A DNA stretch of 64,000 nt from the NCBI GenBank assembly GCA_016765135.1, contig JAESQN010000002.1, forward strand, positions 62,001-126,000, given 5' to 3'. The stretch is from Robiginitomaculum sp. GTDB taxonomy: Bacteria; Pseudomonadota; Alphaproteobacteria; Caulobacterales; Maricaulaceae. Of this stretch, positions 1 through 64,000 are shown piece after piece. The notes beneath the pieces are model-generated. The model searched no databases, had not been told where the DNA came from, and saw only the letters and a program-made list of their open reading frames with translations. The translations under genes were made by a program, and so were the position numbers. Numbering within the stretch: the first letter of the stretch is position 1; every line of letters begins with the position of its first letter.

Positions 1-451
1 TGTGCAAATGACACCCAGTACATTTGACCCGCAAACCATAGCATTTTACAAAACGATTATTGGAGATCGCGCCAATGACCTCATTCCGTCGGCGTCACTT
101 ATAGCCGCAAATGCCCCCATGACCATCAGTAGCGATTGGGACGCGGACGAATTATCACCCATGACCAAAATCGGGCTGGTTGTTAGCCGTGGCCGCGAAG
201 CCGTTCCCAATGTGGAAGCCGCCGTGCGGTTGATGACTATCGAGAGCGCCAAATTATTGGGGCAGTCAGATATAACAGGTTCGCTGGAGGTTGGTAAATA
301 TGCGGATATGGTCGTGCTTGACCAGGACATTTTTAAGATAGCACCAGCGCGTATTAAGCGCACCAAACTCCTGGCCACCATAATGAACGGCAATGTGGTT
401 TACGATCCCCATAAGCGTTTTGAAAAGAGACGTTTGAAGCAGGGTGAATGA
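1..451 (+). CDS. Amidohydrolase family protein, C-terminal part (5' truncated by window edge)
   Basis: The reading frame is open from the first bases of the window, so the gene starts upstream and only about the last 149 codons are present. The visible part has an SDWDAD segment, which would carry a late metal-binding Asp of the amidohydrolase barrel. It then ends with the hallmark composite-domain closure of Amidohydro_3/YtcJ-type enzymes, seen as ESAKLLG, GSLEVGKYADMVVLD and MNGNVVYD. Such proteins are metal-dependent hydrolases of amide or carbamate bonds, often secreted or periplasmic, but the substrate cannot be told from this fragment. The stop lies one base before the yidD ATG, so the two genes are probably co-transcribed. 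Family call is good; function is open. Confidence 0.8.
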   Translation, partial: VQMTPSTFDPQTIAFYKTIIGDRANDLIPSASLIAANAPMTISSDWDADELSPMTKIGLVVSRGREAVPNVEAAVRLMTIESAKLLGQSDITGSLEVGKYADMVVLDQDIFKIAPARIKRTKLLATIMNGNVVYDPHKRFEKRRLKQGE

Positions 452-452
452 A

Positions 453-797
453 ATGAAAAACCCGATTACATATTTGGCTATTGGTTTGCTGAAAGTTTAC
501 AAGGTCACGCTTTCACCAGTGTTTTACGCATTAGGGATAAGATGCCGCCATGAACCTGGCTGTGCCAATTATTCTATGGCAGCGTTTTGGCATCATGGGG
601 TGTGGCGCGGGTTTTGGCTGACTTTATCGCGGCTTTTGCGTTGTCACCCTTGGGGTTCATCTGGTATTGACCCGGTGCCCGAGACTATACATAAACAAGC
701 ATTCTGGGCACCTTGGCGCTATGGCGATTGGGCCTGGAATGAACGAACGAATATACAACAAGAGAAAGAGCAAAATGCTGACAATCACATTTCCTGA
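453..797 (+). CDS. yidD: Membrane protein insertion efficiency factor YidD
   Basis: A small protein of about 114 residues from the ATG at 453 (a GTG three codons earlier is possible). It has the YidD/DUF37 signature: a short amphipathic N-terminal segment, then [11 protein letters not shown], a [18 protein letters not shown] core and a final GIDPVP. YidD is a peripheral inner-membrane protein that assists Sec/YidC-dependent insertion. The C-terminal tail beyond DPVPETI is longer than the minimal family core and overlaps the start of thrS by 23 bases, so the two may be translationally coupled. Elsewhere yidD often sits in the rnpA-yidC cluster, so the thrS linkage here is notable but not unusual. 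Confidence 0.9.
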
Positions 798-2718
798 CGG
801 CGCGACCCGCGAATTTGAAGACGGTACATCCGCCATGGGTGTAGCGAAAGCCCTGTCCAAAAGTCTGGCCAAAAAAGTTTTGGCGGCGCGGGTTAACGGC
901 GAGCTTTGGGATGCCACCCGTCCGCTTGAGGGCGATACATCGCTTGAGCTTATTACGGCCGCCGATCCTGCCACCAAGCAAGAAGCGTTGGAACTGATCC
1001 GCCATGATTGCGCCCATGTTATGGCCGAGGCCGTGCAGGAACTTTTTCCCGGTACGCAAGTCACCATTGGCCCGACCATCGAGGATGGTTTCTATTACGA
1101 CTTTGCTCGCGACGAGCCGTTTTCCAGCGAAGATTTCGCCGCTATTGAGAAAAAGATGAAATTCATCATCCAGCAAAACAAACCGTTCGTGCGCGAGGTT
1201 TGGCAGCGGGATGATGCGATCAAATATTTCACCGACAAGGGCGAAACCTATAAAGCCGAGCTGATTTCCGATCTGCCCGAAGACGAGACCATCACCATTT
1301 ATAAACAGGGCGAGTGGCTGGACTTGTGTTTGGGGCCACATCTGCCCAGCACCATTAAAATCGGTAATGCGTTCAAATTGATGAAAGTCGCCGGGGCCTA
1401 TTGGCGCGGTGACAGTAATAATGCGCAACTGCAACGGATTTACGGTACGGCCTGGGCTAATCAGGACGATTTGGATGCGCATTTGCACCGTATTGAAGAA
1501 GCCGAAAAGCGCGACCACCGCCGTATTGGCCGGGAGATGGATTTATTTCATCTGCAACCCGAAGCTCAAGGCATGGTGTTTTGGCACGACAAAGGCGCGA
1601 CGATCTGGCGGCAGGTGGAAGATTATATTCGCCGTAAACTGCAAGCGGCTGATTATGAGGAGGTTAAAACCCCCATGCTAATCGACCATAAATTATGGGT
1701 GGCGTCCGGGCATTGGGATAAATTTCGCGAAAATATGTTTGTCTCCGAGGTTAGCCACGGCGAACACGACGAAATCCATGCCCTAAAGCCGATGAATTGC
1801 CCGGCCCATGTGCAGATTTTTAACCAAGGCCAGAAATCATACCGCGACTTGCCCTTGCGCATGGCGGAATTTGGCTGTTGCCACCGCAATGAGCCTAGCG
1901 GTGCTTTGCACGGTATTATGCGGGTGCGCGGCTTTACCCAAGACGATGCCCACATATTTTGCACCGAAGACCAAGTTATTGACGAGACAAAAACCTTTAT
2001 TGATTTGTTGATGGGGGTCTATGCTGATTTTGGCTTTGATGATGTTGTGGTGAAGTTTTCCGACCGTCCGGAAGTGCGTACCGGGAGCGATGAGACATGG
2101 GATAAATCCGAAAAAGCGCTTATGGACGCGGTGAATGCCGCTGGGCTTGAGGTGATACTGAACCCCGGAGAGGGCGCGTTTTACGGGCCAAAGCTTGAGT
2201 TTATCCTACGCGATGCCATTGGCCGCGATTGGCAGTGCGGGACTTTACAGGTGGATTTCGGCACGCCGGAACGCCTGGACGCCAGCTATATCGCAAAGGA
2301 CGACACCAAAAAACGCCCGGTCATGTTGCACCGGGCTATTTTAGGCTCGATGGAGCGGTTCCTTGGTATTTTGATCGAGGAACATGCCGGGCGTTTCCCG
2401 CTCTGGCTGGCTCCGGTGCAAGTGGTGGTCGCGACCATTACGTCGGACGCGGATGGCTACGCCGAACAGGCTGCAAAAGCTTTGCGGGCTGCGGGCTTGC
2501 GCGTAGAAACCGATCTGCGCAACGAAAAAATCAACTACAAAATCCGCGAGCATTCTTTGGGCAAAACACCCGTCATAGCGGTGGTCGGCCGCAAGGAAGC
2601 CGAAGAGGGCAAATTGGCTTTGCGGTTCCTGGGGGAGCGACAACAGGAAGTTCTCTCGCTGGAGGACGCCATTGCCAGCCTAACCAAAGAAGCCACACCG
2701 CCGGACTTGCGTGTTTAG
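775..2718 (+). CDS. thrS: Threonine--tRNA ligase
   Basis: Class II threonyl-tRNA synthetase of 647 residues starting at the ATG at 775 (protein start MLTITFPDG), with RBS-like AGAGAAAGAG just upstream. Visible domains in order are the N-terminal TGS domain (about residues 1-60), the second additional/editing domain with [11 protein letters not shown], and the catalytic core with [10 protein letters not shown] (zinc Cys), [17 protein letters not shown] (motif 2) and CGTLQVDF. Then come the motif 3 region [11 protein letters not shown] and a C-terminal anticodon-binding domain ([11 protein letters not shown] onward). It charges tRNA-Thr in the cytoplasm. Length and motifs are normal. It probably shares a transcript with yidD, and repeat element A1 begins about 80 bases after its stop. 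Confidence 0.98.
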
Positions 2719-2798
2719 ATGACTGGTGCCGTCTCTTATATACCTGGAATATTTGCAAACTGGAAATTTTTTGGGTCGTCGTTTCTCCCTTTAACCCG

Positions 2799-2964
2799 TT
2801 ACCCCTCACCTTGTTCCTCTCCCAAAAGGAGAGGAGACCACGCTACAATTTTATTTTGTTTGAATATAAGTTCGAGGCATACTGAAACAGCTGAACTACT
2901 CACACTCACAACGGTAAAGACACCGTCTCCTCTCCTTTTGGGAGAGGAACAAGGTGAGGGGTAA
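2799..2964. repeat. Palindromic repeat family A, copy 1 (40-bp perfect inverted arms)
   Basis: Left arm 2799-2838 and right arm 2925-2964 are perfect reverse complements (40 of 40). The left arm begins TTACCCCTCACCTTGTTCC. Each arm also contains its own small hairpin, CCTCTCC-CAAAA-GGAGAGG. The 86-bp interior is AT-rich and non-coding. Copies 2 (20513-20698) and 3 (46245-46428, inverted) share the arms and short inner motifs (GAGACCACG next to the left arm, CAC CGTCTCC next to the right arm) but differ in between. This looks like a non-autonomous, MITE-like or REP-like dispersed element. No transposase is nearby and no clear target duplication is visible. Confidence 0.9.
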
Positions 2965-2969
2965 TCCGG

Positions 2970-4241
2970 GTGGAAACGACACACAAATTTATCGAAAAAA
3001 ACCAGAGTTCTGAGCAAGCTGATCATCAACGAAACTGGGTGGCGAAAAAGAATTGGCTGATTTTGGTGTTGGTGTTTCTGGCCTATCCACTCATGTCCCA
3101 TGCTGGAGGTCTCGGTATTGCCGCCATACTTGCGCTTGGTGGTGTTTTGGGGCTTATCGGTTGGCGACCTCCTCATCCCCGAGATATACGAAAGTCCGTA
3201 CCTGCCGCGATTTGGGCGATTATGGCAGTATTGCTTTGGGCTATGATCAGTACATTATGGTCCCCTTACAACTCCGGTGATGTCTTGAACAACGCCGCGA
3301 AATTGTTCATTGGCGTCCCTCTCTATCTGGCTTTTGCTGTGCTGGTGGTCGGGCAAAGTAAATATTCTGGCTCCAGCCTGCAATGGCTACTCATTAGTGT
3401 TACGTTTTTATCGTCCATGGCCGTGTTGGGCGACATTGTGAGCGATTATGGGGTGACAAAATTATTTGATCCGTTGGCACCCAAAGAAAGTATGAATGTC
3501 AAGCGGGGAGATATGATACAAAATCTCACCCACGCCACTTCGGTTTTAGTCTTGTTATTTACGCCCGTCGGCTTGATGTTATGGGTCAAAGGTGCGGGTG
3601 GTAAATTGGCGGCTGGAGGGTTGCTTGTTTTGATATTAGCGGGGGCAATTGCTGCCAATATGACCTCCAGCATGCTTGCACTGGGTTTGGCCGTGGTGTT
3701 CGTTTTTTTGGCAAGCTATTGGCCCAAACTCATGGTTCGCATTGCCTTCTTTGGCGGAGGGATTAGCATATTTTTCGCGCCTTTATTTGGCTATATTGCT
3801 AGTCAGGCTGGCCCCGAAATTCGCGCACAGATACCGTTTTCCTGGGAAGAGCGCGTGGTAAATTGGAGCTATATGTACGAAAAAGTACTGCAAAAACCGT
3901 GGTTCGGGCACGGTTTCGATGCTGTCCGTACCTTTAACGACACCCACACCATTCGCGGATTTGAGGGCCGGGCGCTGGTGTCGTTACACCCTCATAATGC
4001 TGGACTACATATTTGGGGCGAACTTGGTTTGATCGGCGCAGTATTAGTATGTCTAGCTTTATTCTACGCCGCCCGGAAATTAACGCAGCAAGATGTCCTC
4101 ACCGAAGTCCAATTGGTGGCGTTGGCCGGGTTAACCGCTTCTGCTATTATCATCGCAGGGTTCTCCTACGGAGTATGGCAAGACTGGTGGTGGGCAGTGA
4201 TTATCTTTTCGGGTGCGATAATTGGTTTTGTAAAAGCGTGA
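2970..4241 (+). CDS. O-antigen ligase / polymerase-like membrane protein (RfaL/WaaL family)
   Basis: About 423 residues with roughly ten hydrophobic segments and a large loop near residues 290-340. That loop holds the family-typical elements KPWFGHGFD, then HPHNAGLHIWGELGLIG. The Wzy/WaaL superfamily joins or polymerises lipid-linked oligosaccharides at the periplasmic face of the inner membrane. Which activity this protein has cannot be decided from sequence. The start is a GTG at 2970, and the GAGGGG that would act as ribosome binding site lies in the right arm of repeat A1. The next ATG is 41 codons downstream and would remove the first transmembrane segment. A GT2 gene follows at 4312. 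Base composition looks more AT-rich than thrS. Confidence 0.8.
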   Translation: METTHKFIEKNQSSEQADHQRNWVAKKNWLILVLVFLAYPLMSHAGGLGIAAILALGGVLGLIGWRPPHPRDIRKSVPAAIWAIMAVLLWAMISTLWSPYNSGDVLNNAAKLFIGVPLYLAFAVLVVGQSKYSGSSLQWLLISVTFLSSMAVLGDIVSDYGVTKLFDPLAPKESMNVKRGDMIQNLTHATSVLVLLFTPVGLMLWVKGAGGKLAAGGLLVLILAGAIAANMTSSMLALGLAVVFVFLASYWPKLMVRIAFFGGGISIFFAPLFGYIASQAGPEIRAQIPFSWEERVVNWSYMYEKVLQKPWFGHGFDAVRTFNDTHTIRGFEGRALVSLHPHNAGLHIWGELGLIGAVLVCLALFYAARKLTQQDVLTEVQLVALAGLTASAIIIAGFSYGVWQDWWWAVIIFSGAIIGFVKA

Positions 4242-4311
4242 TATTTTACACTTTACTTTTTTGAGAAACTAGGCTTAATACGTGTTCGGGGGTCGGAGAG
4301 ATAAGGTCAAT

Positions 4312-5214
4312 ATGACAACGAATGTGGTTCCGCTACCGGTGCATTTCATAAAGAAACGTATCAGCATTATTATGGTATCCTATTTTACGGGGGCTTCCCT
4401 TATGGAAGCCGTTGCAGCCGTTTTGGCTGACCAGGATATTTTTGAACTGATTATAGTAGATAATGGTAACACTGCCTCTGCACGGGGGAGGTTATGGGCC
4501 TTGGCTAACAAGCAACGCCGTGTGCGGATTGTGCAAGGACATGGTAATATCGGGTTTGGCAGAGGTTGTAATTACGGGGCCAAAATCACCAAGGGTGATT
4601 ATCTTTTATTCTTAAATCCAGACGCAGTCATTGAAAATGGTGCTGCAATGGCTATGGCGGATTGCGGAGAACGACTTACAAAGCCTTGGATTACGGGCGG
4701 GAATTTACAAACCGAACACGGGGTTGAGCAACGCGGATCTCGTCGAGAAGCACTCACACCCATCAGTGCGTTGATCAGTTTTACACCACTGCACAGATTG
4801 CCAAATTTACAATCCATGCATTTGGAAACCCAGGATTTACCAGACAGACCAACTGCGATGCCAATTGTCAGTGGTGCGTGTATGATGACCGACAGGGAAA
4901 GCTTCGAGCTACTCGGCGGATTTGACGAGTACTATTTTTTGCATGTGGAAGATATTGATATTTGCAGGCGTGCGGAGCAAATGGGTGGGGATGTGTATTT
5001 TGTCCCAAATGCCAAAGTCATACATTACGGCTCCACCTCCAAGGCCCGCTTGTTGGGTGTCGAGGGCAATAAGCTGATCGGGTTTTTACGATATTTTTGG
5101 CGCTATTCCTCAAAGATATGGGCCAAATGCTTGTTGATTTTGGCCGCTCCTTTTATGGCTCTGGCGATAATGGGTCGGGCTTGGTGGTTGTCGGTTCGAA
5201 AGCCTTGGGTGTAG
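4312..5214 (+). CDS. Family 2 glycosyltransferase (rhamnosyltransferase-like)
   Basis: About 300 residues from the ATG at 4312, preceded by AAGG; a GTG ten codons earlier (4282) is less likely. The N-terminal GT-A fold shows ISIIMVSYF, LIIVDNGN, GNIGFGRGCNYG, a FLNPDA motif (DXD equivalent) and later GACMMTDRESFELLGGFDE followed by HVEDIDICRR. This matches WbbL-type GT2 enzymes that add sugars to O-antigen or other surface glycans. A hydrophobic C-terminal helix (about residues 265-290) may anchor it to the inner membrane. It probably works with the upstream ligase-like protein. The 3' end overlaps the convergent GT39 gene by 62 bases. Confidence 0.88.
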   Translation: MTTNVVPLPVHFIKKRISIIMVSYFTGASLMEAVAAVLADQDIFELIIVDNGNTASARGRLWALANKQRRVRIVQGHGNIGFGRGCNYGAKITKGDYLLFLNPDAVIENGAAMAMADCGERLTKPWITGGNLQTEHGVEQRGSRREALTPISALISFTPLHRLPNLQSMHLETQDLPDRPTAMPIVSGACMMTDRESFELLGGFDEYYFLHVEDIDICRRAEQMGGDVYFVPNAKVIHYGSTSKARLLGVEGNKLIGFLRYFWRYSSKIWAKCLLILAAPFMALAIMGRAWWLSVRKPWV

Positions 5215-6928
5215 TAGGCACAGTCGTAAGAGCTTGCGTATCTGGTTGCGCCGAACACTGTTCCGCACGTAAAATTTCCAGCTTCACGGCGTCGCCTTTA
5301 GCATAGTTAAACCCTTTTATGGTTTGTAAATTGGTTAGGCAAATTTCTGCCTGAGCTAATTTTTCCGCTAATTTCATTTCGTAGTCTTCGGTTTCTTTAC
5401 GGTTCCTGTCCAGAAGCACTATATCACCAGCGCGCAGGTCCAAGGCGGCAAGTCTTTCGTCGGCCTTGCCTAATAATATCCCCGTACCCAGACGGTAGAC
5501 CAGGCTGGGTTCGGTGAATTGTGTCGACAACACGGTCATATTTGATATGGGCGTGGGGATATTCATCTCCGCAAATGCCTCTTTTGCCTGGGCACTGATT
5601 TGTAATGTTTTGAGGGACGGGAGTGTAAATTGATAGGTGAAAAAATTCAGCAGGGCCGCCGTGGTAATAGCGCCCACAAAGGCATGTAATGCTCTGCCTT
5701 TCCACAGGCTCCAACTTGCAAACAAGCTCAGCAAGATACCGGAATATAAGACCAGGAAACTCCACGTAGGAAAATTGCCAAAATAGGATTCGGCAATCAA
5801 CAAAACAGCGGCAAGGGCGATGCTAATGACGGCGAATATGACGGCACCCAAGCGCCGGGTAAAGACAAATTCATTGACTTTGATCATGGTCGCGACTGCC
5901 GCACCCGACAAGAGGGCAAAGGCGGGAAACGCGATCAACGTATAGTGCGGCAGTTTGGTCGGCACGAACTCCAACACCAGGAAAAACGGTACGGCCCAAC
6001 ACAACAATAGCCGTGTGGCTTTGGCGACAGGCGCGTCGAACCCGACTTTGTTTTTCGCGGCGCGAAATGCAAATACCAGGCCGGGCAATAAAAACAGACA
6101 AGCGGGCCAAAAGGCCAACCAGATTGTGCCCGCATAATACCCCGGTGGGCCGGGATGGTTTTCTTGAACGCCTTGTAATTTTGGTGTCAAATCATTGCCG
6201 ATAGCCTCCGTGAAAAACGCACCGCCAGTTTCGCGCCAGATCAAAATAGTCCAAGGCAAAATAATTAGTAAAAACAATAAAGGTCCTGGCCAAAACATAA
6301 GAGGTTTCATCCAGTTGGCTTTACGCTCCCAAATCAAGAGTGCGGCAAAACACAGGACAAGCAAAAATGGCAGTATCGGGCCTTTGATCATAACCGCCAT
6401 GCCAAGGCCAAACCAAAACAAGACCCCGGCTTTTCGTCCACCGCCGTTTCGCAAAACGGCCAAGGCACTTAAAACCAACGCGGAAAAACCCAGCAACAGC
6501 GCATCGGTTTTGGCAATATGGGCTTCAAAGACAAATATGAAACTGACCGCCAGCAGTGCCGAGCCGTACAAAGATGCCTCCCGCCCCAATAGCCCCCGAC
6601 CGGCCCAGTATGTGGCTAAAATAGCTAAAATAGCAGCAAGAACCGACGGAATGCGGTGAGCCCAAATCTGGCGTTTTTCAACATCGGAGAATAATTTGAC
6701 GCTCACAACTTGGGCCCAATAAGCCCCGGCAGGCTTTTTGTTGCGCGCCCGGTCCTGGAAGCGGATATTGATATAATCGCCAGTTTCCAGCATCTGTACT
6801 GTAGCCTGGGCGTAGCGGGCTTCGTCGCGGTCGATAACCGGCAAGCTCGCCAACCCTGGCAAAGCCATAGCCAACACCAGCACAGCCAACATGACCATAT
6901 CACGAATACGCTGATTTATATTGTTCAT
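5153..6928 (-). CDS. Family 39 glycosyltransferase, ArnT/PMT-like integral membrane protein
   Basis: About 591 residues with many transmembrane helices. Right after the first helix comes the diagnostic DRDEARYAQA motif, the acidic catalytic loop of ArnT/PMT-type GT-C enzymes, and then KKPAGAYWAQ. These enzymes move a sugar from a polyprenyl-phosphate donor onto lipid A, glycans or proteins on the periplasmic side. The acceptor here is unknown; next to O-antigen genes, lipid A or core modification is a reasonable guess. The C-terminus is a proline/threonine-rich tail of about 25 residues whose codons overlap the end of the convergent GT2 gene. The following gene on this strand (6938-7567) lies upstream, so the three minus-strand genes from 8310 may form one transcript. 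Confidence 0.88.
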   Translation of the reverse strand: MNNINQRIRDMVMLAVLVLAMALPGLASLPVIDRDEARYAQATVQMLETGDYINIRFQDRARNKKPAGAYWAQVVSVKLFSDVEKRQIWAHRIPSVLAAILAILATYWAGRGLLGREASLYGSALLAVSFIFVFEAHIAKTDALLLGFSALVLSALAVLRNGGGRKAGVLFWFGLGMAVMIKGPILPFLLVLCFAALLIWERKANWMKPLMFWPGPLLFLLIILPWTILIWRETGGAFFTEAIGNDLTPKLQGVQENHPGPPGYYAGTIWLAFWPACLFLLPGLVFAFRAAKNKVGFDAPVAKATRLLLCWAVPFFLVLEFVPTKLPHYTLIAFPAFALLSGAAVATMIKVNEFVFTRRLGAVIFAVISIALAAVLLIAESYFGNFPTWSFLVLYSGILLSLFASWSLWKGRALHAFVGAITTAALLNFFTYQFTLPSLKTLQISAQAKEAFAEMNIPTPISNMTVLSTQFTEPSLVYRLGTGILLGKADERLAALDLRAGDIVLLDRNRKETEDYEMKLAEKLAQAEICLTNLQTIKGFNYAKGDAVKLEILRAEQCSAQPDTQALTTVPTTPKAFEPTTTKPDPLSPEP

Positions 6929-6937
6929 CTAAGCAGC

Positions 6938-7567
6938 CTAATCCATCACCACTATGTCCGAATATGCGCCGTTGGTTTGCAGGGTTATGGTCATTGTTTT
7001 GCCAGATCTATTGCGCCAAAACCAACCATGCCCACCATCGAACGCGGCTTCGAGTACACCTTCGTCGCGTTCTTTGGAGCCTTTGGCGTAGTTGTGATAG
7101 TCTATCTCCAGTATTTTGGAATCTGCGTGGGTATCGAAATTTGCTCGCCCACCGTCCGTGAACCAAACATAATCCGCTTTAGCACCTTTGTTCATTTTAA
7201 GCTTGATTTCCGTCCATGCGTCGGGCGCGAGGGTGAAGATTGTTTCGTCTGTTTGTGTGGCGCCAGGGGCGGGCGGCGGAGCAGTTTCCTCGGCCACTGG
7301 TTCAGTGACAACCGGGACAGGATTAGTGGCAGCAGCCAGGGCTTTCGCTTTCTCCTCTGCGGCATCTTTGGCAAGGGATGTTTTTATGGCCCCCATCTTC
7401 TGCAAGCCTGTGATCTTGCCAATACCCGTCGGGTCAATGCCGTATTCAGCGGGCATCACTACGGTCACCAACAGTACTCCAGCGGCAAGTGCGGCTATAA
7501 TAGTCGATTTGACCAGCTTGGCAGTCGAAGGCAGGTCGGATTTTGAAGGTGGGTTGGAATTATACAT
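6938..7567 (-). CDS. Single-pass membrane protein paired with HupE ('transmembrane anchor protein')
   Basis: About 209 residues: a short polar N-terminus, one transmembrane helix (TIIAALAAGVLLVTVVM, about residues 22-40), an Ala/Pro-rich linker, and a periplasmic C-terminal domain of about 110 residues. That domain has LAPDAWTEIKLKM, YVWFTDGGRANFDTH and GGHGWFWRNRSG. This resembles proteins annotated only as 'transmembrane anchor protein', which recur next to HupE/UreJ-type genes. It starts 11 bases after hupE, so the two are almost certainly translated from one message and probably interact. The WFWRNRSG stretch with conserved aromatic residues suggests a beta-rich ligand or partner domain. 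Biochemical role unknown. Confidence 0.7.
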   Translation of the reverse strand: MYNSNPPSKSDLPSTAKLVKSTIIAALAAGVLLVTVVMPAEYGIDPTGIGKITGLQKMGAIKTSLAKDAAEEKAKALAAATNPVPVVTEPVAEETAPPPAPGATQTDETIFTLAPDAWTEIKLKMNKGAKADYVWFTDGGRANFDTHADSKILEIDYHNYAKGSKERDEGVLEAAFDGGHGWFWRNRSGKTMTITLQTNGAYSDIVVMD

Positions 7568-7578
7568 GGTGTTTCCTT

Positions 7579-8310
7579 TTAAGCTGGTAGATAAAATAGG
7601 CCGGTGAGCTGGTAGCCCATGAGCAAAAACCCGGCCATCATCAATACCGTATTGACGCTATAGGCCCGGCGCATAAAACTGTCCGTGCGCCGCCAGGTAT
7701 TCATGGCAATCAAAATTACGACCAAAGCCAAAATCTGGCCCAGCTCAACCCCGACATTAAAGGCAATCAAATTGGCTAGAAGACCGTCTTTTGAAATTTC
7801 ATAGTCCAAAATTTTGGTGGCCAGGCCAAAGCCGTGAAACAACCCGAAGATAAAGGTGGCCGCTTTGGTGTTGGGCTGAAACCCGAACCAGCGCTGATAG
7901 GCCCCCATATTATCAAGCGCTTTATAAACCACCGAAAACCCTATAATAGCGTCGATAATATAAGGATTAAACTTAATCTCGAACAACACTCCGCCAAGCA
8001 AGGTGACGATATGCCCAACGGCAAACAAAGTGACATAGATGCTGACATCTTTGAGCTTGTATAAAAAGAACACAACCCCAAACAAAAACAGCAAATGATC
8101 ATAGCCGGTCATCATGTGCTTGGCTCCCAGATACAAGAAAGGCAGTATCTGCACACCGGAGGTTTCGGCAATATAACCCTTGTCGCCTTCGGTGACGCCG
8201 TGGGCGAATGCGTCAACACCTATGCCCAATATGATAGCAAAACAGGTCAATAACCCTGCGAATATAGCCTGCTTGTTCGCGAGGAAATACTTTGAACTAT
8301 TTTGGTGCAT
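7579..8310 (-). CDS. HupE/UreJ family membrane protein
   Basis: About 243 residues with an N-terminal helix followed by six or seven membrane segments. It carries the His-rich signature of HupE/UreJ-2 proteins: GAKHMMTGYDHLLFLFG, AVGHIVTLLGG, GLFHGFGLA and FNVGVELGQ. Characterised HupE and UreJ proteins are nickel permeases for hydrogenase or urease, but no hydrogenase or urease gene is in this window. A metal-uptake role is therefore family inference only. It is first in a minus-strand unit with the anchor protein and, further on, GT39. Its promoter region is the 355-bp spacer shared with ccrM. Confidence 0.82.
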   Translation of the reverse strand: MHQNSSKYFLANKQAIFAGLLTCFAIILGIGVDAFAHGVTEGDKGYIAETSGVQILPFLYLGAKHMMTGYDHLLFLFGVVFFLYKLKDVSIYVTLFAVGHIVTLLGGVLFEIKFNPYIIDAIIGFSVVYKALDNMGAYQRWFGFQPNTKAATFIFGLFHGFGLATKILDYEISKDGLLANLIAFNVGVELGQILALVVILIAMNTWRRTDSFMRRAYSVNTVLMMAGFLLMGYQLTGLFYLPA

Positions 8311-8444
8311 AACAGTGTCCGTAAATTGAAAGTACAGACATAGGGCACAATACCTATTTGTACAATATCAAAACAAAGCCGTGCGTTAGAGTAAACCATA
8401 TCGCCGGAGCAAAACGTGCGCCCACAAAGGCCGTGTCATTTATT

Positions 8445-8472
8445 ATAATGACTAAACTAATTTAGTTATTAT
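8445..8472. promoter_or_regulatory. Imperfect palindrome, candidate operator in the hupE-ccrM spacer
   Basis: ATAATGACTAAA (8445-8456) and TTTAGTTATTAT (8461-8472) are reverse complements with one mismatch around CTAA. A nested AACTAA-T-TTAGTT palindrome is also present. The site is 135 bp from the hupE start and about 190 bp from ccrM. It shares AAACTAAT with the perfect palindrome at 48318-48349. Function is inferred. Confidence 0.5.
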
Positions 8473-8528
8473 GTTAAACATTGATTTTCATGTAGGCACG
8501 AAATAGCACAGCATATCACCAACATAAC

Positions 8529-8567
8529 TATACGATGAAATATCAAATTATACGGCGAAACATCAAA
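8529..8567. repeat. Tandem 19-mer pair in the ccrM upstream region
   Basis: TATACGATGAAATATCAAA at 8529-8547 and TATACGGCGAAACATCAAA at 8549-8567 match at 16 of 19 positions with a 20-bp period. Nothing here is coding. Spacing of two helical turns fits paired binding of a regulator on one face of DNA. This is an inference from the repeat alone. Confidence 0.65.
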
Positions 8568-8592
8568 CAATTATCCCCCATTAAACTTTTGT

Positions 8593-8628
8593 GAATCTTT
8601 TTCGCTAACTTTGAGCTTTCGGTGATTC
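8593..8628 (+). promoter_or_regulatory. Two GANTC (CcrM) methylation sites in the ccrM leader
   Basis: GAATC at 8593-8597 and GATTC at 8624-8628 lie 38-73 bases before the ccrM start. In Caulobacter, paired GANTC sites in the ccrM leader make transcription sensitive to CcrM's own methylation; the same arrangement here suggests conserved feedback. A CtrA-like TTAA-N7-TGAA (one mismatch to TTAA-N7-TTAA) begins at 8581 and overlaps the first site, but alone it is weak evidence. Confidence 0.6.
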
Positions 8629-8653
8629 GTTTGCATGTGGCTGCGAACACTAA

Positions 8654-10039
<1,386 letters not shown>

Positions 10040-10053
<14 letters not shown>

Positions 10054-10309
10054 TTTTACGCAACTCTGCCTTTGATTTTGCAAGAATTTCGTCACGCCCC
10101 AAATCCGTAAACCCGCTTTGCTCAGACTTGATGAGTTTGGCGCGAATATAGGCGATTTCAGCTGGTGTTTCGGTGCGGCTTTCTTTGTCCCGACGGATAA
10201 GGTTGCGGATATATTCGCTATTGCTGACATATTCACCGCTGGCAATCATACCGTCCATCCAGCGCCGGTCAAGATCGGTTAAGCTGAGTGTTGTTTTGAC
10301 AATAGCCAT
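10040..10309 (-). CDS. ParD-like ribbon-helix-helix antitoxin
   Basis: An 89-residue protein. The N-terminal half is a ribbon-helix-helix DNA-binding domain (VKTTLSLTDLDRRWMDGM, then SGEYVSNSEYIRNLIRRD), as in ParD/CopG. The charged C-terminal half (ESRTETPAEIAYIRAKL onward) would be the toxin-binding tail. It is the first gene of the module and overlaps the toxin gene, so it should both neutralise the toxin and repress the operon. The AT-rich 146-bp region upstream (to the DUF2793 gene) has several TATA-like runs near 10326-10350 that could be its promoter and operator. Confidence 0.85.
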
Positions 10310-10455
10310 GATAATCTCCTAAAGTATGAATATATACCACTATATTACCTCTATATGCCATAAATCAAGTGCATTTCTGCATTTCCAGAAACCTAATCCA
10401 TGTTTTCTTGGCCAGTAGTATTCTTGTCTGAAGTTTAACCTCAGAGAGAATTTTC

Positions 10456-11643
10456 ATGTCCACTCACACTACGCCCTTTATCAGCCAAAATCTTAAACTG
10501 CCCTATATAGCCCCGGCGCAAGCCCAAAAACATGTAACGGTAAACGAAAGTCTGCGCATATTGGATGCTGTCGTGCAGTTATCCGTATTCGACAAGGATT
10601 TGACCACTCCCCCCACTGCACCATCTGATGGGGACAGATATATTGTCGCGGCTGGTGGTACTGGTGATTGGGCAGGGGCGGATTTCAAAATCGCGGCCTA
10701 TCAAGACGGTGCCTGGGCCATCATTGCGCCTTCGGAGGGCTGGGTTAGTTATGTTGTGGATGAAGGCATCCAATACATTTTCAACGGTACGTCTTGGATA
10801 GACTATCTTGGTGCCGTTTTAGGGGATTTGGACGCCGATACGGTTGACGGAATTGATAGCACCGGGTTTTTCCGCCTAGCATCCGCATCCACCCAGTCCG
10901 CCAGTGGAAATTTACAGATTTTGAAATCCAACCCAACTATAGACATTGTGCGCAATGCCGCTATGGCAGGCGCACCCACAGTACAATTACGCACCAATGG
11001 CCGCTATGACCGCATACAAAACACATCTTCCGGTCTTAGTTTCGGCGTTAATTTTTCCGGGACAGAAAAGGTGGTTTTATGGAACGGCACGGACTTAAAA
11101 ATTAACGGGCAACACACCTATCATGTTGGAAATATCGCCACGGGCACGGATAATGCACGCTTTGGGGAGTTGGGGGTGGGTGGCGCAACTGCGGACGCGA
11201 CCAATGTTTTGGCACTTAACGGCTCTGCGGCACTATTTAACAATAATGGCGCTGGCATTCAAATTAAACTCAATAAAAACGCAACTGCCGATACTGCCTC
11301 ATTCCTGTTTCAAAATGGATTTGGCGGGCGGGCAGAAATAGGACTTACGGGCGATGACGATTTTCACTTCAAAGTCAGTCCTGATGGTTCCACATTTTAT
11401 GATGCTATAATAATTGATAAGGATAATGGGAATGTCGGGATAGGCATACCTACGCCCTCAACAAAGCTACATGTGGACGGGCCTATACGCTGCAAATCAT
11501 ACACAGTCGCTACGGTTCCGAGTGCCGCAAGTTCAGGCGCGGGTGCCAGCATTTATGTGTCCAACGAGACCGGTGGTGGTGTTTTGGCGTTTAGCGACGG
11601 AACAAACTGGCTAAGGTGCACGGATAGAGCGGTTATTTCATAG
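10456..11643 (+). CDS. DUF2793 protein, phage/GTA head-spike or tail-fibre-like
   Basis: 395 residues. The N-terminal about 110 residues form a DUF2793 module: LKLPYIAPAQAQKHVTVNES, SDGDRYIVAAGGTGDWAG, and EGWVSYVVDEG. The middle is beta-repeat-like and low in Cys/Trp, as in trimeric fibres. The end has a fibre-type GNVGIGIPTPSTKLHVDG and a closing FSDGTNWLRCTDRAVIS, a C-terminal pattern common in alphaproteobacterial phage receptor-binding proteins. DUF2793 occurs in head-spike proteins of the Rhodobacter gene transfer agent. No other virion gene is nearby, so this is an orphan. It may be a phage remnant, a GTA accessory gene unlinked from its cluster, or an adopted surface protein. GAGAGAA precedes the ATG. 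Confidence 0.75.
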   Translation: MSTHTTPFISQNLKLPYIAPAQAQKHVTVNESLRILDAVVQLSVFDKDLTTPPTAPSDGDRYIVAAGGTGDWAGADFKIAAYQDGAWAIIAPSEGWVSYVVDEGIQYIFNGTSWIDYLGAVLGDLDADTVDGIDSTGFFRLASASTQSASGNLQILKSNPTIDIVRNAAMAGAPTVQLRTNGRYDRIQNTSSGLSFGVNFSGTEKVVLWNGTDLKINGQHTYHVGNIATGTDNARFGELGVGGATADATNVLALNGSAALFNNNGAGIQIKLNKNATADTASFLFQNGFGGRAEIGLTGDDDFHFKVSPDGSTFYDAIIIDKDNGNVGIGIPTPSTKLHVDGPIRCKSYTVATVPSAASSGAGASIYVSNETGGGVLAFSDGTNWLRCTDRAVIS

Positions 11644-12700
11644 CTTGTGCGTGGGTGATAGCTTTGCCCATAACACTGGGCAAGGCATAATTATCCAGGG
11701 TATTCATATGGGCAGAAATGTCAAAATGGCTTGCTTTTGTCTGGCCAATAAACACGGTCAAATACAGGGTGAAATGTGTGAACACATGCACCACTTCACC
11801 GCCTACACGCTGCCAATTACTCTGGACAGGGGCTTGCGCCAACCAGGTATCAACCTTCGGTTTGTCAGTGCTCCAATCTGTACCTGGCAATTCCATCATG
11901 CCGCCAAGCAGGCCTTTATCGGGGCGTTGCCGCAACCAGATTTGGCCATTGTCCTCAACATAAAACACGGCTCCATAACGGTTTGGCCTAGTGGCCTTAG
12001 GTTTGCGCTTTGGGTAATCAATCATGTCGCCAGAACCATAAGCCGCGCAATGAATTTGCCACGGACATAGATCACATTTCGGGTTTTTCGGCTTACAGAT
12101 ATGGGCACCCAAATCCATCAAACCCTGGGCATAATCGCCTGGCCTTGCCGGGTCAGCCAATGTGGCAGCCAGCTTACGAATTTCGGACCTGGCCTTGGGC
12201 AATACCTCCTGGACACGGAAAATCCGCGAAATCACCCGCTCCACATTGCCGTCCACCACATTTGTGGCCTCATTATAGCAAATGGCGGCAATGGCGGCGG
12301 CACTATAAGGGCCAATGCCGGGCAGTTTCAGTAGTCCGGCTTCGTTGTCCGGAAACAGCCCGCTATGTTCTGTACAAATCATTTGTGCACATTTGTGTAA
12401 ATTGCGCGCACGGGCGTAGTAGCCAAGCCCGGCCCACGCGGTTAGGATATCGTCTCGCGGTGCCGCTGCCAAATCCTGCACACTTGGCCACTTATCCAAA
12501 AACTTGTGCCAATATGCCGCCGCCGCAGTGGTCGTGGTTTGTTGGCACATGATTTCCGACAACCAGATTTTATAAGGATCGGCGGCCACACCCGCTACCC
12601 GGTCTTCCGGCCGTATGCGCCAGGGCAATGTGCGACCTTCCCGCCCATACCAGTCAAGTAGTTCAGCACGCATTGCCTGTATTTGTTGCGAAGTTTTCAT
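11633..12700 (-). CDS. mutY: A/G-specific adenine glycosylase MutY
   Basis: 355 residues with the full MutY plan. There is a helix-hairpin-helix (LLKLPGIGPYSAAAIAA, about residues 110-130) followed by the catalytic Asp region VVDGNVERVISR. The 4Fe-4S cluster ligands are seen in CKPKNPKCDLCPWQIHC, with C-X6-C-X2-C-X5-C spacing. The C-terminal NUDIX-like 8-oxoG recognition domain (RPDKGLLGGMMELPGTDW) follows. It removes adenine mispaired with 8-oxoguanine. The N-terminal EIMCQQTTT differs slightly from the usual EIMLQQTQV. It is divergent from the DciA-like gene, with only 45 bases between starts. Its 3' end overlaps the convergent DUF2793 gene by 11 bases. Confidence 0.96.
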   Translation of the reverse strand: MKTSQQIQAMRAELLDWYGREGRTLPWRIRPEDRVAGVAADPYKIWLSEIMCQQTTTTAAAAYWHKFLDKWPSVQDLAAAPRDDILTAWAGLGYYARARNLHKCAQMICTEHSGLFPDNEAGLLKLPGIGPYSAAAIAAICYNEATNVVDGNVERVISRIFRVQEVLPKARSEIRKLAATLADPARPGDYAQGLMDLGAHICKPKNPKCDLCPWQIHCAAYGSGDMIDYPKRKPKATRPNRYGAVFYVEDNGQIWLRQRPDKGLLGGMMELPGTDWSTDKPKVDTWLAQAPVQSNWQRVGGEVVHVFTHFTLYLTVFIGQTKASHFDISAHMNTLDNYALPSVMGKAITHAQAMK

Positions 12701-12745
12701 GGTTTATGACTGGACGTTTCCCCATTTTTTGGCAATGATAAATAT

Positions 12746-13291
12746 ATGAATGATCTGCGCAAACAAGATAGCCTAAAAGCCCGTGCGGCGCGTGGTAATG
12801 TTCTGGGCTATCTTGAGAAAAACCGGGGCCGACCGCAATATCGCCCACCGCCAAGCGCGGCAAAAGCCGTGAACCGGGTGTTGCGCCCCCTGTCCAGGAA
12901 ATTTGGCCCCGGAATTGGCGGTCTGCGGATAAATTGGCCAGATATCATTGGCGTGCGCTGGGCGGCATTATCTAAACCCGTTGCAATGCGCGGCTCAAAG
13001 GGCGCCAAAACACTGATCATAGAGGCCAAAGGCCCAGCCGCCGCCATGATACAGGCCCAGTCAGCGCAACTCCTGGACAAAATCAACCAATTCCTGGGCG
13101 CAAGCTCTGTGACAAAAATTATAACCAAACAAGGCCGCATCCAACCATCAAACCACCCATCGCAAGCACCGCAAACATCATCTGCACCTCACAAAGATGT
13201 GCAAGAAACTCTGGTCACAGACGAAGAAAATAGCCTACAAGCCGCACTAGACAAATTGGGGTCAGTGGTAAAACCTCCCAAAACTGATTAG
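12746..13291 (+). CDS. DciA-like protein (DUF721)
   Basis: 181 residues. The N-terminal two thirds carry the DUF721 pattern: an initial basic helix, VNRVLRPLSRKFGPGIGGL, then WPDIIGVRWAALSKP and a strand-rich LIIEAKGPAAAMIQAQSAQLLDKINQFLG. DciA-type proteins load the replicative helicase DnaB in bacteria lacking DnaC. In alphaproteobacteria this gene is often between mutY and a dsbA-like gene followed by smc, which is the order seen here. The C-terminal about 60 residues are Ser/Gln/Pro-rich and probably disordered. Family assignment is good; helicase loading is family knowledge. Confidence 0.82.
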   Translation: MNDLRKQDSLKARAARGNVLGYLEKNRGRPQYRPPPSAAKAVNRVLRPLSRKFGPGIGGLRINWPDIIGVRWAALSKPVAMRGSKGAKTLIIEAKGPAAAMIQAQSAQLLDKINQFLGASSVTKIITKQGRIQPSNHPSQAPQTSSAPHKDVQETLVTDEENSLQAALDKLGSVVKPPKTD

Positions 13292-13405
13292 GCTCATCAC
13301 ATAAAACCCATAAAAACCGTATAGCCTGTTAGTTTATCCACACCCCTTCGTTAACAAAACCTTTATAATTCCTTGCCATTAAGGCGTAAATTGAGAGAGT
13401 AAGCC

Positions 13406-14107
13406 ATGTTTATAAATTCACGATTCGATTCGTTTGCAAAAACGACCATTATGATTACCGCCAGCGCCCTTTTCTTGGGTGCCTGTTCCGGCGACAGCGC
13501 CAAATCTACTTCGGGCGCGGTTTCTGGTGAACGCACAGCTTATGAAGTTGCTGGCGACCATGCTTTGGGCAATCCGGATGCCAAGGTCACAGTTGTTGAA
13601 TATGCGTCCGTGACCTGCGGCGCTTGCGGAAATTGGCACACAAATGTATGGCCCGAGTTTAAATCCACATATGTGGACACCGGGAAAGTCCGCTTTGTTT
13701 ACCGCGAGTTTCCAACGGGCGTTGTATCCTTGGCCAATGTCGGGCATCTCTTGGCCAATTGCGCCGGAGAAGATAAATTTTTTGGCCTGATTGATGTGCA
13801 AATGAAACGTCAAAGCCAGATTATAAACTCCTCAGATGTAAAAGGCGAATATGTGGCCTTGGCCAAATCGGCGGGCATGAACGAAGCCGCATTTGACGCT
13901 TGCATGGCTGACGAGGAACAAATTAGCCGCCTACGCAAAGTAGCGGACGATGCCAGTAATGCTGGTGTGACCGGAACCCCGACATTTTTCATCAATGGTA
14001 AAAAAGAGCAAATGTTTGTCATCGAAGATTTTCACAAAAAGCTTGCGCCACTGCTTGGCGACGATGCGCCTAAACAGCCTGAAGAAAAACAAGAAGAACA
14101 AGAATAG
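13406..14107 (+). CDS. DsbA-family thiol:disulfide oxidoreductase, predicted lipoprotein
   Basis: 233 residues. The N-terminus is a lipoprotein signal with a basic start, a hydrophobic stretch and lipobox LGAC (Cys at about residue 27). The thioredoxin-fold domain has the active-site CGAC in VTCGACGNWH and the cis-Pro region GVTGTPTFFINGKK. A helical insertion lies between them, as in DsbA/BdbD-like Thioredoxin_4 proteins. It should act in the periplasm on cysteine-containing secreted proteins. The C-terminus is a Glu/Gln tail. It is eight bases upstream of smc and probably co-transcribed, an arrangement shared with several alphaproteobacteria. Confidence 0.9.
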   Translation: MFINSRFDSFAKTTIMITASALFLGACSGDSAKSTSGAVSGERTAYEVAGDHALGNPDAKVTVVEYASVTCGACGNWHTNVWPEFKSTYVDTGKVRFVYREFPTGVVSLANVGHLLANCAGEDKFFGLIDVQMKRQSQIINSSDVKGEYVALAKSAGMNEAAFDACMADEEQISRLRKVADDASNAGVTGTPTFFINGKKEQMFVIEDFHKKLAPLLGDDAPKQPEEKQEEQE

Positions 14108-14115
14108 GGGTATAT

Positions 14116-17100
14116 ATGGGGTCTTTGCGTTTTAATCATATAAAACTGGCGGGGTTCAAATCTTTTGTTGAACCCACTATTTTTGAGATTAAGCCGGGCC
14201 TTACGGGGATTGTCGGGCCGAACGGCTGTGGCAAATCTAATCTTTTGGAAGCCATACGTTGGGTCATGGGGGCAAATTCCGCCAAAGCCATGCGCGGTAA
14301 GGCCATGGACGATGTCATTTTCTCCGGCACCAAAACCCGCCCGGCTCGTAACCAAGCCAGCGTCACATTGGAAATTGACAATTCGGCCCGTATGGCGCCG
14401 TCCATGTTCAATGACAATGAAATCCTGGAAGTGACGCGCACCATCACCAAAGGTGCTGGCTCCAAATATCAAGTCAACGGCCAGACCGTACGGGCCAAAG
14501 ATGTACAGCTTTTGTTTGCCGATGCGTCCACAGGGGCCAACTCCCCTGCCTTGGTACGCCAGGGACAAATTAACGAACTGATCTCGGCAAAACCGGAAAA
14601 CCGCCGGAGAATCCTCGAAGAAGCCGCCGGTATTTCCGGTCTGCACACCCGCCGCCACGAAGCGGAATTAAGACTTAGAGCCGCCGAGACCAATCTTGAC
14701 AGGCTTGAAGATATATTAAGCCAAATCGAAAGCCAACTTTTAAGCTTACGCCGCCAATCGCGCCAAGCCGCACGGTTCAAACGCTTGGCTGGAGAAATTC
14801 GCGAATACCGCACTTTTCTCTGGCTAAAACGCTGGCAACAGGCTTTGCAAGCGCTCGAAATCTCAACTGGTGAACTAAAAAATAGCGAAATAAAAGTCGC
14901 AGAATTGACCTCACAAGTAACCGTCCTTACAACGCAAGTCACAGAAATTTCCGCCAAGCTGGAACCCCACCGCGAAGAACAAATTGTTGCCGCCGCCATT
15001 TGCGGACGGCTCAACGCGGCCAAAGAAGCATTGGACAATGACGCCCAGGCGGCCAAGTCCGAGATCAACAAGCTTGAAGCCCGCCTCGCCCACCTCAAGG
15101 GCGATATTGAGCGCGAAGAAAACATCGTGATTGACGCTGAAACTGCCACCGAAAGACTGGCAAGCGAACTGTCTGAATTGCAATCGGCCAAGGACAGTAG
15201 TGCCGCTCTGGAAGACGCGCAAGGGATCGCCCGCACGGCCATAGAAGCCCGTAGCAAGTTAGAAGAGCAAGTCTCGGATCTCACCCGTAAAACCGCCGAA
15301 CAGGCAGCCAACCACGCCAGTGCAGTACGCGAATATGAGCGGCTGACCGGGCAAAAATCCCGCCTTGAGCAGGATATAGAAACCGCTATTTCCGCACTTG
15401 CTGATCTGGAAAACGCGGCAAAAACATCTGGTGGTGACAATCTGTTCGCCGCCGCTTTGGACAGTGCTTTGGCGGCGCTCACCACGGCCAAAGAACATGA
15501 ACAGGCGACCATATTAGCCAGAGAAGATGCAGCAAAACGCGAACGCGACCTGCACGATGAATTCAGCTCGGCCCGGCGCAATGTGTCCGATCTGGAAGCC
15601 GAACACAAAGCCTTGTCGCGGATTATCAGTGCCGGAATCAGTACTGGTAGCGGCGAGCAAAATTGGGTCTCAGTTCTCGAATCCGTTAGCGCAAAAAAAG
15701 GCTATGAAACCGCATTGGCCGCCGCATTGGGTGACGATCTTGACGCGGGCCTTGAGACAAATTCGCCCTTGCATTGGCAGGGGGCGCAGACACCGGACGC
15801 GGAACTCCCCGCCGGGGTAAAATCTCTGGCGGATTATGTCACCGCACCGGCAGCACTGGCCGCACGTCTAAGCCAAATCGGTATAGTTGAAACCGCTGAC
15901 GGCCAAGCCAGATCGAAACATCTGGCACCGGGCCAACGTCTTGTGACCGTAGATGGTGATCTTTGGCGCTGGGACGGATTTGTATCCTCCGCCGAGGTTA
16001 AATCCGTAGCCGCCGTCAAATTGGAAAACAAAAACCGCTTGGTCGAAATTGAAGATGCATTGGAAGATGTGCGCAAATCCGCCGCCCGCGCCGAAGCCGA
16101 ATGGCAGGGCGCGCAAACGGCCCGCACCCAAACCAACGAAGCTGCGCGAACTGCCCGTCAGGTATTGCCAAGCCTAGAAGCCGAAGACCGCGCCGCCCGC
16201 ACGACGCTTAATACTTACGAAACCGATCAGGCGCGTAAAGCCGAACAAAAATCAAGTTTACAAGACCGCCTAGACCGCCGTAAATCTGAACTTGCGGAGA
16301 CCCTCAACGCCCTTGAAAGCGCCGAGAAAACACTGGCGGAAGCCCAGACCGACGCGGCTCTGGAAGGCCAGCTTGCAGACTTGCGCACGACACTACAAAC
16401 CGCTCGCGATGCGGCTGATGAAGCCAGCGCCCAGTACCGTAGCCTTAAAAATGAAGCTCAGGCACGCGCCTCTCGCCTTGGTGCCGTAGAGCAAGACCTC
16501 AAGGATTGGCAAGGCCGGGGCGCCCATGCCAAAGAGCGCATCACATCCCTACAAGGCCGCGAGGCTGAAACCGCCATGGCACTTGCCAGCGCCCATGACA
16601 GCCCTGACGAATTTGCAAAACGCCAACAAATATTATTGTCCGAGTTGAGCGCCGCAGAGCAGCGCCGCAAAAACGCCAGTGACGCCCTGGCCGAGATTGA
16701 AAATAACTTGCGCGAGGTCGACGGTAACCTGCGCGCTCACGAGCGCGACCTAGGTCAAGCCCGCGAAGACCGCGCCGCCGCCCAGGCCCGCCAAACCGCC
16801 GCCGGGGAACGCAGACAGGAAATTCAGGCCCGTATCTCGGAAAACCTGTCCTGCGAACCGGCAGATTTAAAAGGCCAATTGGAAGATTTAAGCCCCGAAA
16901 GCACCTTGTCCGAACATGACATAGAGCGCAAATTGGAGCGCCTGAACCGTGAGCGGGAAAACCTGGGCGGGGTGAATTTACGCGCTGACGAAGAAGCCGC
17001 AGAGCAAGAAGAACGCCTATCCGCCATGAGCGACGAGCGTCAGGATTTACTGGCAGCCATTGCCAAATTGCGCGAGGGCATTGAAAGCCTGAACTCCGAA

Positions 17101-17583
17101 GGCCGTGAACGGCTTTTAAAAGCCTTTGATGTGGTCAACGGGCATTTCGGGCGGTTATTTACGACATTGTTCGGCGGTGGTCATGCCTCGCTCACATTAA
17201 GCGAAAATGATGATCCGCTGGAAGCTGGCCTGGAAATTCTAGCCAGCCCGCCAGGCAAACGGCTCGGCAATATGTCTTTACTATCGGGCGGTGAGCAAGC
17301 TTTGACAGCCACGGCGCTCATTTTCGCGGTCTTCCTGTCCAATCCCGCCCCCGTCTGTGTGCTGGACGAGGTCGATGCGCCTCTGGACGATAGTAATGTG
17401 GAACGGTATTGCGACCTCTTGGACGAGATGTGTAAACAGACCCAGACCAAATTTATCGCCATCACCCATAACCCGGTCACTATGGCCCGCATGGACAGAT
17501 TATTCGGCGTCACCATGGCCGAGCAAGGCATTTCGCAAATGGTGTCTATAGACTTGGGCACAGCCGAAAAAATGACGGCATAA
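14116..17583 (+). CDS. smc: Chromosome segregation ATPase SMC
   Basis: 1155 residues. Walker A GPNGCGKSN is near residue 35, the ABC signature LLSGGEQALTA near 1055 and Walker B VCVLDEVDAPLDD near 1080. Two long Ala/Glu-rich coiled coils (about 170-500 and 660-1000) flank a hinge domain near 510-640 with ALGDDLDAGLE and LAPGQRLVTVDGDLWRWDG. SMC dimers with ScpAB extrude DNA loops and help segregate origins. The hinge lies where bacterial SMCs have it and the length is normal. Codon use is GC-rich compared with the flanking operons. The following 196 bases (17584-17779) hold no gene and should carry the atp promoter. Confidence 0.97.
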   Translation: MGSLRFNHIKLAGFKSFVEPTIFEIKPGLTGIVGPNGCGKSNLLEAIRWVMGANSAKAMRGKAMDDVIFSGTKTRPARNQASVTLEIDNSARMAPSMFNDNEILEVTRTITKGAGSKYQVNGQTVRAKDVQLLFADASTGANSPALVRQGQINELISAKPENRRRILEEAAGISGLHTRRHEAELRLRAAETNLDRLEDILSQIESQLLSLRRQSRQAARFKRLAGEIREYRTFLWLKRWQQALQALEISTGELKNSEIKVAELTSQVTVLTTQVTEISAKLEPHREEQIVAAAICGRLNAAKEALDNDAQAAKSEINKLEARLAHLKGDIEREENIVIDAETATERLASELSELQSAKDSSAALEDAQGIARTAIEARSKLEEQVSDLTRKTAEQAANHASAVREYERLTGQKSRLEQDIETAISALADLENAAKTSGGDNLFAAALDSALAALTTAKEHEQATILAREDAAKRERDLHDEFSSARRNVSDLEAEHKALSRIISAGISTGSGEQNWVSVLESVSAKKGYETALAAALGDDLDAGLETNSPLHWQGAQTPDAELPAGVKSLADYVTAPAALAARLSQIGIVETADGQARSKHLAPGQRLVTVDGDLWRWDGFVSSAEVKSVAAVKLENKNRLVEIEDALEDVRKSAARAEAEWQGAQTARTQTNEAARTARQVLPSLEAEDRAARTTLNTYETDQARKAEQKSSLQDRLDRRKSELAETLNALESAEKTLAEAQTDAALEGQLADLRTTLQTARDAADEASAQYRSLKNEAQARASRLGAVEQDLKDWQGRGAHAKERITSLQGREAETAMALASAHDSPDEFAKRQQILLSELSAAEQRRKNASDALAEIENNLREVDGNLRAHERDLGQAREDRAAAQARQTAAGERRQEIQARISENLSCEPADLKGQLEDLSPESTLSEHDIERKLERLNRERENLGGVNLRADEEAAEQEERLSAMSDERQDLLAAIAKLREGIESLNSEGRERLLKAFDVVNGHFGRLFTTLFGGGHASLTLSENDDPLEAGLEILASPPGKRLGNMSLLSGGEQALTATALIFAVFLSNPAPVCVLDEVDAPLDDSNVERYCDLLDEMCKQTQTKFIAITHNPVTMARMDRLFGVTMAEQGISQMVSIDLGTAEKMTA

Positions 17584-17779
17584 GTGCTTTTGGGTATGAG
17601 CGGGGTGTGGGAAATGTAACCAACCCATTTAGGCACAAAAGGCTATAATACATAAAAATTCATTTATCCTTATTTATCAACACTTTAACACTATACGGCT
17701 TTTGTTGACACTGCTGGGGCCTGCGCGTAAGTTGCCCGCGTTTGGTGGGTGACTGCCTTGCGAATCGAACATTTTATCT

Positions 17780-18121
17780 ATGAGGGAAAATTCTCTGAAA
17801 CAAACACCAAAATCCAACCAGGCCCAAGCGGATAAGCTTGAAGCATTGGGGAAGAAAGTAAAATTCGCCCAAAAAGCCAGAGCACCCGTTTTAGACGAAG
17901 AAGCTTCTGGATGGGCGATAGGCATAAATTATGCCAGCGTGTTTACAGGAGCCATTATAGTTGGAGGTGCCTTTGGGTACGGGTTCGATCATCTAGTCGG
18001 CACCATACCTTGGGGTTTGATGGTCGGGATAATGGTAGGCTTTGCGGCTGGCACACGCAGTATAGTGCAGATGGCGCAAGGCATGAGTGAAGATAACGAA
18101 GGGGCAGACGGCGAAAGCTGA
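17780..18121 (+). CDS. atpI: ATP synthase protein I (AtpI-like)
   Basis: 113 residues with a charged N-terminal half and two transmembrane helices (about 49-68 and 75-95), with YASVFTGAIIVGGAFGYGFD and GLMVGIMVGFAAGTRS. This fits the AtpI/Gene1 family, whose members help assemble the c-ring and may carry Mg2+. It is the first gene of the F0 operon, as usual in alphaproteobacteria, and lies 49 bases before atpB. The start ATG at 17780 gives the expected length. Confidence 0.88.
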   Translation: MRENSLKQTPKSNQAQADKLEALGKKVKFAQKARAPVLDEEASGWAIGINYASVFTGAIIVGGAFGYGFDHLVGTIPWGLMVGIMVGFAAGTRSIVQMAQGMSEDNEGADGES

Positions 18122-18170
18122 CCTGTAACAACAATGGCGAAATTTTCGCCCAGGAATTGAAAGGCCAGAA

Positions 18171-18932
18171 ATGGCAGAAAAATACGATCCGGTCAGGCAG
18201 TTTGATCTCCACAATATGGTGGACATCCAGATCGGTAAATATGACATTAGTTTCACCAATTCTTCGTTGATGATGGTGATATCTGTTGCGGCTATTTGCT
18301 TGTTTTTGTTTATAGGCACGGCAAAAAAATCCCTCATCCCTGGACGGCTACAGTCCATGGTCGAAATATCATACGAATTTGTTGCCGAGATGGTACGCTC
18401 GACTGCGGGGCGCGACGGGTTGGTATTTTTCCCGTTTATCTATGCCTTGTTTATGTTCATTCTATTTGCCAATATGTTTGGACTTATCCCGTTCTTTTTC
18501 ACAACCACATCGCACATAATTGTTACCTTTGTCCTGGCCATGATGGTTATGCTTATGGTTCTTATTGTCGGGTTTTGGAAAAACGGCTTTGGCTTTTTAC
18601 AGGTTTTCAACCCGACAGGCGTACCGCTGGTTTTGAAAATTTTCCTGGTGACGCCGCTTGAAATCGTTTCCTTTATCTCTCGGCCTCTCTCGCACTCAAT
18701 CCGGCTATGGGCCAATATGCTTGCCGGGCATATTATGCTTAAATTGTTTGCCAGCTTCATCATTGCAATGGTGATAGGTCTGGACGGTTTTCTAAAAATT
18801 GGCGCAATATTCCCCGCCGCTATGGTGTTGGCTTTGACGCCGCTTAAAATTTTGGTGGCATTCTTACAAGCATATGTATTTGCCATACTGACCAGTGTTT
18901 ATCTTAATGATGCGCTACATCCGGGACATTAG
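18171..18932 (+). CDS. atpB: F0F1 ATP synthase subunit a
   Basis: 253 residues with an N-terminal DPVRQFDLHNMVDI segment and five to six membrane helices. The essential Arg of the proton channel is in SHSIRLWANMLAGH (about residues 179-192), and the late helix ALTPLKILVAFLQAYVFAILT carries the conserved Gln. With the c-ring it forms the proton path. SD-like GAAAGG precedes the ATG. It lies between atpI and atpE in the standard order. Confidence 0.97.
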   Translation: MAEKYDPVRQFDLHNMVDIQIGKYDISFTNSSLMMVISVAAICLFLFIGTAKKSLIPGRLQSMVEISYEFVAEMVRSTAGRDGLVFFPFIYALFMFILFANMFGLIPFFFTTTSHIIVTFVLAMMVMLMVLIVGFWKNGFGFLQVFNPTGVPLVLKIFLVTPLEIVSFISRPLSHSIRLWANMLAGHIMLKLFASFIIAMVIGLDGFLKIGAIFPAAMVLALTPLKILVAFLQAYVFAILTSVYLNDALHPGH

Positions 18933-19035
18933 ACAAGACACTATGAATTCAGCATTTGAATAACGACGAACGACAAGTATTATAACGAAAGACACTTTAA
19001 CTTTAACTGCTACAACCAAATTAGGAGAATTTATC

Positions 19036-19263
19036 ATGGAAGCAGAAGCAGCAAAATACATCGGCGCAGGTTTGGCCTGTTTTGGTATGATCGGTGCCGG
19101 CATCGGCCTTGGAAACATTTTCGGAAATTACCTTTCCGCCGCAATCCGTAACCCGTCAGCCGCCAAAGGCCAGTTCGGTAATTTGATTTTCGGTTTTGCC
19201 GTGACAGAAGCGCTCGGTATTTTCTCATTATTGATAGCTTTGTTGCTGATTTTTGTTGTCTAG
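19036..19263 (+). CDS. atpE: F0F1 ATP synthase subunit c
   Basis: A 75-residue hairpin of two helices. The first is Gly-rich ([17 protein letters not shown]) and the polar loop has RNPSA. The second holds the ion-carrying Glu58 in [10 protein letters not shown]. No Na+-type signature (no Gln in helix one, no ET pair) is seen, so proton coupling is expected. A strong AGGAG ribosome binding site is upstream, fitting the high c-subunit stoichiometry. Confidence 0.97.
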
Positions 19264-19300
19264 CAACAACTATTTTTAACAATCACAAAGGCGCAATAAC

Positions 19301-19933
19301 ATGAGTGGCTTGAATATCATCTCGGAATTGTTGAACGCAATGTCGGGCGCGACAGCACCATATGTGAGTATGCTTGCTGAACAAGTGAGCGGACAAGCGA
19401 GTAAATTGGCGTATGAACAGGAAAAGCTGTTTGCACCCTTAGACCCCGCTACGTTCTCGTCACAGATTTTCTGGTTATTGCTAAGCTTTGGCGTTTTATT
19501 ATTCCTGTTGGCCAAGGTGCTTTTACCGCGCCTTGGCGGCATTTTGGAAGAACGCTCCAACCGCATTGCCGATGATATCGACGCGGCGTCGCGGATGCAA
19601 AAAAAGGCTGAACTAGCCGGGAAAGCTTATGAGCAATCCCTCGGTGATGCCCGTGCCAAAGCCCACAATGTAGCCGAGACCACCCGCGCCAGCGTCAATG
19701 CAGAACTGGAAGCAGAAATGCAGACGGCAGACGCAGAGACCGCCATACAAATGGAACGGGCCGAAGCTAAAATTCAAAAAACACGCGCTGCGGCTTTGGC
19801 TAATGTTGACGACATTGCATCCGAGACAGCCAAGGCCGTCGTCGAGCATTTATACACCAAGAAAATCAGCATTACGACCGTTCGCAAGACGGTCAAAACG
19901 CTCGGGCAAAGCGCTCGGTTAAAGACGGGTTGA
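19301..19933 (+). CDS. F0F1 ATP synthase subunit b' (first b-type stator subunit)
   Basis: 210 residues: a roughly 60-residue N-terminal extension, one transmembrane helix (QIFWLLLSFGVLLFLLAKVLL, about residues 65-85), then a long charged coiled coil starting PRLGGILEERSNRIADDIDAA. Photosynthetic and alphaproteobacterial F-ATPases use two different b subunits forming a heterodimeric peripheral stalk; this is the b' type by position (directly after c) and sequence. The N-terminal extension with AEQVSGQASKLA is longer than in most relatives. Nine bases separate it from the second b gene. Confidence 0.9.
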   Translation: MSGLNIISELLNAMSGATAPYVSMLAEQVSGQASKLAYEQEKLFAPLDPATFSSQIFWLLLSFGVLLFLLAKVLLPRLGGILEERSNRIADDIDAASRMQKKAELAGKAYEQSLGDARAKAHNVAETTRASVNAELEAEMQTADAETAIQMERAEAKIQKTRAAALANVDDIASETAKAVVEHLYTKKISITTVRKTVKTLGQSARLKTG

Positions 19934-19942
19934 GGAGCAGAT

Positions 19943-20443
19943 ATGCACTGGGAATTTAGTTTAGGTTATCCGACGATTTGGGTGTTTTTGGCACTGCTTT
20001 TGTTTATTGCCTTTCTTATGTATAAAGGCATTCACAAAGCCATGGCCAAAGCCCTGGACGACCGGGCCGATGCCATTCGCAAAGAACTGGACGACGCCCG
20101 TACTTTACGAGAGGAAGCCCAGGCTTTATTGTCGTCTTTTCAGCGCAAACAGGTTGAAGCCGAAGAACAAGCCAAAGAAATTGTCAAGCAAGCCCGCAAA
20201 GACGCTGAAACTATGGCCGCCAATGCCCGTAAGGACATGGCGGAACGCTTACAGCGCCGCGCCGAACAAGCCGAAGCCAAGATCAAAACCGCCGAAGCCC
20301 AGGCTATGGCGGACGTCAAAGCCCGTGCCGCCCAACTGGCCCTCCAGGCCGCAGAGCAAATCCTGCGCAACGAACTGGCCAGCGCCGATCATAATGCATT
20401 GGTAAAGAGCGGTATAGCGGATATGGGTAAAGCTTTGAATTAA
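19943..20443 (+). CDS. atpF: F0F1 ATP synthase subunit b
   Basis: 166 residues with a single N-terminal transmembrane helix (TIWVFLALLLFIAFLMYKGI) and a coiled coil rich in Ala, Lys and Glu (ALDDRADAIRKELDDARTLREEA). It pairs with b' in the peripheral stalk and contacts F1 delta. A GAGGAG motif precedes the ATG. It is the last gene of the F0 operon here; F1 genes are absent from the window, as expected for alphaproteobacteria with split atp operons. Repeat A2 begins 70 bases downstream. Confidence 0.95.
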   Translation: MHWEFSLGYPTIWVFLALLLFIAFLMYKGIHKAMAKALDDRADAIRKELDDARTLREEAQALLSSFQRKQVEAEEQAKEIVKQARKDAETMAANARKDMAERLQRRAEQAEAKIKTAEAQAMADVKARAAQLALQAAEQILRNELASADHNALVKSGIADMGKALN

Positions 20444-20512
20444 ACGCATCGTTATATGCCCAAAACACTCATAAATTTGGAGTCTTTGAGGCGGTTTTCT
20501 TCCTAAAGCCCA

Positions 20513-20698
20513 TTACCCCTCACCTTGTTCCTCTCCCAAAAGGAGAGGAGACCACGCTACAAATTCCTGTGTTTAAGTATAAGTTCTAAACATACTGATA
20601 CACCTGTAAAAATGGGATAGGTGATATCTAAACCACTCACAATAAAAATGGTCAAGACACCGTCTCCTCTCCTTTTGGGAGAGGAACAAGGTGAGGGG
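20513..20698. repeat. Palindromic repeat family A, copy 2
   Basis: Left arm 20513-20552 and right arm 20662-20698 pair perfectly over 37 bases (CCCCTCACCTTGTTCC... inward). It has the same orientation as copy 1. The interior of about 109 bp has TATAAGTTCTAAACATACTG, which resembles copy 1's TATAAGTTCGAGGCATACTG (16 of 20), and then an ATGGTCAAGACACC block before the right arm. Copy 3 has ATGGCCAAGACACC there when reversed. It fills most of the 360-bp non-coding gap between atpF and the FKBP gene and may act as transcript end for the atp operon. Confidence 0.9.
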
Positions 20699-20767
20699 TT
20701 ACGCGGGTGAAAGAGAAACCATAGCCAAAAAAATCCCATATTTCTGATTGTTCTGGGTATGTGTACT

Positions 20768-20792
20768 AAAAAGGGCCTTGCGGCCCTTTTTT
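20768..20792. terminator. Rho-independent terminator after the FKBP gene
   Basis: AAAAAGGGCC (20768-20777), loop TTGC, GGCCCTTTTTT (20782-20792). A GC-rich stem with a T run on both strands; it lies 12 bases past the minus-strand FKBP stop and could work in both directions. Confidence 0.88.
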
Positions 20793-20803
20793 ACTTTCCT
20801 TAC

Positions 20804-21400
20804 TCAATCCGATATTCCGAGTAATTGCACATGAAAGACCAATGGTGTTTTTGGCGGGATTGAGCCGCGTCCACCATCGCCGTAAGCTAGGCCTGACGGG
20901 ATGTAGAACGTCCAGGCATCACAAGGGCGCATCATGCCTACGCCTTCGGTCCAGCCTGCTATAACGCGGTTGAGCGGAAACTCTATATCCTGGCCCCGCT
21001 CGTATGAGCTGTCAAACATTTCACCGTTTAAATATTGACCATGATAGTGAACCCGAACGGTTTGCGTCGGCTTGGCAGGTGTGGTTTTAAGTGTGCTGGA
21101 TTTGTTGACCGAGTATTGCAGGCCGGACGCCGTGGTGATGACACCTTGGCGTTTTGCATTGGCTTCAAAAAAAGCTGATTGCTCCAGGCTCGCGTCTGCC
21201 ATTTCATTGGAGTAACTGGAAATATCTTTTAGAACATTCTCATCGGGGCAAGTGCGAAACCGCTCAAGGTTAGCCTTGGCGGTTTCGTAAGCCGCAACGG
21301 CCTCAGCTTCGGTATTGGGCGTGCTGATCGTGGTTGCATTGTTACATGCGCCTAGGCCAAGCAGTGCGATCGACACGCCCGTGATGAGATATTTTTGCAT
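20804..21400 (-). CDS. FKBP-type peptidyl-prolyl isomerase, predicted lipoprotein
   Basis: 198 residues. A lipoprotein signal ends in lipobox LGAC (Cys at 19). A helical N-terminal segment (about 30-85) precedes the FKBP domain, which shows VRVHYHGQYLNGEMFDSSYERG, FPLNRVIAGWTEGVGMM, FYIPSGLAYGD and a closing PLVFHVQLLGI. The organisation resembles Mip/FkpA-type periplasmic isomerases, which help fold envelope proteins. The aspartate and aromatic residues of the active pocket (FDSS, VIAGW, YIP, LAYGD) are all present. Monocistronic by appearance, ending in a strong terminator. Confidence 0.92.
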   Translation of the reverse strand: MQKYLITGVSIALLGLGACNNATTISTPNTEAEAVAAYETAKANLERFRTCPDENVLKDISSYSNEMADASLEQSAFFEANAKRQGVITTASGLQYSVNKSSTLKTTPAKPTQTVRVHYHGQYLNGEMFDSSYERGQDIEFPLNRVIAGWTEGVGMMRPCDAWTFYIPSGLAYGDGGRGSIPPKTPLVFHVQLLGISD

Positions 21401-21482
21401 TCGGTTCTCCAGACTTTGTTGAGTGGTGTTGTAGATATTTTGGATTATTTCTTAACCGTCCAACACAACTAAGTCCAGTTGT

Positions 21483-21515
21483 TTAGGCCCTGTCAACATT
21501 TAAGACAGGGCCTAA
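21483..21515. terminator. Strong 12-bp hairpin downstream of the outer-membrane barrel gene
   Basis: TTAGGCCCTGTC (21483-21494) and GACAGGGCCTAA (21504-21515) pair perfectly around a 9-base loop. It lies 9 bases past the minus-strand stop at 21525. It lacks a clear T run on the minus strand, so it may be a processing or stability hairpin. The GGCC(C)TGTC...ACAGGGC pattern recurs at 50404-50428. Confidence 0.65.
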
Positions 21516-21524
21516 TAATTTTAC

Positions 21525-22166
21525 CTATCTAAAGTTATAACGATAGCCAACTGAAACGCTAAAATTATCAAACTCTGAAGATAAAGACACGCCGTTGTCG
21601 GCAGGGGACGTACGTGTAAAATCTGGCGAAGAAGAGTGGTAACGGGCATCAATAAAGCCGTCTATTTTCTCTGTCAGCGGTGTTGAAACCCCACCAATAA
21701 CCTGCCAAGCAAAAGCAACATCGTTGTCTTCAAAATCAACCGCACCGTACAAGAATCGGTTACGGACAAAATCAAAACCCGCCCCAACGCCGACATAGGG
21801 GGTGAGCGCACTGCCTGTATCAAAATCATAAAACGCATTGAGTAGTAACCCGTAACTTTCAGCACCCTTTGCAGTGAAGTTGCGATCCACACCGTTAAAA
21901 CTCAAACTTTGACCATCATTGCGTCGCCACGCAAATTCACCTTCAAGACGAATATTATTCTCCAGCTTAACACCTATAATGCTGGTTGTAACGATCCCGG
22001 CATCAAATTCTGTTTCAACCAACCGGGTACCATCGGTGCTAGTTTGGTTAGATGTCTGGTTATAACCAATGGAGCCACCTAGGTACCAATCCTTGGCATG
22101 GGCTGTAGCGGGAAGCATGAGAAGGCCTGAACCGATAGCGATAAGGGATATGAAATTATGTGTCAT
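21525..22166 (-). CDS. Outer-membrane beta-barrel protein (OmpA-barrel/Opa-like porin fold)
   Basis: 213 residues with a cleavable signal peptide ending TAHA before KDWYLGG. Alternating hydrophobic strands follow: WYLGGSIGYN, VTTSIIGVKLENNIRLEGEFAWR, LTPYVGVGAGFDF, VAFAWQVIGGVSTPLTEKIDGFIDARY, and a terminal FSVSVGYRYNF. The pattern is that of an eight-stranded 'outer membrane protein beta-barrel' domain without a peptidoglycan-binding tail. Role unknown; such proteins act in surface integrity or adhesion. The preceding 255-bp spacer toward the divergent DUF547 gene contains no feature I can support. Confidence 0.82.
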   Translation of the reverse strand: MTHNFISLIAIGSGLLMLPATAHAKDWYLGGSIGYNQTSNQTSTDGTRLVETEFDAGIVTTSIIGVKLENNIRLEGEFAWRRNDGQSLSFNGVDRNFTAKGAESYGLLLNAFYDFDTGSALTPYVGVGAGFDFVRNRFLYGAVDFEDNDVAFAWQVIGGVSTPLTEKIDGFIDARYHSSSPDFTRTSPADNGVSLSSEFDNFSVSVGYRYNFR

Positions 22167-22421
22167 AAGTATCTTTCTTGTTTGTTATTATGATTGATGT
22201 TTTCTTGATCAGGTTTATGCAATCAAGTGCGTCATCTATAGGCGATACCACCAGTCACTGAAAAGTAACAACAAGCCGTCAGGACAACGATATTTCGTGA
22301 GCGAAACGTGATATAAATAAAGGTTTTCAACACAAGAAATGCACGGATTTGTGAAGATAATTTTAGTCTTAACCTCCAAAAACCTGTTATCAAAACGGTA
22401 CATTTCTTACTGGAGAATACT

Positions 22422-23294
22422 ATGCACACCTTTTTGACATCCACCGCAAAAACGGCTTTAACAATCACCTTAACTGGCGTCATGCTCTCCCTATGGAGCG
22501 TCAGCAATGCAGCTCCTAGCGCGCAATCAACACCACCCTCTATGGAAAAAACTGATACCACAAATGTGGATACCATGAGCAAGGTTGATCCAAACATGGC
22601 AGCCGAAAACCACAACAAATGGGGCATTGTTTTGCAAAAATATGCCAAACTTGATGCGGACGGTTTGGTTCGGTTTGATTATGGTGCCTTGAAAGCGTCG
22701 CCAACTGATATGGAAAACCTCACAGCTTATATTGAAACACTGTCAAAGCAAAAACCCTCTACGTTTGAGCGCAAACAAGCCATGTCCTATTGGGCTAATC
22801 TTTATAATGCCGTAACCGTATTGGTGGTGGTCGAGAATTACCCGGTGAGTTCGATTTTAAAAATCAGATCTGGTTTGCGCCCCGGCCCGTGGAAACGTAA
22901 ATTAGTCACCGTTGAGGGTGAAAAATTGTCTCTGGATAATATCGAGCATGACATTATGCGGCCGACATACAAAACACCTCTTGTGCATTACATGGTCAAT
23001 TGCGCTTCTATTGGTTGTCCAAATTTAAAACCGACACCGTGGAGTGTCAAAAACTTTGACGCGGAACTGGACGTCGCCGCACGGGCCTACATAAACTCAC
23101 CCCGGGGCGTATACGTTAAAGACGGGAAAGTCACTGCATCGAAAATCTATAAATGGTTTAAGGAAGATTTTGGTGACAACCCAGTTGGCGTACTGAACCA
23201 TGCCCGAGAATATGCTGACCCGGAACTTCTGAGTGCACTTGAAGGAAAAACCAAGATTAAATCCTATAAATATGATTGGAAGATCAACAACTAG
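22422..23294 (+). CDS. DUF547 domain-containing exported protein
   Basis: 290 residues with an N-terminal signal peptide (hydrophobic to about residue 25, cleavage near SNAA). The DUF547 domain shows QAMSYWANLYNAVTVLVVVENYP, LDNIEHDIMRPTY, VHYMVNCASIGCPNL and AARAYINSPRGVYV, then ASKIYKWFKEDFG. The conserved Cys/His/Asn positions (VNCASIGCP) suggest an enzyme, but no activity is established for the family. The protein is probably periplasmic. The gene stands alone between a divergent porin-like gene and a family B hairpin. Confidence 0.88.
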   Translation: MHTFLTSTAKTALTITLTGVMLSLWSVSNAAPSAQSTPPSMEKTDTTNVDTMSKVDPNMAAENHNKWGIVLQKYAKLDADGLVRFDYGALKASPTDMENLTAYIETLSKQKPSTFERKQAMSYWANLYNAVTVLVVVENYPVSSILKIRSGLRPGPWKRKLVTVEGEKLSLDNIEHDIMRPTYKTPLVHYMVNCASIGCPNLKPTPWSVKNFDAELDVAARAYINSPRGVYVKDGKVTASKIYKWFKEDFGDNPVGVLNHAREYADPELLSALEGKTKIKSYKYDWKINN

Positions 23295-23338
23295 TAGGGT
23301 GTATCTCTTATATTACTGTGTTAAATAACTTGTATCCC

Positions 23339-23380
23339 TGTAGGGTGGATTAGCGTTTCTTGCGCGTAATCCACCCTACA
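23339..23380. repeat. Palindromic repeat family B, copy 1
   Basis: TGTAGGGTGGATTAGCG (23339-23355) pairs with CGTAATCCACCCTACA (23365-23380) with one bulged base. The same sequence type recurs at 28336-28396. Related TAGGGTGGATTA hairpins are widely dispersed in proteobacterial genomes. Here it sits after the DUF547 stop and could end its transcript. Confidence 0.8.
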
Positions 23381-23451
23381 GATTTTGACTTTTATACCCG
23401 GCATTTTGAGTGATTAAGCCCAATAGAGCGCTCACCGTCCTGCTCATATAT

Positions 23452-24153
23452 CTATAAGTCGTAATACTCGCGAAACAGTTTCCTCGGATCCATGCCGCAA
23501 TAATAGCGCAGCAAAATCCAGCCGTTCATAAGTTGGGTTTTTAGTATGCCTCGGTGAACAAAGCGCCGGGCCGATGTTGTTAACGCCAATGAAGATTTGC
23601 GAACCTTGCCTTTTTTACGGCGCAACAATATTCGTCTTAACTCCACATCTTCCAGTAAAGGCCATGCGTTGAGGGCTTCGGGCTTTGGAATATCCTGCCT
23701 GCGAAAGAAAAATCCCTGATCCCCAAAGGTGGTTAGAGGGCTATCAAAACGGCTAAGCCATGCAAAACTTTTAAGTAAGTTATTCTCCACATTATATCGC
23801 AATCGAAAACAACCCAATACCGTGTTGTTATCTATCAATATTCTACGGATTTGCCCCAAAGCTCCATCAGGAATACTGCTATCCGCATGGAGTATCCAGA
23901 TATATTCACCGCTTGCATGGGCAATGCCTTGAGATATTTGCCGTCCCCGACCTCGCTCACACATGAGTAATTTCACTGTCTGATATTGTCTTGCGGTTGC
24001 GCAACTGTCGTCTGAACTAGCACCATCAACAACGATAATGTCTTTAAAATTCATAACAGTAACCTGATTGAGTAATCGGCGCAGATAAGTGCTATCATTA
24101 TATACCGGAATGACCAGGCTAATATTAGGGCGGTAGTTCCTGACCATATCCAT
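23452..24153 (-). CDS. Family 2 glycosyltransferase, TIGR04283-like
   Basis: 233 residues with a compact GT2 core: ISLVIPVYND, IIVVDGASSDDSCATARQY, CERGRGRQISQGIAHASGEYIWILHADSSIPDGAL and GCFRLRY. The second half, with FGDQGFFFRR, WPLLEDVELRRILL, TTSARRFVHRG and a final NGWILLRYYCG, matches the TIGR04283 subgroup often labelled arsenosugar-biosynthesis glycosyltransferase. No arsenic genes are adjacent, so that name should not be taken as function here. It is on the minus strand 75 bases after the SRPBCC gene and might be co-transcribed with it. Codon use is AT-richer than the pgk/gap genes. Confidence 0.82.
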   Translation of the reverse strand: MDMVRNYRPNISLVIPVYNDSTYLRRLLNQVTVMNFKDIIVVDGASSDDSCATARQYQTVKLLMCERGRGRQISQGIAHASGEYIWILHADSSIPDGALGQIRRILIDNNTVLGCFRLRYNVENNLLKSFAWLSRFDSPLTTFGDQGFFFRRQDIPKPEALNAWPLLEDVELRRILLRRKKGKVRKSSLALTTSARRFVHRGILKTQLMNGWILLRYYCGMDPRKLFREYYDL

Positions 24154-24228
24154 AGCCCTATATAATGCAACGCATGCTATTGTTTATATCACACTTACTC
24201 ACATTCATGGGAAGTAAATTGCGGGTGT

Positions 24229-24870
24229 TTAGCGCGGCTTACCGAAAGGTTCAATATACTTGGTTTGCGCCTGTTCTGATTGGGTCCGTAGGTTTTTAAG
24301 GACACGCGGAATGTCCTTGCGAATACCGCGCTTTAGCAAACCATTTGGTATAGGGAATTTCGGGCGCAAGCGTGCCCGATAGCTAACTCTGGTTTTAACC
24401 GTGTCAATTGGTGTCAATATCCACTCCCCTTCTTGGACTTTCATATCCCCACCAAGCAAACTAATCTTGATGTGATAGGGTAGGTCATAGTCCGAGCGGA
24501 ACACACTCGTGCTTTTTGGCAACAAAAAACCGGGTTTAATTTTCTGACGGCGTATATCCCAACTCCCGTCCGGAGCGACTTCCAGGACTTCACATAAAGT
24601 CATTTGGGTTACAATTTCCATTGTGCGGTTGCAATCGAGCATCAGCGCCCAAATTGTTTCTGCTGACGCGTCAATATCAATGGCGCCAAAGACCTCAATT
24701 GCATTGTCACTTTGGCTTTTGTCTCTCCAAACAGAAATGACAAGATCGCCGCGTAGTAAGCGTGCTTCCGCTTCCGGTGACAAACTTTGTAGTGATTGCG
24801 ACCCAGCGTTGGCAACGCAGGCGAAACCAATAATTGCAGTCAAAATGTAAAAACAAGCCCTAAGCATCAT
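24229..24870 (-). CDS. START/SRPBCC-fold exported protein
   Basis: About 213 residues when started at the ATG at 24870 (24867 also possible). This choice leaves a clean signal peptide (LRACFYILTAIIGFACVANA). The mature part has an SRPBCC helix-grip fold pattern: VFGAIDIDASAETIWALMLDCNR, SWDIRRQKIKPGFLLP, and GEWILTPIDTVKTRVSYRARLRPKFPIP, with a final long amphipathic helix. Such domains bind hydrophobic ligands such as lipids. Ligand and role are unknown. It is between pgk and a GT2 gene on the same strand, with 93 bases to pgk. Confidence 0.75.
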   Translation of the reverse strand: MMLRACFYILTAIIGFACVANAGSQSLQSLSPEAEARLLRGDLVISVWRDKSQSDNAIEVFGAIDIDASAETIWALMLDCNRTMEIVTQMTLCEVLEVAPDGSWDIRRQKIKPGFLLPKSTSVFRSDYDLPYHIKISLLGGDMKVQEGEWILTPIDTVKTRVSYRARLRPKFPIPNGLLKRGIRKDIPRVLKNLRTQSEQAQTKYIEPFGKPR

Positions 24871-24963
24871 ATGGAAAATTAACCGAGGGCGTGTTTTTTT
24901 GCAAGGTTTGAGCACAGAACTTAACGAGATCGTGATAATAGCCAAAACAGTTAAGCTCAGGAC

Positions 24964-26187
24964 TTATTGTGGTTTCTTGAGGATTTCTACACCGGGCAAA
25001 GCTTTGCCTTCCATCCATTCCAAGAATGCACCGCCCGCCGTCGAAATAAAAGTAAAATCATCAGCCGCACCAGCATGTTTTAGGGCCGCGACCGTATCGC
25101 CGCCGCCTGCGACAGCTATGAGTTTGCCTTGAACGACGCGCTTGGCGGCATATTTGGCTGCCTCTACCGTGGCCGTATCAAAGGGTACAAGCTCGAACGC
25201 GCCCAATGGCCCGTTCCAGATTAAAGTCTGGCTGGCGTCTATAGCATCTGCCAATTTGTTGACGGTAGCAGGGCCGGCGTCCAATATCATCTCGTCGTCC
25301 GCCACTTCGTCCAGACCGCAAACCCGGTGCGGGGCACCTGCCCTAAATTCTTTGGCTACCACCACATCAACGGGCAGGAGAATTTCACAATTTACACGCT
25401 TGGCATTTTCCATGATTTCCAAGGCCGTGCCGACTAAATCATGCTCGCAGAGGGACGCGCCGACATTATAGCCCAAGGCCGCTAAAAATGTATTTGCCAT
25501 ACCGCCGCCAATAGCCAACCTGTCGAGCTTGCTCACCAAATTTTTTAGCAAATCGATTTTTGTGGAAACCTTGGCGCCACCAACAAGCGCCATCACCGGG
25601 CGGCGCGGCACATCCAAAGCTTGGGATAAATGGTCCAGTTCACGCTCCATAGCCAAGCCTGCATAGGCGGGCAAATGGGCGGCCACGCCACTGGTCGAGG
25701 CTTGCGCCCGGTGGGCGACAGAAAAAGCGTCATGGACAAATATCTCGCCGAGGTCGGACAACTCTTTGGCAAAGGCCGGGTCATACCCTTTAAGACCGTC
25801 CGCCGCCTGTGTTTCGCCTTTGTAAAAGCGGGTGTTTTCTAACAGCAAAACATCGCCATTTTGCAATGCGGCGACCGCTTTTTGCGCACCCGTGCCAATA
25901 CAGTCCGGGGCAAAGGCAATATCTGTCTCCAAAAGCTGTGACAAAGGCTGCACCAATTTCATCAACGAGGCTCCGCTCTCGCGCTTGCCGTCTGGGCGGC
26001 CAAAATGGCTCATGAGAATGGTGATCGCACCTTGTGAGCGCAGGTGATTTATGGTCGGTAGTGCTGATTTTAGCCTTGTATTGTCCGTGATATGCCCCAA
26101 ATCATCGCACGGGACATTAAAGTCCACCCGCACCAATACCCGTTTCCCACTAACATCTACATCTTCAAGTCTTCTAAAATCAACCAT
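24964..26187 (-). CDS. pgk: Phosphoglycerate kinase
   Basis: 407 residues, full length. N-terminal GKRVLVRVDFNVP and MSHFGRPDGKRE, the 3-PG-binding region, then VGGAKVSTKIDLL, the nucleotide-binding NGPLGAFE and the Gly-rich end VAGGGDTVAAL plus FISTAGGAFLEWMEG are all present. It makes ATP from 1,3-bisphosphoglycerate in glycolysis, or runs in reverse in gluconeogenesis. Directly follows gap on the minus strand with an 18-base gap, so the two form an operon. Confidence 0.98.
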   Translation of the reverse strand: MVDFRRLEDVDVSGKRVLVRVDFNVPCDDLGHITDNTRLKSALPTINHLRSQGAITILMSHFGRPDGKRESGASLMKLVQPLSQLLETDIAFAPDCIGTGAQKAVAALQNGDVLLLENTRFYKGETQAADGLKGYDPAFAKELSDLGEIFVHDAFSVAHRAQASTSGVAAHLPAYAGLAMERELDHLSQALDVPRRPVMALVGGAKVSTKIDLLKNLVSKLDRLAIGGGMANTFLAALGYNVGASLCEHDLVGTALEIMENAKRVNCEILLPVDVVVAKEFRAGAPHRVCGLDEVADDEMILDAGPATVNKLADAIDASQTLIWNGPLGAFELVPFDTATVEAAKYAAKRVVQGKLIAVAGGGDTVAALKHAGAADDFTFISTAGGAFLEWMEGKALPGVEILKKPQ

Positions 26188-26205
26188 GGTAAAAGCCTGT
26201 TTTGT

Positions 26206-27216
26206 CTAGCTTTGCGCCGCCTTCATAACCCGCGCCACATCTATCATGCGGTTGGCAAAGCCCCACTCATTATCATACCAGGCAATGACTTTGACCAAAT
26301 CTTTATGCAAGACTTCGGTCAGAGGTGCGGCAAATACGGTCGAGTGGGGGTCGTGATTGATATCAGAGGACACCAGCGGCTCCTCGGTATAACTAAGGAC
26401 GCCTTTCATTGGCCCGTCCGCAGCCGCTTTAACAAATGCGTTAAGCTCCTCAGGGCTGGTTTCACGATCTGGCTGAAATGATAAATCCACCAAGGACACA
26501 TTGGCCGTAGGTACACGGATGGCAGAACCATGTAATCTGCCCAACAACTCCGGCAAAACCAAACCAACGGCATTGGCAGCTCCGGTGGATGTTGGGATCA
26601 TGTTTTGCGCGGCGGCGCGGGCGCGGTACATGTCTTTGTGAGAGCTGTCGAGGATATTTTGGTCCAATGTATAAGAATGGATGGTGGTCATAAACCCGCG
26701 ACGAATACCCACTGATTCCAGTAACACCTTGGCCAAAGGTGCCAGACAATTGGTGGTACATGATGCACAAGACACCATTAAATCATCGGCGGTTAAATCC
26801 GCTTCATTGACCCCGTAAACGACGGTTTTGTCCATGCCCTTGGCCGGAGCCGATACCAATACGCTTTTGGCACCCCCATCCAAATGTAATTGATTGCCAG
26901 CCCGGTCACGGAAAAACCCGGAACATTCCATCACCACATCAACGTCCAAAGCGGCCCAGTCAATATCAGCCGGGTTGCGCTCATGGGTGACACGGACTTT
27001 ACCCAGACCGAAATCCATCTCGCCGGGTTTGATTTTAACCTCATTGTCAAACCGCCCGTGCATAGTGTCATATCGCAATAAATGCGCCATCAACTCCAAG
27101 GCACCCGGAGAATTGATTGCAACAATCTCCACATCCTCGATGCCGTATTCAACAACGGAACGAACAATCAAGCGACCAATGCGGCCAAAACCATTAACGG
27201 CAATACGTAAAGTCAT
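26206..27216 (-). CDS. gap: Glyceraldehyde-3-phosphate dehydrogenase, with NADP-type cofactor residues
   Basis: 336 residues from the ATG at 27216, which places NGFGRIGRL at the expected distance. The catalytic Cys153 is in SCASCTTNC and His180 in TTIHSY. The C-terminal WYDNEWGF is normal. Unusual are the coenzyme positions. The Asp after Asn in the usual IND (Bacillus Asp32) is Ser36 here (INSPG). The usual Leu-Pro of the S-loop (Bacillus 187-188) is Ser191-Ser192 (ILDSSHKD). Loss of the Asp and Ser at 188 are features of NADP-using chloroplast-type enzymes, so dual or NADP preference is predicted. It is the first gene of a gap-pgk operon. Confidence 0.96.
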   Translation of the reverse strand: MTLRIAVNGFGRIGRLIVRSVVEYGIEDVEIVAINSPGALELMAHLLRYDTMHGRFDNEVKIKPGEMDFGLGKVRVTHERNPADIDWAALDVDVVMECSGFFRDRAGNQLHLDGGAKSVLVSAPAKGMDKTVVYGVNEADLTADDLMVSCASCTTNCLAPLAKVLLESVGIRRGFMTTIHSYTLDQNILDSSHKDMYRARAAAQNMIPTSTGAANAVGLVLPELLGRLHGSAIRVPTANVSLVDLSFQPDRETSPEELNAFVKAAADGPMKGVLSYTEEPLVSSDINHDPHSTVFAAPLTEVLHKDLVKVIAWYDNEWGFANRMIDVARVMKAAQS

Positions 27217-27422
27217 AAAATCCACCCAAGACAATGGGAACACATGCCCCAATCAAACCACTAACACAGTAAATAGTGCCTGCTGTATAGGGGGTTTTCT
27301 GTGTTAATCCACCAATTTCGTATGTATTTAATATTACAGCTTTACACTAAAGTTCAATTATCGCTTGGCCTGGAGCATTTCTTGCGCCATTCTATCTACA
27401 AGAGCAGATTCGGCGCGAAAAT

Positions 27423-27746
27423 ATGACACATACACCAATAAAAGATGCACCAACTATAAAAGACGCGGCGGATCGTTTACAGCGGACGCTCAAAAACCTG
27501 GAAGCTTCATTGCAGCCCATGCTGGCCCACATTAGCAAACTTGAGCAACAGCAAAAAGATGCCGCAAACAGTGATCAGGATCGTTCCCGATTGGCTAATG
27601 ATCTGGATGAACTACAAGCTAAACACGATAGTTTATTGGCACGTGAACAAGAATTTTCAAAACTTGCTGGTGAAACCACCAGAGAACTGGATGCCGTCAT
27701 TTCACAAGTCTTGCAAACGCTCGGCGATGATGATGGTGAGGGCTAG
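27423..27746 (+). CDS. DUF4164-like coiled-coil protein
   Basis: 107 residues, almost entirely predicted coiled coil (DRLQRTLKNLEASLQPMLAHISKLEQQQ, then a charged second heptad stretch) with an acidic end. DUF4164-type small coiled-coil proteins lie directly before zapA in many alphaproteobacteria, which is the case here (4-base gap). A role with ZapA and FtsZ is plausible but untested. Divergent from gap across about 206 bases. Confidence 0.72.
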   Translation: MTHTPIKDAPTIKDAADRLQRTLKNLEASLQPMLAHISKLEQQQKDAANSDQDRSRLANDLDELQAKHDSLLAREQEFSKLAGETTRELDAVISQVLQTLGDDDGEG

Positions 27747-27749
27747 AAA

Positions 27750-28109
27750 ATGGGCAAGGTAAACCTCGAAATCAATGGCCGCAAATACGCGCTCGGATGT
27801 GATGACGGCGAAGAAGAACGCCTGACACGATTAGGCCAAAAACTCGATGCCCGTGTGCGCACACTTGCCGACCAATTTGGCCAAATCGGAGATGTGCGCC
27901 TGTTGGTCATGGCCGGTATTACAATGACCGACGAAATGGAAGAAATGCGTGAAAACCTTGAGGGCAAGGCCGAGACCGCCACCGCAGATATACGCCGTGA
28001 TAGCGAAGACGCCCTGGCCGCCGCCCAAAAATCAGAAATAACCGCCGCAGATGCTTTGGCGGATGCCGCCAGGCGCATTGAGAAATTGGCCGAAAAACTG
28101 CAAGGTTAA
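27750..28109 (+). CDS. zapA: Cell division protein ZapA
   Basis: 119 residues. The N-terminal ZapA globular domain is seen as VNLEINGRKYALGCDDGEEERLTRLGQKLDARV, followed by the tetramerisation helix (DVRLLVMAGITMTDEMEEM) and an Ala/Glu-rich coiled coil to the end. ZapA bundles FtsZ protofilaments at mid-cell. It ends 47 bases before the predicted 6S RNA, the classical zapA-ssrS linkage. Confidence 0.92.
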   Translation: MGKVNLEINGRKYALGCDDGEEERLTRLGQKLDARVRTLADQFGQIGDVRLLVMAGITMTDEMEEMRENLEGKAETATADIRRDSEDALAAAQKSEITAADALADAARRIEKLAEKLQG

Positions 28110-28156
28110 GAACCTTCACACTTGTATTGTCTTCATTTAAGGCCCACATTGCACCA

Positions 28157-28316
28157 GACGGTCGCTGTGGGTTTTGTGAGAAACATGTAACCTAGGGGCC
28201 TTAAATTAACCTTGGGGAGCTACCTCTGTCCGGATCGTGGTCCGGTTATGCGGCGCCCACCTGTACTTCAGGTTCACAAGGCTACAACCGGATCCACGGA
28301 TCTATGGTGACCGTCG
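28157..28316 (+). ncRNA. ssrS: 6S RNA
   Basis: About 160 nt directly downstream of zapA. The 5' GACGGTC (28157-28163) pairs with 3' GACCGTC (28309-28315) as terminal stem. Inside, GTGGTCCGGT pairs with ACCGGATCCAC, ACCTGTACTTCAGGTT forms a small hairpin, and GGTTCACAAGGCTAC resembles the conserved GGTTCA-GGGTTAC of E. coli 6S RNA. An asymmetric central bulge that would mimic an open promoter lies between CCTAGGGGCC and the inner stems. 6S RNA binds the housekeeping RNA polymerase in stationary phase. Exact ends are estimated from the stem. Confidence 0.82.
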
Positions 28317-28335
28317 CTTTCAAGTTTTGCAAATT

Positions 28336-28396
28336 TGTAGGGTGAATTAGCAAGCAGCGGAAGGTGGATTACGCCAAGAGGTTAATCCACCCTACG
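28336..28396. repeat. Palindromic repeat family B, copy 2
   Basis: TGTAGGGTGAATTA (28336-28349) pairs with TTAATCCACCCTACG (28382-28396). A second GGTGGATTACG lies in the loop, so the unit is a partial duplication of the copy at 23339. It lies between 6S RNA and the 3' end of the M16 gene and is followed on the plus strand by ATTATTTTTT, so it could terminate the 6S transcript. Confidence 0.75.
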
Positions 28397-28407
28397 ATTA
28401 TTTTTTC

Positions 28408-31278
28408 CTACTCAACAACATTCCCGTCAGCATCCAATTCAACCATTGGATTGCCGAGTGCTTTCAAATCGTCCCAGAGCGCTTTCTTATCACCGACGAC
28501 AACCGTGATCATCTCGCCGTAGTTGAGATGTTTGGCGGCCAGACCGTTAAGCTCGTCCAGAGTGATACTTTGTAAAACATCGTTCTGCTCGGTCACGAAA
28601 TCCGGTTTGAGGTCATAATTGGCGATTTCAGACAAATAACCAAGTTTCTGGCGCGGGGTTTCATAAGCACGAGCGTCGCGTTGCCCTAGAGAGTTTTTCA
28701 TGAAGTTAAGCTCTTTGTCGCTCATACCATCTTTTTGGAAATTACCAATTTCCATGATGAACTGTTGGATGGAATCCACCGTAGTATTGGCGCGCACGGC
28801 TGCTTGGGCCCGGAAAGCACCCCGGTAATCATTACCGTAAAAGAATGACCGCGCCCCGTAGGTATAACCCTTATCTTCACGTAGATTAAGGTTGATACGC
28901 GAGTTAAATGCCCCGCCGAGATTGTAGTTCATAAGTTCAGTGCGGAAAAAATCACCCGTTGCGTCGTAATTTAAATCCCGCTTGCCAATGCGAATTTCAC
29001 TTTGGGCCGCATCCGGTTTATCAATAAAATATAGTGTCCCGGCTTGCAGTTTCGGATAAGGCTTGAGGGTTGGTGCATCCGTATTCGCACCCTCCCAGTC
29101 TCCGAAAATGCCAAGTTTTTTAACAATTTCATCACGTGGCAAATTACTGACCACCTGAATGTCACCGCCAACAGGCCCATAAGTTTGACCGTAAAATGCT
29201 TTAGCATCTGCAACGGTTAACGTGCTAACCGTCGCAATTGTGCCCGCATCAGGTCTGGCGAAGCTGTTGTCCTTACCAAACAAAATTTGCGTGAACACAT
29301 TGGTCGCAGTGGTACCGGCATTTTTCTTGGCGTTTTTCAAGCCCTCAATGCTTTGTTTTTGTAGGCGTTTAAAATCATCTTCAGAGAACTTTGGTTGTGA
29401 AAGCTTCTCTTTGGCGATTTCCAATGTCCGGTCAAGATTGCTGGTCAGGGAGCGGATGTTCAACTGGGCAAAATTATCGCCGGCATTGACGCTGATGGTT
29501 GAACCCAATTTTCGTAATTCATTGGATAGTTCTTCCGCCGTATGAGCATTGGTGGCTTCGCCCAACATCTGTGCCGTGATTGACGCCAGTCCAAGTTTGT
29601 CCAAATTCTCGCGAGTTTGGCCCGCCGGGATGCGCAAGCGTATGGTCGTGGTCGGAACTTCCGAATTGACCGCACCGGTGATTTTAATACCGTTCGCAGT
29701 TGTAGCCGCATATACCTCGGGCACGCGAATAACCGGGTTCGGCCCGGACGACGGAATGACGGAGCGGTCGAAGTCAGACGTACCGGGGCGCAGAGCCAGT
29801 TCATCTTCACCTGATTTTTCCGGGATATTGCGCTCATACATAGACCATGTATCAGGCTTGATAATATCCGCACCCTTGCCTTTGGCGACAATGCTTAAAA
29901 TCACGGCAGGTTTGTCTTTTATATATTTTTCGTAAACCCGCATCACGTCGGCCTTGGTAACGCTTTCATAACGCGCAATGTCCTTACCAATATAATCGGG
30001 ATTACCGCGCACATATTCATAGGCGGCTAATTGGGAGACCTTGCCCGAAACGCTTTCCAGGCCAAACACCTTGCCAGATACTATCCCGGCTTTCACCCGC
30101 TCTATATCGTCATCTTTGGCACCGCCGCGCTCTTCAAACTCGGCCAAAGACGCACGGGCTATTTTCTCAAGGTCAGCCAGAGAATTTCCCGGTGTCGGCA
30201 AAGCCAACATAGTAAATGAACAGTTAAGCTCCGCACAATTGTGCCCTGCACTGGCCTGGACGGCAAGACCCGGCTTAACCAGGTTTTTATACAATATGGA
30301 GGTTTTGCCACTGCCAACAATATCCATCAGCACATCAAGCGGTGCCTCGTCCGCATGGTACGCATGCACGGTCGGCCAGGACATATACATCAGCGGCAAG
30401 GCAATATTATCCTCATAGGAGATATAGCGGTCAGCGTCCAATGTCACGGGCGTATAGACGGGGTCTTTCACTTCGGGGCCGCTCGGGATGCCGCCGAAAT
30501 ATTGCTTGACCCAGTTCAAGGTTTGCTCGGTGTCAAAATCGCCGCCAATGGTCAAAGACGCATTATTGGGGCCGTACCAACGCAGGAAAAACCGCTTGAG
30601 ATCATCAAGATTGGCCCGATCAAGATCCACCATATAGCCAATAACCGGCCATGAATACGGATGACCTTCAGGATAAAGAGCCTGGCTGACTTTTTCCCAC
30701 AGCAAACCATAAGGCCGGTTGTCAACCCGTTGACCGCGCTCGTTTTTGACGGTTTCGCGCTGGTTCTCAAACTTCTCTGACGTCACAGCGTCCAGGAAGA
30801 AACCCATACGGTCAGCCTCCAGCCAGAGCATGCGCTCCAATTGATTATTGGGTACAGTCTCGAAGTAATTGGTTCGGTCGGTACTGGTCGTGCCGTTCAG
30901 CGTACCACCAGATTCGGTGATCAGAGCAAAATGCTGCTCGTCGGCGACATTATCAGAGCCTTGAAACTGCATATGCTCGAAAAAATGCGCAAAGCCGGAT
31001 TTACCTGCCTCCTCACGGCCCGAGCCAACATGGTAGGTCACATCCACATGTACCAGAGGGTCAGAGCGGTCCGGTGCCAGAATAACCGTCAGCCCGTTAT
31101 CCATTTCATATTTAGTGTAAGGAATGCCAATTTCGCCGCTCTTGGCAGACACGGTTTGGACTTTAGTGAACCCCTCAACCATGACCTCTTGCGGGGCTGT
31201 CATATCTGGATTTCCCGCTTTTGGCTCACAAGCCGCTAGCGCCAAAACTGCCGTCGTTATAAATAGAAATTTTCTCAT
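28408..31278 (-). CDS. M16-family zinc metallopeptidase (insulinase/pitrilysin type), predicted lipoprotein
   Basis: 956 residues with lipoprotein signal MRKFLFITTAVLALAAC. The inverted zinc motif HXXEH is HFFEH at 98-102, in the first M16 domain. A second, inactive M16 domain spans roughly 500-930 with a RTELMNYNLGGAFNSRINLNLREDKGYTYG-type segment (shown here in part: NLREDKGYTYG), as in PqqL/YmxG-like two-domain proteins. It probably degrades peptides in the periplasm or at the cell surface. The gene is isolated: family B hairpin at its 3' end and VapBC upstream on the same strand. Confidence 0.93.
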   Translation of the reverse strand: MRKFLFITTAVLALAACEPKAGNPDMTAPQEVMVEGFTKVQTVSAKSGEIGIPYTKYEMDNGLTVILAPDRSDPLVHVDVTYHVGSGREEAGKSGFAHFFEHMQFQGSDNVADEQHFALITESGGTLNGTTSTDRTNYFETVPNNQLERMLWLEADRMGFFLDAVTSEKFENQRETVKNERGQRVDNRPYGLLWEKVSQALYPEGHPYSWPVIGYMVDLDRANLDDLKRFFLRWYGPNNASLTIGGDFDTEQTLNWVKQYFGGIPSGPEVKDPVYTPVTLDADRYISYEDNIALPLMYMSWPTVHAYHADEAPLDVLMDIVGSGKTSILYKNLVKPGLAVQASAGHNCAELNCSFTMLALPTPGNSLADLEKIARASLAEFEERGGAKDDDIERVKAGIVSGKVFGLESVSGKVSQLAAYEYVRGNPDYIGKDIARYESVTKADVMRVYEKYIKDKPAVILSIVAKGKGADIIKPDTWSMYERNIPEKSGEDELALRPGTSDFDRSVIPSSGPNPVIRVPEVYAATTANGIKITGAVNSEVPTTTIRLRIPAGQTRENLDKLGLASITAQMLGEATNAHTAEELSNELRKLGSTISVNAGDNFAQLNIRSLTSNLDRTLEIAKEKLSQPKFSEDDFKRLQKQSIEGLKNAKKNAGTTATNVFTQILFGKDNSFARPDAGTIATVSTLTVADAKAFYGQTYGPVGGDIQVVSNLPRDEIVKKLGIFGDWEGANTDAPTLKPYPKLQAGTLYFIDKPDAAQSEIRIGKRDLNYDATGDFFRTELMNYNLGGAFNSRINLNLREDKGYTYGARSFFYGNDYRGAFRAQAAVRANTTVDSIQQFIMEIGNFQKDGMSDKELNFMKNSLGQRDARAYETPRQKLGYLSEIANYDLKPDFVTEQNDVLQSITLDELNGLAAKHLNYGEMITVVVGDKKALWDDLKALGNPMVELDADGNVVE

Positions 31279-31376
31279 ATTACTTCCCCTAATAACTTCA
31301 TGATTGGTTTATTGATAAACAGTAATGATGTGGACAGGTAAGTAAAGTAAATTTTGTGTAAGATTAGCTTGAACGC

Positions 31377-31790
31377 CTATTTGATCCAATTTTCTAATTC
31401 CAGGCCAGGAACCTTTGAAAAATGTTTGTGGTTATTTGTCACTAGAACGGCATCAAGGCCAAGAGCATGGGCCGCGATCAATGTGTCATTTGGGCCTATG
31501 GGTGAACCTTTGGCAAACAGGGTCGCTTGTAACTCAGCAAAATTGCCTGCAGCTTGCACATCCCAAGGCAGGACATCATGCAAGCGGTCGCAAAAAGCGG
31601 TGATCAAGCCATGTATTTTTTGTGGGTTTCCAGACCGTGTTGCCCCAAGACGCAGTTCTGCATAGGTGATAGCAGATATGCACAAAATGTGTTTGTCAAG
31701 GACGCGAGCTTCCATTGATTTTAAGACTGTGACCGGGCGTTTCTTGATAATATAGCTGCAAATATCGGTATCGAGCATATAAAGTATCAC
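31377..31790 (-). CDS. vapC: VapC-type PIN-domain ribonuclease toxin
   Basis: 137 residues. PIN-domain acidic residues are seen in MLDTDICSYII (first Asp pair), ITYAELRLGA (Glu) and PNDTLIAAHAL (Asp), with a final VTNNHKHFSKVPGL that carries the last acidic/His-rich segment of VapC proteins. VapC toxins cleave tRNA or rRNA. Start is GTG at 31790 (ATG at 31778 is an alternative); the GTG overlaps the antitoxin stop as GTGA, a hallmark of translational coupling. Confidence 0.9.
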   Translation of the reverse strand: MILYMLDTDICSYIIKKRPVTVLKSMEARVLDKHILCISAITYAELRLGATRSGNPQKIHGLITAFCDRLHDVLPWDVQAAGNFAELQATLFAKGSPIGPNDTLIAAHALGLDAVLVTNNHKHFSKVPGLELENWIK

Positions 31791-32017
31791 AAGTCTACTC
31801 GACCCTGATTGAAAATTGGAGGGCGTTCACCCATGAAGTCCTCGTCAATCTTTGGCATATCGATCAAGGATGTCCAGTTTTTGCGCACCGGGCGAATAAC
31901 AAGCGCGTCGCCTTGCTTTTGAACAACGACTTCATCAACGCCAGCAAACTCCAGTGCCTTGGGAATGCGAACAGCTTGACTTTTGCCGTTAACAAATAAT
32001 TTCACAATAACCGACAT
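31787..32017 (-). CDS. vapB: VapB-type AbrB-fold antitoxin
   Basis: 76 residues from the ATG at 32017. The N-terminal swapped-hairpin AbrB/SpoVT domain reads VIVKLFVNGKSQAVRIPKALEF, with LVIRPVRKNW closing it. The C-terminal tail (PKIDEDFMGERPPIFNQGR) would block the VapC active site, as in other VapB proteins. A longer in-frame start at 32050 is less likely. AT-rich DNA just upstream (32037-32083) has repeated GCATA/TATGC words that could be the autoregulatory operator. Confidence 0.88.
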   Translation of the reverse strand: MSVIVKLFVNGKSQAVRIPKALEFAGVDEVVVQKQGDALVIRPVRKNWTSLIDMPKIDEDFMGERPPIFNQGRVDL

Positions 32018-32036
32018 GGCAACATTCTCCATAAAA

Positions 32037-32083
32037 CATATGCAATGCATAGGCTAAACATGTGCATATGTCAAGCATATACA
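32037..32083. promoter_or_regulatory. Candidate vapBC operator region
   Basis: CATATGCAATGCATAG (32037-32052) is near-palindromic, and TGTGCATATG and AGCATATACA follow at 32061-32083. VapBC complexes usually bind such inverted repeats just upstream of vapB. Position fits; the site is not proven. Confidence 0.4.
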
Positions 32084-32088
32084 TAGCC

Positions 32089-32116
32089 GTATTAAAGCGG
32101 TGTTAAAGCGGTATTA
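32089..32116. repeat. Short 11-bp tandem repeat at the 3' end of the M48 gene
   Basis: GTATTAAAGCG (32089-32099), GTGTTAAAGCG (32100-32110) and GTATTA (32111-32116) give about 2.5 units. The last unit supplies the M48 gene's stop codon. Possibly slippage-generated; no function inferred. Confidence 0.6.
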
Positions 32117-33169
32117 CACCCCTGCCCCGCGTCTGCCAAAGGGTCTGCGGGTTCTTGTTTGCTTAGGTTTTGTTGGGGGACGCTTACGCCGTTTGGGGCG
32201 GCTCTCGCTGTCATCTCGCCCACCTGCGAATTTCACCAAAGCCGCTATGCGTTTTTCTATGGGCGGATGGGTGGCGAACCAGTCGGATATGCCGACACGC
32301 GGATTTTCTATGGCCATTTCACGGATATCTGATGGGGCGTCCAGCTTCGCGTTGCCGGATATTTTTTGCAAAGCCCGGATCATGGCGTCCGGGTTTTTGG
32401 TTAGCTCCACAGAACCTGCATCGGCCAAATATTCACGTTTGCGCGACAGGGCAAAACGGATCAACATAGCCAAAGCATATGATATAGCGATAATCGCCAC
32501 GGCAATCAAAACCAAGACGGCGGCATTGCCCTCGCCGCTGCGGCGCGAGCGCGTCGTGCGGCGCATATTGGTGCGAAACATGCCGCGCACCACACCCTGC
32601 CCAAAAAACGAAATGATGCCGACAAAAATCACAGATATGATCAACAAGCGCACATCTTTGTTACGAATATGGGTCAGCTCGTGGGCAATCACCGCCTCCA
32701 ATTCCTCGTCGTCCAGAGCATTCATAAGCCCGCGTGTTAAGGTGATAGTGTAGTTTTTGGTGCGAATACCGCTGGCATAAGCATTCATCACATCAGTCTC
32801 AATAATCTTGAGCCGGGGCGTGACAATGCCGCGCGAAATGCACAAATTTTCCAGCAGTTTATAAGCAAGCGGCTCGTCATTGGCGGACACAGATTTGGCT
32901 TTGGTCGCTCGGTCAATCAGCGCCTGGTGGCCCATAAATGCGACACCGAACCAGGCACCAACCCCGGCTAAAGTCATCGGGATGGCGGTGGGCATTGCGT
33001 CTGCGGCAAAGGCAAAGCCGCCGTAAGTGCTGCGACCCTCCACATACCCGGCCCATAACAAAAGCCCGGCATAAACCAGGCCAAGTATCAACACAGGAAA
33101 CAAAATCAGCAAAACTATGCTCTTGAGATTATTGTTCCATATGTGGGTTTTTAGCCCGTAAGCACCCAT
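32114..33169 (-). CDS. M48-family membrane metallopeptidase (HtpX-like)
   Basis: 351 residues. Two N-terminal membrane helices (about 18-42 and 60-80) precede the active-site HELTH at 163-167; two more helices follow (about 175-195 and 215-235). The third zinc ligand is the Glu of KREYLADAGSVELT. The C-terminal part has WFATHPPIEKRIAAL, the HtpX-like closure, and a basic tail rich in Arg/Lys/Pro. HtpX-type proteases degrade misfolded inner-membrane proteins. It is seven bases after lemA, and LemA-M48 pairs recur in many bacteria, so the two may work together. Confidence 0.93.
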   Translation of the reverse strand: MGAYGLKTHIWNNNLKSIVLLILFPVLILGLVYAGLLLWAGYVEGRSTYGGFAFAADAMPTAIPMTLAGVGAWFGVAFMGHQALIDRATKAKSVSANDEPLAYKLLENLCISRGIVTPRLKIIETDVMNAYASGIRTKNYTITLTRGLMNALDDEELEAVIAHELTHIRNKDVRLLIISVIFVGIISFFGQGVVRGMFRTNMRRTTRSRRSGEGNAAVLVLIAVAIIAISYALAMLIRFALSRKREYLADAGSVELTKNPDAMIRALQKISGNAKLDAPSDIREMAIENPRVGISDWFATHPPIEKRIAALVKFAGGRDDSESRPKRRKRPPTKPKQTRTRRPFGRRGAGV

Positions 33170-33175
33170 TTTGCT

Positions 33176-33739
33176 TTAATCGAAACTAACGTCCGGGGCA
33201 ACTTCCAAAGCTTCGCGTCCCTCCGTGCTTTCAAAGAAATCACGTGGCCCGAAATTAAACGGCCCGGCGATCATGTTGGCCGGAAATTGCTCACGGCCAG
33301 TGTTATATTCCTGGGTGGCATTATTATAGAACCGCCGCGCCGCAGAGATTTTATTTTCCACATCACTAAGCTCGTCTTGCAATTGCAGGAAATTTTCATT
33401 GGCTTTTAAATCCGGGTAGGCTTCGGCCAAAGCAAACAATTTGCCTAACGCCTGTGAGAGTAAACCTTCAGCCTTGACCGTATCGCCAACGCCGCCTGCC
33501 GACACGGCGGCATTGCGGGCCGCGATCACTTCGTTGAGGGTTTCTTTTTCGTGCTTGGCATAGCCCTTGACCACATTGACAATGTTCGGAATTAAGTCCT
33601 GCCGCTGTTTGAGCTGGACTTCAATGTCCGACCAAGCCTGATTACAAGTTTGCCTCAACCCAATGAGCCGATTGTAAATCCCGATGATTAAAAACACCAA
33701 CGCCAAGATAGCGCCAAGTATTACAAGTAACATAGTCAT
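33176..33739 (-). CDS. lemA: LemA family protein
   Basis: 187 residues with one N-terminal transmembrane helix and a long helical bundle: YNRLIGLRQTCNQAWSDIEVQLKQRQDLIPNIVNVVKGYAKHE (given in parts: NQAWSDIEVQLKQRQDLIPN), IAARNAAV, LPDLKANENFLQLQ-like AYPDLKANENFLQLQ, and ARRFYNNATQEYN. The C-terminal FNFGPRDFFE matches the family. LemA proteins are membrane-anchored helical proteins of unknown mechanism, commonly co-transcribed with M48 proteases. First gene of the pair here. Confidence 0.92.
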   Translation of the reverse strand: MTMLLVILGAILALVFLIIGIYNRLIGLRQTCNQAWSDIEVQLKQRQDLIPNIVNVVKGYAKHEKETLNEVIAARNAAVSAGGVGDTVKAEGLLSQALGKLFALAEAYPDLKANENFLQLQDELSDVENKISAARRFYNNATQEYNTGREQFPANMIAGPFNFGPRDFFESTEGREALEVAPDVSFD

Positions 33740-33795
33740 AAAAATCCCCTTTACAGTTCACCATTAACATAATGATTTAATTACAATTTTCAAGC

Positions 33796-36069
33796 CTATA
33801 GGCGTTTATCTTCTGCGAATACCCCAGCGCGGGAAAAACCGCGTGGGGCTATGCGACCGGCCTGGGCCCGTTTGCCTTGGTGGATTTCCCAATCATTGAC
33901 GTTGATACGCCGTCCCGATGCGTCCACAAACGCCAGCCCGTCTTCGACCGTAAATGTTGTGATATCCTTGAGGCCGCCGTCTTTATAGTTTTGCAAGCGC
34001 ACACCTTTACCGCGTCCGAGCACGGGTAGTTCATCAACATTATAGATTAGCAATTTCCGGTTCTCGCCAATGGTAGCAATCTTCTCTCCGGCCACTGCGA
34101 TACAGCGCAAAGCTTCCACCTTGCCCTTGACATTCAGCACCTGCTTACCGCTCCGTTTGGCCGCAATAATATCGGCTTCATTCACGCGGAAACCATATCC
34201 GGCGCTACTGGCCACCAGCAATTCCCGTTCAGGGTCATGAACAAACAGGCCAATGGGCATGTGGTCATCTTCCAAATCGACCATCAAGCGTATGGGTTCG
34301 CCGTTGCCGCGCCCGCCGGGTAATTTATCCGCGCCCAGTGTATAAAATTTGCCGTTACTGGCGAACATGATAATTTGGTCGGTAGTGTGGGCGGGTACGG
34401 CAAAAGCCGGGCCGTCGCCGTCTTTGAACTTGAGGCTGGACAAGTCTTCAACCTTGCCTTTGAGCGCCCGAATCCAGCCCATTTTTGACAGTACAATCGT
34501 CACGGGTTCTTTGGAAATAAAGGCCGTGGACATATCGATTTCAATATCTGGCTCATCGGCAAATGTTGTGCGGCGTTTGCCCAGATCAATTTTAGGGCCA
34601 TAAATATCGCGGATTTCGCGAATTTGCTCGGCGATGCGTGACCACTGTAATTTCTCTGAACCTAGCAATTCTTCGATGTTTCGTTTTTCCTCGGCCAACG
34701 TATCATATTCGGCTTGAATTTCGATTTCCTGAAGCTTGTTCAAGGCACGCAAACGCATGTTTAAAATAGCGTCTGCCTGACGTTCGGTTAGTCTAAACGC
34801 TTTGATCAATTCGTCCTTGGGCTTGTCTTCAAAACGAACAATGCGGATGACTTCGTCAAGATTGAGATAGGCGACTTTAAAGCCCGCTAAAATCTCCATG
34901 CGGTCTTCAATTTTAGCGAGGCGGTGACGCGAACGGCGCCCCAGCACATCGCGCTGGTGGTCGAGAAACGCTTGTATGGTTTCGCGAAGCCCCATAACAC
35001 GCGGCGTACCCGTCGCGTCCAGTACATTCATATTCAGACTGATACGGCTCTCAAGTTGACTGGATTTGAACAAGCTCTCCATCAACATATCCGGGTCGAT
35101 ATTTTTATTTTTTGGCTCCAACACCACACGAATATCTTCGGCGCTTTCGTCGCGCACATCGGCCAGCCACGGGTTTTTCTTGGCGTCAATCAACTCGGCT
35201 AATTTCTCGATCAAACGGGATTTTTGTACCTGATAGGGAATTTCCGTGACGACAATTTGCCACTGCCCGCGTCCTAATTCTTCAATCTCCCAGCGCGAAC
35301 GCACTTTAAAACCACCGCGCCCCGTGGCATAAGCCTCGACAATATTCTCTCGTGGTTCGACGATGATACCGCCCGTAGGCAAGTCCGGCCCCTTAACATG
35401 TTCCAGCAAGGTCTCGATGCGGGCCTTGGGGGCTTTGATCAAATGCAGGGCGGCGGCGCAAATCTCGGCCGCATTGTGGGGCGGGATCGACGTGGCCATG
35501 CCCACGGCAATACCGTGCGAACCATTGGCGAGCAAATTGGGGAAACCTGCGGGCAAGACTACTGGTTCTTGGTCTTCCTCATTATAGGTGGCGCGAAAAT
35601 CTACTGTGTCTTCTTCCAAGCCTTCCAGCAAAGCCTTGCCGGCTGGTGTCATGCGGGCTTCGGTATAACGCATGGCCGCCGCACTATCGCCGTCGATATT
35701 GCCAAAATTGCCCTGCCCGTCCACCAAAGGATAGCGGGCCGAAAATGTTTGCGACAGCTTAACCAGAGCATCATAAATCGACGCATCACCGTGGGGGTGA
35801 TATTGTCCCATAACATCCCCGACAATCCGGGCGCATTTTTTATGGGCGTTTTCGGGGTTCAGCTTGAGCTGGCGCATGGCATAAAGAATGCGCCTATGTA
35901 CGGGCTTTAGCCCGTCGCGCACATCCGGCAATGCCCGCATGGTGATGGTCGCCATGGCATAGGCCAAATAGCGCGACCCCAACGCATCGTCGATATTTTC
36001 CTCAATGATATTACCAGACGCTTTACCATCAGGCGTTTTAGCCCCGTTTTTATCTTTTGTATCGCTCAT
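33796..36069 (-). CDS. parC: DNA topoisomerase IV subunit A
   Basis: 757 residues from the ATG at 36069 (MSDTKDK). The catalytic Tyr is in AAMRYTEARM. DALGSRYLAYAMATITMRALPDVRDGLKPVHRR is the start of the breakage-reunion domain (short form: PDVRDGLKPVHRRILYAM), and GVGMATSIPPHN-type AVGMATSIPPHN follows. The C-terminal part has degenerate beta-pinwheel blades and no canonical GyrA box (QRRGGKG) is seen, which with the length favours ParC over GyrA. With ParE it decatenates daughter chromosomes. It is a separate unit between lemA and the TonB receptor. Confidence 0.94.
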   Translation of the reverse strand: MSDTKDKNGAKTPDGKASGNIIEENIDDALGSRYLAYAMATITMRALPDVRDGLKPVHRRILYAMRQLKLNPENAHKKCARIVGDVMGQYHPHGDASIYDALVKLSQTFSARYPLVDGQGNFGNIDGDSAAAMRYTEARMTPAGKALLEGLEEDTVDFRATYNEEDQEPVVLPAGFPNLLANGSHGIAVGMATSIPPHNAAEICAAALHLIKAPKARIETLLEHVKGPDLPTGGIIVEPRENIVEAYATGRGGFKVRSRWEIEELGRGQWQIVVTEIPYQVQKSRLIEKLAELIDAKKNPWLADVRDESAEDIRVVLEPKNKNIDPDMLMESLFKSSQLESRISLNMNVLDATGTPRVMGLRETIQAFLDHQRDVLGRRSRHRLAKIEDRMEILAGFKVAYLNLDEVIRIVRFEDKPKDELIKAFRLTERQADAILNMRLRALNKLQEIEIQAEYDTLAEEKRNIEELLGSEKLQWSRIAEQIREIRDIYGPKIDLGKRRTTFADEPDIEIDMSTAFISKEPVTIVLSKMGWIRALKGKVEDLSSLKFKDGDGPAFAVPAHTTDQIIMFASNGKFYTLGADKLPGGRGNGEPIRLMVDLEDDHMPIGLFVHDPERELLVASSAGYGFRVNEADIIAAKRSGKQVLNVKGKVEALRCIAVAGEKIATIGENRKLLIYNVDELPVLGRGKGVRLQNYKDGGLKDITTFTVEDGLAFVDASGRRINVNDWEIHQGKRAQAGRIAPRGFSRAGVFAEDKRL

Positions 36070-36287
36070 GAAATTTCCAAATCTTGATTCGCACTTATCA
36101 TACAAAATTTTTAGTAAATGTCCTAATCACCGGATTGAGATTTGTGGGGATTAGTTTGAGCCTTTTCACTTATCTCCAAATTGCGACTAATTCGCACTTG
36201 CGTTTTCAAATGAACCATATATGAGAATAGTTCTTAATAACAAATACGTCTTATATTCATTGCATCCGCCTACAAAACCGAGGAACT

Positions 36288-38633
36288 ATGACCACATCGA
36301 CACAAAAACACTGGCTGATAGCGGCAAGTCACTTGGCGCTTGGCGTTATTGCCAGCAATTTCAGCTTGGCCCAAACTACACATCCAGAGACACATAATGC
36401 GGCAAGTCAGGTAACAGGTCAGGAAGCGCGTAATTTCGGAGACAACCGCGCAGACAAGCAGATCGCCGGAAACACCTTAAACCAGCTCGACATTATCACC
36501 GTTATTGGCACACGCAACATAACGGACGTGGCCGGTTCGATCACTTATATTGCGCCAGAAGAGCTGGCCATACAAAATTACACCGACATCAACCGCATTC
36601 TGCGCACTGTGCCAGGGGTCAATTTGCAAGAAGAAGACGGGTACGGCCTGTTTCCCAATATCGGCATTCGCGGGTCGGGCACGGAACGGTCTGCCAAAGT
36701 GCTAATTTTAGAAGATGGGGTCCCCATAGCCCCGGCGCCGTTCGCGGCACCGGCCGCCTATTATTTCCCATCTGTCGGGCGGATCAATGCGGTCGAGGTG
36801 ACCAAATCCGTGGGCGCGGTTAAATATGGGCCGATCACAACCGGGGGCACGATCCAGTTTTTCTCAACCCCGATCCCGACCAAGACCGCAGCCAGCGCGA
36901 CAATATTGACCAGTAGTTTGGGCCGCACGACCGCCCATGCCTGGGCCGGGTCCCGTATTGAGAGCGAAGCCCTCCCCTTTGATGTGGGCTTTGTTTTGGA
37001 AACCTACCAGGAAAATGCAGAAGAAGGGTTCAAACAAATCGATATTGGCAGCACCGGGTTCTCCGTCGAGGATTATATGGCCAAGCTTGGGTTTTATTCA
37101 AAGGACAATGCCCGCTTCGACCAAAGCCTGACCTTGAAATATCTATATAGCGGTCGGGATGCGGACGAAACCTATCTGGGCCTGACTTTGGAGGATTTTG
37201 AACGCACCCCGTTTTTGCGCTACCGGGCCAGCCAGCTTGATAATTTCACTTCAACGCAAGAAACCTTGCAGGCCACCCATAATATTGCCCTATCAGACAA
37301 CATACAATTGACCACACTGGCGTACCGTACCGACTTTGCTCGCAATTGGATAAAGCTTGACGAATTTGACAATAGCCAACTTTCGGGCCTTGGCGCGTGC
37401 AACAGTCTCAATGAAATTTTGGTGACCCCGACCCTGTGCACCCAGGAGTTCGAGGTTTTGGTTGGCGCGGACGGTTTTACCAGCCCCGATGATGTTCTGG
37501 GCCTGCGCCATAACAACCGGACATATTATGCCCAAGGTATCCAGTCCGCCCTCGGGTTTGATTTTCAGACAGGCGGGCTTGAGCACTATCTTGTCACCAG
37601 TGTGCGTTATCATGAAGATTTTGTCGACCGCTTCCAGCAAACGGACCGGTTTCGTATCGACAATGGCACACTCGTTCGAACCACAGACAATGCACCGGGC
37701 ACCCAAGCCAATCGCTTATCCAGCGCACGCAGTATTGCGCTCTATGTAGAGGACAGGATCACGGCAGGGGCGTGGCAGGTGACGGCGGGCTTGCGCTATG
37801 AGGAAATCGATACGGACCAAGTGCGCTGGTCAACACCGGACCGCAATCTGGCCCCCTCAAGCATCCGCGAAAACGCCTTTAACGAATTTTTGCCCTCCTT
37901 GGGGATTATTTATGACGTGAACGACAAGTTGTCATTATTGGCCGGTGTCGCACGGGGATTTGCCATACCAGGCCCGTCGAACAGATCAGCGGACGCGGAA
38001 AGGTCTGTAGCTTATGAGTTTGGCGGGCGGTATAATAACGACCTTTTCTCATTTGAGGCCATCGGGTTTTTCAATGATTACTCGAACCTGATCGCAACCT
38101 GCACCAATGCTTCCGGCGGTAGTGAATGCGACATTGGCGACAGTGACAATGCGGGCGCGGCCAATGTGTTTGGCCTGGAAATTACCGCAGCTACGGATTT
38201 GGGCGGCAGTTTCGAGCATATATCCCTGCCCCTCAATTTGGTCTATGCTTATACCAATACCGAGCTTCTCAGCTCCGTTGACAGTGATATTTTCGGCGAC
38301 GTAAATGTTGGTGACGAAATCCCCTATGTCCCTGAACACCAAATCACCCTCAGCGGCGGTGTTATCGGAGAGGTCTGGGGGGTCAATGCCAGCCTTAATT
38401 ATGTCAGCCAGGCCCGCGATGTGCCCGGTCAAGGCCCGGTTGCGATCACCGAACGCATTGACGCCCGCACCCTGGTTGATGTGGCCGTCTATTACGACCT
38501 TAAAGCCGGCATCCGCCTACACCTAAAAGCCGACAATGTATTCGACACGGTCTACCTGGCCGGACGCCGCCCCTACGGCGTACGCCCCGGCAAACCCCGC
38601 GAAATCTTCGCCGGGCTTAGTTTGGATTTTTAA
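36288..38633 (+). CDS. TonB-dependent outer-membrane receptor, FecA-like
   Basis: 781 residues with a signal peptide ending near SLAQ. A TonB-box-like region (LDIITVIGTR) is followed by the plug domain (AIQNYTDINRILRTVPGVNLQEEDGYG, shortened: INRILRTVPGVNLQ; then NIGIRGSGTERSAKVLILEDGVPIAPAPF). The barrel ends in the standard RPGKPREIFAGLSLDF. The plug sequence around GLFPNIGIRG resembles FecA and other Fe3+-dicitrate-type receptors, so ferric citrate or a similar chelate is a likely substrate. There is no FecIR pair next to it and no extra N-terminal signalling domain. The 182 bases upstream hold no confident Fur or Irr site. Confidence 0.9.
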   Translation: MTTSTQKHWLIAASHLALGVIASNFSLAQTTHPETHNAASQVTGQEARNFGDNRADKQIAGNTLNQLDIITVIGTRNITDVAGSITYIAPEELAIQNYTDINRILRTVPGVNLQEEDGYGLFPNIGIRGSGTERSAKVLILEDGVPIAPAPFAAPAAYYFPSVGRINAVEVTKSVGAVKYGPITTGGTIQFFSTPIPTKTAASATILTSSLGRTTAHAWAGSRIESEALPFDVGFVLETYQENAEEGFKQIDIGSTGFSVEDYMAKLGFYSKDNARFDQSLTLKYLYSGRDADETYLGLTLEDFERTPFLRYRASQLDNFTSTQETLQATHNIALSDNIQLTTLAYRTDFARNWIKLDEFDNSQLSGLGACNSLNEILVTPTLCTQEFEVLVGADGFTSPDDVLGLRHNNRTYYAQGIQSALGFDFQTGGLEHYLVTSVRYHEDFVDRFQQTDRFRIDNGTLVRTTDNAPGTQANRLSSARSIALYVEDRITAGAWQVTAGLRYEEIDTDQVRWSTPDRNLAPSSIRENAFNEFLPSLGIIYDVNDKLSLLAGVARGFAIPGPSNRSADAERSVAYEFGGRYNNDLFSFEAIGFFNDYSNLIATCTNASGGSECDIGDSDNAGAANVFGLEITAATDLGGSFEHISLPLNLVYAYTNTELLSSVDSDIFGDVNVGDEIPYVPEHQITLSGGVIGEVWGVNASLNYVSQARDVPGQGPVAITERIDARTLVDVAVYYDLKAGIRLHLKADNVFDTVYLAGRRPYGVRPGKPREIFAGLSLDF

Positions 38634-39351
38634 GGACAGCCCCCAACATCTCGACCATCCTCGCCCTTGCCTCTGGTATGTCTTTGTTTTGGCTGTAGAA
38701 AACCCGGGTTTTTAGGAAATATTCGCTTAGGGCCAAACCGTCCATTATATCGTCGCCGCCAACCTGATTTTTGCCTTGTAAAAACGGCGGCAATGGCAAG
38801 AGTTTGTCCAGATAGGGTTCCGCCGCCCCGGCGCACACCGCCCGGCCTGAACGCGGGCTAACATGGGTCAGGTTATCCTCGGCGCCAGTTGCGGCGCATG
38901 CGGACAGATCAAGACCATATCCCAATGCCTGTAAAAGCCCGATTTCAAAGCGCACATATATGGCTGGCCAGACGTCTTTGTCGTGGAGTTGCGCCAACAG
39001 GATTTCAAACACATCATAGAGCTTTGGGTGTGGTTCGCGTTCCGGCAAAGCCTGCATAGACAGGGCGCAAACGGCATTCAGCGCCGCCAGTGACAGGCGA
39101 TCTTCCATCAAAACGGCGGCCCGGGCATCGAGAGCCTCAACCGTGAACGTGCCCAAATGTTCTGACAAACGCGCATTCCAAGCTACATTGACCTGATTGC
39201 CAGGCTGCAAAACCGGGCGCAGGCGGCGCGAGCGACCGCCCCGAACCAGGCCCGCATGGCGGCCTTGATCTTTGGTCAAAACATTGACAATGGCAGAGGT
39301 TTCGCCGTGGGGCCGCACCGATAATATATACCCGTCAGCCTGCCATTTCAT
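38617..39351 (-). CDS. recO: DNA repair protein RecO
   Basis: 244 residues. N-terminal OB-fold: ADGYILSVRPHGETSAIVNVLTKDQGRHAGLVRGG, seen in blocks such as PHGETSAIVNVLT. Then the helical domain with FEIGLLQALGYGLDLSACAATGAEDNLTHVSPRSGRAV (blocks: FEIGLLQALGYG, LTHVSPRSGRAVC). Only two of the four zinc-ligand cysteines of some RecO proteins are visible (CAATG and VCAG), common in alphaproteobacteria. RecO loads RecA onto SSB-coated DNA with RecR. Last gene of the minus-strand lepB-rnc-era-recO series; its 3' end overlaps the convergent TonB receptor by 17 bases. Confidence 0.95.
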   Translation of the reverse strand: MKWQADGYILSVRPHGETSAIVNVLTKDQGRHAGLVRGGRSRRLRPVLQPGNQVNVAWNARLSEHLGTFTVEALDARAAVLMEDRLSLAALNAVCALSMQALPEREPHPKLYDVFEILLAQLHDKDVWPAIYVRFEIGLLQALGYGLDLSACAATGAEDNLTHVSPRSGRAVCAGAAEPYLDKLLPLPPFLQGKNQVGGDDIMDGLALSEYFLKTRVFYSQNKDIPEARARMVEMLGAVLKNPN

Positions 39352-39384
39352 CTAAAGCTCCGGGTTATCAGACATCAAACTGCA

Positions 39385-40350
39385 TTATACATCAAATTCA
39401 AGGCCGCTCTCAAGATATTTGCTGCGGTCTTCGCGCCAGTTTTCGCGTACCTTGACGAACAGGAATAAATGCACTTTTTTGCCAAAGCTCTCCATCATAT
39501 CGTGGCGGGCCATTTTCCCGATTTGTTTGATGGTCTGACCGTTCTTGCCCAGCACTATAGGTTTTTGAGACTTGCGGCGCACATAAATAATTTGCTCGAT
39601 ACGGATGTCGCCGTTGCGCATGCGCGTCCACTTTTCGGTCTCCACATGGGACGCGTATGGCAGTTCGTTATGCAAGCGTAAAAACAATTTTTCGCGGGTG
39701 ATTTCCGCCGCCATTAGCCGCGACGGAATGTCCGCAGCTTGATCAACCGGGTAAAGATATTGGCCAGGGGGCATGGCGGCGGCAAGCTTGCCCGCCAGTT
39801 CTGGCACGCCATTGCCCTTGAGCGCAGACAACATAAATATATCCGTGTAAGCATCTGTTTTATCGAATATTTTTACCAAATCTAGCAGACGCTCTTTTTC
39901 CATTTCGTCGATTTTATTCAGTGTCAGATACACGGGCCGCTCACCAGACCGCTTGCGCAGACCTTTGATCACACGGTCGGTATCTTTGGCCGCTTTTTTG
40001 TCCTGCCCACTTGGCTCAAGTCCCATATGTACTCTAATATAGGATGGTGCATCAACCACATGGACGATGACATCCGCGTCCGCAACCCCGCTCCACGCCG
40101 CATGAACCATAGAACGGTCAAGCCGTCCACCCGGCCCGGCACTTGCTTCAAAAATGCCCGGCGTATCCACAAGTACGATTTGCGCGCCGTCGTGCATGGC
40201 AATACCGCGCACCTGAAAGCGGGTGGTCTGGATTTTATGGGTGACGATAGAAATTTTCTCACCGACCAAAGCATTGACCAAGGTTGATTTACCCGCATTG
40301 GGCGCACCGATTATGGCAGCAAAGCCAGCGCGGGTTTTGTGTTCTGTCAT
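39385..40350 (-). CDS. era: GTPase Era
   Basis: 321 residues. G1 GAPNAGKSTLVNAL, G2 region KIQTTRFQVRGI, G3 DTPGIF, G4 NKIDEM are all present, followed by a KH RNA-binding domain (EQIIYVRRKSQKPIVLGKNGQTIKQIG in blocks: KPIVLGKNGQTIKQIG) and a normal end. Era binds the 3' end of 16S rRNA during 30S maturation. It is 34 bases upstream of recO on the same transcript. Between era and rnc lies repeat C1 (40368-40537), which breaks the usual tight rnc-era linkage. Confidence 0.97.
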   Translation of the reverse strand: MTEHKTRAGFAAIIGAPNAGKSTLVNALVGEKISIVTHKIQTTRFQVRGIAMHDGAQIVLVDTPGIFEASAGPGGRLDRSMVHAAWSGVADADVIVHVVDAPSYIRVHMGLEPSGQDKKAAKDTDRVIKGLRKRSGERPVYLTLNKIDEMEKERLLDLVKIFDKTDAYTDIFMLSALKGNGVPELAGKLAAAMPPGQYLYPVDQAADIPSRLMAAEITREKLFLRLHNELPYASHVETEKWTRMRNGDIRIEQIIYVRRKSQKPIVLGKNGQTIKQIGKMARHDMMESFGKKVHLFLFVKVRENWREDRSKYLESGLEFDV

Positions 40351-40367
40351 AATGTTATTGCCTTTTT

Positions 40368-40537
40368 TTCCTTCCTCCGTTTACGGGGGAAGTACCCCGA
40401 AGGGGGGATGGGGGCCGACGCTCTTGCGGCGGTACGATGTTTAAGAACTTGCCGAACGGTCTGTAGCGCGCAAGAAGCCCGCCCCCCATCGAGCACCAAG
40501 AGGCGCCCACTTCCCCCATGAAAAATGGAGGAAGGAA
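40368..40537. repeat. Palindromic repeat family C, copy 1 (in the rnc-era spacer)
   Basis: The ends TTCCTTCCTCC (40368-40378) and GGAGGAAGGAA (40527-40537) pair. Inward, GGGGGAAGT pairs with ACTTCCCCC, and GATGGGGGC with GCCCCCCATC (one extra C). Inside is CGACGCTCTTGCG. Copy 2 at 57764-57942 shares all of these blocks. The element would fold into a long, interrupted RNA hairpin in the rnc-era transcript. Confidence 0.88.
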
Positions 40538-40576
40538 GAAGGGTATATCCCCATTTATACATAAACCATCCGCACA

Positions 40577-41281
40577 TCATTTCTTTGGCCAGTTTTCCAA
40601 CAGATGCATTGCAGCGTATCGCTCCGCGTCTTTTTTGGATTTTCCTGTGCCCTTTGCCTTGCCCAGACCCGGTACGTCAACCTCAATTACAAATAAAGGT
40701 CGGTGGTCGGGGCCAGAGCGCTCGATAACCAAATATTCTGGCAGGCCGAAACCGTCCGCAGATGCTTTTTCTTGTAAATCGGTCTTTGGGTCCTTGGTGC
40801 TTTTTGACATGACGTTATCAATGTCCTCGCGCCAAAATTGGTCGAAAAACGCCTGCACCGCACCCAGACCACCGTCCAGATATATGGCCGCTAGCAACGC
40901 CTCGCAGGCATCGCCCAAAATAGAGGTTTTATCGCGCCCGCCCTGACGCACTTCAGAGGGTGATATAAGCAGATACGCCCCTAAATTCACGCGCCGCGCT
41001 ACCCTGGCGCAAGTTTCCTTGCGCACCAGAGCGTTGAGCCGCCGCGCCATGCTGCCCTCATCGCCATTATCGAATGCGAACAACTTGTCTGCCGTCAGCA
41101 GGCCCAGAACCCTGTCCCCCAAAAATTCCAGTCGTTCATTATTGGGGGTTTTGCTACGACCATCGCCGTATGAAGAATGGGTCAGAGCTTTGACGGCCAA
41201 AGCTTTGTCCTTGAACGGATAGTCAATATCTTTCTCAAGGCCAGCCAGCCGTTTGAGCATTTGTGGGGAGACTTCAGCCAT
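40577..41281 (-). CDS. rnc: Ribonuclease III
   Basis: 234 residues from the ATG at 41281. The RNase III signature NNERLEFLGDRVLGL (about residues 46-60) and the second metal site SILGDACEALLAAIYLDGG (about 119-137) are intact. The C-terminal double-stranded RNA-binding domain follows (DPKTDLQEKASADG, then GKGTGKSKKDAERYAAMHLL-type, seen as GTGKSKKDAERYAA). It cuts double-stranded RNA, including rRNA precursors. It follows lepB with a one-base gap. The long upward extension of the frame overlaps lepB on the same strand and is rejected. Confidence 0.97.
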   Translation of the reverse strand: MAEVSPQMLKRLAGLEKDIDYPFKDKALAVKALTHSSYGDGRSKTPNNERLEFLGDRVLGLLTADKLFAFDNGDEGSMARRLNALVRKETCARVARRVNLGAYLLISPSEVRQGGRDKTSILGDACEALLAAIYLDGGLGAVQAFFDQFWREDIDNVMSKSTKDPKTDLQEKASADGFGLPEYLVIERSGPDHRPLFVIEVDVPGLGKAKGTGKSKKDAERYAAMHLLENWPKK

Positions 41282-41282
41282 A

Positions 41283-42044
41283 TTAACGTAATCCTTTAAA
41301 AAAGCGGTCCCCACGCATTTTGCCCCATGTCCACGGCTTTCTAATACTAAACCCATCGTCGACTGACAAGAGGATAAACTCGGCCCGGCCAACCAGATTG
41401 GTCGCTGCAACCGTGCCAATACCGCCCATAGGCACCGGATAACGGCTATCCAGTGAGCGGTCGCGGTTGTCCCCCACAAAAAAATACTGCCCGGCGGGCA
41501 CGGCATATTCGCCCGTATTGTCCACTTCGCTGCCAATGCGCTCGTCAATTATGGTATGAGGCTTACTTCGCCCGTCGAAAAACTCTCTGTATTGTTGAAA
41601 ACGGACAGGGTTGCCCGCCGGGTCGGTTTGTGTGGTGAGCGCTAGTTTTTCAGTTTTCTGCCGCTTGCCGTTCACATATAAAAACCCTTTTTTCATCTGC
41701 ACCACATCACCTGGCAAGCCGACCAGACGCTTGATATAATGCACGGCACTGCCCTCGGGTTTAAACACGATAATATCGCCACGTTTGGGGCTACGCTCGA
41801 AAATACGGCCCTCTTTGACGGGAAATGGCAGAGGTGAAGCAGCATATTTACCGTAGCCAAGGGAATATTTCGTCGTGATGATAAAATCACCCTTATACAA
41901 AGTCGGTTCCATAGAGCCTGACGGGATGTGGAAGGATTGAAACAAAAATGTGCGCAGAAAAAATGCGATAACAAATGCTATGATCAGTGTTTTTATGGTC
42001 TCGACTATAAACCCGCCTATGGATTGTTTGTTTTGATCACTCAT
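41283..42044 (-). CDS. lepB: Signal peptidase I
   Basis: 253 residues. One N-terminal transmembrane helix (LIIAFVIAFFLRTFLF) then box B with the catalytic Ser in PSGSMEPTL, box D with the general-base Lys in YIKRLVGLPGD, and box E GDNRDRSLDSR. It removes signal peptides from exported proteins at the periplasmic face. The only difference from the textbook arrangement is a single rather than double N-terminal membrane segment, common in alphaproteobacteria. The start overlaps the acpS stop by four bases; rnc follows one base after its end. Confidence 0.97.
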   Translation of the reverse strand: MSDQNKQSIGGFIVETIKTLIIAFVIAFFLRTFLFQSFHIPSGSMEPTLYKGDFIITTKYSLGYGKYAASPLPFPVKEGRIFERSPKRGDIIVFKPEGSAVHYIKRLVGLPGDVVQMKKGFLYVNGKRQKTEKLALTTQTDPAGNPVRFQQYREFFDGRSKPHTIIDERIGSEVDNTGEYAVPAGQYFFVGDNRDRSLDSRYPVPMGGIGTVAATNLVGRAEFILLSVDDGFSIRKPWTWGKMRGDRFFKGLR

Positions 42045-42445
42045 AAAATCTCGAAAATTACAAAGGCTTGCGCGTAGGGAAAATCGTCGCTCAAGCTTAG
42101 ATGAAGTTTCCAGCTTTGTTCCGCTTTAAGTTGTGCCCCTACACGTTCCTCTACACGCTCCAGTGCCGCGCCGTGCAAAACCAACTCCGGCTTGCCGGAC
42201 GGATGGTTGACGACCTCCACATCTTGCCATGACAACGCCCCGGTTGTAGTGCCTGCGAGGGCTTTAGCGGTTGCCTCTTTCGCGGCAAACCGTTTGGCAT
42301 AGGAGCTGGCCCGTGCGCTGACATTATCTGCAGTGGCACGTTCGCCTTTGGTAAAAACCTTGCGCGCAAACCGCTCGCCAAATTTCGCAAGCAGAGCATC
42401 AATGCGCCGAATATCGCAAATATCGGTTCCAATGCCGATGATCAT
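42041..42445 (-). CDS. acpS: Holo-[acyl-carrier-protein] synthase
   Basis: 134 residues from the ATG at 42445, which gives the standard start MIIGIGTDICDIRRI with the first Mg-binding Asp. The second motif, FAAKEATAKALAGT, carries the catalytic Glu and Lys. It transfers 4'-phosphopantetheine from CoA to ACP. An in-frame longer start (42511) would add 22 unlikely residues. Its stop overlaps the lepB start, and pdxJ lies 37 bases upstream: the pdxJ-acpS-lepB-rnc-era order is conserved in alphaproteobacteria. Confidence 0.95.
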   Translation of the reverse strand: MIIGIGTDICDIRRIDALLAKFGERFARKVFTKGERATADNVSARASSYAKRFAAKEATAKALAGTTTGALSWQDVEVVNHPSGKPELVLHGAALERVEERVGAQLKAEQSWKLHLSLSDDFPYAQAFVIFEIL

Positions 42446-42482
42446 GGGGAGGTAAATGGGTTGTGAGCGGGTGGGTGGGGAA

Positions 42483-43253
42483 TCATATGTCAATATTCCT
42501 CGCCTCGGCAATCAACCTGCGCATTTCCGCAATCGCGGGCTTTAGCCCCATAAATACCGCCTCGCCGATAATAAAATGACCAATATTTAGCTCTTTCCCT
42601 TCCGAGATAGCCGCGATAGGGCTTACATTACCGAACGTTAGTCCGTGGCCGAAATGGACTTCCAGGCCCAGGGCATCCGCTTGTTTGGCCCCGGCTCGCA
42701 TGGCTTGCAACAAGGCTTCCGCCTTGTCCGCATCACCCGCGTCCAAGGCATGGGCATAGGCACCCGTGTGGAACTCCACCACTTGTGCGCCGCATTTATG
42801 GCTTGCTTCAATCTGGTGCGGCACGGCTTCGATGAACAGGGAAACGCGGCTCCCATTTTCGGCCAAGGCGCGGGCGATGTGGGTGATTTGGTTGTGTAAA
42901 CCTGATGCGTTCAGCCCGCCCTCTGTGGTACGTTCATTACGGCTTTCCGGCACTAGGCAAACGGCATGGGGTTTGGTGGCCAAGGCTATTTCAAGCATGT
43001 CTTCAGTTGCGGCCATTTCGAAATTAAGCGGCTTGCCAAGCTCAAGGCACAAAGCCTGCAAACGGGTCATATCATCATCATTGATATGGCGGCGGTCTTC
43101 GCGCAGATGGGCGGTGATACCGTCCGCACCGGATGCAATGGCCAAACGCGCCGCATCAACCGGGCAGGGATGCGTCCCACCGCGTGCGTTTCGCAGGGTG
43201 GCCACATGGTCGATATTGATACCTAATCTTGGTGCATCAAGTCTGGGTAGCAT
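42483..43253 (-). CDS. pdxJ: Pyridoxine 5'-phosphate synthase
   Basis: 256 residues, full-length TIM barrel. The N-terminal RLGINIDHVATLRNARGG and TAHLREDRRHINDDD, the middle VCLVPESRNERTTEGGLN and the C-terminal FGHGLTFGNV and LNIGHFIIGEAVFMGL are all family landmarks. It condenses 1-deoxyxylulose-5-phosphate and 3-amino-2-oxopropyl phosphate into PNP, the last step of the DXP-dependent vitamin B6 pathway. The start shares one base with the pyrE stop, so the two are coupled. Confidence 0.97.
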   Translation of the reverse strand: MLPRLDAPRLGINIDHVATLRNARGGTHPCPVDAARLAIASGADGITAHLREDRRHINDDDMTRLQALCLELGKPLNFEMAATEDMLEIALATKPHAVCLVPESRNERTTEGGLNASGLHNQITHIARALAENGSRVSLFIEAVPHQIEASHKCGAQVVEFHTGAYAHALDAGDADKAEALLQAMRAGAKQADALGLEVHFGHGLTFGNVSPIAAISEGKELNIGHFIIGEAVFMGLKPAIAEMRRLIAEARNIDI

Positions 43254-43837
43254 TAAACTAGCCCCCGGCTTCCAGGTTTAACGGCGGGCAATGCTGCCAG
43301 TTCCGGCGGCAAATCATCCTTGTCATAGGACGGGAATACCCGTGACGCCAAACTGATCAACGGCACACCAATATCGGCTTTACCGCCGGAGCGATCGAAA
43401 ATACACGCCCCGGCAATCACCTTGGCACCTGTCGCATTGATAGCCTCTATACATTCGCGGGAGCTAAGACCGGTGGAGATAATATCCTCTATCATCAACA
43501 CTTTATCGCCGGGTTTTAATGTAAACCCGCGCCGCAAAGTAAACGCGCCATTTTCCCGCTCAACAAAAATTGACTCCAAACCAAGCTGTCGTGCCATTTC
43601 GTAACCCGGTATCACACCGCCCATAGCCGGTGCGACAATAATGTCCGGCATAACATCAAGTTCGCGGCGGATTTTATCCGCCAAAGCCGCACACAATTTT
43701 TCGGTCAAGACCGGGTTTTTAAACACAAAAGCTTTTTGCAAAAACACGGGGCTACGCCGCCCGCTCGACAAAATAAAGTGCCCTTCCAGCAATGCGCCTG
43801 CATCTTTAAATACGTCCAATACATCATCGGTCTTCAT
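43253..43837 (-). CDS. pyrE: Orotate phosphoribosyltransferase
   Basis: 194 residues. The N-terminal [17 protein letters not shown] substrate loop, the flexible-loop region and the PRPP-binding motif [16 protein letters not shown] (about residues 113-128) are present. The enzyme makes OMP from orotate and PRPP. It lies between rsh and pdxJ; a pyrE-pdxJ link also occurs in other alphaproteobacteria. It is 54 bases from rsh, so the whole rsh-pyrE-pdxJ-acpS-lepB-rnc-era-recO block could be one transcript, with the family C element as the only large interruption. Confidence 0.95.
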
Positions 43838-43891
43838 ATTAAATCCTGATTTCTATTACCGTTAAACACCTGTTCATCACACGTCCGTCCA

Positions 43892-46102
43892 TTACACATC
43901 TGCTCTGGCACGGCGCACGGTTACTACATAGGCACTGGCGCGCATGGCTGCAACAATTTGCGAAAGATGCCGTGCATCTGTAACCTCTATGTCCATAACC
44001 ATGTCAAAAAATGATGGTGATCTTTTAATAGTTTTGATGTTTGTCACATTACCGCCCGCCTCACCGATAATCGCGGTTACAGCCGCCAACGCTCCCGGCA
44101 CATGCTCCAGGGTCGCAGTGACCTGCCCCATGGATGCGGTTTTATCCGCCGCCCGGCGCCAGCCTAAATCTATCCAAAGCTCAGGCTGGTCTTCAAGGGC
44201 TTCGAGCGTATCACAATCTATAGTGTGAATGACGACACCCTTGTCCTGCGTCAAAATACCAATAATTCTATCGCCGGGAATGGGGAAACAACATTCCCCC
44301 ATATGCAAGCTGACACCTTCGCGCAGACCTTCACCTTTGACATATAATTTGACGGTTTTATCATCGATTAAGTCGCGGTTGATGATGGCCCCAGCAGGTT
44401 CGTGTTCGCTGCGCCCTGGAAACACGCCCTCCATAAAATCACTGATGGCCAATTTACCTTTGCCCAGGGCGATATATAAGTCTTCAACGCTGTCATATGG
44501 CAGGCGGGTCAAAGCATCGCTCAAGGCGCTTTCGCTAAAGGTTTTGTCTTCACGGGCAAAGGCATGGTCGGCCAACATATAGCCGATTTGGCGAAATTCT
44601 TCGCTCTCGCCGCTTCGGGTGAGCCGGCGCAAGGCCGAACGGGCTTTACCTGTGACGATTATACTCTCCCAGTCTGGCACTGGCTCGGGGGTTCCGCCGC
44701 GAATGATCTTGACCACATCTCCGTTTTTCAGCCGGGTGCGCAGTGGTTTTTCACGGCCATTGATAATGGCCCCGATACAGGTATCGCCTACTTTGGTGTG
44801 GACGGCATAGGCAAAATCCAGTGGTGTCGCGCCTTGGGGCAGAGCGATCAGCGTGTTTTTGGGCGTAAATGTAAACACCTGATCTGCAAACATTTCCAGC
44901 TTGGCATGCTCCAAAAACTCGCCCGCATCCCCGCCGTGTTCCATCATCTCCACCAAAGGCCGTATCCTGCGTAATGGATCTGCCCCCGCCTTGGAGGTGT
45001 CATAGGCGTAGCTATTGTCTTTATAGCACCAGTGGGCCGCCACACCGTGTTCGGCCACATCATGCATGGCTTCGGTGCGGATTTGTATTTCCACACGCTG
45101 GTTATCCGGGCCTAAAATCGTGGTCTGCAAGCTTTGATAGCCATTGGGTTTAGGCACGGAAATAAAATCGCGAAACCGGGCAGGCACACAGCGAAACCGC
45201 AAATGTAATATCCCCAAAAGCTCATAGCATTCTTCAACTTTATCGACGATAATTCGAAACGCATATATATCCGCCACATCTTCAAAACTGATCCCCTGAC
45301 GCTCCAGTTTTTTCCAAATGGCATAGGGCCGTTTTTCCCGGCCAAAAACCCGTGCGGGCTTTTTATGTTCGTCCAAAAGTTCGCGCAACATTATCGCCAG
45401 CTCCGACACAGCCGTTTGCTGATTTTCCCGCCACTCGGTCAGGCGCTTTTGAATAGTTTCGAACGCGGACGGGTTGATATAGCGAAATGCCAAATCCTCC
45501 AGCTCGGCGCAAATGCGCTCCACGCCAATTTTTCGGGCAAGGGGCGCGTAAATTTCCATAGTTTCGCGAGAAATCCGAAGCCGGGATGCTTGTTTGGGGT
45601 GATGCTCCAACGTGCGCATATTGTGCAGCCGGTCACAAAGTTTGACGAGCAACACCCGCACATCCTTGCTCATGGCCAGAACGAATTTTTGGAAGTTTTC
45701 CGCTTGCTGGCCCTCGCGGGTTAAATCGGCACTGGAATATTCCAGCTTCCCCAGCTTAGTAACCCCCAGCACCAGATCCGTGATCGTATCGCCAAAATCC
45801 GCACGCATACCGTTTTCATCTGTGTCCGTGTCTTCTAGCACGTCATGCAACAGCGCCGTGCAAACCGATGCCGCATCCATACGCAAACCCGTCAATATTT
45901 CCGCAACCGCGACCGGGTGGCCATAATAGGGTTCGCCAGAATGCCGCTTTTGCTCGCCGTGAGCAGTTTTGCACACATCATAAGCACGTCCGATTAAACC
46001 CCCATCCGCAGACGGATCATAGGCTCGCACAAGCGAAATCAATGCTGTTTTTCTTAAAACACCGGCATTATCTTTTGAGGAAATATCGACCGCAACATTC
46101 AT
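43892..46102 (-). CDS. rsh: Bifunctional (p)ppGpp synthetase/hydrolase, Rel/Spo type
   Basis: 736 residues. N-terminal HD hydrolase domain: HSGEPYYGHPVAVAEIL and TALLHDVLEDTD (about residues 38-80) are intact, so hydrolase activity is expected. The synthetase domain shows YAIWKKLERQGISFEDVADIYAFRIIVD (in part) and PKPNGYQSLQT, then EIQIRTEAMHDVAEHGVAAHW. A TGS domain (VFTFTPKNTLIALPQGATPLDFAYAVH in part) and a C-terminal ACT domain follow. It is the single long RSH expected in alphaproteobacteria, controlling the stringent response. Repeat A3 lies about 140 bases upstream of its start. Confidence 0.97.
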   Translation of the reverse strand: MNVAVDISSKDNAGVLRKTALISLVRAYDPSADGGLIGRAYDVCKTAHGEQKRHSGEPYYGHPVAVAEILTGLRMDAASVCTALLHDVLEDTDTDENGMRADFGDTITDLVLGVTKLGKLEYSSADLTREGQQAENFQKFVLAMSKDVRVLLVKLCDRLHNMRTLEHHPKQASRLRISRETMEIYAPLARKIGVERICAELEDLAFRYINPSAFETIQKRLTEWRENQQTAVSELAIMLRELLDEHKKPARVFGREKRPYAIWKKLERQGISFEDVADIYAFRIIVDKVEECYELLGILHLRFRCVPARFRDFISVPKPNGYQSLQTTILGPDNQRVEIQIRTEAMHDVAEHGVAAHWCYKDNSYAYDTSKAGADPLRRIRPLVEMMEHGGDAGEFLEHAKLEMFADQVFTFTPKNTLIALPQGATPLDFAYAVHTKVGDTCIGAIINGREKPLRTRLKNGDVVKIIRGGTPEPVPDWESIIVTGKARSALRRLTRSGESEEFRQIGYMLADHAFAREDKTFSESALSDALTRLPYDSVEDLYIALGKGKLAISDFMEGVFPGRSEHEPAGAIINRDLIDDKTVKLYVKGEGLREGVSLHMGECCFPIPGDRIIGILTQDKGVVIHTIDCDTLEALEDQPELWIDLGWRRAADKTASMGQVTATLEHVPGALAAVTAIIGEAGGNVTNIKTIKRSPSFFDMVMDIEVTDARHLSQIVAAMRASAYVVTVRRARADV

Positions 46103-46244
46103 AGCAATATGCTACGCCCCAAAAAATCGAAGCGCAACAGTTTTGGTGGGTATAATGTGGGTTGTTATCTACCCGAGACACTTGAAAACCGAATTTTCCC
46201 TGGATTGCTTTTATGTGGGCCACCTGTTTCCTTCAAGCCCGTTA

Positions 46245-46428
46245 CCCCTCACCTTGTTCCTCTCCCAAAAGGAGAGGAGACGGTGTCTTGGCCATCTTGT
46301 TTGTTTGGAGTTCAGAGGTTTCCTGTGTTTTTTGCAGGTGTTGCAGTACACATTGAAAATTTTATACATAACCCAAAAACAAACGCACGTGGTCTCCTCT
46401 CCTTTTGGGAGAGGAACAAGGTGAGGGG
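46245..46428. repeat. Palindromic repeat family A, copy 3 (inverted relative to copies 1 and 2)
   Basis: Left arm 46245-46281 and right arm 46392-46428 are perfect 37-bp reverse complements of the family A arm. Reading the minus strand, the inner edges (GAGACCACG near the right arm, CAAGACACCGTCTCC near the left) line up with copies 1 and 2, so this copy is in the opposite orientation. It fills most of the 398-bp non-coding gap between hppD and rsh. The rest of the gap shows nothing else I can support. Confidence 0.9.
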
Positions 46429-46500
46429 TTACGCAGGTGTAGGGGAAAACAGCCCCAAAACAACTTGGGTTTTCGGGTGCCGGGTATTCTTAGAAAATAT

Positions 46501-47574
46501 CTAAGCGTCCGTGTCTTCCAGTACGCCGCGCCTGATTTGGTCTTGCTCCAGGCTTTCAAACAAGGCCTGAAAATTGCCTTCACCAAAACCCTCATTGCCT
46601 TTGCGCTGTATCAGTTCAAAGAATATCGGGCCGATCAGGTTTTCTGTGAAAATTTGCAGCAGCAGCCCCTGCCCTTCGGTCGGTGCGCCGTCGATCAGGA
46701 TATTGCGTTTGCGCATTTCAGCAACAGACTCGCCGTGGCCCGGAAGGCGCTCGTCGATCAAATCGAAATAGGTATCGATGGTGGTTTGCAAAGGCACACC
46801 TTTATCCGCGAACATGTCCACGGTTTCGTAAATATCTTTACAGCCCAGGGCCACATGCTGGATGCCTTCACCGTTATACTCATGCAGGAATTCTTCTATC
46901 TGGCTTTTGTCGTCGCGGCTTTCATTGATGGGAATACGGATTTTGCCGCACGGGCTGGTCATGGCCTTGGAGATAAGCCCTGTCAATTTACCCTCAATGT
47001 CGAAATAGCGGATTTGACGGAAATTGAAAATATCTTCGTAAAACTTGCCCCATTTTTCCATTTCGCCTCTGTGTACATTATGAGTCAAATGGTCAATATA
47101 AGTCAGGCCTGCGGATTTCTCCGTCATCAATTCGCGCCAACCCTCTACAAATTTAAAATCCACATCATAAATAGTATCAGCCCCATAGCGGTCAACAAAA
47201 TACAAACGGCTGCCGCCAATACCTTCAATTGCTGGGATATTTAGTTCCATAGCATTAGCGGACGGTGGGCAGGCAACTGCACCCATTTCGATAGCTTTCT
47301 CAAGGGCATAGGCGGCGTCTTTCACACGGAACGCCATGGCACAGGCACTTGATCCATGCTTACGGGCAAAACTTTGCGCAAAACTATCTGGCTCAGAATT
47401 GATGATGAAATTGATATCGTCCTGTTGCATCAAGACAATATCCTTGGAGCGGTGATGGGCGACTTTGGCAAAACCCATGCTTTCAAACAACGCCATCATT
47501 TTTTCTGGTTCGGTTGTCGCGTATTCAACAAATTCGAACCCGTCCGTACCCAAAGGGTTCTCAAATAAATCAAC
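46501..47574 (-). CDS. hppD: 4-hydroxyphenylpyruvate dioxygenase
   Basis: 357 residues from the ATG at 47574. An in-frame ATG five codons earlier is more likely part of its ribosome binding site (ATGGAG). Two vicinal-oxygen-chelate halves are seen: the N-terminal GFEFVEYATTEPEKMMALFESMGF half, and the C-terminal half with the Fe ligands in YIDHLTHNVHRG, IQHVALGCKDI and GPIFFELIQRKG. It ends with FGEGNFQALFESLEQDQ, the gating helix. It converts 4-hydroxyphenylpyruvate to homogentisate in tyrosine degradation. No hmgA or fahA is adjacent. Divergent from a MarR gene with a palindrome between them. Confidence 0.95.
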   Translation of the reverse strand, partial: VDLFENPLGTDGFEFVEYATTEPEKMMALFESMGFAKVAHHRSKDIVLMQQDDINFIINSEPDSFAQSFARKHGSSACAMAFRVKDAAYALEKAIEMGAVACPPSANAMELNIPAIEGIGGSRLYFVDRYGADTIYDVDFKFVEGWRELMTEKSAGLTYIDHLTHNVHRGEMEKWGKFYEDIFNFRQIRYFDIEGKLTGLISKAMTSPCGKIRIPINESRDDKSQIEEFLHEYNGEGIQHVALGCKDIYETVDMFADKGVPLQTTIDTYFDLIDERLPGHGESVAEMRKRNILIDGAPTEGQGLLLQIFTENLIGPIFFELIQRKGNEGFGEGNFQALFESLEQDQIRRGVLEDTDA

Positions 47575-47607
47575 CATCTGTAACTCCATATAAATTGTGT
47601 TGCTTTA

Positions 47608-47627
47608 ATAGTAACTTTTGTTACTAT
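47608..47627. promoter_or_regulatory. Candidate MarR operator between hppD and marR
   Basis: ATAGTAAC (47608-47615), TTTT, GTTACTAT (47620-47627): a perfect 8-bp inverted repeat in the 68-base divergent promoter region. Position and size fit a MarR-family dimer site controlling both genes. Confidence 0.68.
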
Positions 47628-47642
47628 ATGCAAGCGCAATTT

Positions 47643-48107
47643 ATGGAAACAACATCTATGTTCGAGCTTAAAAACTTCCTGCCTTATAAATTATCTATAT
47701 TGTCCCAATCTGTCTCCGGCCTAATCGCCACGGAATATGAAAGCAAGTTCGGCCTGAGCATGAACCAATGGCGGTGCTTGGTCATCATCAATGCCCGCCA
47801 ACCCATCACAGCCCAGGCCATCAGTGATTTAACCTTGCTGGACAAGATGACAATATCACGGACAGTGAGAACCCTAAAATCTCGCAAACTTATTCAGACC
47901 GAAACACCAGGCACAGATGCCCGCCGCCGTTTGCTCAGTTTAACAAAATCAGGAAACCAAATTTATAACGAAGTGATTCCCATTGCCAAAAATTACGAAT
48001 CTAGACTACTTGCATCCCTCACTCCCAAAGAACAACACACCCTAGAAGTGGTAATGGCAAAACTGTTACACGGCACAAGAGAATTATCGGCAGATAATAG
48101 GAACTAA
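47643..48107 (+). CDS. MarR-family transcriptional regulator, likely controlling hppD
   Basis: About 154 residues if started at the ATG at 47643 (47628 and 47658 are alternatives, and 47628 abuts the operator). Winged-helix landmarks are NQWRCLVIINARQPITAQAISDLT, LDKMTISRTVRTLKSRKLIQTETPGTDARRRLLSLT in blocks (TISRTVRTLKSRKLI; DARRRLLSLTKSG) and the C-terminal dimerisation helix. MarR proteins respond to small aromatic acids, which fits a neighbour in tyrosine catabolism. Autorepression and repression of hppD through the intervening palindrome are inferred. The following 362 bases are non-coding except for the palindrome at 48318. Confidence 0.88.
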   Translation: METTSMFELKNFLPYKLSILSQSVSGLIATEYESKFGLSMNQWRCLVIINARQPITAQAISDLTLLDKMTISRTVRTLKSRKLIQTETPGTDARRRLLSLTKSGNQIYNEVIPIAKNYESRLLASLTPKEQHTLEVVMAKLLHGTRELSADNRN

Positions 48108-48317
48108 TTCCCTACACTGTGGGTGCTACTGCGTATTTTTTGCAAAATAACTAATATTTTACTCCACATCGTAGAAAAATTATTGCACAGTACACAAGTT
48201 GTACGTTTCGTATAACAGGCGGATTGTTAAGTTGCCCCACATCAACCGACCAATCCGCCACCTATCCTTTCGAACACCCGCATTCAAACCCAAGCCAGCC
48301 TCTAGAGTATTCAAAAG

Positions 48318-48349
48318 AACCATTAAACTAATATATTAGTTTAATGGTT
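48318..48349. promoter_or_regulatory. Perfect 32-bp palindrome (operator or terminator)
   Basis: The half-site AACCATTAAACTAATA is followed by its exact complement, 16 + 16 bases. A T run follows (48348-48353), so it could be a low-GC terminator, or an operator for the M2 peptidase gene 120 bases downstream. It shares AAACTAAT with the palindrome at 8445-8472. Confidence 0.7.
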
Positions 48350-48469
48350 TTTTAGGCAACAAGGCTATGAGAGATACTCAAGTTCACCCCTTGACGTTTC
48401 AAGCCATTTGCTTACCAATGGCATTAGAAAACCCAGTGCCGTTTACCCGTATTATTTGGAGGAATTCCC

Positions 48470-50335
48470 ATGAAGAAATATCTTTACCTCGCCGTTGCCG
48501 CCACCGCGCTCGTTATAGCGGGTTGTGACAAGACACAAAAACCTGACACATCCGATCAAGGCACTGGCGCTCAAGCCCAGATTGAACATGAGGTGGTCGC
48601 ATCAGCCCCCACTGTTCAAGATGCAAAAGAGTTCTTGGAAAACTCCGAGACTGAGATTGTTGAACTGACCTTACGTGCTAAAATTGCCTATTGGGTAAAC
48701 GCTAATTTTATCACATATGACACCAAGGCAATGGCAACAAAAGTTGGCGAAGAAGGTGCCCTGCTGTCTACCCGCCTCGCCAATGAAGCCAAGCGGTTTA
48801 ACGATTTAGATTTACCGGCTGACATGGCACGTAAATTAGACGGACTTAAACGCGGTAGTAACTTTCCCGCTCCGGACAAACCGGGAGCGGCTTTGGAGCT
48901 TTCCGGCATTATGACCGAACTGGACGCAACCTATAGCGAAGGCAAATTTACCTATAACGGCAAGGCAATGTCCTTGGGCGCGCTGTCCAACATCATCGCC
49001 ACATCCCGCGACCCCAAAGAATTGCAAACCGTTTGGGAGGGATGGCGCACCGTCGCGCCGCCCATGCAAAAAGACTATGCCCGCATGGTGGAAATCATCA
49101 ATGAAGGCTCCCGAGAATTGGGCTATGCCGACACGGGCGTGTTGTGGAAAGCCGGATACGATATGCCCGCCGACGATTTCACCAAAGAAGCTGACCGCCT
49201 GTGGAATCAGGTTAAGCCTTTGTACGACGAGCTACATTGTTATGTCCGCGCCGAGCTTAACCAGCAATACGGCGACGAAGTTGTCCCCCTTGATCAGCCG
49301 ATCCGCGCTGATTTGCTCGGAAATATGTGGGCCCAAAGTTGGGGTAATGTTTACGACCTGGTCAAGCCGGCAGGCGAAGCCCCCAAGGTCGACATCACCG
49401 CGCTCATGGCCAAGGCAGACTACGACGAAATTGAAATGGTCAAAGTCAGTGAAAAGTTTTTCACGAGCATGGGTTTCGAGCCTCTGCCCGACACATTCTG
49501 GGAGCGGTCTTTATTCGTAAAACCAAAAGACCGCGAAGTTGTCTGTCACGCCTCGGCGTGGAATATTGATGACCAGGACGATGTCCGCATTAAAATGTGT
49601 ATTAAAAAAGACGGCGAGGATTTCAAAACCGTTCACCACGAACTTGGACACAATTTCTACCAGCGGGCCTATAAACACCAACCCGTCTATTATAAAGACG
49701 GGGCCAATGACGGCTTCCACGAAGCCATTGGCGATATGATTTCCCTATCCATCACACCTGATTATCTGGTGCAAATCGGCCTGTTGGACGAAAGCGATGT
49801 ACCGCCCGCCTCCGCCGACATTCACTTGTTGATGCAGCAAGCCCTCGACAAAATCGCTTTCTTGCCCTTTAGCATTATGATGGACCAGTGGCGCTGGAAT
49901 GTATTTAACGGTGAATATGCCCCGTCCGAGTATAATGACGGTTGGTGGGCATTGCGCACGAAATACCAGGGTATCCGCCCACCTGCGGAACGCCCGGCGA
50001 ACGCATTTGATCCGGGCGCAAAATTCCACATACCGGGCAACACCCCCTATATGCGCTATTTCCTGGCCCATATTTTACAGTTCCAGTTCCACAAGGCGGC
50101 CTGTGATATGTCCGGCAATACTGGCCCCCTTCACCGGTGTTCTATTTACGGCAATACCGAGGTCGGCACCAAATTTAACAACATGATGCGCATGGGTTCC
50201 TCCAAACCCTGGCCCGAAGCTCTGGAAGCTTTTACAGGCACCCAGAAAATGGACGGCTCGGCAATAATAGAATATTTCGACCCGCTTATTGTGTATCTGA
50301 AAGAGGAAAACAAAGACAGAAAGTGCGGCTGGTAA
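48470..50335 (+). CDS. M2-family peptidyl-dipeptidase (ACE-like), predicted lipoprotein
   Basis: 621 residues. Lipoprotein signal ends in lipobox IAGC (Cys about 19). The zinc motif HEXXH is in VHHELGHNFYQRAY (about residue 390), and the downstream Glu ligand is in ANDGFHEAIGDMISLSIT, matching the M2 family angiotensin-converting-enzyme arrangement. Late motifs FHIPGNTPYMRYFLAHILQFQFHKAACD (in blocks: HIPGNTPYMRYFLAH) also match. Bacterial M2 enzymes remove dipeptides from peptide ends; this one is probably periplasmic and serves peptide use. GGAGGAATT precedes the ATG. The gene is alone between a palindrome and a hairpin. Confidence 0.95.
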   Translation: MKKYLYLAVAATALVIAGCDKTQKPDTSDQGTGAQAQIEHEVVASAPTVQDAKEFLENSETEIVELTLRAKIAYWVNANFITYDTKAMATKVGEEGALLSTRLANEAKRFNDLDLPADMARKLDGLKRGSNFPAPDKPGAALELSGIMTELDATYSEGKFTYNGKAMSLGALSNIIATSRDPKELQTVWEGWRTVAPPMQKDYARMVEIINEGSRELGYADTGVLWKAGYDMPADDFTKEADRLWNQVKPLYDELHCYVRAELNQQYGDEVVPLDQPIRADLLGNMWAQSWGNVYDLVKPAGEAPKVDITALMAKADYDEIEMVKVSEKFFTSMGFEPLPDTFWERSLFVKPKDREVVCHASAWNIDDQDDVRIKMCIKKDGEDFKTVHHELGHNFYQRAYKHQPVYYKDGANDGFHEAIGDMISLSITPDYLVQIGLLDESDVPPASADIHLLMQQALDKIAFLPFSIMMDQWRWNVFNGEYAPSEYNDGWWALRTKYQGIRPPAERPANAFDPGAKFHIPGNTPYMRYFLAHILQFQFHKAACDMSGNTGPLHRCSIYGNTEVGTKFNNMMRMGSSKPWPEALEAFTGTQKMDGSAIIEYFDPLIVYLKEENKDRKCGW

Positions 50336-50403
50336 GGGCAATCCGCGCATACCGCGATGCTGGCGATGGTTATGTTGTCAATTCGGATTAGTCCTTAAGC
50401 TCA

Positions 50404-50446
50404 GGCCTGTCATCATTTAGAACAGGGCGCTATTTAGGACAGGGCG
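50404..50446 (+). terminator. Hairpin and 15-bp tandem repeat after the M2 peptidase gene
   Basis: GGCCTGTC (50404-50411) can pair with ACAGGGC (50422-50428, one bulge). ATTTAGAACAGGGCG (50415) and ATTTAGGACAGGGCG (50432) are near-identical direct repeats. The hairpin type resembles that at 21483. Probably a transcript end. Confidence 0.45.
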
Positions 50447-50557
50447 TTGGTTTTCAAATTTTTATACCGCCCCTACAGTTTTGTGGCATTGCTTTGTTTG
50501 GTGGGCGGTTCTATATGATGGGTTCATGATAGTTCATTTTGCTCTAAGGAACATTTT

Positions 50558-51211
50558 ATGTTTGATTTTGCATCTGCTCGCGAGACAATGCTGGACAGCC
50601 AGGTTCGCACCAATGATGTGACCGACAAAGGCATTCAAGCCGCGCTCAAGTCTGTACCGCGTGAATGCTTTGTCCCGAAAGCCAAAATGGCACTGGCCTA
50701 TAGTGATGTGCATATTGATCTGGGCGACGGTCGTTTTATGCTGCGCCCACGAGATTTTGCCAAAATGTTGGACGCCGCAGACATCGCAGATACGGATGTG
50801 GTTCTCGATATTGGTTGCGGGCGCGGCTATTCCGCAGCCGTATTATCGCAACTAGCAGAAACAGTTGTAGCTCTGGAGCAAACCGAGACGGCCGTCAAAC
50901 GCGCCACTACATTGCTGGAGCAGTGTGGCAGTAGCAATGTGGCCGTCATGCAAGCTGATTTTCGGGCGGGGGCACCTGAACACGGCCCCTATGATGTGAT
51001 TTTTGTAGCTGGCGCAGTCCCACATGTGCCCGGCACATGGCTCGACCAATTGGCCAATAATGGCCGCTTGGTGGTTGGGGTCAGCGACGGCCCTGTCGCC
51101 CGCATTACCGTCATCAAAAAATCCAATGACAGCCTGGGAGAGCGCATTGCATTTGACGCCAATATCCCTGTGCTTGCAGGCTTTGAACAGCAACAAACAT
51201 TTGCACTGTAG
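50558..51211 (+). CDS. pcm: Protein-L-isoaspartate O-methyltransferase family protein
   Basis: 217 residues with the Pcm Rossmann core: N-terminal RETMLDSQVRTNDVTDKGIQAAL, SAM motif I VVLDIGCGRGYSAAVLSQLA, post I ALEQTETAVKRA and the acidic FVAGAVPHVP. Pcm repairs isoaspartyl residues; alphaproteobacterial members like this one have a shortened, FDFASAR-beginning N-terminus and a less certain substrate. It stands eight bases before tolC, and the pcm-tolC-popZ-valS order matches the Caulobacter arrangement as I recall it, which supports the family placement. Confidence 0.85.
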   Translation: MFDFASARETMLDSQVRTNDVTDKGIQAALKSVPRECFVPKAKMALAYSDVHIDLGDGRFMLRPRDFAKMLDAADIADTDVVLDIGCGRGYSAAVLSQLAETVVALEQTETAVKRATTLLEQCGSSNVAVMQADFRAGAPEHGPYDVIFVAGAVPHVPGTWLDQLANNGRLVVGVSDGPVARITVIKKSNDSLGERIAFDANIPVLAGFEQQQTFAL

Positions 51212-51219
51212 ACCTAGAG

Positions 51220-52899
51220 GTGCGCACCCAATTCTTACTATCAACACTTAAAAACCTTTGTCTTCTAGGCCAGACCATCATAATAATGGCGACCGTGACA
51301 ATGGCCAGCCCTGCTCTGGCTGAAAATTTTGGCCAGGCACTGGTATCAGCCTATCAAAGCAACCCGCGCCTGATGGCAGAGCGGGCCAGGGTGCGCGAAA
51401 TTGATGAAAATTATGTACAGGCCCAGGCCGCCGGGCGGTTTACCCTTAATGCCGATGCCAATGTTGCGCGCAATGTAACAAAAAACCAAACAAGTTTCAG
51501 CCTCGGCCCCTTCCCGCCAACGACGATAAGTTCGACAGATTGGCTCACCCCCCACGCCGGACAATTGAGCATTGTTCAGCCCATATACCAAGGTGGCCGC
51601 GTCAACGGCCTTAAAGCCCAAGCCCGCGCAGGCATTTTAGCGGCACGACAAAATTTGCGGAGTGCCGAGCAAAATCTGTTACTGGCCGCTGCCACCGCTT
51701 ATCTTGATGTGATGCGCGACGAAGAAGTCGCAAAAATACGCCGCAATAATGTGCGCGTCTTGACCCAGCAAAAATACGCCGCACAAACACGCTTTGACGT
51801 TGGAGAAGGCACACGCACGGATATTGCCCAGGCGGATGCCCGCATGGCAGCGGCCGAAATCGGCTTGGCCAATGCCGACGCCTCACTGGCCATAAGCCGC
51901 GCAGCCTATGTGCGGTATGTTGGACATATTCCGATGGATTTAAGCGCCCCACCCCAATTCATCATTCCGCCAAACCTCGAAGCTGCCTTAAAACGTGGCC
52001 GGTCAAATCACCCGCAACTGATTGCGGCACGCTATAATGAGAACGCAGCCCAATCAGCCATTCACGTGGCCAGATCAGCCGGGCGCCCGGTATTATCCCT
52101 AAACGCGACCTTACAAAGTTCGCGTGAAAACAGTGCCAATTTCCCCTTGTCAGAATCCGTCAGTATTGGCGCACAATTGCGCATTCCGATTTACCAAGGC
52201 GGGCTAAACAGCTCGCGTGTGCGGGCCGCCAAACATGTCAAAACCCGCACAAAGTTTGAAACCCGCGAAACCGAACTGGCCGTAGACCAGGCGGTTGCCA
52301 ATTTGTGGGCGCAAGTCATTGCTGCCGAGCGCTCGCTCATTGCCAGTAAGAAACAGGTGGACGCGGCCAATATCGCTTTTGAAGGCGTAGAGCTGGAACA
52401 ACAAGTCGGGACGCGAGATACTCTGGATGTCCTCAACGCCGAACAAGAAGTGCTCGACGCCCGGCTTTCCGTTGTGCAAGCCGAGCGTAATTTCAATGTT
52501 GCGACCTATCAATTACTGGTCAATATCGGCGGATTTGATGCCTATGCCTTGCAATTGCCGGTAGAATATTATGATCCCAGCCGCAATTATGATGCCGTAA
52601 CGGCCAATCCGTTCGCGGGCTATCTGCCTGCACCGGTTGAAAAAATTGCCAAACAAGTACCAAAAATCACGAATGATATTGCCGGGTTTGTTGAACCAAC
52701 CCTTACGAAAGCCGGAAAAAATACCCGGGATTTGCTCAAAGTCTTGCGCCCGTCTAAAACGGAAAACAGCCAGGCTAAATCTAGCGGTATAAATACTCCA
52801 TTATATCCAGAAGTGGGCGATTCAAGGGTGGGTGATCCAGAAGATATTGACCCAAAACCGATTCTCATTATCACTAAAAAGAAGAAAAAAGCTGAATGA
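51220..52899 (+). CDS. tolC: TolC-family outer-membrane efflux/secretion channel
   Basis: 559 residues. The GTG start at 51220 gives a good signal peptide ending ASPALA before ENFGQ; a later ATG (51286) would leave a poor one. Two repeats of coiled-coil helices show ALVSAYQSNPRLMAERARVREIDENY (part) and FPLSESVSIGAQLRIPIYQGGLNSSRVR (parts), with VGTRDTLDVLNAEQEVLDARL as the second-repeat hallmark. TolC proteins form the trimeric exit duct for RND pumps and type I secretion. The C-terminal about 80 residues after YDPSRNYDAV are lysine-rich and unusual for the family. It likely shares a transcript with pcm. Confidence 0.95.
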   Translation: MRTQFLLSTLKNLCLLGQTIIIMATVTMASPALAENFGQALVSAYQSNPRLMAERARVREIDENYVQAQAAGRFTLNADANVARNVTKNQTSFSLGPFPPTTISSTDWLTPHAGQLSIVQPIYQGGRVNGLKAQARAGILAARQNLRSAEQNLLLAAATAYLDVMRDEEVAKIRRNNVRVLTQQKYAAQTRFDVGEGTRTDIAQADARMAAAEIGLANADASLAISRAAYVRYVGHIPMDLSAPPQFIIPPNLEAALKRGRSNHPQLIAARYNENAAQSAIHVARSAGRPVLSLNATLQSSRENSANFPLSESVSIGAQLRIPIYQGGLNSSRVRAAKHVKTRTKFETRETELAVDQAVANLWAQVIAAERSLIASKKQVDAANIAFEGVELEQQVGTRDTLDVLNAEQEVLDARLSVVQAERNFNVATYQLLVNIGGFDAYALQLPVEYYDPSRNYDAVTANPFAGYLPAPVEKIAKQVPKITNDIAGFVEPTLTKAGKNTRDLLKVLRPSKTENSQAKSSGINTPLYPEVGDSRVGDPEDIDPKPILIITKKKKKAE

Positions 52900-53071
52900 C
52901 TCGTGTTAATTTCGCACCAGTTCATGACTGATTACAATTATGAATGAATTATTAACAGTTTTTTCCACTTCGTGTCTGAATTGAGCCAAGACCTCGCTGG
53001 ACAATCCACAGGGGTTGTCTTAGACTCCTAACATTGAGAGAACTCTTGAGGGAGATAAAACGGGGATAGAT

Positions 53072-54658
53072 ATGTCGGACACATCTAATCTAGCGCCTAA
53101 CGATATTGAACCAAGCATGGAAGATATTTTATCCTCCATCCGTAAGGTCATAGCCGACGATATAGCGAGTGAAGAAACGCCACGAGATCAGCAGATCGCT
53201 ATAGATGCCGGGGCCGTTCAAGAGAATAATCAGCCAGATACACAGCCTGATGAATTGCAAATCGCAGCGCCCTCCATAGAACAAGTCGGGGAACAAGTCG
53301 GGGAACAAGAGAGCGACACTCTTGAGGACATACTTGATCTAGAAATGCTTGTTGAAGATCTGGAAAACGAACTACAGCCTGATACTGATACCGATGCTGA
53401 CCTACAGCTTGATAGCGATACTGACCTCATGTCAGACCTCATCAATTTTGATGAGAACGACCTTGTGGCTGTCCCCGAAGAGTTGGAAATAGAAGATATT
53501 TTGGGGCCAGAAAAGACTATTGAAGCGCAGGCGGTGACTGGCTCTACTGAACTTGGGTTTGACGCGACCCTTGATCTGGTCATGGATTCGGACGCAAATG
53601 ATTATGTCACGACCGGCACTCTACTTCCCGAGGCCGAGACTGAAATCACAGATACACAAGTAACAGATACACAAGTACAGGCACATTATAGCCCGCCAAA
53701 TAATCCGCCAGTTGAGGTAGAGGAAATTGTGGAGATTGAAGACATCTCAACAGGGGTTTCGCATTTCTCCGGCGGCGACATGACCGAGGGTGAAATCAGT
53801 TTGGAAACGGATGATATATCTGAAACCGAGCCGCCAACACCGGATGAAGATATAGATCTGGTTAAATCCCTGCTCGCAGATTTGATGGACGAACCTGTTG
53901 AAGCCGAGGTGGAAGCCGCGCTTGACATTGAAACACCGGACATTGAAAACAATGATATATTTGATACAGATATAGATGCAATCGCCGAGGAAGGTTTTTT
54001 GGCGGAGGAATTGATTATCCCCGAACCTGCCGAATTTCTGGCCCCAGAACCTTTTGTTGAAGAAGAACCTTCTGCTGAAAGCGCAGAAGGTATAACGGCC
54101 CAAGACGCAGACATGGACATTGTTCTTGAAGGCTCTGAAGCCGACACTGCATTATCCGAAATCGCGAAATCCGCCCGTGCGGCAGGTGAGGCTGACCTCA
54201 CCGAAACCAATTCCGAAATACAGTCTGATGATATTGTGGATATATCCAAAACAGATATGATTTCAAAACTGGCCCTGCTTGCCGGCACGGCATCTGAGGC
54301 TGACGAACAGCAAGTTGAAAACGAAATCGCCGATTTAATTGAACCAATACCTGCCGAAGATGAACCCGCAACACCCACAATAGAAGAACCAGCACAGGAG
54401 GACGACGCCATGGGAACCCCTTTACAAAAGGAAAGCCTTATTGACGAGGAAACGGAAAAAGACACAAGCTCTGCCTTTGCTTCATTGACCAGTGCCGTTG
54501 CCGAAAAATCCTTGGCTGAAGAAAACGGCCCGCCCATCGGCGAGTTGGTCAAGGAAGCACTCAAACCGATGTTGCAAGAATGGCTGGACAATAATCTCAA
54601 AGCCATGGTGCAGCGCGCCGTGACCAAAGAGATCAAGCGGATTTCTTCAAGTAAATAA
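53072..54658 (+). CDS. popZ: PopZ polar organizing protein (DUF2497), with a greatly enlarged acidic linker
   Basis: 528 residues, about three times the 177 of Caulobacter PopZ. The N-terminal client-binding helix is clear (EPSMEDILSSIRKVIADDI, about residues 13-31). The C-terminal oligomerisation region is also clear (GELVKEALKPMLQEWLD, then NLKAMVQRAVTKEIKRISS). Between them lie about 430 residues very rich in Asp and Glu, with short internal repeats (EQVGEQVGEQ; TDTQVTDTQVQ) and no predicted globular domain. PopZ forms a polar condensate that anchors the chromosome and cell-cycle regulators, and its acidic linker tunes fluidity. Position between tolC and valS supports orthology. Confidence 0.92.
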   Translation: MSDTSNLAPNDIEPSMEDILSSIRKVIADDIASEETPRDQQIAIDAGAVQENNQPDTQPDELQIAAPSIEQVGEQVGEQESDTLEDILDLEMLVEDLENELQPDTDTDADLQLDSDTDLMSDLINFDENDLVAVPEELEIEDILGPEKTIEAQAVTGSTELGFDATLDLVMDSDANDYVTTGTLLPEAETEITDTQVTDTQVQAHYSPPNNPPVEVEEIVEIEDISTGVSHFSGGDMTEGEISLETDDISETEPPTPDEDIDLVKSLLADLMDEPVEAEVEAALDIETPDIENNDIFDTDIDAIAEEGFLAEELIIPEPAEFLAPEPFVEEEPSAESAEGITAQDADMDIVLEGSEADTALSEIAKSARAAGEADLTETNSEIQSDDIVDISKTDMISKLALLAGTASEADEQQVENEIADLIEPIPAEDEPATPTIEEPAQEDDAMGTPLQKESLIDEETEKDTSSAFASLTSAVAEKSLAEENGPPIGELVKEALKPMLQEWLDNNLKAMVQRAVTKEIKRISSSK

Positions 54659-54695
54659 TTTTCTGGAATTGTGCGCAAGTGCGCGTTAAATGAAC

Positions 54696-54723
54696 AAACC
54701 GCTCTCTGTGATAGAGGGCGGTT
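54696..54723 (+). terminator. Hairpin between popZ and valS
   Basis: AAACCGCTCTCT (54696-54707) and AGAGGGCGGTTT (54712-54723) form a 12-bp stem with one G-U pair and a 4-base loop. It lies 37 bases past the popZ stop and 20 before valS. Works as a popZ terminator or as a leader structure for valS. Confidence 0.75.
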
Positions 54724-54742
54724 TATTTATGTGAGAAATGAC

Positions 54743-57700
54743 ATGTTGGACAAGAGCTTTAACCCCGAGCAAGCCGAGCAGCGCATTTACGAAGCTTGGG
54801 AAAGCAGCGGTGCGTTTAAGCCCCGCCCTGCCAAATCGTCGGATACCAAGGACGACAATTATTCTATCGTCATCCCGCCGCCCAATGTCACAGGTAATCT
54901 GCATATGGGCCATGCGCTCAACAACACCCTGCAAGACATCCTCATCCGCTATAACCGTATGCTCGGCAAGGCGGTGCTCTGGCAACCGGGCATGGACCAT
55001 GCGGGCATTGCCACGCAGATGGTGGTCGAGCGCCAAATGGCCGAAGCGGGCGAACCTAAACGCACCGAGATAGGCCGCGAAGCTTTCATCAAGAAAGTCT
55101 GGGAGTGGAAAGAAAAGTCCGGCGGGACTATTGAAAAGCAAACCCGGCGTTTGGGTGCGTCTTGTGACTGGTCACGCACACGCTTTACCATGGACGACGG
55201 GCTGTCGGACGCGGTGCGCAAAGTATTTGTGCAGATGTATAATGAGGGGCTGATTTACCGCGACAAACGTCTGGTCAATTGGGACCCCCACTTCCAGACC
55301 GCTATCTCCAATATCGAGGTCGAGAACGAAGAGCGAGACGGGTTTTTCTGGCATTTCAAATACCCGCTGGAAAACGGCGAGACTTATGAATATGTCGAGA
55401 AAGACGAAGACGGCAAAATCACCCTGCGCGAAACCCGCGACTATATTTCCATCGCCACCACACGCCCCGAAACCATGCTCGGCGACGGTGCGGTCGCGGT
55501 ACACCCGTCCGACGAACGCTACGCGCCCATTGTCGGCAAGAAAGTCCTCCTGCCCCTCGCCGACAGATATATCCCCATCATCACCGACCGCTATCCCGAC
55601 CCGGACAAAGGCTCCGGCGCCGTAAAAATAACAGGTGCCCACGATTTCAATGACTACGAAGTCGCCAAGCGGCACGACTTGCCTATGCATGTCATCATGG
55701 ACGAAAAAGCCCGCATGAAAGCGTCCGACATCATGCCGGAAAAATATGTCGGCATGGACAGGTTTGTTGCCCGCAAAGCCGTGGTCGCGGATATAGACGC
55801 GCTGGGCTTGTTAGAGAAAATAGAAGATCACAAAGCCGCCGTCCCCATTGGCGACAGATCAGGCGTAGTCATAGAGCCCATGTTGACGGATCAATGGTAT
55901 GTAGACGCGAAAAAGCTGTCGGTTGATGCGGTGGGGGCGATGGACGCGGGGCATAATGCTACCCCTTCCTCTACCGCTCATTCCCCCCCCCCTCCCTCCA
56001 CTCATTCCCGCGAAAGCGGGAATCCAGTTCAAGACATAAAGGGAGCGCCAAAAGCGCTCACATCATCCGCTGGATCCCCGATCGAGCCGGGGATGAGCGG
56101 GGGTAAAGGCGGAGGGATGACCTCGGACAAAGGCGAAACCCGTTTCATCCCGCCAAATTGGAAAAAAACATGGGACCAATGGATGGACGACATCCAGCCT
56201 TGGTGTATCTCCAGACAACTCTGGTGGGGCCATCAGGTTCCGGCTTGGTATGGGATTAGTTTAGAGGGCATTGAAAATTATGAAAGAGATAGACAACTTT
56301 CAAAAGAAATTTTTGTCGCAGAAAATGAGGTTGATGCAATAAAACTAGCGCAGAGTTATTACGGAAAATCTGTCAATATTAGTATTGTAGAAGATGGTGT
56401 CACTCTTCATTGCCATGATGAAGATGAAAATCTTTGTTCGATAGAATTGGTACGCGACCCAGACGTCCTGGACACTTGGTTCTCGTCCGGCCTGTGGCCG
56501 TTTGCCACCCTCGGCTGGCCGGAACAAACTGACGAGTTTGACCGCTTCTACCCGACCTCTACCCTTGTTACCGCCTTTGATATTATCTTTTTCTGGGTGG
56601 CGCGGATGATGATGCAGGGTTTGCATTTGACCGGGAAAGTGCCGTTTAAGGACGTGTATATCCATGCGCTGGTGCTGGACGAACACGGCCAGAAAATGTC
56701 CAAATCCAAGGGCAATGTGGTTGACCCGCTGGTGCTTATTGACAAATACGGCGCAGATGCCCTGCGCTTCTCCCTAGCCGCCCAAGCCGCCCAAGGCCGC
56801 AACATTCGGCTGTCCGAACCCCGCATTGAGGGCTATAGAAATTTCGGCACCAAGTTATGGAACGCCGCTAATTTCTGCCAGCTTAAAGGCTGTGCGCCTG
56901 TCGCCGATTTCGATCCCCTCGCATGCCAGCAAACCGTCAATAAATGGATTGTCGGCGAAGTTGCCAAGGCCAGTGCGCAAGTCACATCAGCCATCGAAGC
57001 CTACCGGTTCAACGAAGCCGCAGACGCCGCCTATAAATTTTCTCGCGGGCAATATTGCGATTGGTATGTTGAATTGATCAAGCCGGTATTTGACAGCGAA
57101 GACAAAGCCGCCATAGCCGAGACAAAAGCCTGCGCCGCATGGGCCTTTGATCAAATCCTGAAAATGTTGCACCCGTTCATGCCGTTCATCACCGAGGAGC
57201 TTTGGAGCCAAACGGCGGGCGCAACACCACGGGACGGATTCCTGATGGCGGCCTCCTGGCCTGATATGAGCGATAATTACATCAACACCGAAGCCGAAAC
57301 AGACATTGCCTGGCTCATCGACCTGATCAGCGAAGTCCGCTCTGTGCGCACCGAAATGAACATCCCGCCGTCCAAGAAAGCCAAAATGGTTTTGGTCGGC
57401 GCGAGCGCTGGGACTATCTCTCGTATGGGCACTTATAAAGAAGCCCTGGAGCGCATGGCCCGCATGGAAAGTTGGGAGACCGCAGACACAGCCCCCAAAG
57501 GCGCAATCCAGGCGGTCGTCGGCGAAACCACTATCGCAATGCCGCTCACGGGCTTGATTGATTTGGACGCCGAACGCACCCGAATCGACAAAGAAATCGC
57601 CAAGGTCGAGGTCGAGATAAAGAAAATCGACGGCAAACTCGCCAACAAAAACTTCACCGACCGCGCCCCTGCCCATGTTGTTGAACAAGAGCACACAAGA

Positions 57701-57763
57701 CGGGTAGCGTTTACGGTAGAGTTGGAGAAGCTAAAAGCAGCGCTGGATAATTTACCGGAATAA
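54743..57763 (+). CDS. valS: Valine--tRNA ligase with an in-frame repeat insertion
   Basis: 1006 residues from the ATG at 54743 (MLDKSFNPEQ). Class I motifs NLHMGHALN (HIGH) and KMSKS are intact, as are the CP1 editing domain and a C-terminal coiled coil (DLDAERTRIDKEIAKVEVEIKKI in part). Between KKLSVDAVGAMDAG and DKGETRFIPPNW, where homologues run straight on, there are about 58 extra residues (about 404-461). They are encoded by the palindromic unit at 55976-56098 and include HSRESGNP and GSPIEPGMSG. A separate AT-rich stretch at about 56255-56450 codes for the variable region before RDPDVLDTWFSS. Frame and motifs suggest a working enzyme. Confidence 0.97.
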   Translation: MLDKSFNPEQAEQRIYEAWESSGAFKPRPAKSSDTKDDNYSIVIPPPNVTGNLHMGHALNNTLQDILIRYNRMLGKAVLWQPGMDHAGIATQMVVERQMAEAGEPKRTEIGREAFIKKVWEWKEKSGGTIEKQTRRLGASCDWSRTRFTMDDGLSDAVRKVFVQMYNEGLIYRDKRLVNWDPHFQTAISNIEVENEERDGFFWHFKYPLENGETYEYVEKDEDGKITLRETRDYISIATTRPETMLGDGAVAVHPSDERYAPIVGKKVLLPLADRYIPIITDRYPDPDKGSGAVKITGAHDFNDYEVAKRHDLPMHVIMDEKARMKASDIMPEKYVGMDRFVARKAVVADIDALGLLEKIEDHKAAVPIGDRSGVVIEPMLTDQWYVDAKKLSVDAVGAMDAGHNATPSSTAHSPPPPSTHSRESGNPVQDIKGAPKALTSSAGSPIEPGMSGGKGGGMTSDKGETRFIPPNWKKTWDQWMDDIQPWCISRQLWWGHQVPAWYGISLEGIENYERDRQLSKEIFVAENEVDAIKLAQSYYGKSVNISIVEDGVTLHCHDEDENLCSIELVRDPDVLDTWFSSGLWPFATLGWPEQTDEFDRFYPTSTLVTAFDIIFFWVARMMMQGLHLTGKVPFKDVYIHALVLDEHGQKMSKSKGNVVDPLVLIDKYGADALRFSLAAQAAQGRNIRLSEPRIEGYRNFGTKLWNAANFCQLKGCAPVADFDPLACQQTVNKWIVGEVAKASAQVTSAIEAYRFNEAADAAYKFSRGQYCDWYVELIKPVFDSEDKAAIAETKACAAWAFDQILKMLHPFMPFITEELWSQTAGATPRDGFLMAASWPDMSDNYINTEAETDIAWLIDLISEVRSVRTEMNIPPSKKAKMVLVGASAGTISRMGTYKEALERMARMESWETADTAPKGAIQAVVGETTIAMPLTGLIDLDAERTRIDKEIAKVEVEIKKIDGKLANKNFTDRAPAHVVEQEHTRRVAFTVELEKLKAALDNLPE
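55976..56098. repeat. Palindromic repeat unit inserted in frame within valS
   Basis: Outer GCTCATTCCCC (55976) pairs with GGGGATGAGC (56089-56098). Inner hairpins are ATTCCCGC-GAAA-GCGGGAAT (56004-56023) and ATCCCCG-ATCGAGC-CGGGGAT (56074-56094). GGGAATCCAG and CTGGATCCCC also pair at long range. The ATTCCCG...CGGGAATCCAG type is a dispersed repeat in many proteobacteria; translated in this frame it reads HSRESGNP. Confidence 0.85.
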
Positions 57764-57942
57764 TCCTTCCTCCATTTTTCATGGGGGAAGTGCCGAAGCT
57801 CTTGCGTAGGCGATGGGGGCAGACGCTCTTGCGTCTCAACGATGGTATCGATTATTACAAAAGCTCAGAAGCGCACAAGATGTGCGCGCCCCCATCCCCC
57901 TCTAAGAAGAGGGTACTTCCCCCGCAAGAGGCAGGGGAAGGA
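57764..57942. repeat. Palindromic repeat family C, copy 2
   Basis: TCCTTCC (57764-57770) pairs with GGAAGGA (57936-57942); GGGGGAAGT pairs with ACTTCCCCC, and GATGGGGGC with GCCCCCATC. The inner AGACGCTCTTGCG matches copy 1. It starts at the base after the valS stop and ends six bases before the convergent peptidase's stop, filling the whole gap; a two-way terminator role is plausible. Confidence 0.88.
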
Positions 57943-57948
57943 AGTATG

Positions 57949-60900
57949 TTACCGCTTACCCAACACCAGCTCCAGTTTCATGGTTTCCCCTGCCCGGTCT
58001 ATGACAAGCTCGACCTTATCGCCGGGACTGTATTTTTTAAGCTCGCCCGAATAGGCCCGCAAATCTTTGACGGGTTCGCCGCCGAAATGGGTGATGACAT
58101 CGCCTTCTTGCAAGCCTGCTTTGGCCCCGGCGCTACCATCCGAGACCATTTTCACTTTTACACCCGCGCCCTCAAAGGCGAAATCTGGCATCATGCCTGT
58201 GCTGACACGCCGCCCGCTTCGCCTTACGGATGATGTGGCGGCTTTGCCGTTTGTGGGTGTGATCTGGTTAGTCATGGGGTCGGGCCTGGTGCCGAGATAG
58301 CCCACGACTTCCTTGGTCAATGTGGCAACACGAACAAGGCTGTCCGGGTCAACCGTACCGGCCATGTCGGACGGGCGGTGATAATCGGTCGTGGCTGCGC
58401 CGAAAATATGTATGGCTGGGATATTTGCCTCCAGGAATGCCGTGTGATCCGAAGCATTGACTTCTTGATTGACAAGAACGGTTTGGATGCCCGTGGTCGC
58501 CGTGGTGCCCATGAAAATGAACGGCCATTCGCGGGCGGATGATGTACCGAAAACCATGATTTTATCCCCGGCCCGGCCCACCGTATCCAGATTGACATTG
58601 GCGAAAATTTTATCCGCCGGATAATCCTTGGCCGTTTTGACATAATGTCGTGCGCCCAACAGCCCGGCCTCCTCGGCGGTGGAGGCTAATAATATGATTG
58701 TCCGGTCAGGCGCAGATTTGGCGAGCGAATGGGCCATCTCCAGCATGACTGCCACGCCGGACGCATTATCATCAGCGCCGGGATGGACTTGCCCCTTAAA
58801 TTCGTCCCGAGCGCCGGGCCAACCATGGCCAAGATGATCATAATGGGCCGAGAGAACAACCGACTGCCCGGCGAGTTTTGGATCTTTGCCGGGGATGACA
58901 CCCACGACATTTCGAACCTCTACTTTTGTGCCTTTTGGGCCATCAACTGTGAAAGATTGAAAATATGTGCTTGCATCGCCGCCGGGTTTGAGACCTGCCG
59001 ACTTGAATTCAGCCGCTATATAATCAGCGGCCTTGCCAAGACCAGCCGTGCCAACGCCCCTGCCCTCATAGGCTTCGGCGCTTAAAGTTTGCACCACGCC
59101 CATCATACGCGCCGCATCAAATACGGGTTTAAGTTGGGCCAAGGCCGGGCGGGGTTTTAGCTTGGCGGTTGAGGTTACGGTTTTATCCAGCACCGCCACC
59201 AAAGGCGAACCAACGGCGCCCCATTGACCTTTAGCGGAGTTGGTCGGGTCGTCGCCGTTAAACGCCAGATATGAATATTTGCCGTAATGGGGTAATTTAC
59301 GCGCCAGCCCGGCTACGGCCGCGTCCGAATGGGCCGTCAGACCGACAACCACTGCGCTGGAATTTTCAGGATTACGCACGGCGATAACGGTGGAATTTTC
59401 GCGCAGGCTAAGGGATTTATCGCCCAGAGTAGCCGTGTTATTTAAAATACTGGCGTCGTAAACTTCAAGAGAATGCTTGACCACGCCGTAATATTTGTTG
59501 TCCGCACCGAACACCCAAACCGCCCCGTCTTCGGGCAAAAGGCTGATATCCGTATCTTTGACGATCTCGACATTCTCCCGCCCGCTCCAAAGCGCGGCCA
59601 GTTTGGAATATCGGGATTTCTTCTCCGGGCTTGTGCGGGTCGGCAAGATAATCATAACCTTGTCGGCCCCAAAAGCCGCGCCCAAAGACGGCGGGATTTC
59701 GGCCCAATGCAAACGGCGAAACAAATTGAACTCAGGGTCAACCTCAACACGGATAACTTTGCCATCGACGGGGATAGAAAACACTTGCTGGCGTTTGGTC
59801 ATATGCACGGTGCTGCGTGTCACCGTATCAGCCGTATATATGACAACAGGGACTTGCAGATCAAAAGCATCGCGGCTTTGGTTTTGCTGAAGTATAAGTG
59901 TAAGGTTTTCGCCCTCCTGGGCTGCTTTTTCTATGGCCAATTCCGGTGCACCAACACCGCCGACCCATTGCTCGAAAAACGGTTTTAAATCTTCGCCCGT
60001 GACCTCCTCGAACGCTATGCGAATATCGTCCCATCTCCCGACACTATATTTGTGCTTGCGGTAAAAACTCTGAAAACTACGCAGAAAATTCTCGTCCCCG
60101 ACCTTGTCGCGCAGCATGTCAAACACCATGGAGGTCTTGCCGTAGCCAACCGCCTGGGTCGGGCCGTCCGTGCGGCCAATGAAATCTTGCAAGGCGAAAT
60201 CATTGGAAGCATCCACATAGCTGGTATAATTTTGCAGGGTCGCGCGGCGATATTGCGCGCCTGTACCGCGCTGCTCGGCCACCAGATGATCAGCCATATA
60301 GGCGGTCAGTCCCTCGGCCCAATTACCACTGTCAAAATCAATATAAACCGAATTACCCCACCAATTGTGCAGGAGCTCATGGGGGTAGGACGAATGCAAG
60401 ATAAACGGAAACCGGATGATCCGCGACCCTAACAAGGTAAAGCTCGGCATGCCGTAGCCGGTCTCCCAAAAGTTCTCGACCAGGGCGAATTTGGTATAGG
60501 GGTACGGCCCCAGCATTTCGCGGTACATCTCCATATATTGCGCCGTAACTTCCAAATATTTATTGGCCATAGCTTCGTCCGGCGTGCGCAAATATGCCAT
60601 GGCAGTGACGTTACCAATAGGTAGCTCGTATTGGGTAAATTCGGCCCCGATGACATATATTTCTTCGCTCGGGGTCGGGGCTGTCCATCTATCTATATGC
60701 ACGCCGCCCACATCTTCATTGCGCTTACGTTCGCCTTGGGAGACGGACGACCAACCCTGGGGCAAAGTCACGGTCATATCATAGGTGATCAGCGTGTCTT
60801 TAACGGTTGGCACCCAATAGGTGGCCCCGGCCAAATAAACGCCGCGCTGCTCGATCAAGCCCGGCGAGGTGGAAAAACCCCGCGAATATTCTGCGCCCAT

Positions 60901-61350
60901 CTGTTTGATAGGGTTGTTGATTTCTCCGCTATAGGACAAGGTAAGTGTGTTAGTGCTCTTCGTATTAGTACTGGCCGAAAACCCGCTCAGCTCATAAACA
61001 TTGACCTTGACAATGCTATCATCGGAAGCATTGTCCCGGTCCATGCCGAGATCATCCGCATTGCGGTTTTCAGCCACCAGTTTAAAATTGATGTTACCGT
61101 CCGTTTTTTGGACGGATAAATTCGAATTGAGCAAAATTTGCAATCCGTCTCTGGCAAGACCCGGCGGTATAGTGATCGTATCAACAGCCTCTAATTTGTG
61201 GATGTCGGGCGTAATCGTGACAGCAATCTCGTGATGGAGCGGTGTTTCAACGCCCGCGTCAACTTGCTCTTTTTCTTTGGGCGTACAGGCCGTGAATGCT
61301 AAAACGACTAAAAAGGCAAAGCCAAGACGAATAAATTGATAGGAAAACAT
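57949..61350 (-). CDS. M1-M28-PDZ fusion metallopeptidase, predicted lipoprotein
   Basis: 1133 residues from the ATG at 61350, preceded by AAGGG (61368 is the longer alternative). A lipoprotein signal ends in FTAC. The first third is an M1 aminopeptidase-like domain: the zinc motif HELLH with downstream Glu in NWAEGLTAYMAD (about residue 325-355). After a roughly 350-residue middle, an M28 peptidase domain follows with HYDHLG, GADDNASG, TAEEAG, NLDTVG and TDYHRPSD, all five metal/catalytic blocks. The end is a PDZ domain (GSAGAKAGLQEGDVITHFGG). Combined aminopeptidase activity for peptide scavenging is inferred. Confidence 0.88.
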   Translation of the reverse strand: MFSYQFIRLGFAFLVVLAFTACTPKEKEQVDAGVETPLHHEIAVTITPDIHKLEAVDTITIPPGLARDGLQILLNSNLSVQKTDGNINFKLVAENRNADDLGMDRDNASDDSIVKVNVYELSGFSASTNTKSTNTLTLSYSGEINNPIKQMGAEYSRGFSTSPGLIEQRGVYLAGATYWVPTVKDTLITYDMTVTLPQGWSSVSQGERKRNEDVGGVHIDRWTAPTPSEEIYVIGAEFTQYELPIGNVTAMAYLRTPDEAMANKYLEVTAQYMEMYREMLGPYPYTKFALVENFWETGYGMPSFTLLGSRIIRFPFILHSSYPHELLHNWWGNSVYIDFDSGNWAEGLTAYMADHLVAEQRGTGAQYRRATLQNYTSYVDASNDFALQDFIGRTDGPTQAVGYGKTSMVFDMLRDKVGDENFLRSFQSFYRKHKYSVGRWDDIRIAFEEVTGEDLKPFFEQWVGGVGAPELAIEKAAQEGENLTLILQQNQSRDAFDLQVPVVIYTADTVTRSTVHMTKRQQVFSIPVDGKVIRVEVDPEFNLFRRLHWAEIPPSLGAAFGADKVMIILPTRTSPEKKSRYSKLAALWSGRENVEIVKDTDISLLPEDGAVWVFGADNKYYGVVKHSLEVYDASILNNTATLGDKSLSLRENSTVIAVRNPENSSAVVVGLTAHSDAAVAGLARKLPHYGKYSYLAFNGDDPTNSAKGQWGAVGSPLVAVLDKTVTSTAKLKPRPALAQLKPVFDAARMMGVVQTLSAEAYEGRGVGTAGLGKAADYIAAEFKSAGLKPGGDASTYFQSFTVDGPKGTKVEVRNVVGVIPGKDPKLAGQSVVLSAHYDHLGHGWPGARDEFKGQVHPGADDNASGVAVMLEMAHSLAKSAPDRTIILLASTAEEAGLLGARHYVKTAKDYPADKIFANVNLDTVGRAGDKIMVFGTSSAREWPFIFMGTTATTGIQTVLVNQEVNASDHTAFLEANIPAIHIFGAATTDYHRPSDMAGTVDPDSLVRVATLTKEVVGYLGTRPDPMTNQITPTNGKAATSSVRRSGRRVSTGMMPDFAFEGAGVKVKMVSDGSAGAKAGLQEGDVITHFGGEPVKDLRAYSGELKKYSPGDKVELVIDRAGETMKLELVLGKR

Positions 61351-61495
61351 GAGCACAGCCCTTTTCATTAGTTTAAAACAAGCTCCCAGAGCTTACGCAC
61401 AACCCCCGTATTATACAAGTATTTAGCATGAAATCTGGGATAACCCCTCCAGCCAGCACCCCCTTGCACCTATGTTTCAAGCATTACTTTCAAAA

Positions 61496-62059
61496 CTATA
61501 TAGCGTCTTTGATAATATCGTAAACTTCTGGGATGTTATCACGGATTTCTTCGCGGGTCAGGCCTTCTACGGAATAGGGGAAATTTAGCCATTTTTCAGT
61601 GGTGTAGAGATAATAATCCGGCACCCGGTCGGTTTTGTTGGCTTCGGGCTTGTAATAGGGAACGGCGACGCGGATATCATGGGGGGCGTTTCTACGGGCG
61701 CGCTCATGCAGCTGGTCAATGACGGCCTTGATGGTGTTGCCCGTATCAAACACATCATCAACAATTAGCACGCTATCCTTATGGCCCAGGTTTTTGAGCA
61801 AATAGGACATGCCGTAAATATCCACCGTGTTACGGCGCTCGGCTATGCCGTGATAGGAGGATGTGCGAATGGCAATATTATCGGAATTACAGCCGCCGTA
61901 ATAATCGAGGAACTCTTGTACTGCGATACCAATGGGTGTGCCGCCGCGCCATAGGGCAATGATAAACTTGGGCCTAAAGCCGCTTTCAAGAACCTTTGCC
62001 CCAAGTCGGAAACTGTCGTCCAGTAATTCCTGGGAATCGAGATAAACTTTTTCAACCAT
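61496..62059 (-). CDS. Phosphoribosyltransferase (hypoxanthine PRT-like), paralogue 1
   Basis: 187 residues. The PRPP-binding motif VLIVDDVFDTGNT (about residues 98-110) is canonical. The N-terminal YLDSQELLDDSFRLGAKVLESGFRP and ALWRGGTPIGIAVQEFLDYYG are shared with the divergent neighbour at 62178, so the two are paralogues. This family (COG2236-like) is annotated as hypoxanthine or purine phosphoribosyltransferase; substrate is not proven. The 118-bp spacer between the two genes holds both promoters. Confidence 0.85.
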   Translation of the reverse strand: MVEKVYLDSQELLDDSFRLGAKVLESGFRPKFIIALWRGGTPIGIAVQEFLDYYGGCNSDNIAIRTSSYHGIAERRNTVDIYGMSYLLKNLGHKDSVLIVDDVFDTGNTIKAVIDQLHERARRNAPHDIRVAVPYYKPEANKTDRVPDYYLYTTEKWLNFPYSVEGLTREEIRDNIPEVYDIIKDAI

Positions 62060-62177
62060 GTGAACAAATCCTAGTTTGAAATAAATTCATAAAGCACATT
62101 TTTTTGTGTATCAAGGCTTTACATTTACCAAACTTCAAATGAAAATGGCTTCCCAGTGCGGGGACAAGTGAGGGAAT

Positions 62178-62759
62178 ATGGAAAAACGTTTTATCGGGTC
62201 GCAGGAATTGCTGGAAGACAGCTTCCGGTTGGCTGTTAAAATTTACGAGAGCGGCTTTCGGCCGGACTATATTGTTGGCATTTGGCGCGGGGGTACACCT
62301 GTGGGCATTATTGTTCATGATTTTCTGGCTTATGTCGGGGTCAAGGTTGACCATATTTCCGTGCGTACCTCTTATAAAGGCATGGAGTTTTATGACCCCA
62401 AAGGGCCAAAGCAACAAACACGGGTACATAATACCAGATTTCTCATTGACCGGGTTAATGCGGGCGATTCCATGCTGATTGTAGATGATGTTTATTCGTC
62501 CGGGCGCAGTGTCGAGGCGGTCATTAAGCGCCTAAAACGCAAGCTTAGGCGTAATATGGCCGGGGACGTGCGCATTGCCACACCCTGGTACAAGCCCAGC
62601 CACAACCGCACAGGCCGTGTGCCGGATTATGTCCTGCACGAAAGCGAAGACTGGCTGGTGATGCCCCACGAACTGAACGGGCTTAGCCCCGCAGAAATCA
62701 AAGAACACCGCCCCGTCGTCCATGATTTGGCTATGAAGACACTGGGGCGTGAAAGTTAA
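62178..62759 (+). CDS. Phosphoribosyltransferase, divergent paralogue 2
   Basis: 193 residues, divergently transcribed from its paralogue. N-terminal FIGSQELLEDSFRLAVKIYESGFRP and GIWRGGTPVGIIVHDFLAYVG match paralogue 1 closely. The PRPP loop is MLIVDDVYSSGRS: Ser replaces the usual Thr before Gly. The middle differs (YKGMEFYDPKGPKQQ), so substrate may differ. Both genes keep the RGGTP substrate loop. Downstream, the stop overlaps the convergent antitoxin gene by four bases. Confidence 0.85.
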   Translation: MEKRFIGSQELLEDSFRLAVKIYESGFRPDYIVGIWRGGTPVGIIVHDFLAYVGVKVDHISVRTSYKGMEFYDPKGPKQQTRVHNTRFLIDRVNAGDSMLIVDDVYSSGRSVEAVIKRLKRKLRRNMAGDVRIATPWYKPSHNRTGRVPDYVLHESEDWLVMPHELNGLSPAEIKEHRPVVHDLAMKTLGRES

Positions 62760-63070
62760 AGCGAAGCGTCTTCTTTTAATTCACCAGTGACATAGCGGTG
62801 CAAGACGGAAGTTAGTAAAGTTTGGTAAGGGATACCTTGGCGAAGAGCCATGGCTTTCAACTTTTGGATGTCTCGTGTGTACGCCCTAAAGGTAACAGGT
62901 TTTCGTTTAAGGGTATTACGGGCGATTTGTGCCAATTGTTTCTGTCTCTTATCCAGATTTTTTACCGGTATAAATTCTCCCTGCTCAGCCGCGAGGTATA
63001 ACTCGTATTCCTCTGTACTATCGAAGTCTTTACGCTTCAAAGTTGGTGGTAATTTGGTTGTTTTAGTCAT
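62756..63070 (-). CDS. BrnA/CopG-like antitoxin
   Basis: 104 residues. A charged N-terminal half (LKRKDFDSTEEYELYLAAEQGEF) precedes a C-terminal ribbon-helix-helix-type region with VTFRAYTRDIQKLKAMALRQG and PYQTLLTSVLHRYVTG, the usual BrnA arrangement. It follows the BrnT-like gene with a five-base gap, matching the toxin-first order of BrnTA operons. It likely neutralises the toxin and represses the operon. Confidence 0.82.
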   Translation of the reverse strand: MTKTTKLPPTLKRKDFDSTEEYELYLAAEQGEFIPVKNLDKRQKQLAQIARNTLKRKPVTFRAYTRDIQKLKAMALRQGIPYQTLLTSVLHRYVTGELKEDASL

Positions 63071-63074
63071 AACT

Positions 63075-63344
63075 TTACCTGGTTAAATATTTCTTGTGGA
63101 ATGCCCGGCTCTGATAAATGGTTTTTAAAAACAGATGGTCTTCGTTCACGATATAGGGCACTCCACATGCATAACCATCAATGTCAACGACCATTAGCCT
63201 TTGGTGGGCATATTGTTTGGTGTTTGGGTGGAACATATCATCCAGTAAACGCCCATCATCTAAAGCCAATACCACCATTTCAAAGCTCAGACCGCGTTCA
63301 ACCAAAAGGTTGCGGTTTTTAATGTCGTCCCATTCAAAGTTCAT
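63075..63344 (-). CDS. BrnT-like (DUF497) toxin
   Basis: 89 residues from the ATG at 63344 (MNFEWDDIKNRNLLVERG), the standard BrnT opening. DDMFHPNTKQYAHQRLMVVDIDGYACGVPYIV (given in part: QRLMVVDIDGYA) and a late IYQSRAFHKKYL follow. DUF497/BrnT toxins resemble RelE ribonucleases. In-frame alternative start at 63374 is less likely. With the antitoxin just downstream it forms a type II module, the third in this window. Confidence 0.82.
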   Translation of the reverse strand: MNFEWDDIKNRNLLVERGLSFEMVVLALDDGRLLDDMFHPNTKQYAHQRLMVVDIDGYACGVPYIVNEDHLFLKTIYQSRAFHKKYLTR

Positions 63345-63456
63345 AGCCTTTTCGCCCTTATAAAGCACGTACATCTAATGTCAATACATTAAAGAGCTTT
63401 GCTTTGCTACGTATTTGCTAAGTTACAGGTAAAACTATCCCCTTATACCCCATCTT

Positions 63457-64000
63457 TTATCCCAGCGGGTTCATACCCATTAGGGCGGCAATCCACAGGG
63501 CTATACCGACCAGGGCGGCGCTGGTGAAGTTGGACAAGGAACCAGCCAACAGGGCTTTCATACCGAGCATGGAGATTTCTTTCTTGCGCTCTGGTAGTAC
63601 CGCACCAAGTCCAGCCATGAGAATGCCGACCCCGACAAAATTAGCGAACCCGCACAAGGCTACGGTGATGGCCACTTGGCCTTGCAAGGAGAAATCATCC
63701 ATAACTTTGGTGAAATTCAAATAGGCCAGAAACTCATTGGCTACCAGTTTTTCTCCTAAAAACGGCCCGGCGGCCAATACTTCGTTTACGGGTACACCGA
63801 TCAACCAGGCAATGGGCGCGAAAAGATAACCAAACACTGTGGACAAAGAAAATTCGGGATACCCGAACCAGCCGCCAACACCGCCAAATATACCGTCGAT
63901 CAGGGCTATCACCGCTACAAAGGCGATAATAACGGCGATGACATTGAGCATGATAGTCAGGCCCGTTAGCGCCCCGGTCGTCGCGGCTTCGATCAAATTG
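63457..64000 (-). CDS. Concentrative nucleoside transporter (NupC/CNT), C-terminal part
   Basis: About the last 180 residues; the frame stays open to the window edge, so the N-terminus lies beyond it. Visible are MIEAATTGALTGLTIMLNVIAVIIAFVAVIALID (part: TGLTIMLNVIAVIIAF), GWFGYPEFSLSTVFGYLFAPIAWLIGVP, the signature GEKLVANEFLAYL and ITVALCGFANFVGVGILMAGLGAVLPERK. These are typical of the Nucleos_tra2 C-terminal domain of NupC. It imports nucleosides with protons or Na+. Two phosphoribosyltransferase genes nearby make a purine salvage theme plausible. Confidence 0.92.
   Translation of the reverse strand, partial: NLIEAATTGALTGLTIMLNVIAVIIAFVAVIALIDGIFGGVGGWFGYPEFSLSTVFGYLFAPIAWLIGVPVNEVLAAGPFLGEKLVANEFLAYLNFTKVMDDFSLQGQVAITVALCGFANFVGVGILMAGLGAVLPERKKEISMLGMKALLAGSLSNFTSAALVGIALWIAALMGMNPLG

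Follow-up and report, generated by a model that had tools for sequence, protein, structure and literature searches.

The window, by which we mean the whole 64,000-nucleotide stretch of DNA that was analysed, carries the valyl-tRNA synthetase gene valS on the forward strand at 54743–57763, as identified from its ORF, a genome search and NCBIfam models. The reading frame is unbroken from the ATG at 54743 to the stop codon at 57761–57763 and encodes a protein of 1006 aa (ValRS). Downstream, on the opposite strand (57949–61368), lies a gene for a 1139-aa protein with peptidase M1, peptidase M28 and C-terminal PDZ domains. ValRS scores far above the cut-off of the NCBIfam valine--tRNA ligase models, and the stretches matched by these models are split at residues 402 and 462, indicating that the enzyme is intact on both sides of an extra segment, as an earlier note on this DNA had held. 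valS occurs in one copy in this genome, the further matches in a genome search being weak and belonging to other class I synthetases. A second copy that might relieve the gene was thus ruled out, since the genome has none.

The extra segment is coding DNA beyond the canonical ValRS and was delimited by comparison with uninserted relatives at 55946–56131 of the forward strand (about residues 402–463). The span from EPMLTDQW to CISRQ comprises 115 residues in this ValRS versus 54 in the canonical enzyme, an excess of 61. The earlier note had counted about 58 added residues; its placement of residues 404–461 at 55952–56125 stands, and it is the excess over uninserted relatives that comes to 61. 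Conserved borders enclose the extended loop, A/R-G-H on the left (55946–55954) and K-G-x-T-R-F on the right (56129–56146), both on the forward strand. Within the insert, on the same strand, is a run of ten C (55983–55992), the only run of eight or more C or G, or of nine or more A or T, in the window; it is possibly prone to slippage or miscounted in the assembly. No intein model is among the 17 NCBIfam matches. A scan of 54600–58100 with Rfam for a ribozyme or RNA-level function gave no match in the insert, and the sole match in that interval, at 54693–54743 and outside the insert, is below threshold.

A full-length copy of a dispersed palindromic element of 103 bp occupies 55998–56100 (forward strand) and matches our covariance model with an E-value of 8.6e-17, the valS copy being itself among the 14 copies from which the model was built. 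The repeated unit, given as 123 bp in the earlier note, is 103 bp. The ends of the element are 8-bp terminal inverted repeats, CCACTCAT at 55998–56005 and ATGAGCGG at 56093–56100, which in the valS copy pair at seven of eight positions. Three hairpins had been claimed for the added DNA and all three are found on the forward strand: hairpin 1, ATTCCCGC-GAAA-GCGGGAAT, at 56004–56023, which is read as (H)SRESGN; a central hairpin, GAGCGC...GCGCTC, at 56043–56059; and hairpin 3, ATCCCCG...CGGGGAT, at 56074–56094. The identical 20 nt of hairpin 1 are present in further copies in the genome. Additionally, a second, partial left end, CCGCTCATTCC, lies at 55974–55984 (forward strand) and precedes the full element by 24 nt; this spacing recurs in valS of two other genomes (G003 and G006).

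The 14 copies from this genome, valS included, have a mean column identity of 79%. Their consensus forms a clover-leaf of 34 pairs that consists of the outer repeats CCGCTCAT/ATGAGCGG, hairpin 1, an inner stem (ATCCAG/CTGGAT) enclosing the central hairpin, and hairpin 3; two-sided changes occur in 7 of the 34 pairs. When folded as RNA, 55950–56125 gave a z-score of −3.11, with none of 200 shuffles equally stable. The shorter insert alone gave −2.76, inside the range of control windows from the same genes (lowest −2.91), so that the RNA hairpins of the window by themselves prove nothing. Allowing up to three mismatches, the rest of the window contains no further occurrence of either hairpin motif (chance expectation 0).

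Predicted place in the enzyme and the IleRS control

The earlier note had proposed to locate the insert on a predicted ValRS structure. In an AlphaFold2 model built from 30 sequences (mean pLDDT 83.1, pTM 0.78), residues 409–462 of the insert have a pLDDT below 50 and lie between a helix (389–405) and a strand (467–469). The insert is predicted by this model to be a disordered loop. Superposition of the model on the ValRS of T. thermophilus (1gax) gave a Z of 38.1 with 784 residues aligned at an rmsd of 2.8, and the added residues map between residues 371 and 376 of 1gax.

As a control, we compared isoleucyl-tRNA synthetase (IleRS) in the same relatives. Among 17 genomes with a long valS insert, 11 gave an unbroken, near-full-length IleRS match with net length differences of up to about 23 residues, and one (G003), whose gene lies at the end of a contig, gave the same kind of match from residue 11 onwards. 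Of the remaining five, G014 and G132 had a match interrupted by an extra loop at a different position, G131 a partial match, and G089 and G135 none. Over all 22 genomes compared, 16 gave a single long match, the same two were broken, two were partial (G012 and G131) and two (G089, G135) had none. A general tolerance of class I synthetases for insertions and deletions was rejected on this control, given one long match in 16 of 22, although the control is incomplete, five of the 17 long-insert genomes having a broken, partial or missing match. The two broken IleRSs, of G014 (L304:740–910) and G132 (L305), carry some 30–40 extra residues in the loop after IYVKFPVR; in the IleRS sequences that were read, those of G008, G014 and G132, the extra residues look non-palindromic by eye.

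Dispersal and movement of the repeat

A BLAST search of the genome (2.87 Mb in 52 contigs) with the element gave 16 non-self matches at E≤1e-5. The covariance model gave 74 matches on both strands, corresponding to at least 41 places (E≤0.01), a lower bound because 150 of 1103 first-look candidates were scored. The claim that valS contains, in frame, a dispersed palindromic repeat is thus confirmed, and the proposed search for further copies showed that one of the 41, the valS copy, lies inside a recognised gene, where the frame is open for at least 100 nt on both sides. Two more copies (C38:200593 and C30:29307) also lie in frames open for at least 100 nt on both sides. Across 38 genomes the model found matches in 28 and none in 10, all counts being lower bounds as 106–150 first-look candidates were scored per genome out of some 550–1,370. 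At least 86 matches were found in G007, at least 74 in G028, which belongs to another family, and at least 48 in G003. The valS copies themselves score strongly, with E-values of 8.6e-17 in this genome (G000), 3.6e-17 in G003 and 1.6e-18 in G007. The valS of G028 (family f5) is uninserted in spite of these at least 74 matches; an abundance of repeats is not enough for the valS site to be filled.

An intergenic copy at C38:107263 records movement of the family. The orthologous site is filled in G003 and G007 and empty in G004 and G008, where the stop of the upstream gene overlaps the start of the downstream gene (TGATG in G004, TAATG in G008); G002 and G006 carry different DNA at this place. 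Some 140 bp have been added in the filled site, with ATG at both borders where stop and start overlap; this ATG may be a target-site duplication but is very short for one. The filled and empty orthologous sites indicate that the element family moved within the genus. In valS, no target-site duplication could be resolved.

The only Y1_Tnp match in the genome (G000:C42:222–557) is not supported as the mover of the element, as the hairpins adjoining it, GTGGATTA...TAATCCAC, differ from those of the element. The locus of this Y1 transposase (L248:132–785, that is, G000:C42:222–557 and downstream) is also present in G003 (L247). It is perhaps of the RAYT type and could possibly be a REPtron.

The valS site across relatives

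We searched 137 genomes of the family and obtained a ValRS match in 117. The GTDB family of this genome, which holds Maricaulis and Hellea, is Maricaulaceae; NCBI taxonomy places Hellea in Robiginitomaculaceae, Maricaulales. Leaving out the 20 genomes without a match, 22 with a distant type of ValRS (∼30% identity) and three others (G010, G063, G141), 92 ValRSs were read: 18 have a long insert, 9 a short one of 9–11 residues (G002 and the eight members of genus g24 that were read) and 65 none. The long inserts add 32–87 residues in the 17 that were measured; that of G044, in which valS reaches the contig end soon after the insert, is also long. By genus they number six in g1, two in g2, one in g6, five in g9, one in g12 and three in g28. 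Outside the family, ValRS was uninserted in each of the 16 genomes that were read from the order's other families. The earlier note would have been undone by distant orthologues all carrying the same residues. These did not turn up: ValRS has the canonical length in 75 of the 77 readable among 80 named alphaproteobacterial loci (three unread), the two exceptions being a Rhodobacteraceae MAG with a 59-residue span and a Hellea MAG.

BLAST among the 18 inserts yielded six groups with no cross-matches at E≤1e-3. Group A comprises 11 genomes (G000, G003, G005, G006, G007, G008, G018, G044, G093, G131 and G135), group B three (G014, G088 and G090), and G055, G089, G094 and G132 are singletons. The idea of a single insertion in one genome thus falls: 18 genomes of six genera hold six groups, and the RGH part of the loop is older than the present repeats. 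Within group A, the inserts of G000, G003 and G007 are 83–92% alike, and G018 resembles a decayed element without hairpins (HSSESQN...SSDGIGG). The sisters G132 and G135 carry unrelated repeats. Folding gave z-scores of −3 or lower in 13 of 17 long inserts (G044 has no score); those falling short were G000 (−2.76), G088 (−1.07), G006 (−0.08) and G018 (+0.55). The 34 control windows from the same genes, which lie upstream of the site and were compared with 50 shuffles as against 100 for the inserts, averaged −0.67.

Outside the genus, dispersal was tested for three inserts from two genera, and each of them proved to be a dispersed repeat of the genome that carries it; the rest were compared with the available loci. 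The G093 insert consists of two adjoining repeats and is matched by 45 pieces in the remainder of its genome, with identity reaching 100% over 37 nt. For G094 there are 55 such pieces, the best being 79% identical over some 126 nt, and for G132 there are 13, which are shorter and looser (best 82% over 49 nt). In these counts some pieces represent both strands of one place. The close matches of G093 and G094 to their own genomes indicate that at least these two inserts were either acquired or renewed in the lineage that carries them.

On a 90-row ValRS tree built without the insert, the starred branches force at least nine changes of the long-insert label, a number that is soft because the tree comes from a quick search and contains long branches (G131, G069, G042) and a half-filled row (G003). 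Uninserted rows inside inserted clades are back to the exact canonical length, which is not what simple decay would give.

The borders of the loop follow the insert. The R/A-G-H border is found in 15 of the 17 long rows and in all 9 short ones (24 of 26 together), whereas none of 64 uninserted rows has it. It is encoded by varied synonymous codons, which, together with its occurrence in the inserted rows, argues that the border is old. On the other side, the residue before F is R (in one case H) in 17/17 long inserts and R in 4/64 uninserted sequences.

In group A, nine genomes were examined for codon phase, which is common to all 12 left ends of the element and to 8 of the 9 right ends. In five genomes the left end is placed at nucleotide 93 or 96 within the span, almost equally far from RGH. 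The same frame is open in 6 of 15 intergenic copies from this genome, so the phase is not imposed by the repeat. Phase, distance to RGH and the decay in G018 together suggest that group A is probably, at least in part, one old insertion rather than the product of repeated uptake. Taken with the RGH...KGxTRF frame, the single codon phase in this largest group suggests an old extended loop whose content turns over and not many fresh openings.

Hairpin 1 of group A keeps its pairing while the peptide shifts from HSRESGNP to HPDESRDP and HPHESGEP. Its covariation, calculated from 10 sequences of which 8 are distinct, is 0.411, against at most 0.129 for slid and 0.145 ± 0.044 for shuffled alignments (0/500); two of the five measures, pairs with two-sided change and pair types, fall within the shuffles (270/500 and 458/500). 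The pairing is best explained by renewal from copies in the same genome, by insertion or conversion, and a direct constraint on structure could also contribute.

Origin of the loop and likeness to known repeats

We consider it likely that the palindromic repeat is a passenger in a tolerant ValRS loop, the contents of which turn over among unrelated dispersed families. The insert would be a mobile, non-coding MITE- or REP-like repeat in which a central hairpin is flanked by two inverted hairpins whose outer ends are of the GCTC type. It would sit in frame in a disordered surface loop running from the helix after the editing domain to the strand that leads to CISRQ, and would be translated as a passenger and retained in the mature enzyme. 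The loop, RGH ... KGxTRF, was probably extended already in an ancestor of this part of the family. Since then, palindromic repeats from several dispersed families that are unrelated to one another would have entered it, been lost from it, been renewed and been exchanged for others. Such turnover would follow because the loop tolerates almost any open sequence, the insert being close to neutral there, whereas insertions at most other places would be purged by selection. A transposase would presumably mobilise the repeats in trans, and their renewal may proceed by new insertion or by gene conversion.

A single old insertion that was inherited and diverged widely, combined with many exact losses and no hot spot, would account for the common RGH and KG borders, for the phase shared within group A, for the decayed appearance of G018 and for the likeness among G000, G003 and G007. 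It has difficulty with the six groups that lack mutual matches, with the unrelated repeats of the sisters G132 and G135, and with inserts that match repeats of their own genomes, closely in G093 and G094 and more loosely in G132. As an account of the whole site we find it unlikely, though it deserves to be kept in play.

The loop and its repeats could instead have spread by short-tract recombination between valS alleles (VDDGSTKF versus RGH...TRF), with the repeats themselves hardly moving here. The scattered distribution on the gene tree is consistent with such exchange, as are residues by the site that change with the insert state (R or H before F in all 17 long inserts, R in 4 of 64 uninserted rows). 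However, in five pairs of sisters with and without an insert (G055/G024, G094/G079, G090/G091, G093/G080 and G005/G012) the first 60 nt of the flanks are 75–97% alike, with no consistent drop in identity relative to windows further upstream, the ungapped comparison failing further downstream. Large imported tracts are therefore unlikely and any tract must be very short. Exchange of alleles also leaves unexplained why the contents match repeats of the same genome, and we rate it below the single old insertion, at perhaps one of the poorer bets.

Selection on the insert as a functional segment of ValRS, for tRNA or partner contact or for regulation, is improbable: the frame is always open in an essential single-copy gene and RGH is conserved at the protein level, but the 32–87 extra residues are of unrelated sequence, are missing from 65 of 92 family members, are predicted to be disordered and, in group A, change while the hairpin pairing is kept. 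An assembly error or chimera is scarcely credible, for although repeats break assemblies, most of the genomes are drafts, and the ten-C run and the contig end in G044 invite caution, the insert is in frame in all 18 genomes, including single-contig G014 and G094 with about nine contigs, and an orthologous element is common to G000, G003 and G007.

Palindromic repeats that lie in frame in genes, tRNA synthetases included, are already known from the Rickettsia palindromic elements (RPEs) and the CGTC-tagged REPs. The RPEs and the palindromic elements of Wolbachia are palindromic, about 100–150 bp long, dispersed and in frame in housekeeping genes (PMC3767692, PMC10969869). RPE-7 sits in IleRS and in PheRS beta, RPE sites are solvent-exposed, and orthologues can differ in the RPE group that occupies the same or almost the same position (PMC3767692, PMC10969869). 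The valS element resembles an RPE in its 103 bp, its at least 41 places and its position in frame in a housekeeping gene that stays open. Its site is a loop between helix 389–405 and strand 467–469 that is predicted to be disordered and may be exposed. The likeness drawn in the earlier note thus holds for the way in which the element works. It does not extend to a large share of copies in ORFs, as 1 of 41 copies lies in a recognised gene here, as against almost half of the R. conorii RPEs. Unlike the RPEs, the element occurs among free-living relatives of another order, and six unmatched groups share one site.

The CGTC-tagged REP superfamily comprises CGTC-1 to CGTC-4, including dRS3 and RPE-4/RPE-6 (PMC3733652). 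Its members have a hairpin of 8–9 bp starting with AT, a loop of 4–5, a CCA tail and a 4-base tag in front; they are predominantly alphaproteobacterial and do not flank transposase genes (PMC3733652). The stem, loop and tail of our element, ATTCCCGC-GAAA-GCGGGAAT-CCA, are of this type. Its tag in the consensus is GCTC and not CGTC; TGTC and CCTC variants have been published (PMC3733652). By eye, the inserts of G014, G088, G090 and G094 have CGTC or TGTC ends. In contrast to a CGTC REP, our element has 8-bp ends and consists of a tail-to-tail pair with a third hairpin in between. No dedicated RAYT adjoins it, the Y1 locus having other hairpins, which is in line with the described absence of CGTC repeats beside transposase genes (PMC3733652). 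CGTC and GTAG REPs also lie in ORFs of many species, and X. oryzae, E. litoralis and S. alaskensis have them in tRNA synthetases. In two Xanthomonas, recB is struck at about the same site, and other genes of one functional category at different sites (PMC3733652).

To set against these cases, the new feature is one essential site filled by many unrelated repeats in free-living bacteria. In the open-licence literature we found no essential site with six unmatched repeat groups over six genera, no palindromic or REP insertion in a valyl-tRNA synthetase, no such repeats in these genera among the titles listed, and no paper on the peptides HSRESGNP, SREGGNP or SRESGNP. REPIN/RAYT systems and MITEs are small, palindromic, bounded by terminal inverted repeats and thought to be moved in trans. 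Like a MITE, the element has terminal inverted repeats (CCGCTCAT/ATGAGCGG); a cognate RAYT flanked by the same repeat, as in a REPIN/RAYT system, is lacking in this genome, which has the one Y1_Tnp match.

How often selfish DNA turns into protein, and why certain sites receive it repeatedly, has been examined chiefly in Rickettsia and Wolbachia, obligate intracellular bacteria for which weak selection readily offers an explanation. In the present case the gene encodes an essential enzyme of alphaproteobacteria related to the free-living Maricaulis and Hellea, and the site offers many natural replicates at one codon position with uninserted sister species as controls. The R. japonica paper considers for same-site repeats in orthologues either a hot spot or one diverged origin and leans towards the latter, a view that concerned RPE-4, RPE-6 and RPE-7 (PMC3767692). 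Going beyond the passenger reading, the ValRS loop could be a standing acceptor that, owing to its tolerance and perhaps to a preferred DNA target, has taken in six or more unrelated families in separate lineages, and in which the palindrome is kept at the level of DNA, over the protein, by re-insertion or conversion from dispersed copies; on this we come down slightly on the side of doubt. If true, it would settle the Rickettsia question in favour of a hot spot for this clade. Whether the loop is a hot spot or the relic of one old insertion, and what the insert costs, can now be tested with strains and a well-studied enzyme, making the valS loop a natural test case for selfish DNA that becomes protein.

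Other small palindromes were seen in this genome. Two single hairpins related to each other lie in frame in the pyruvate dehydrogenase E2 gene (C7:43064; L014:1440–1700, C7 about 43,004–43,263), within the linker that follows the lipoyl domain. They are read as LDSRLRGNERG and SAHTRDGGYPD and are absent from the covariance-model matches. In the spacer after valS, at 57809–57899, an imperfect 12-nt inverted repeat, GGCGATGGGGGC / GCCCCCATCCCC, is perhaps another small repeat.
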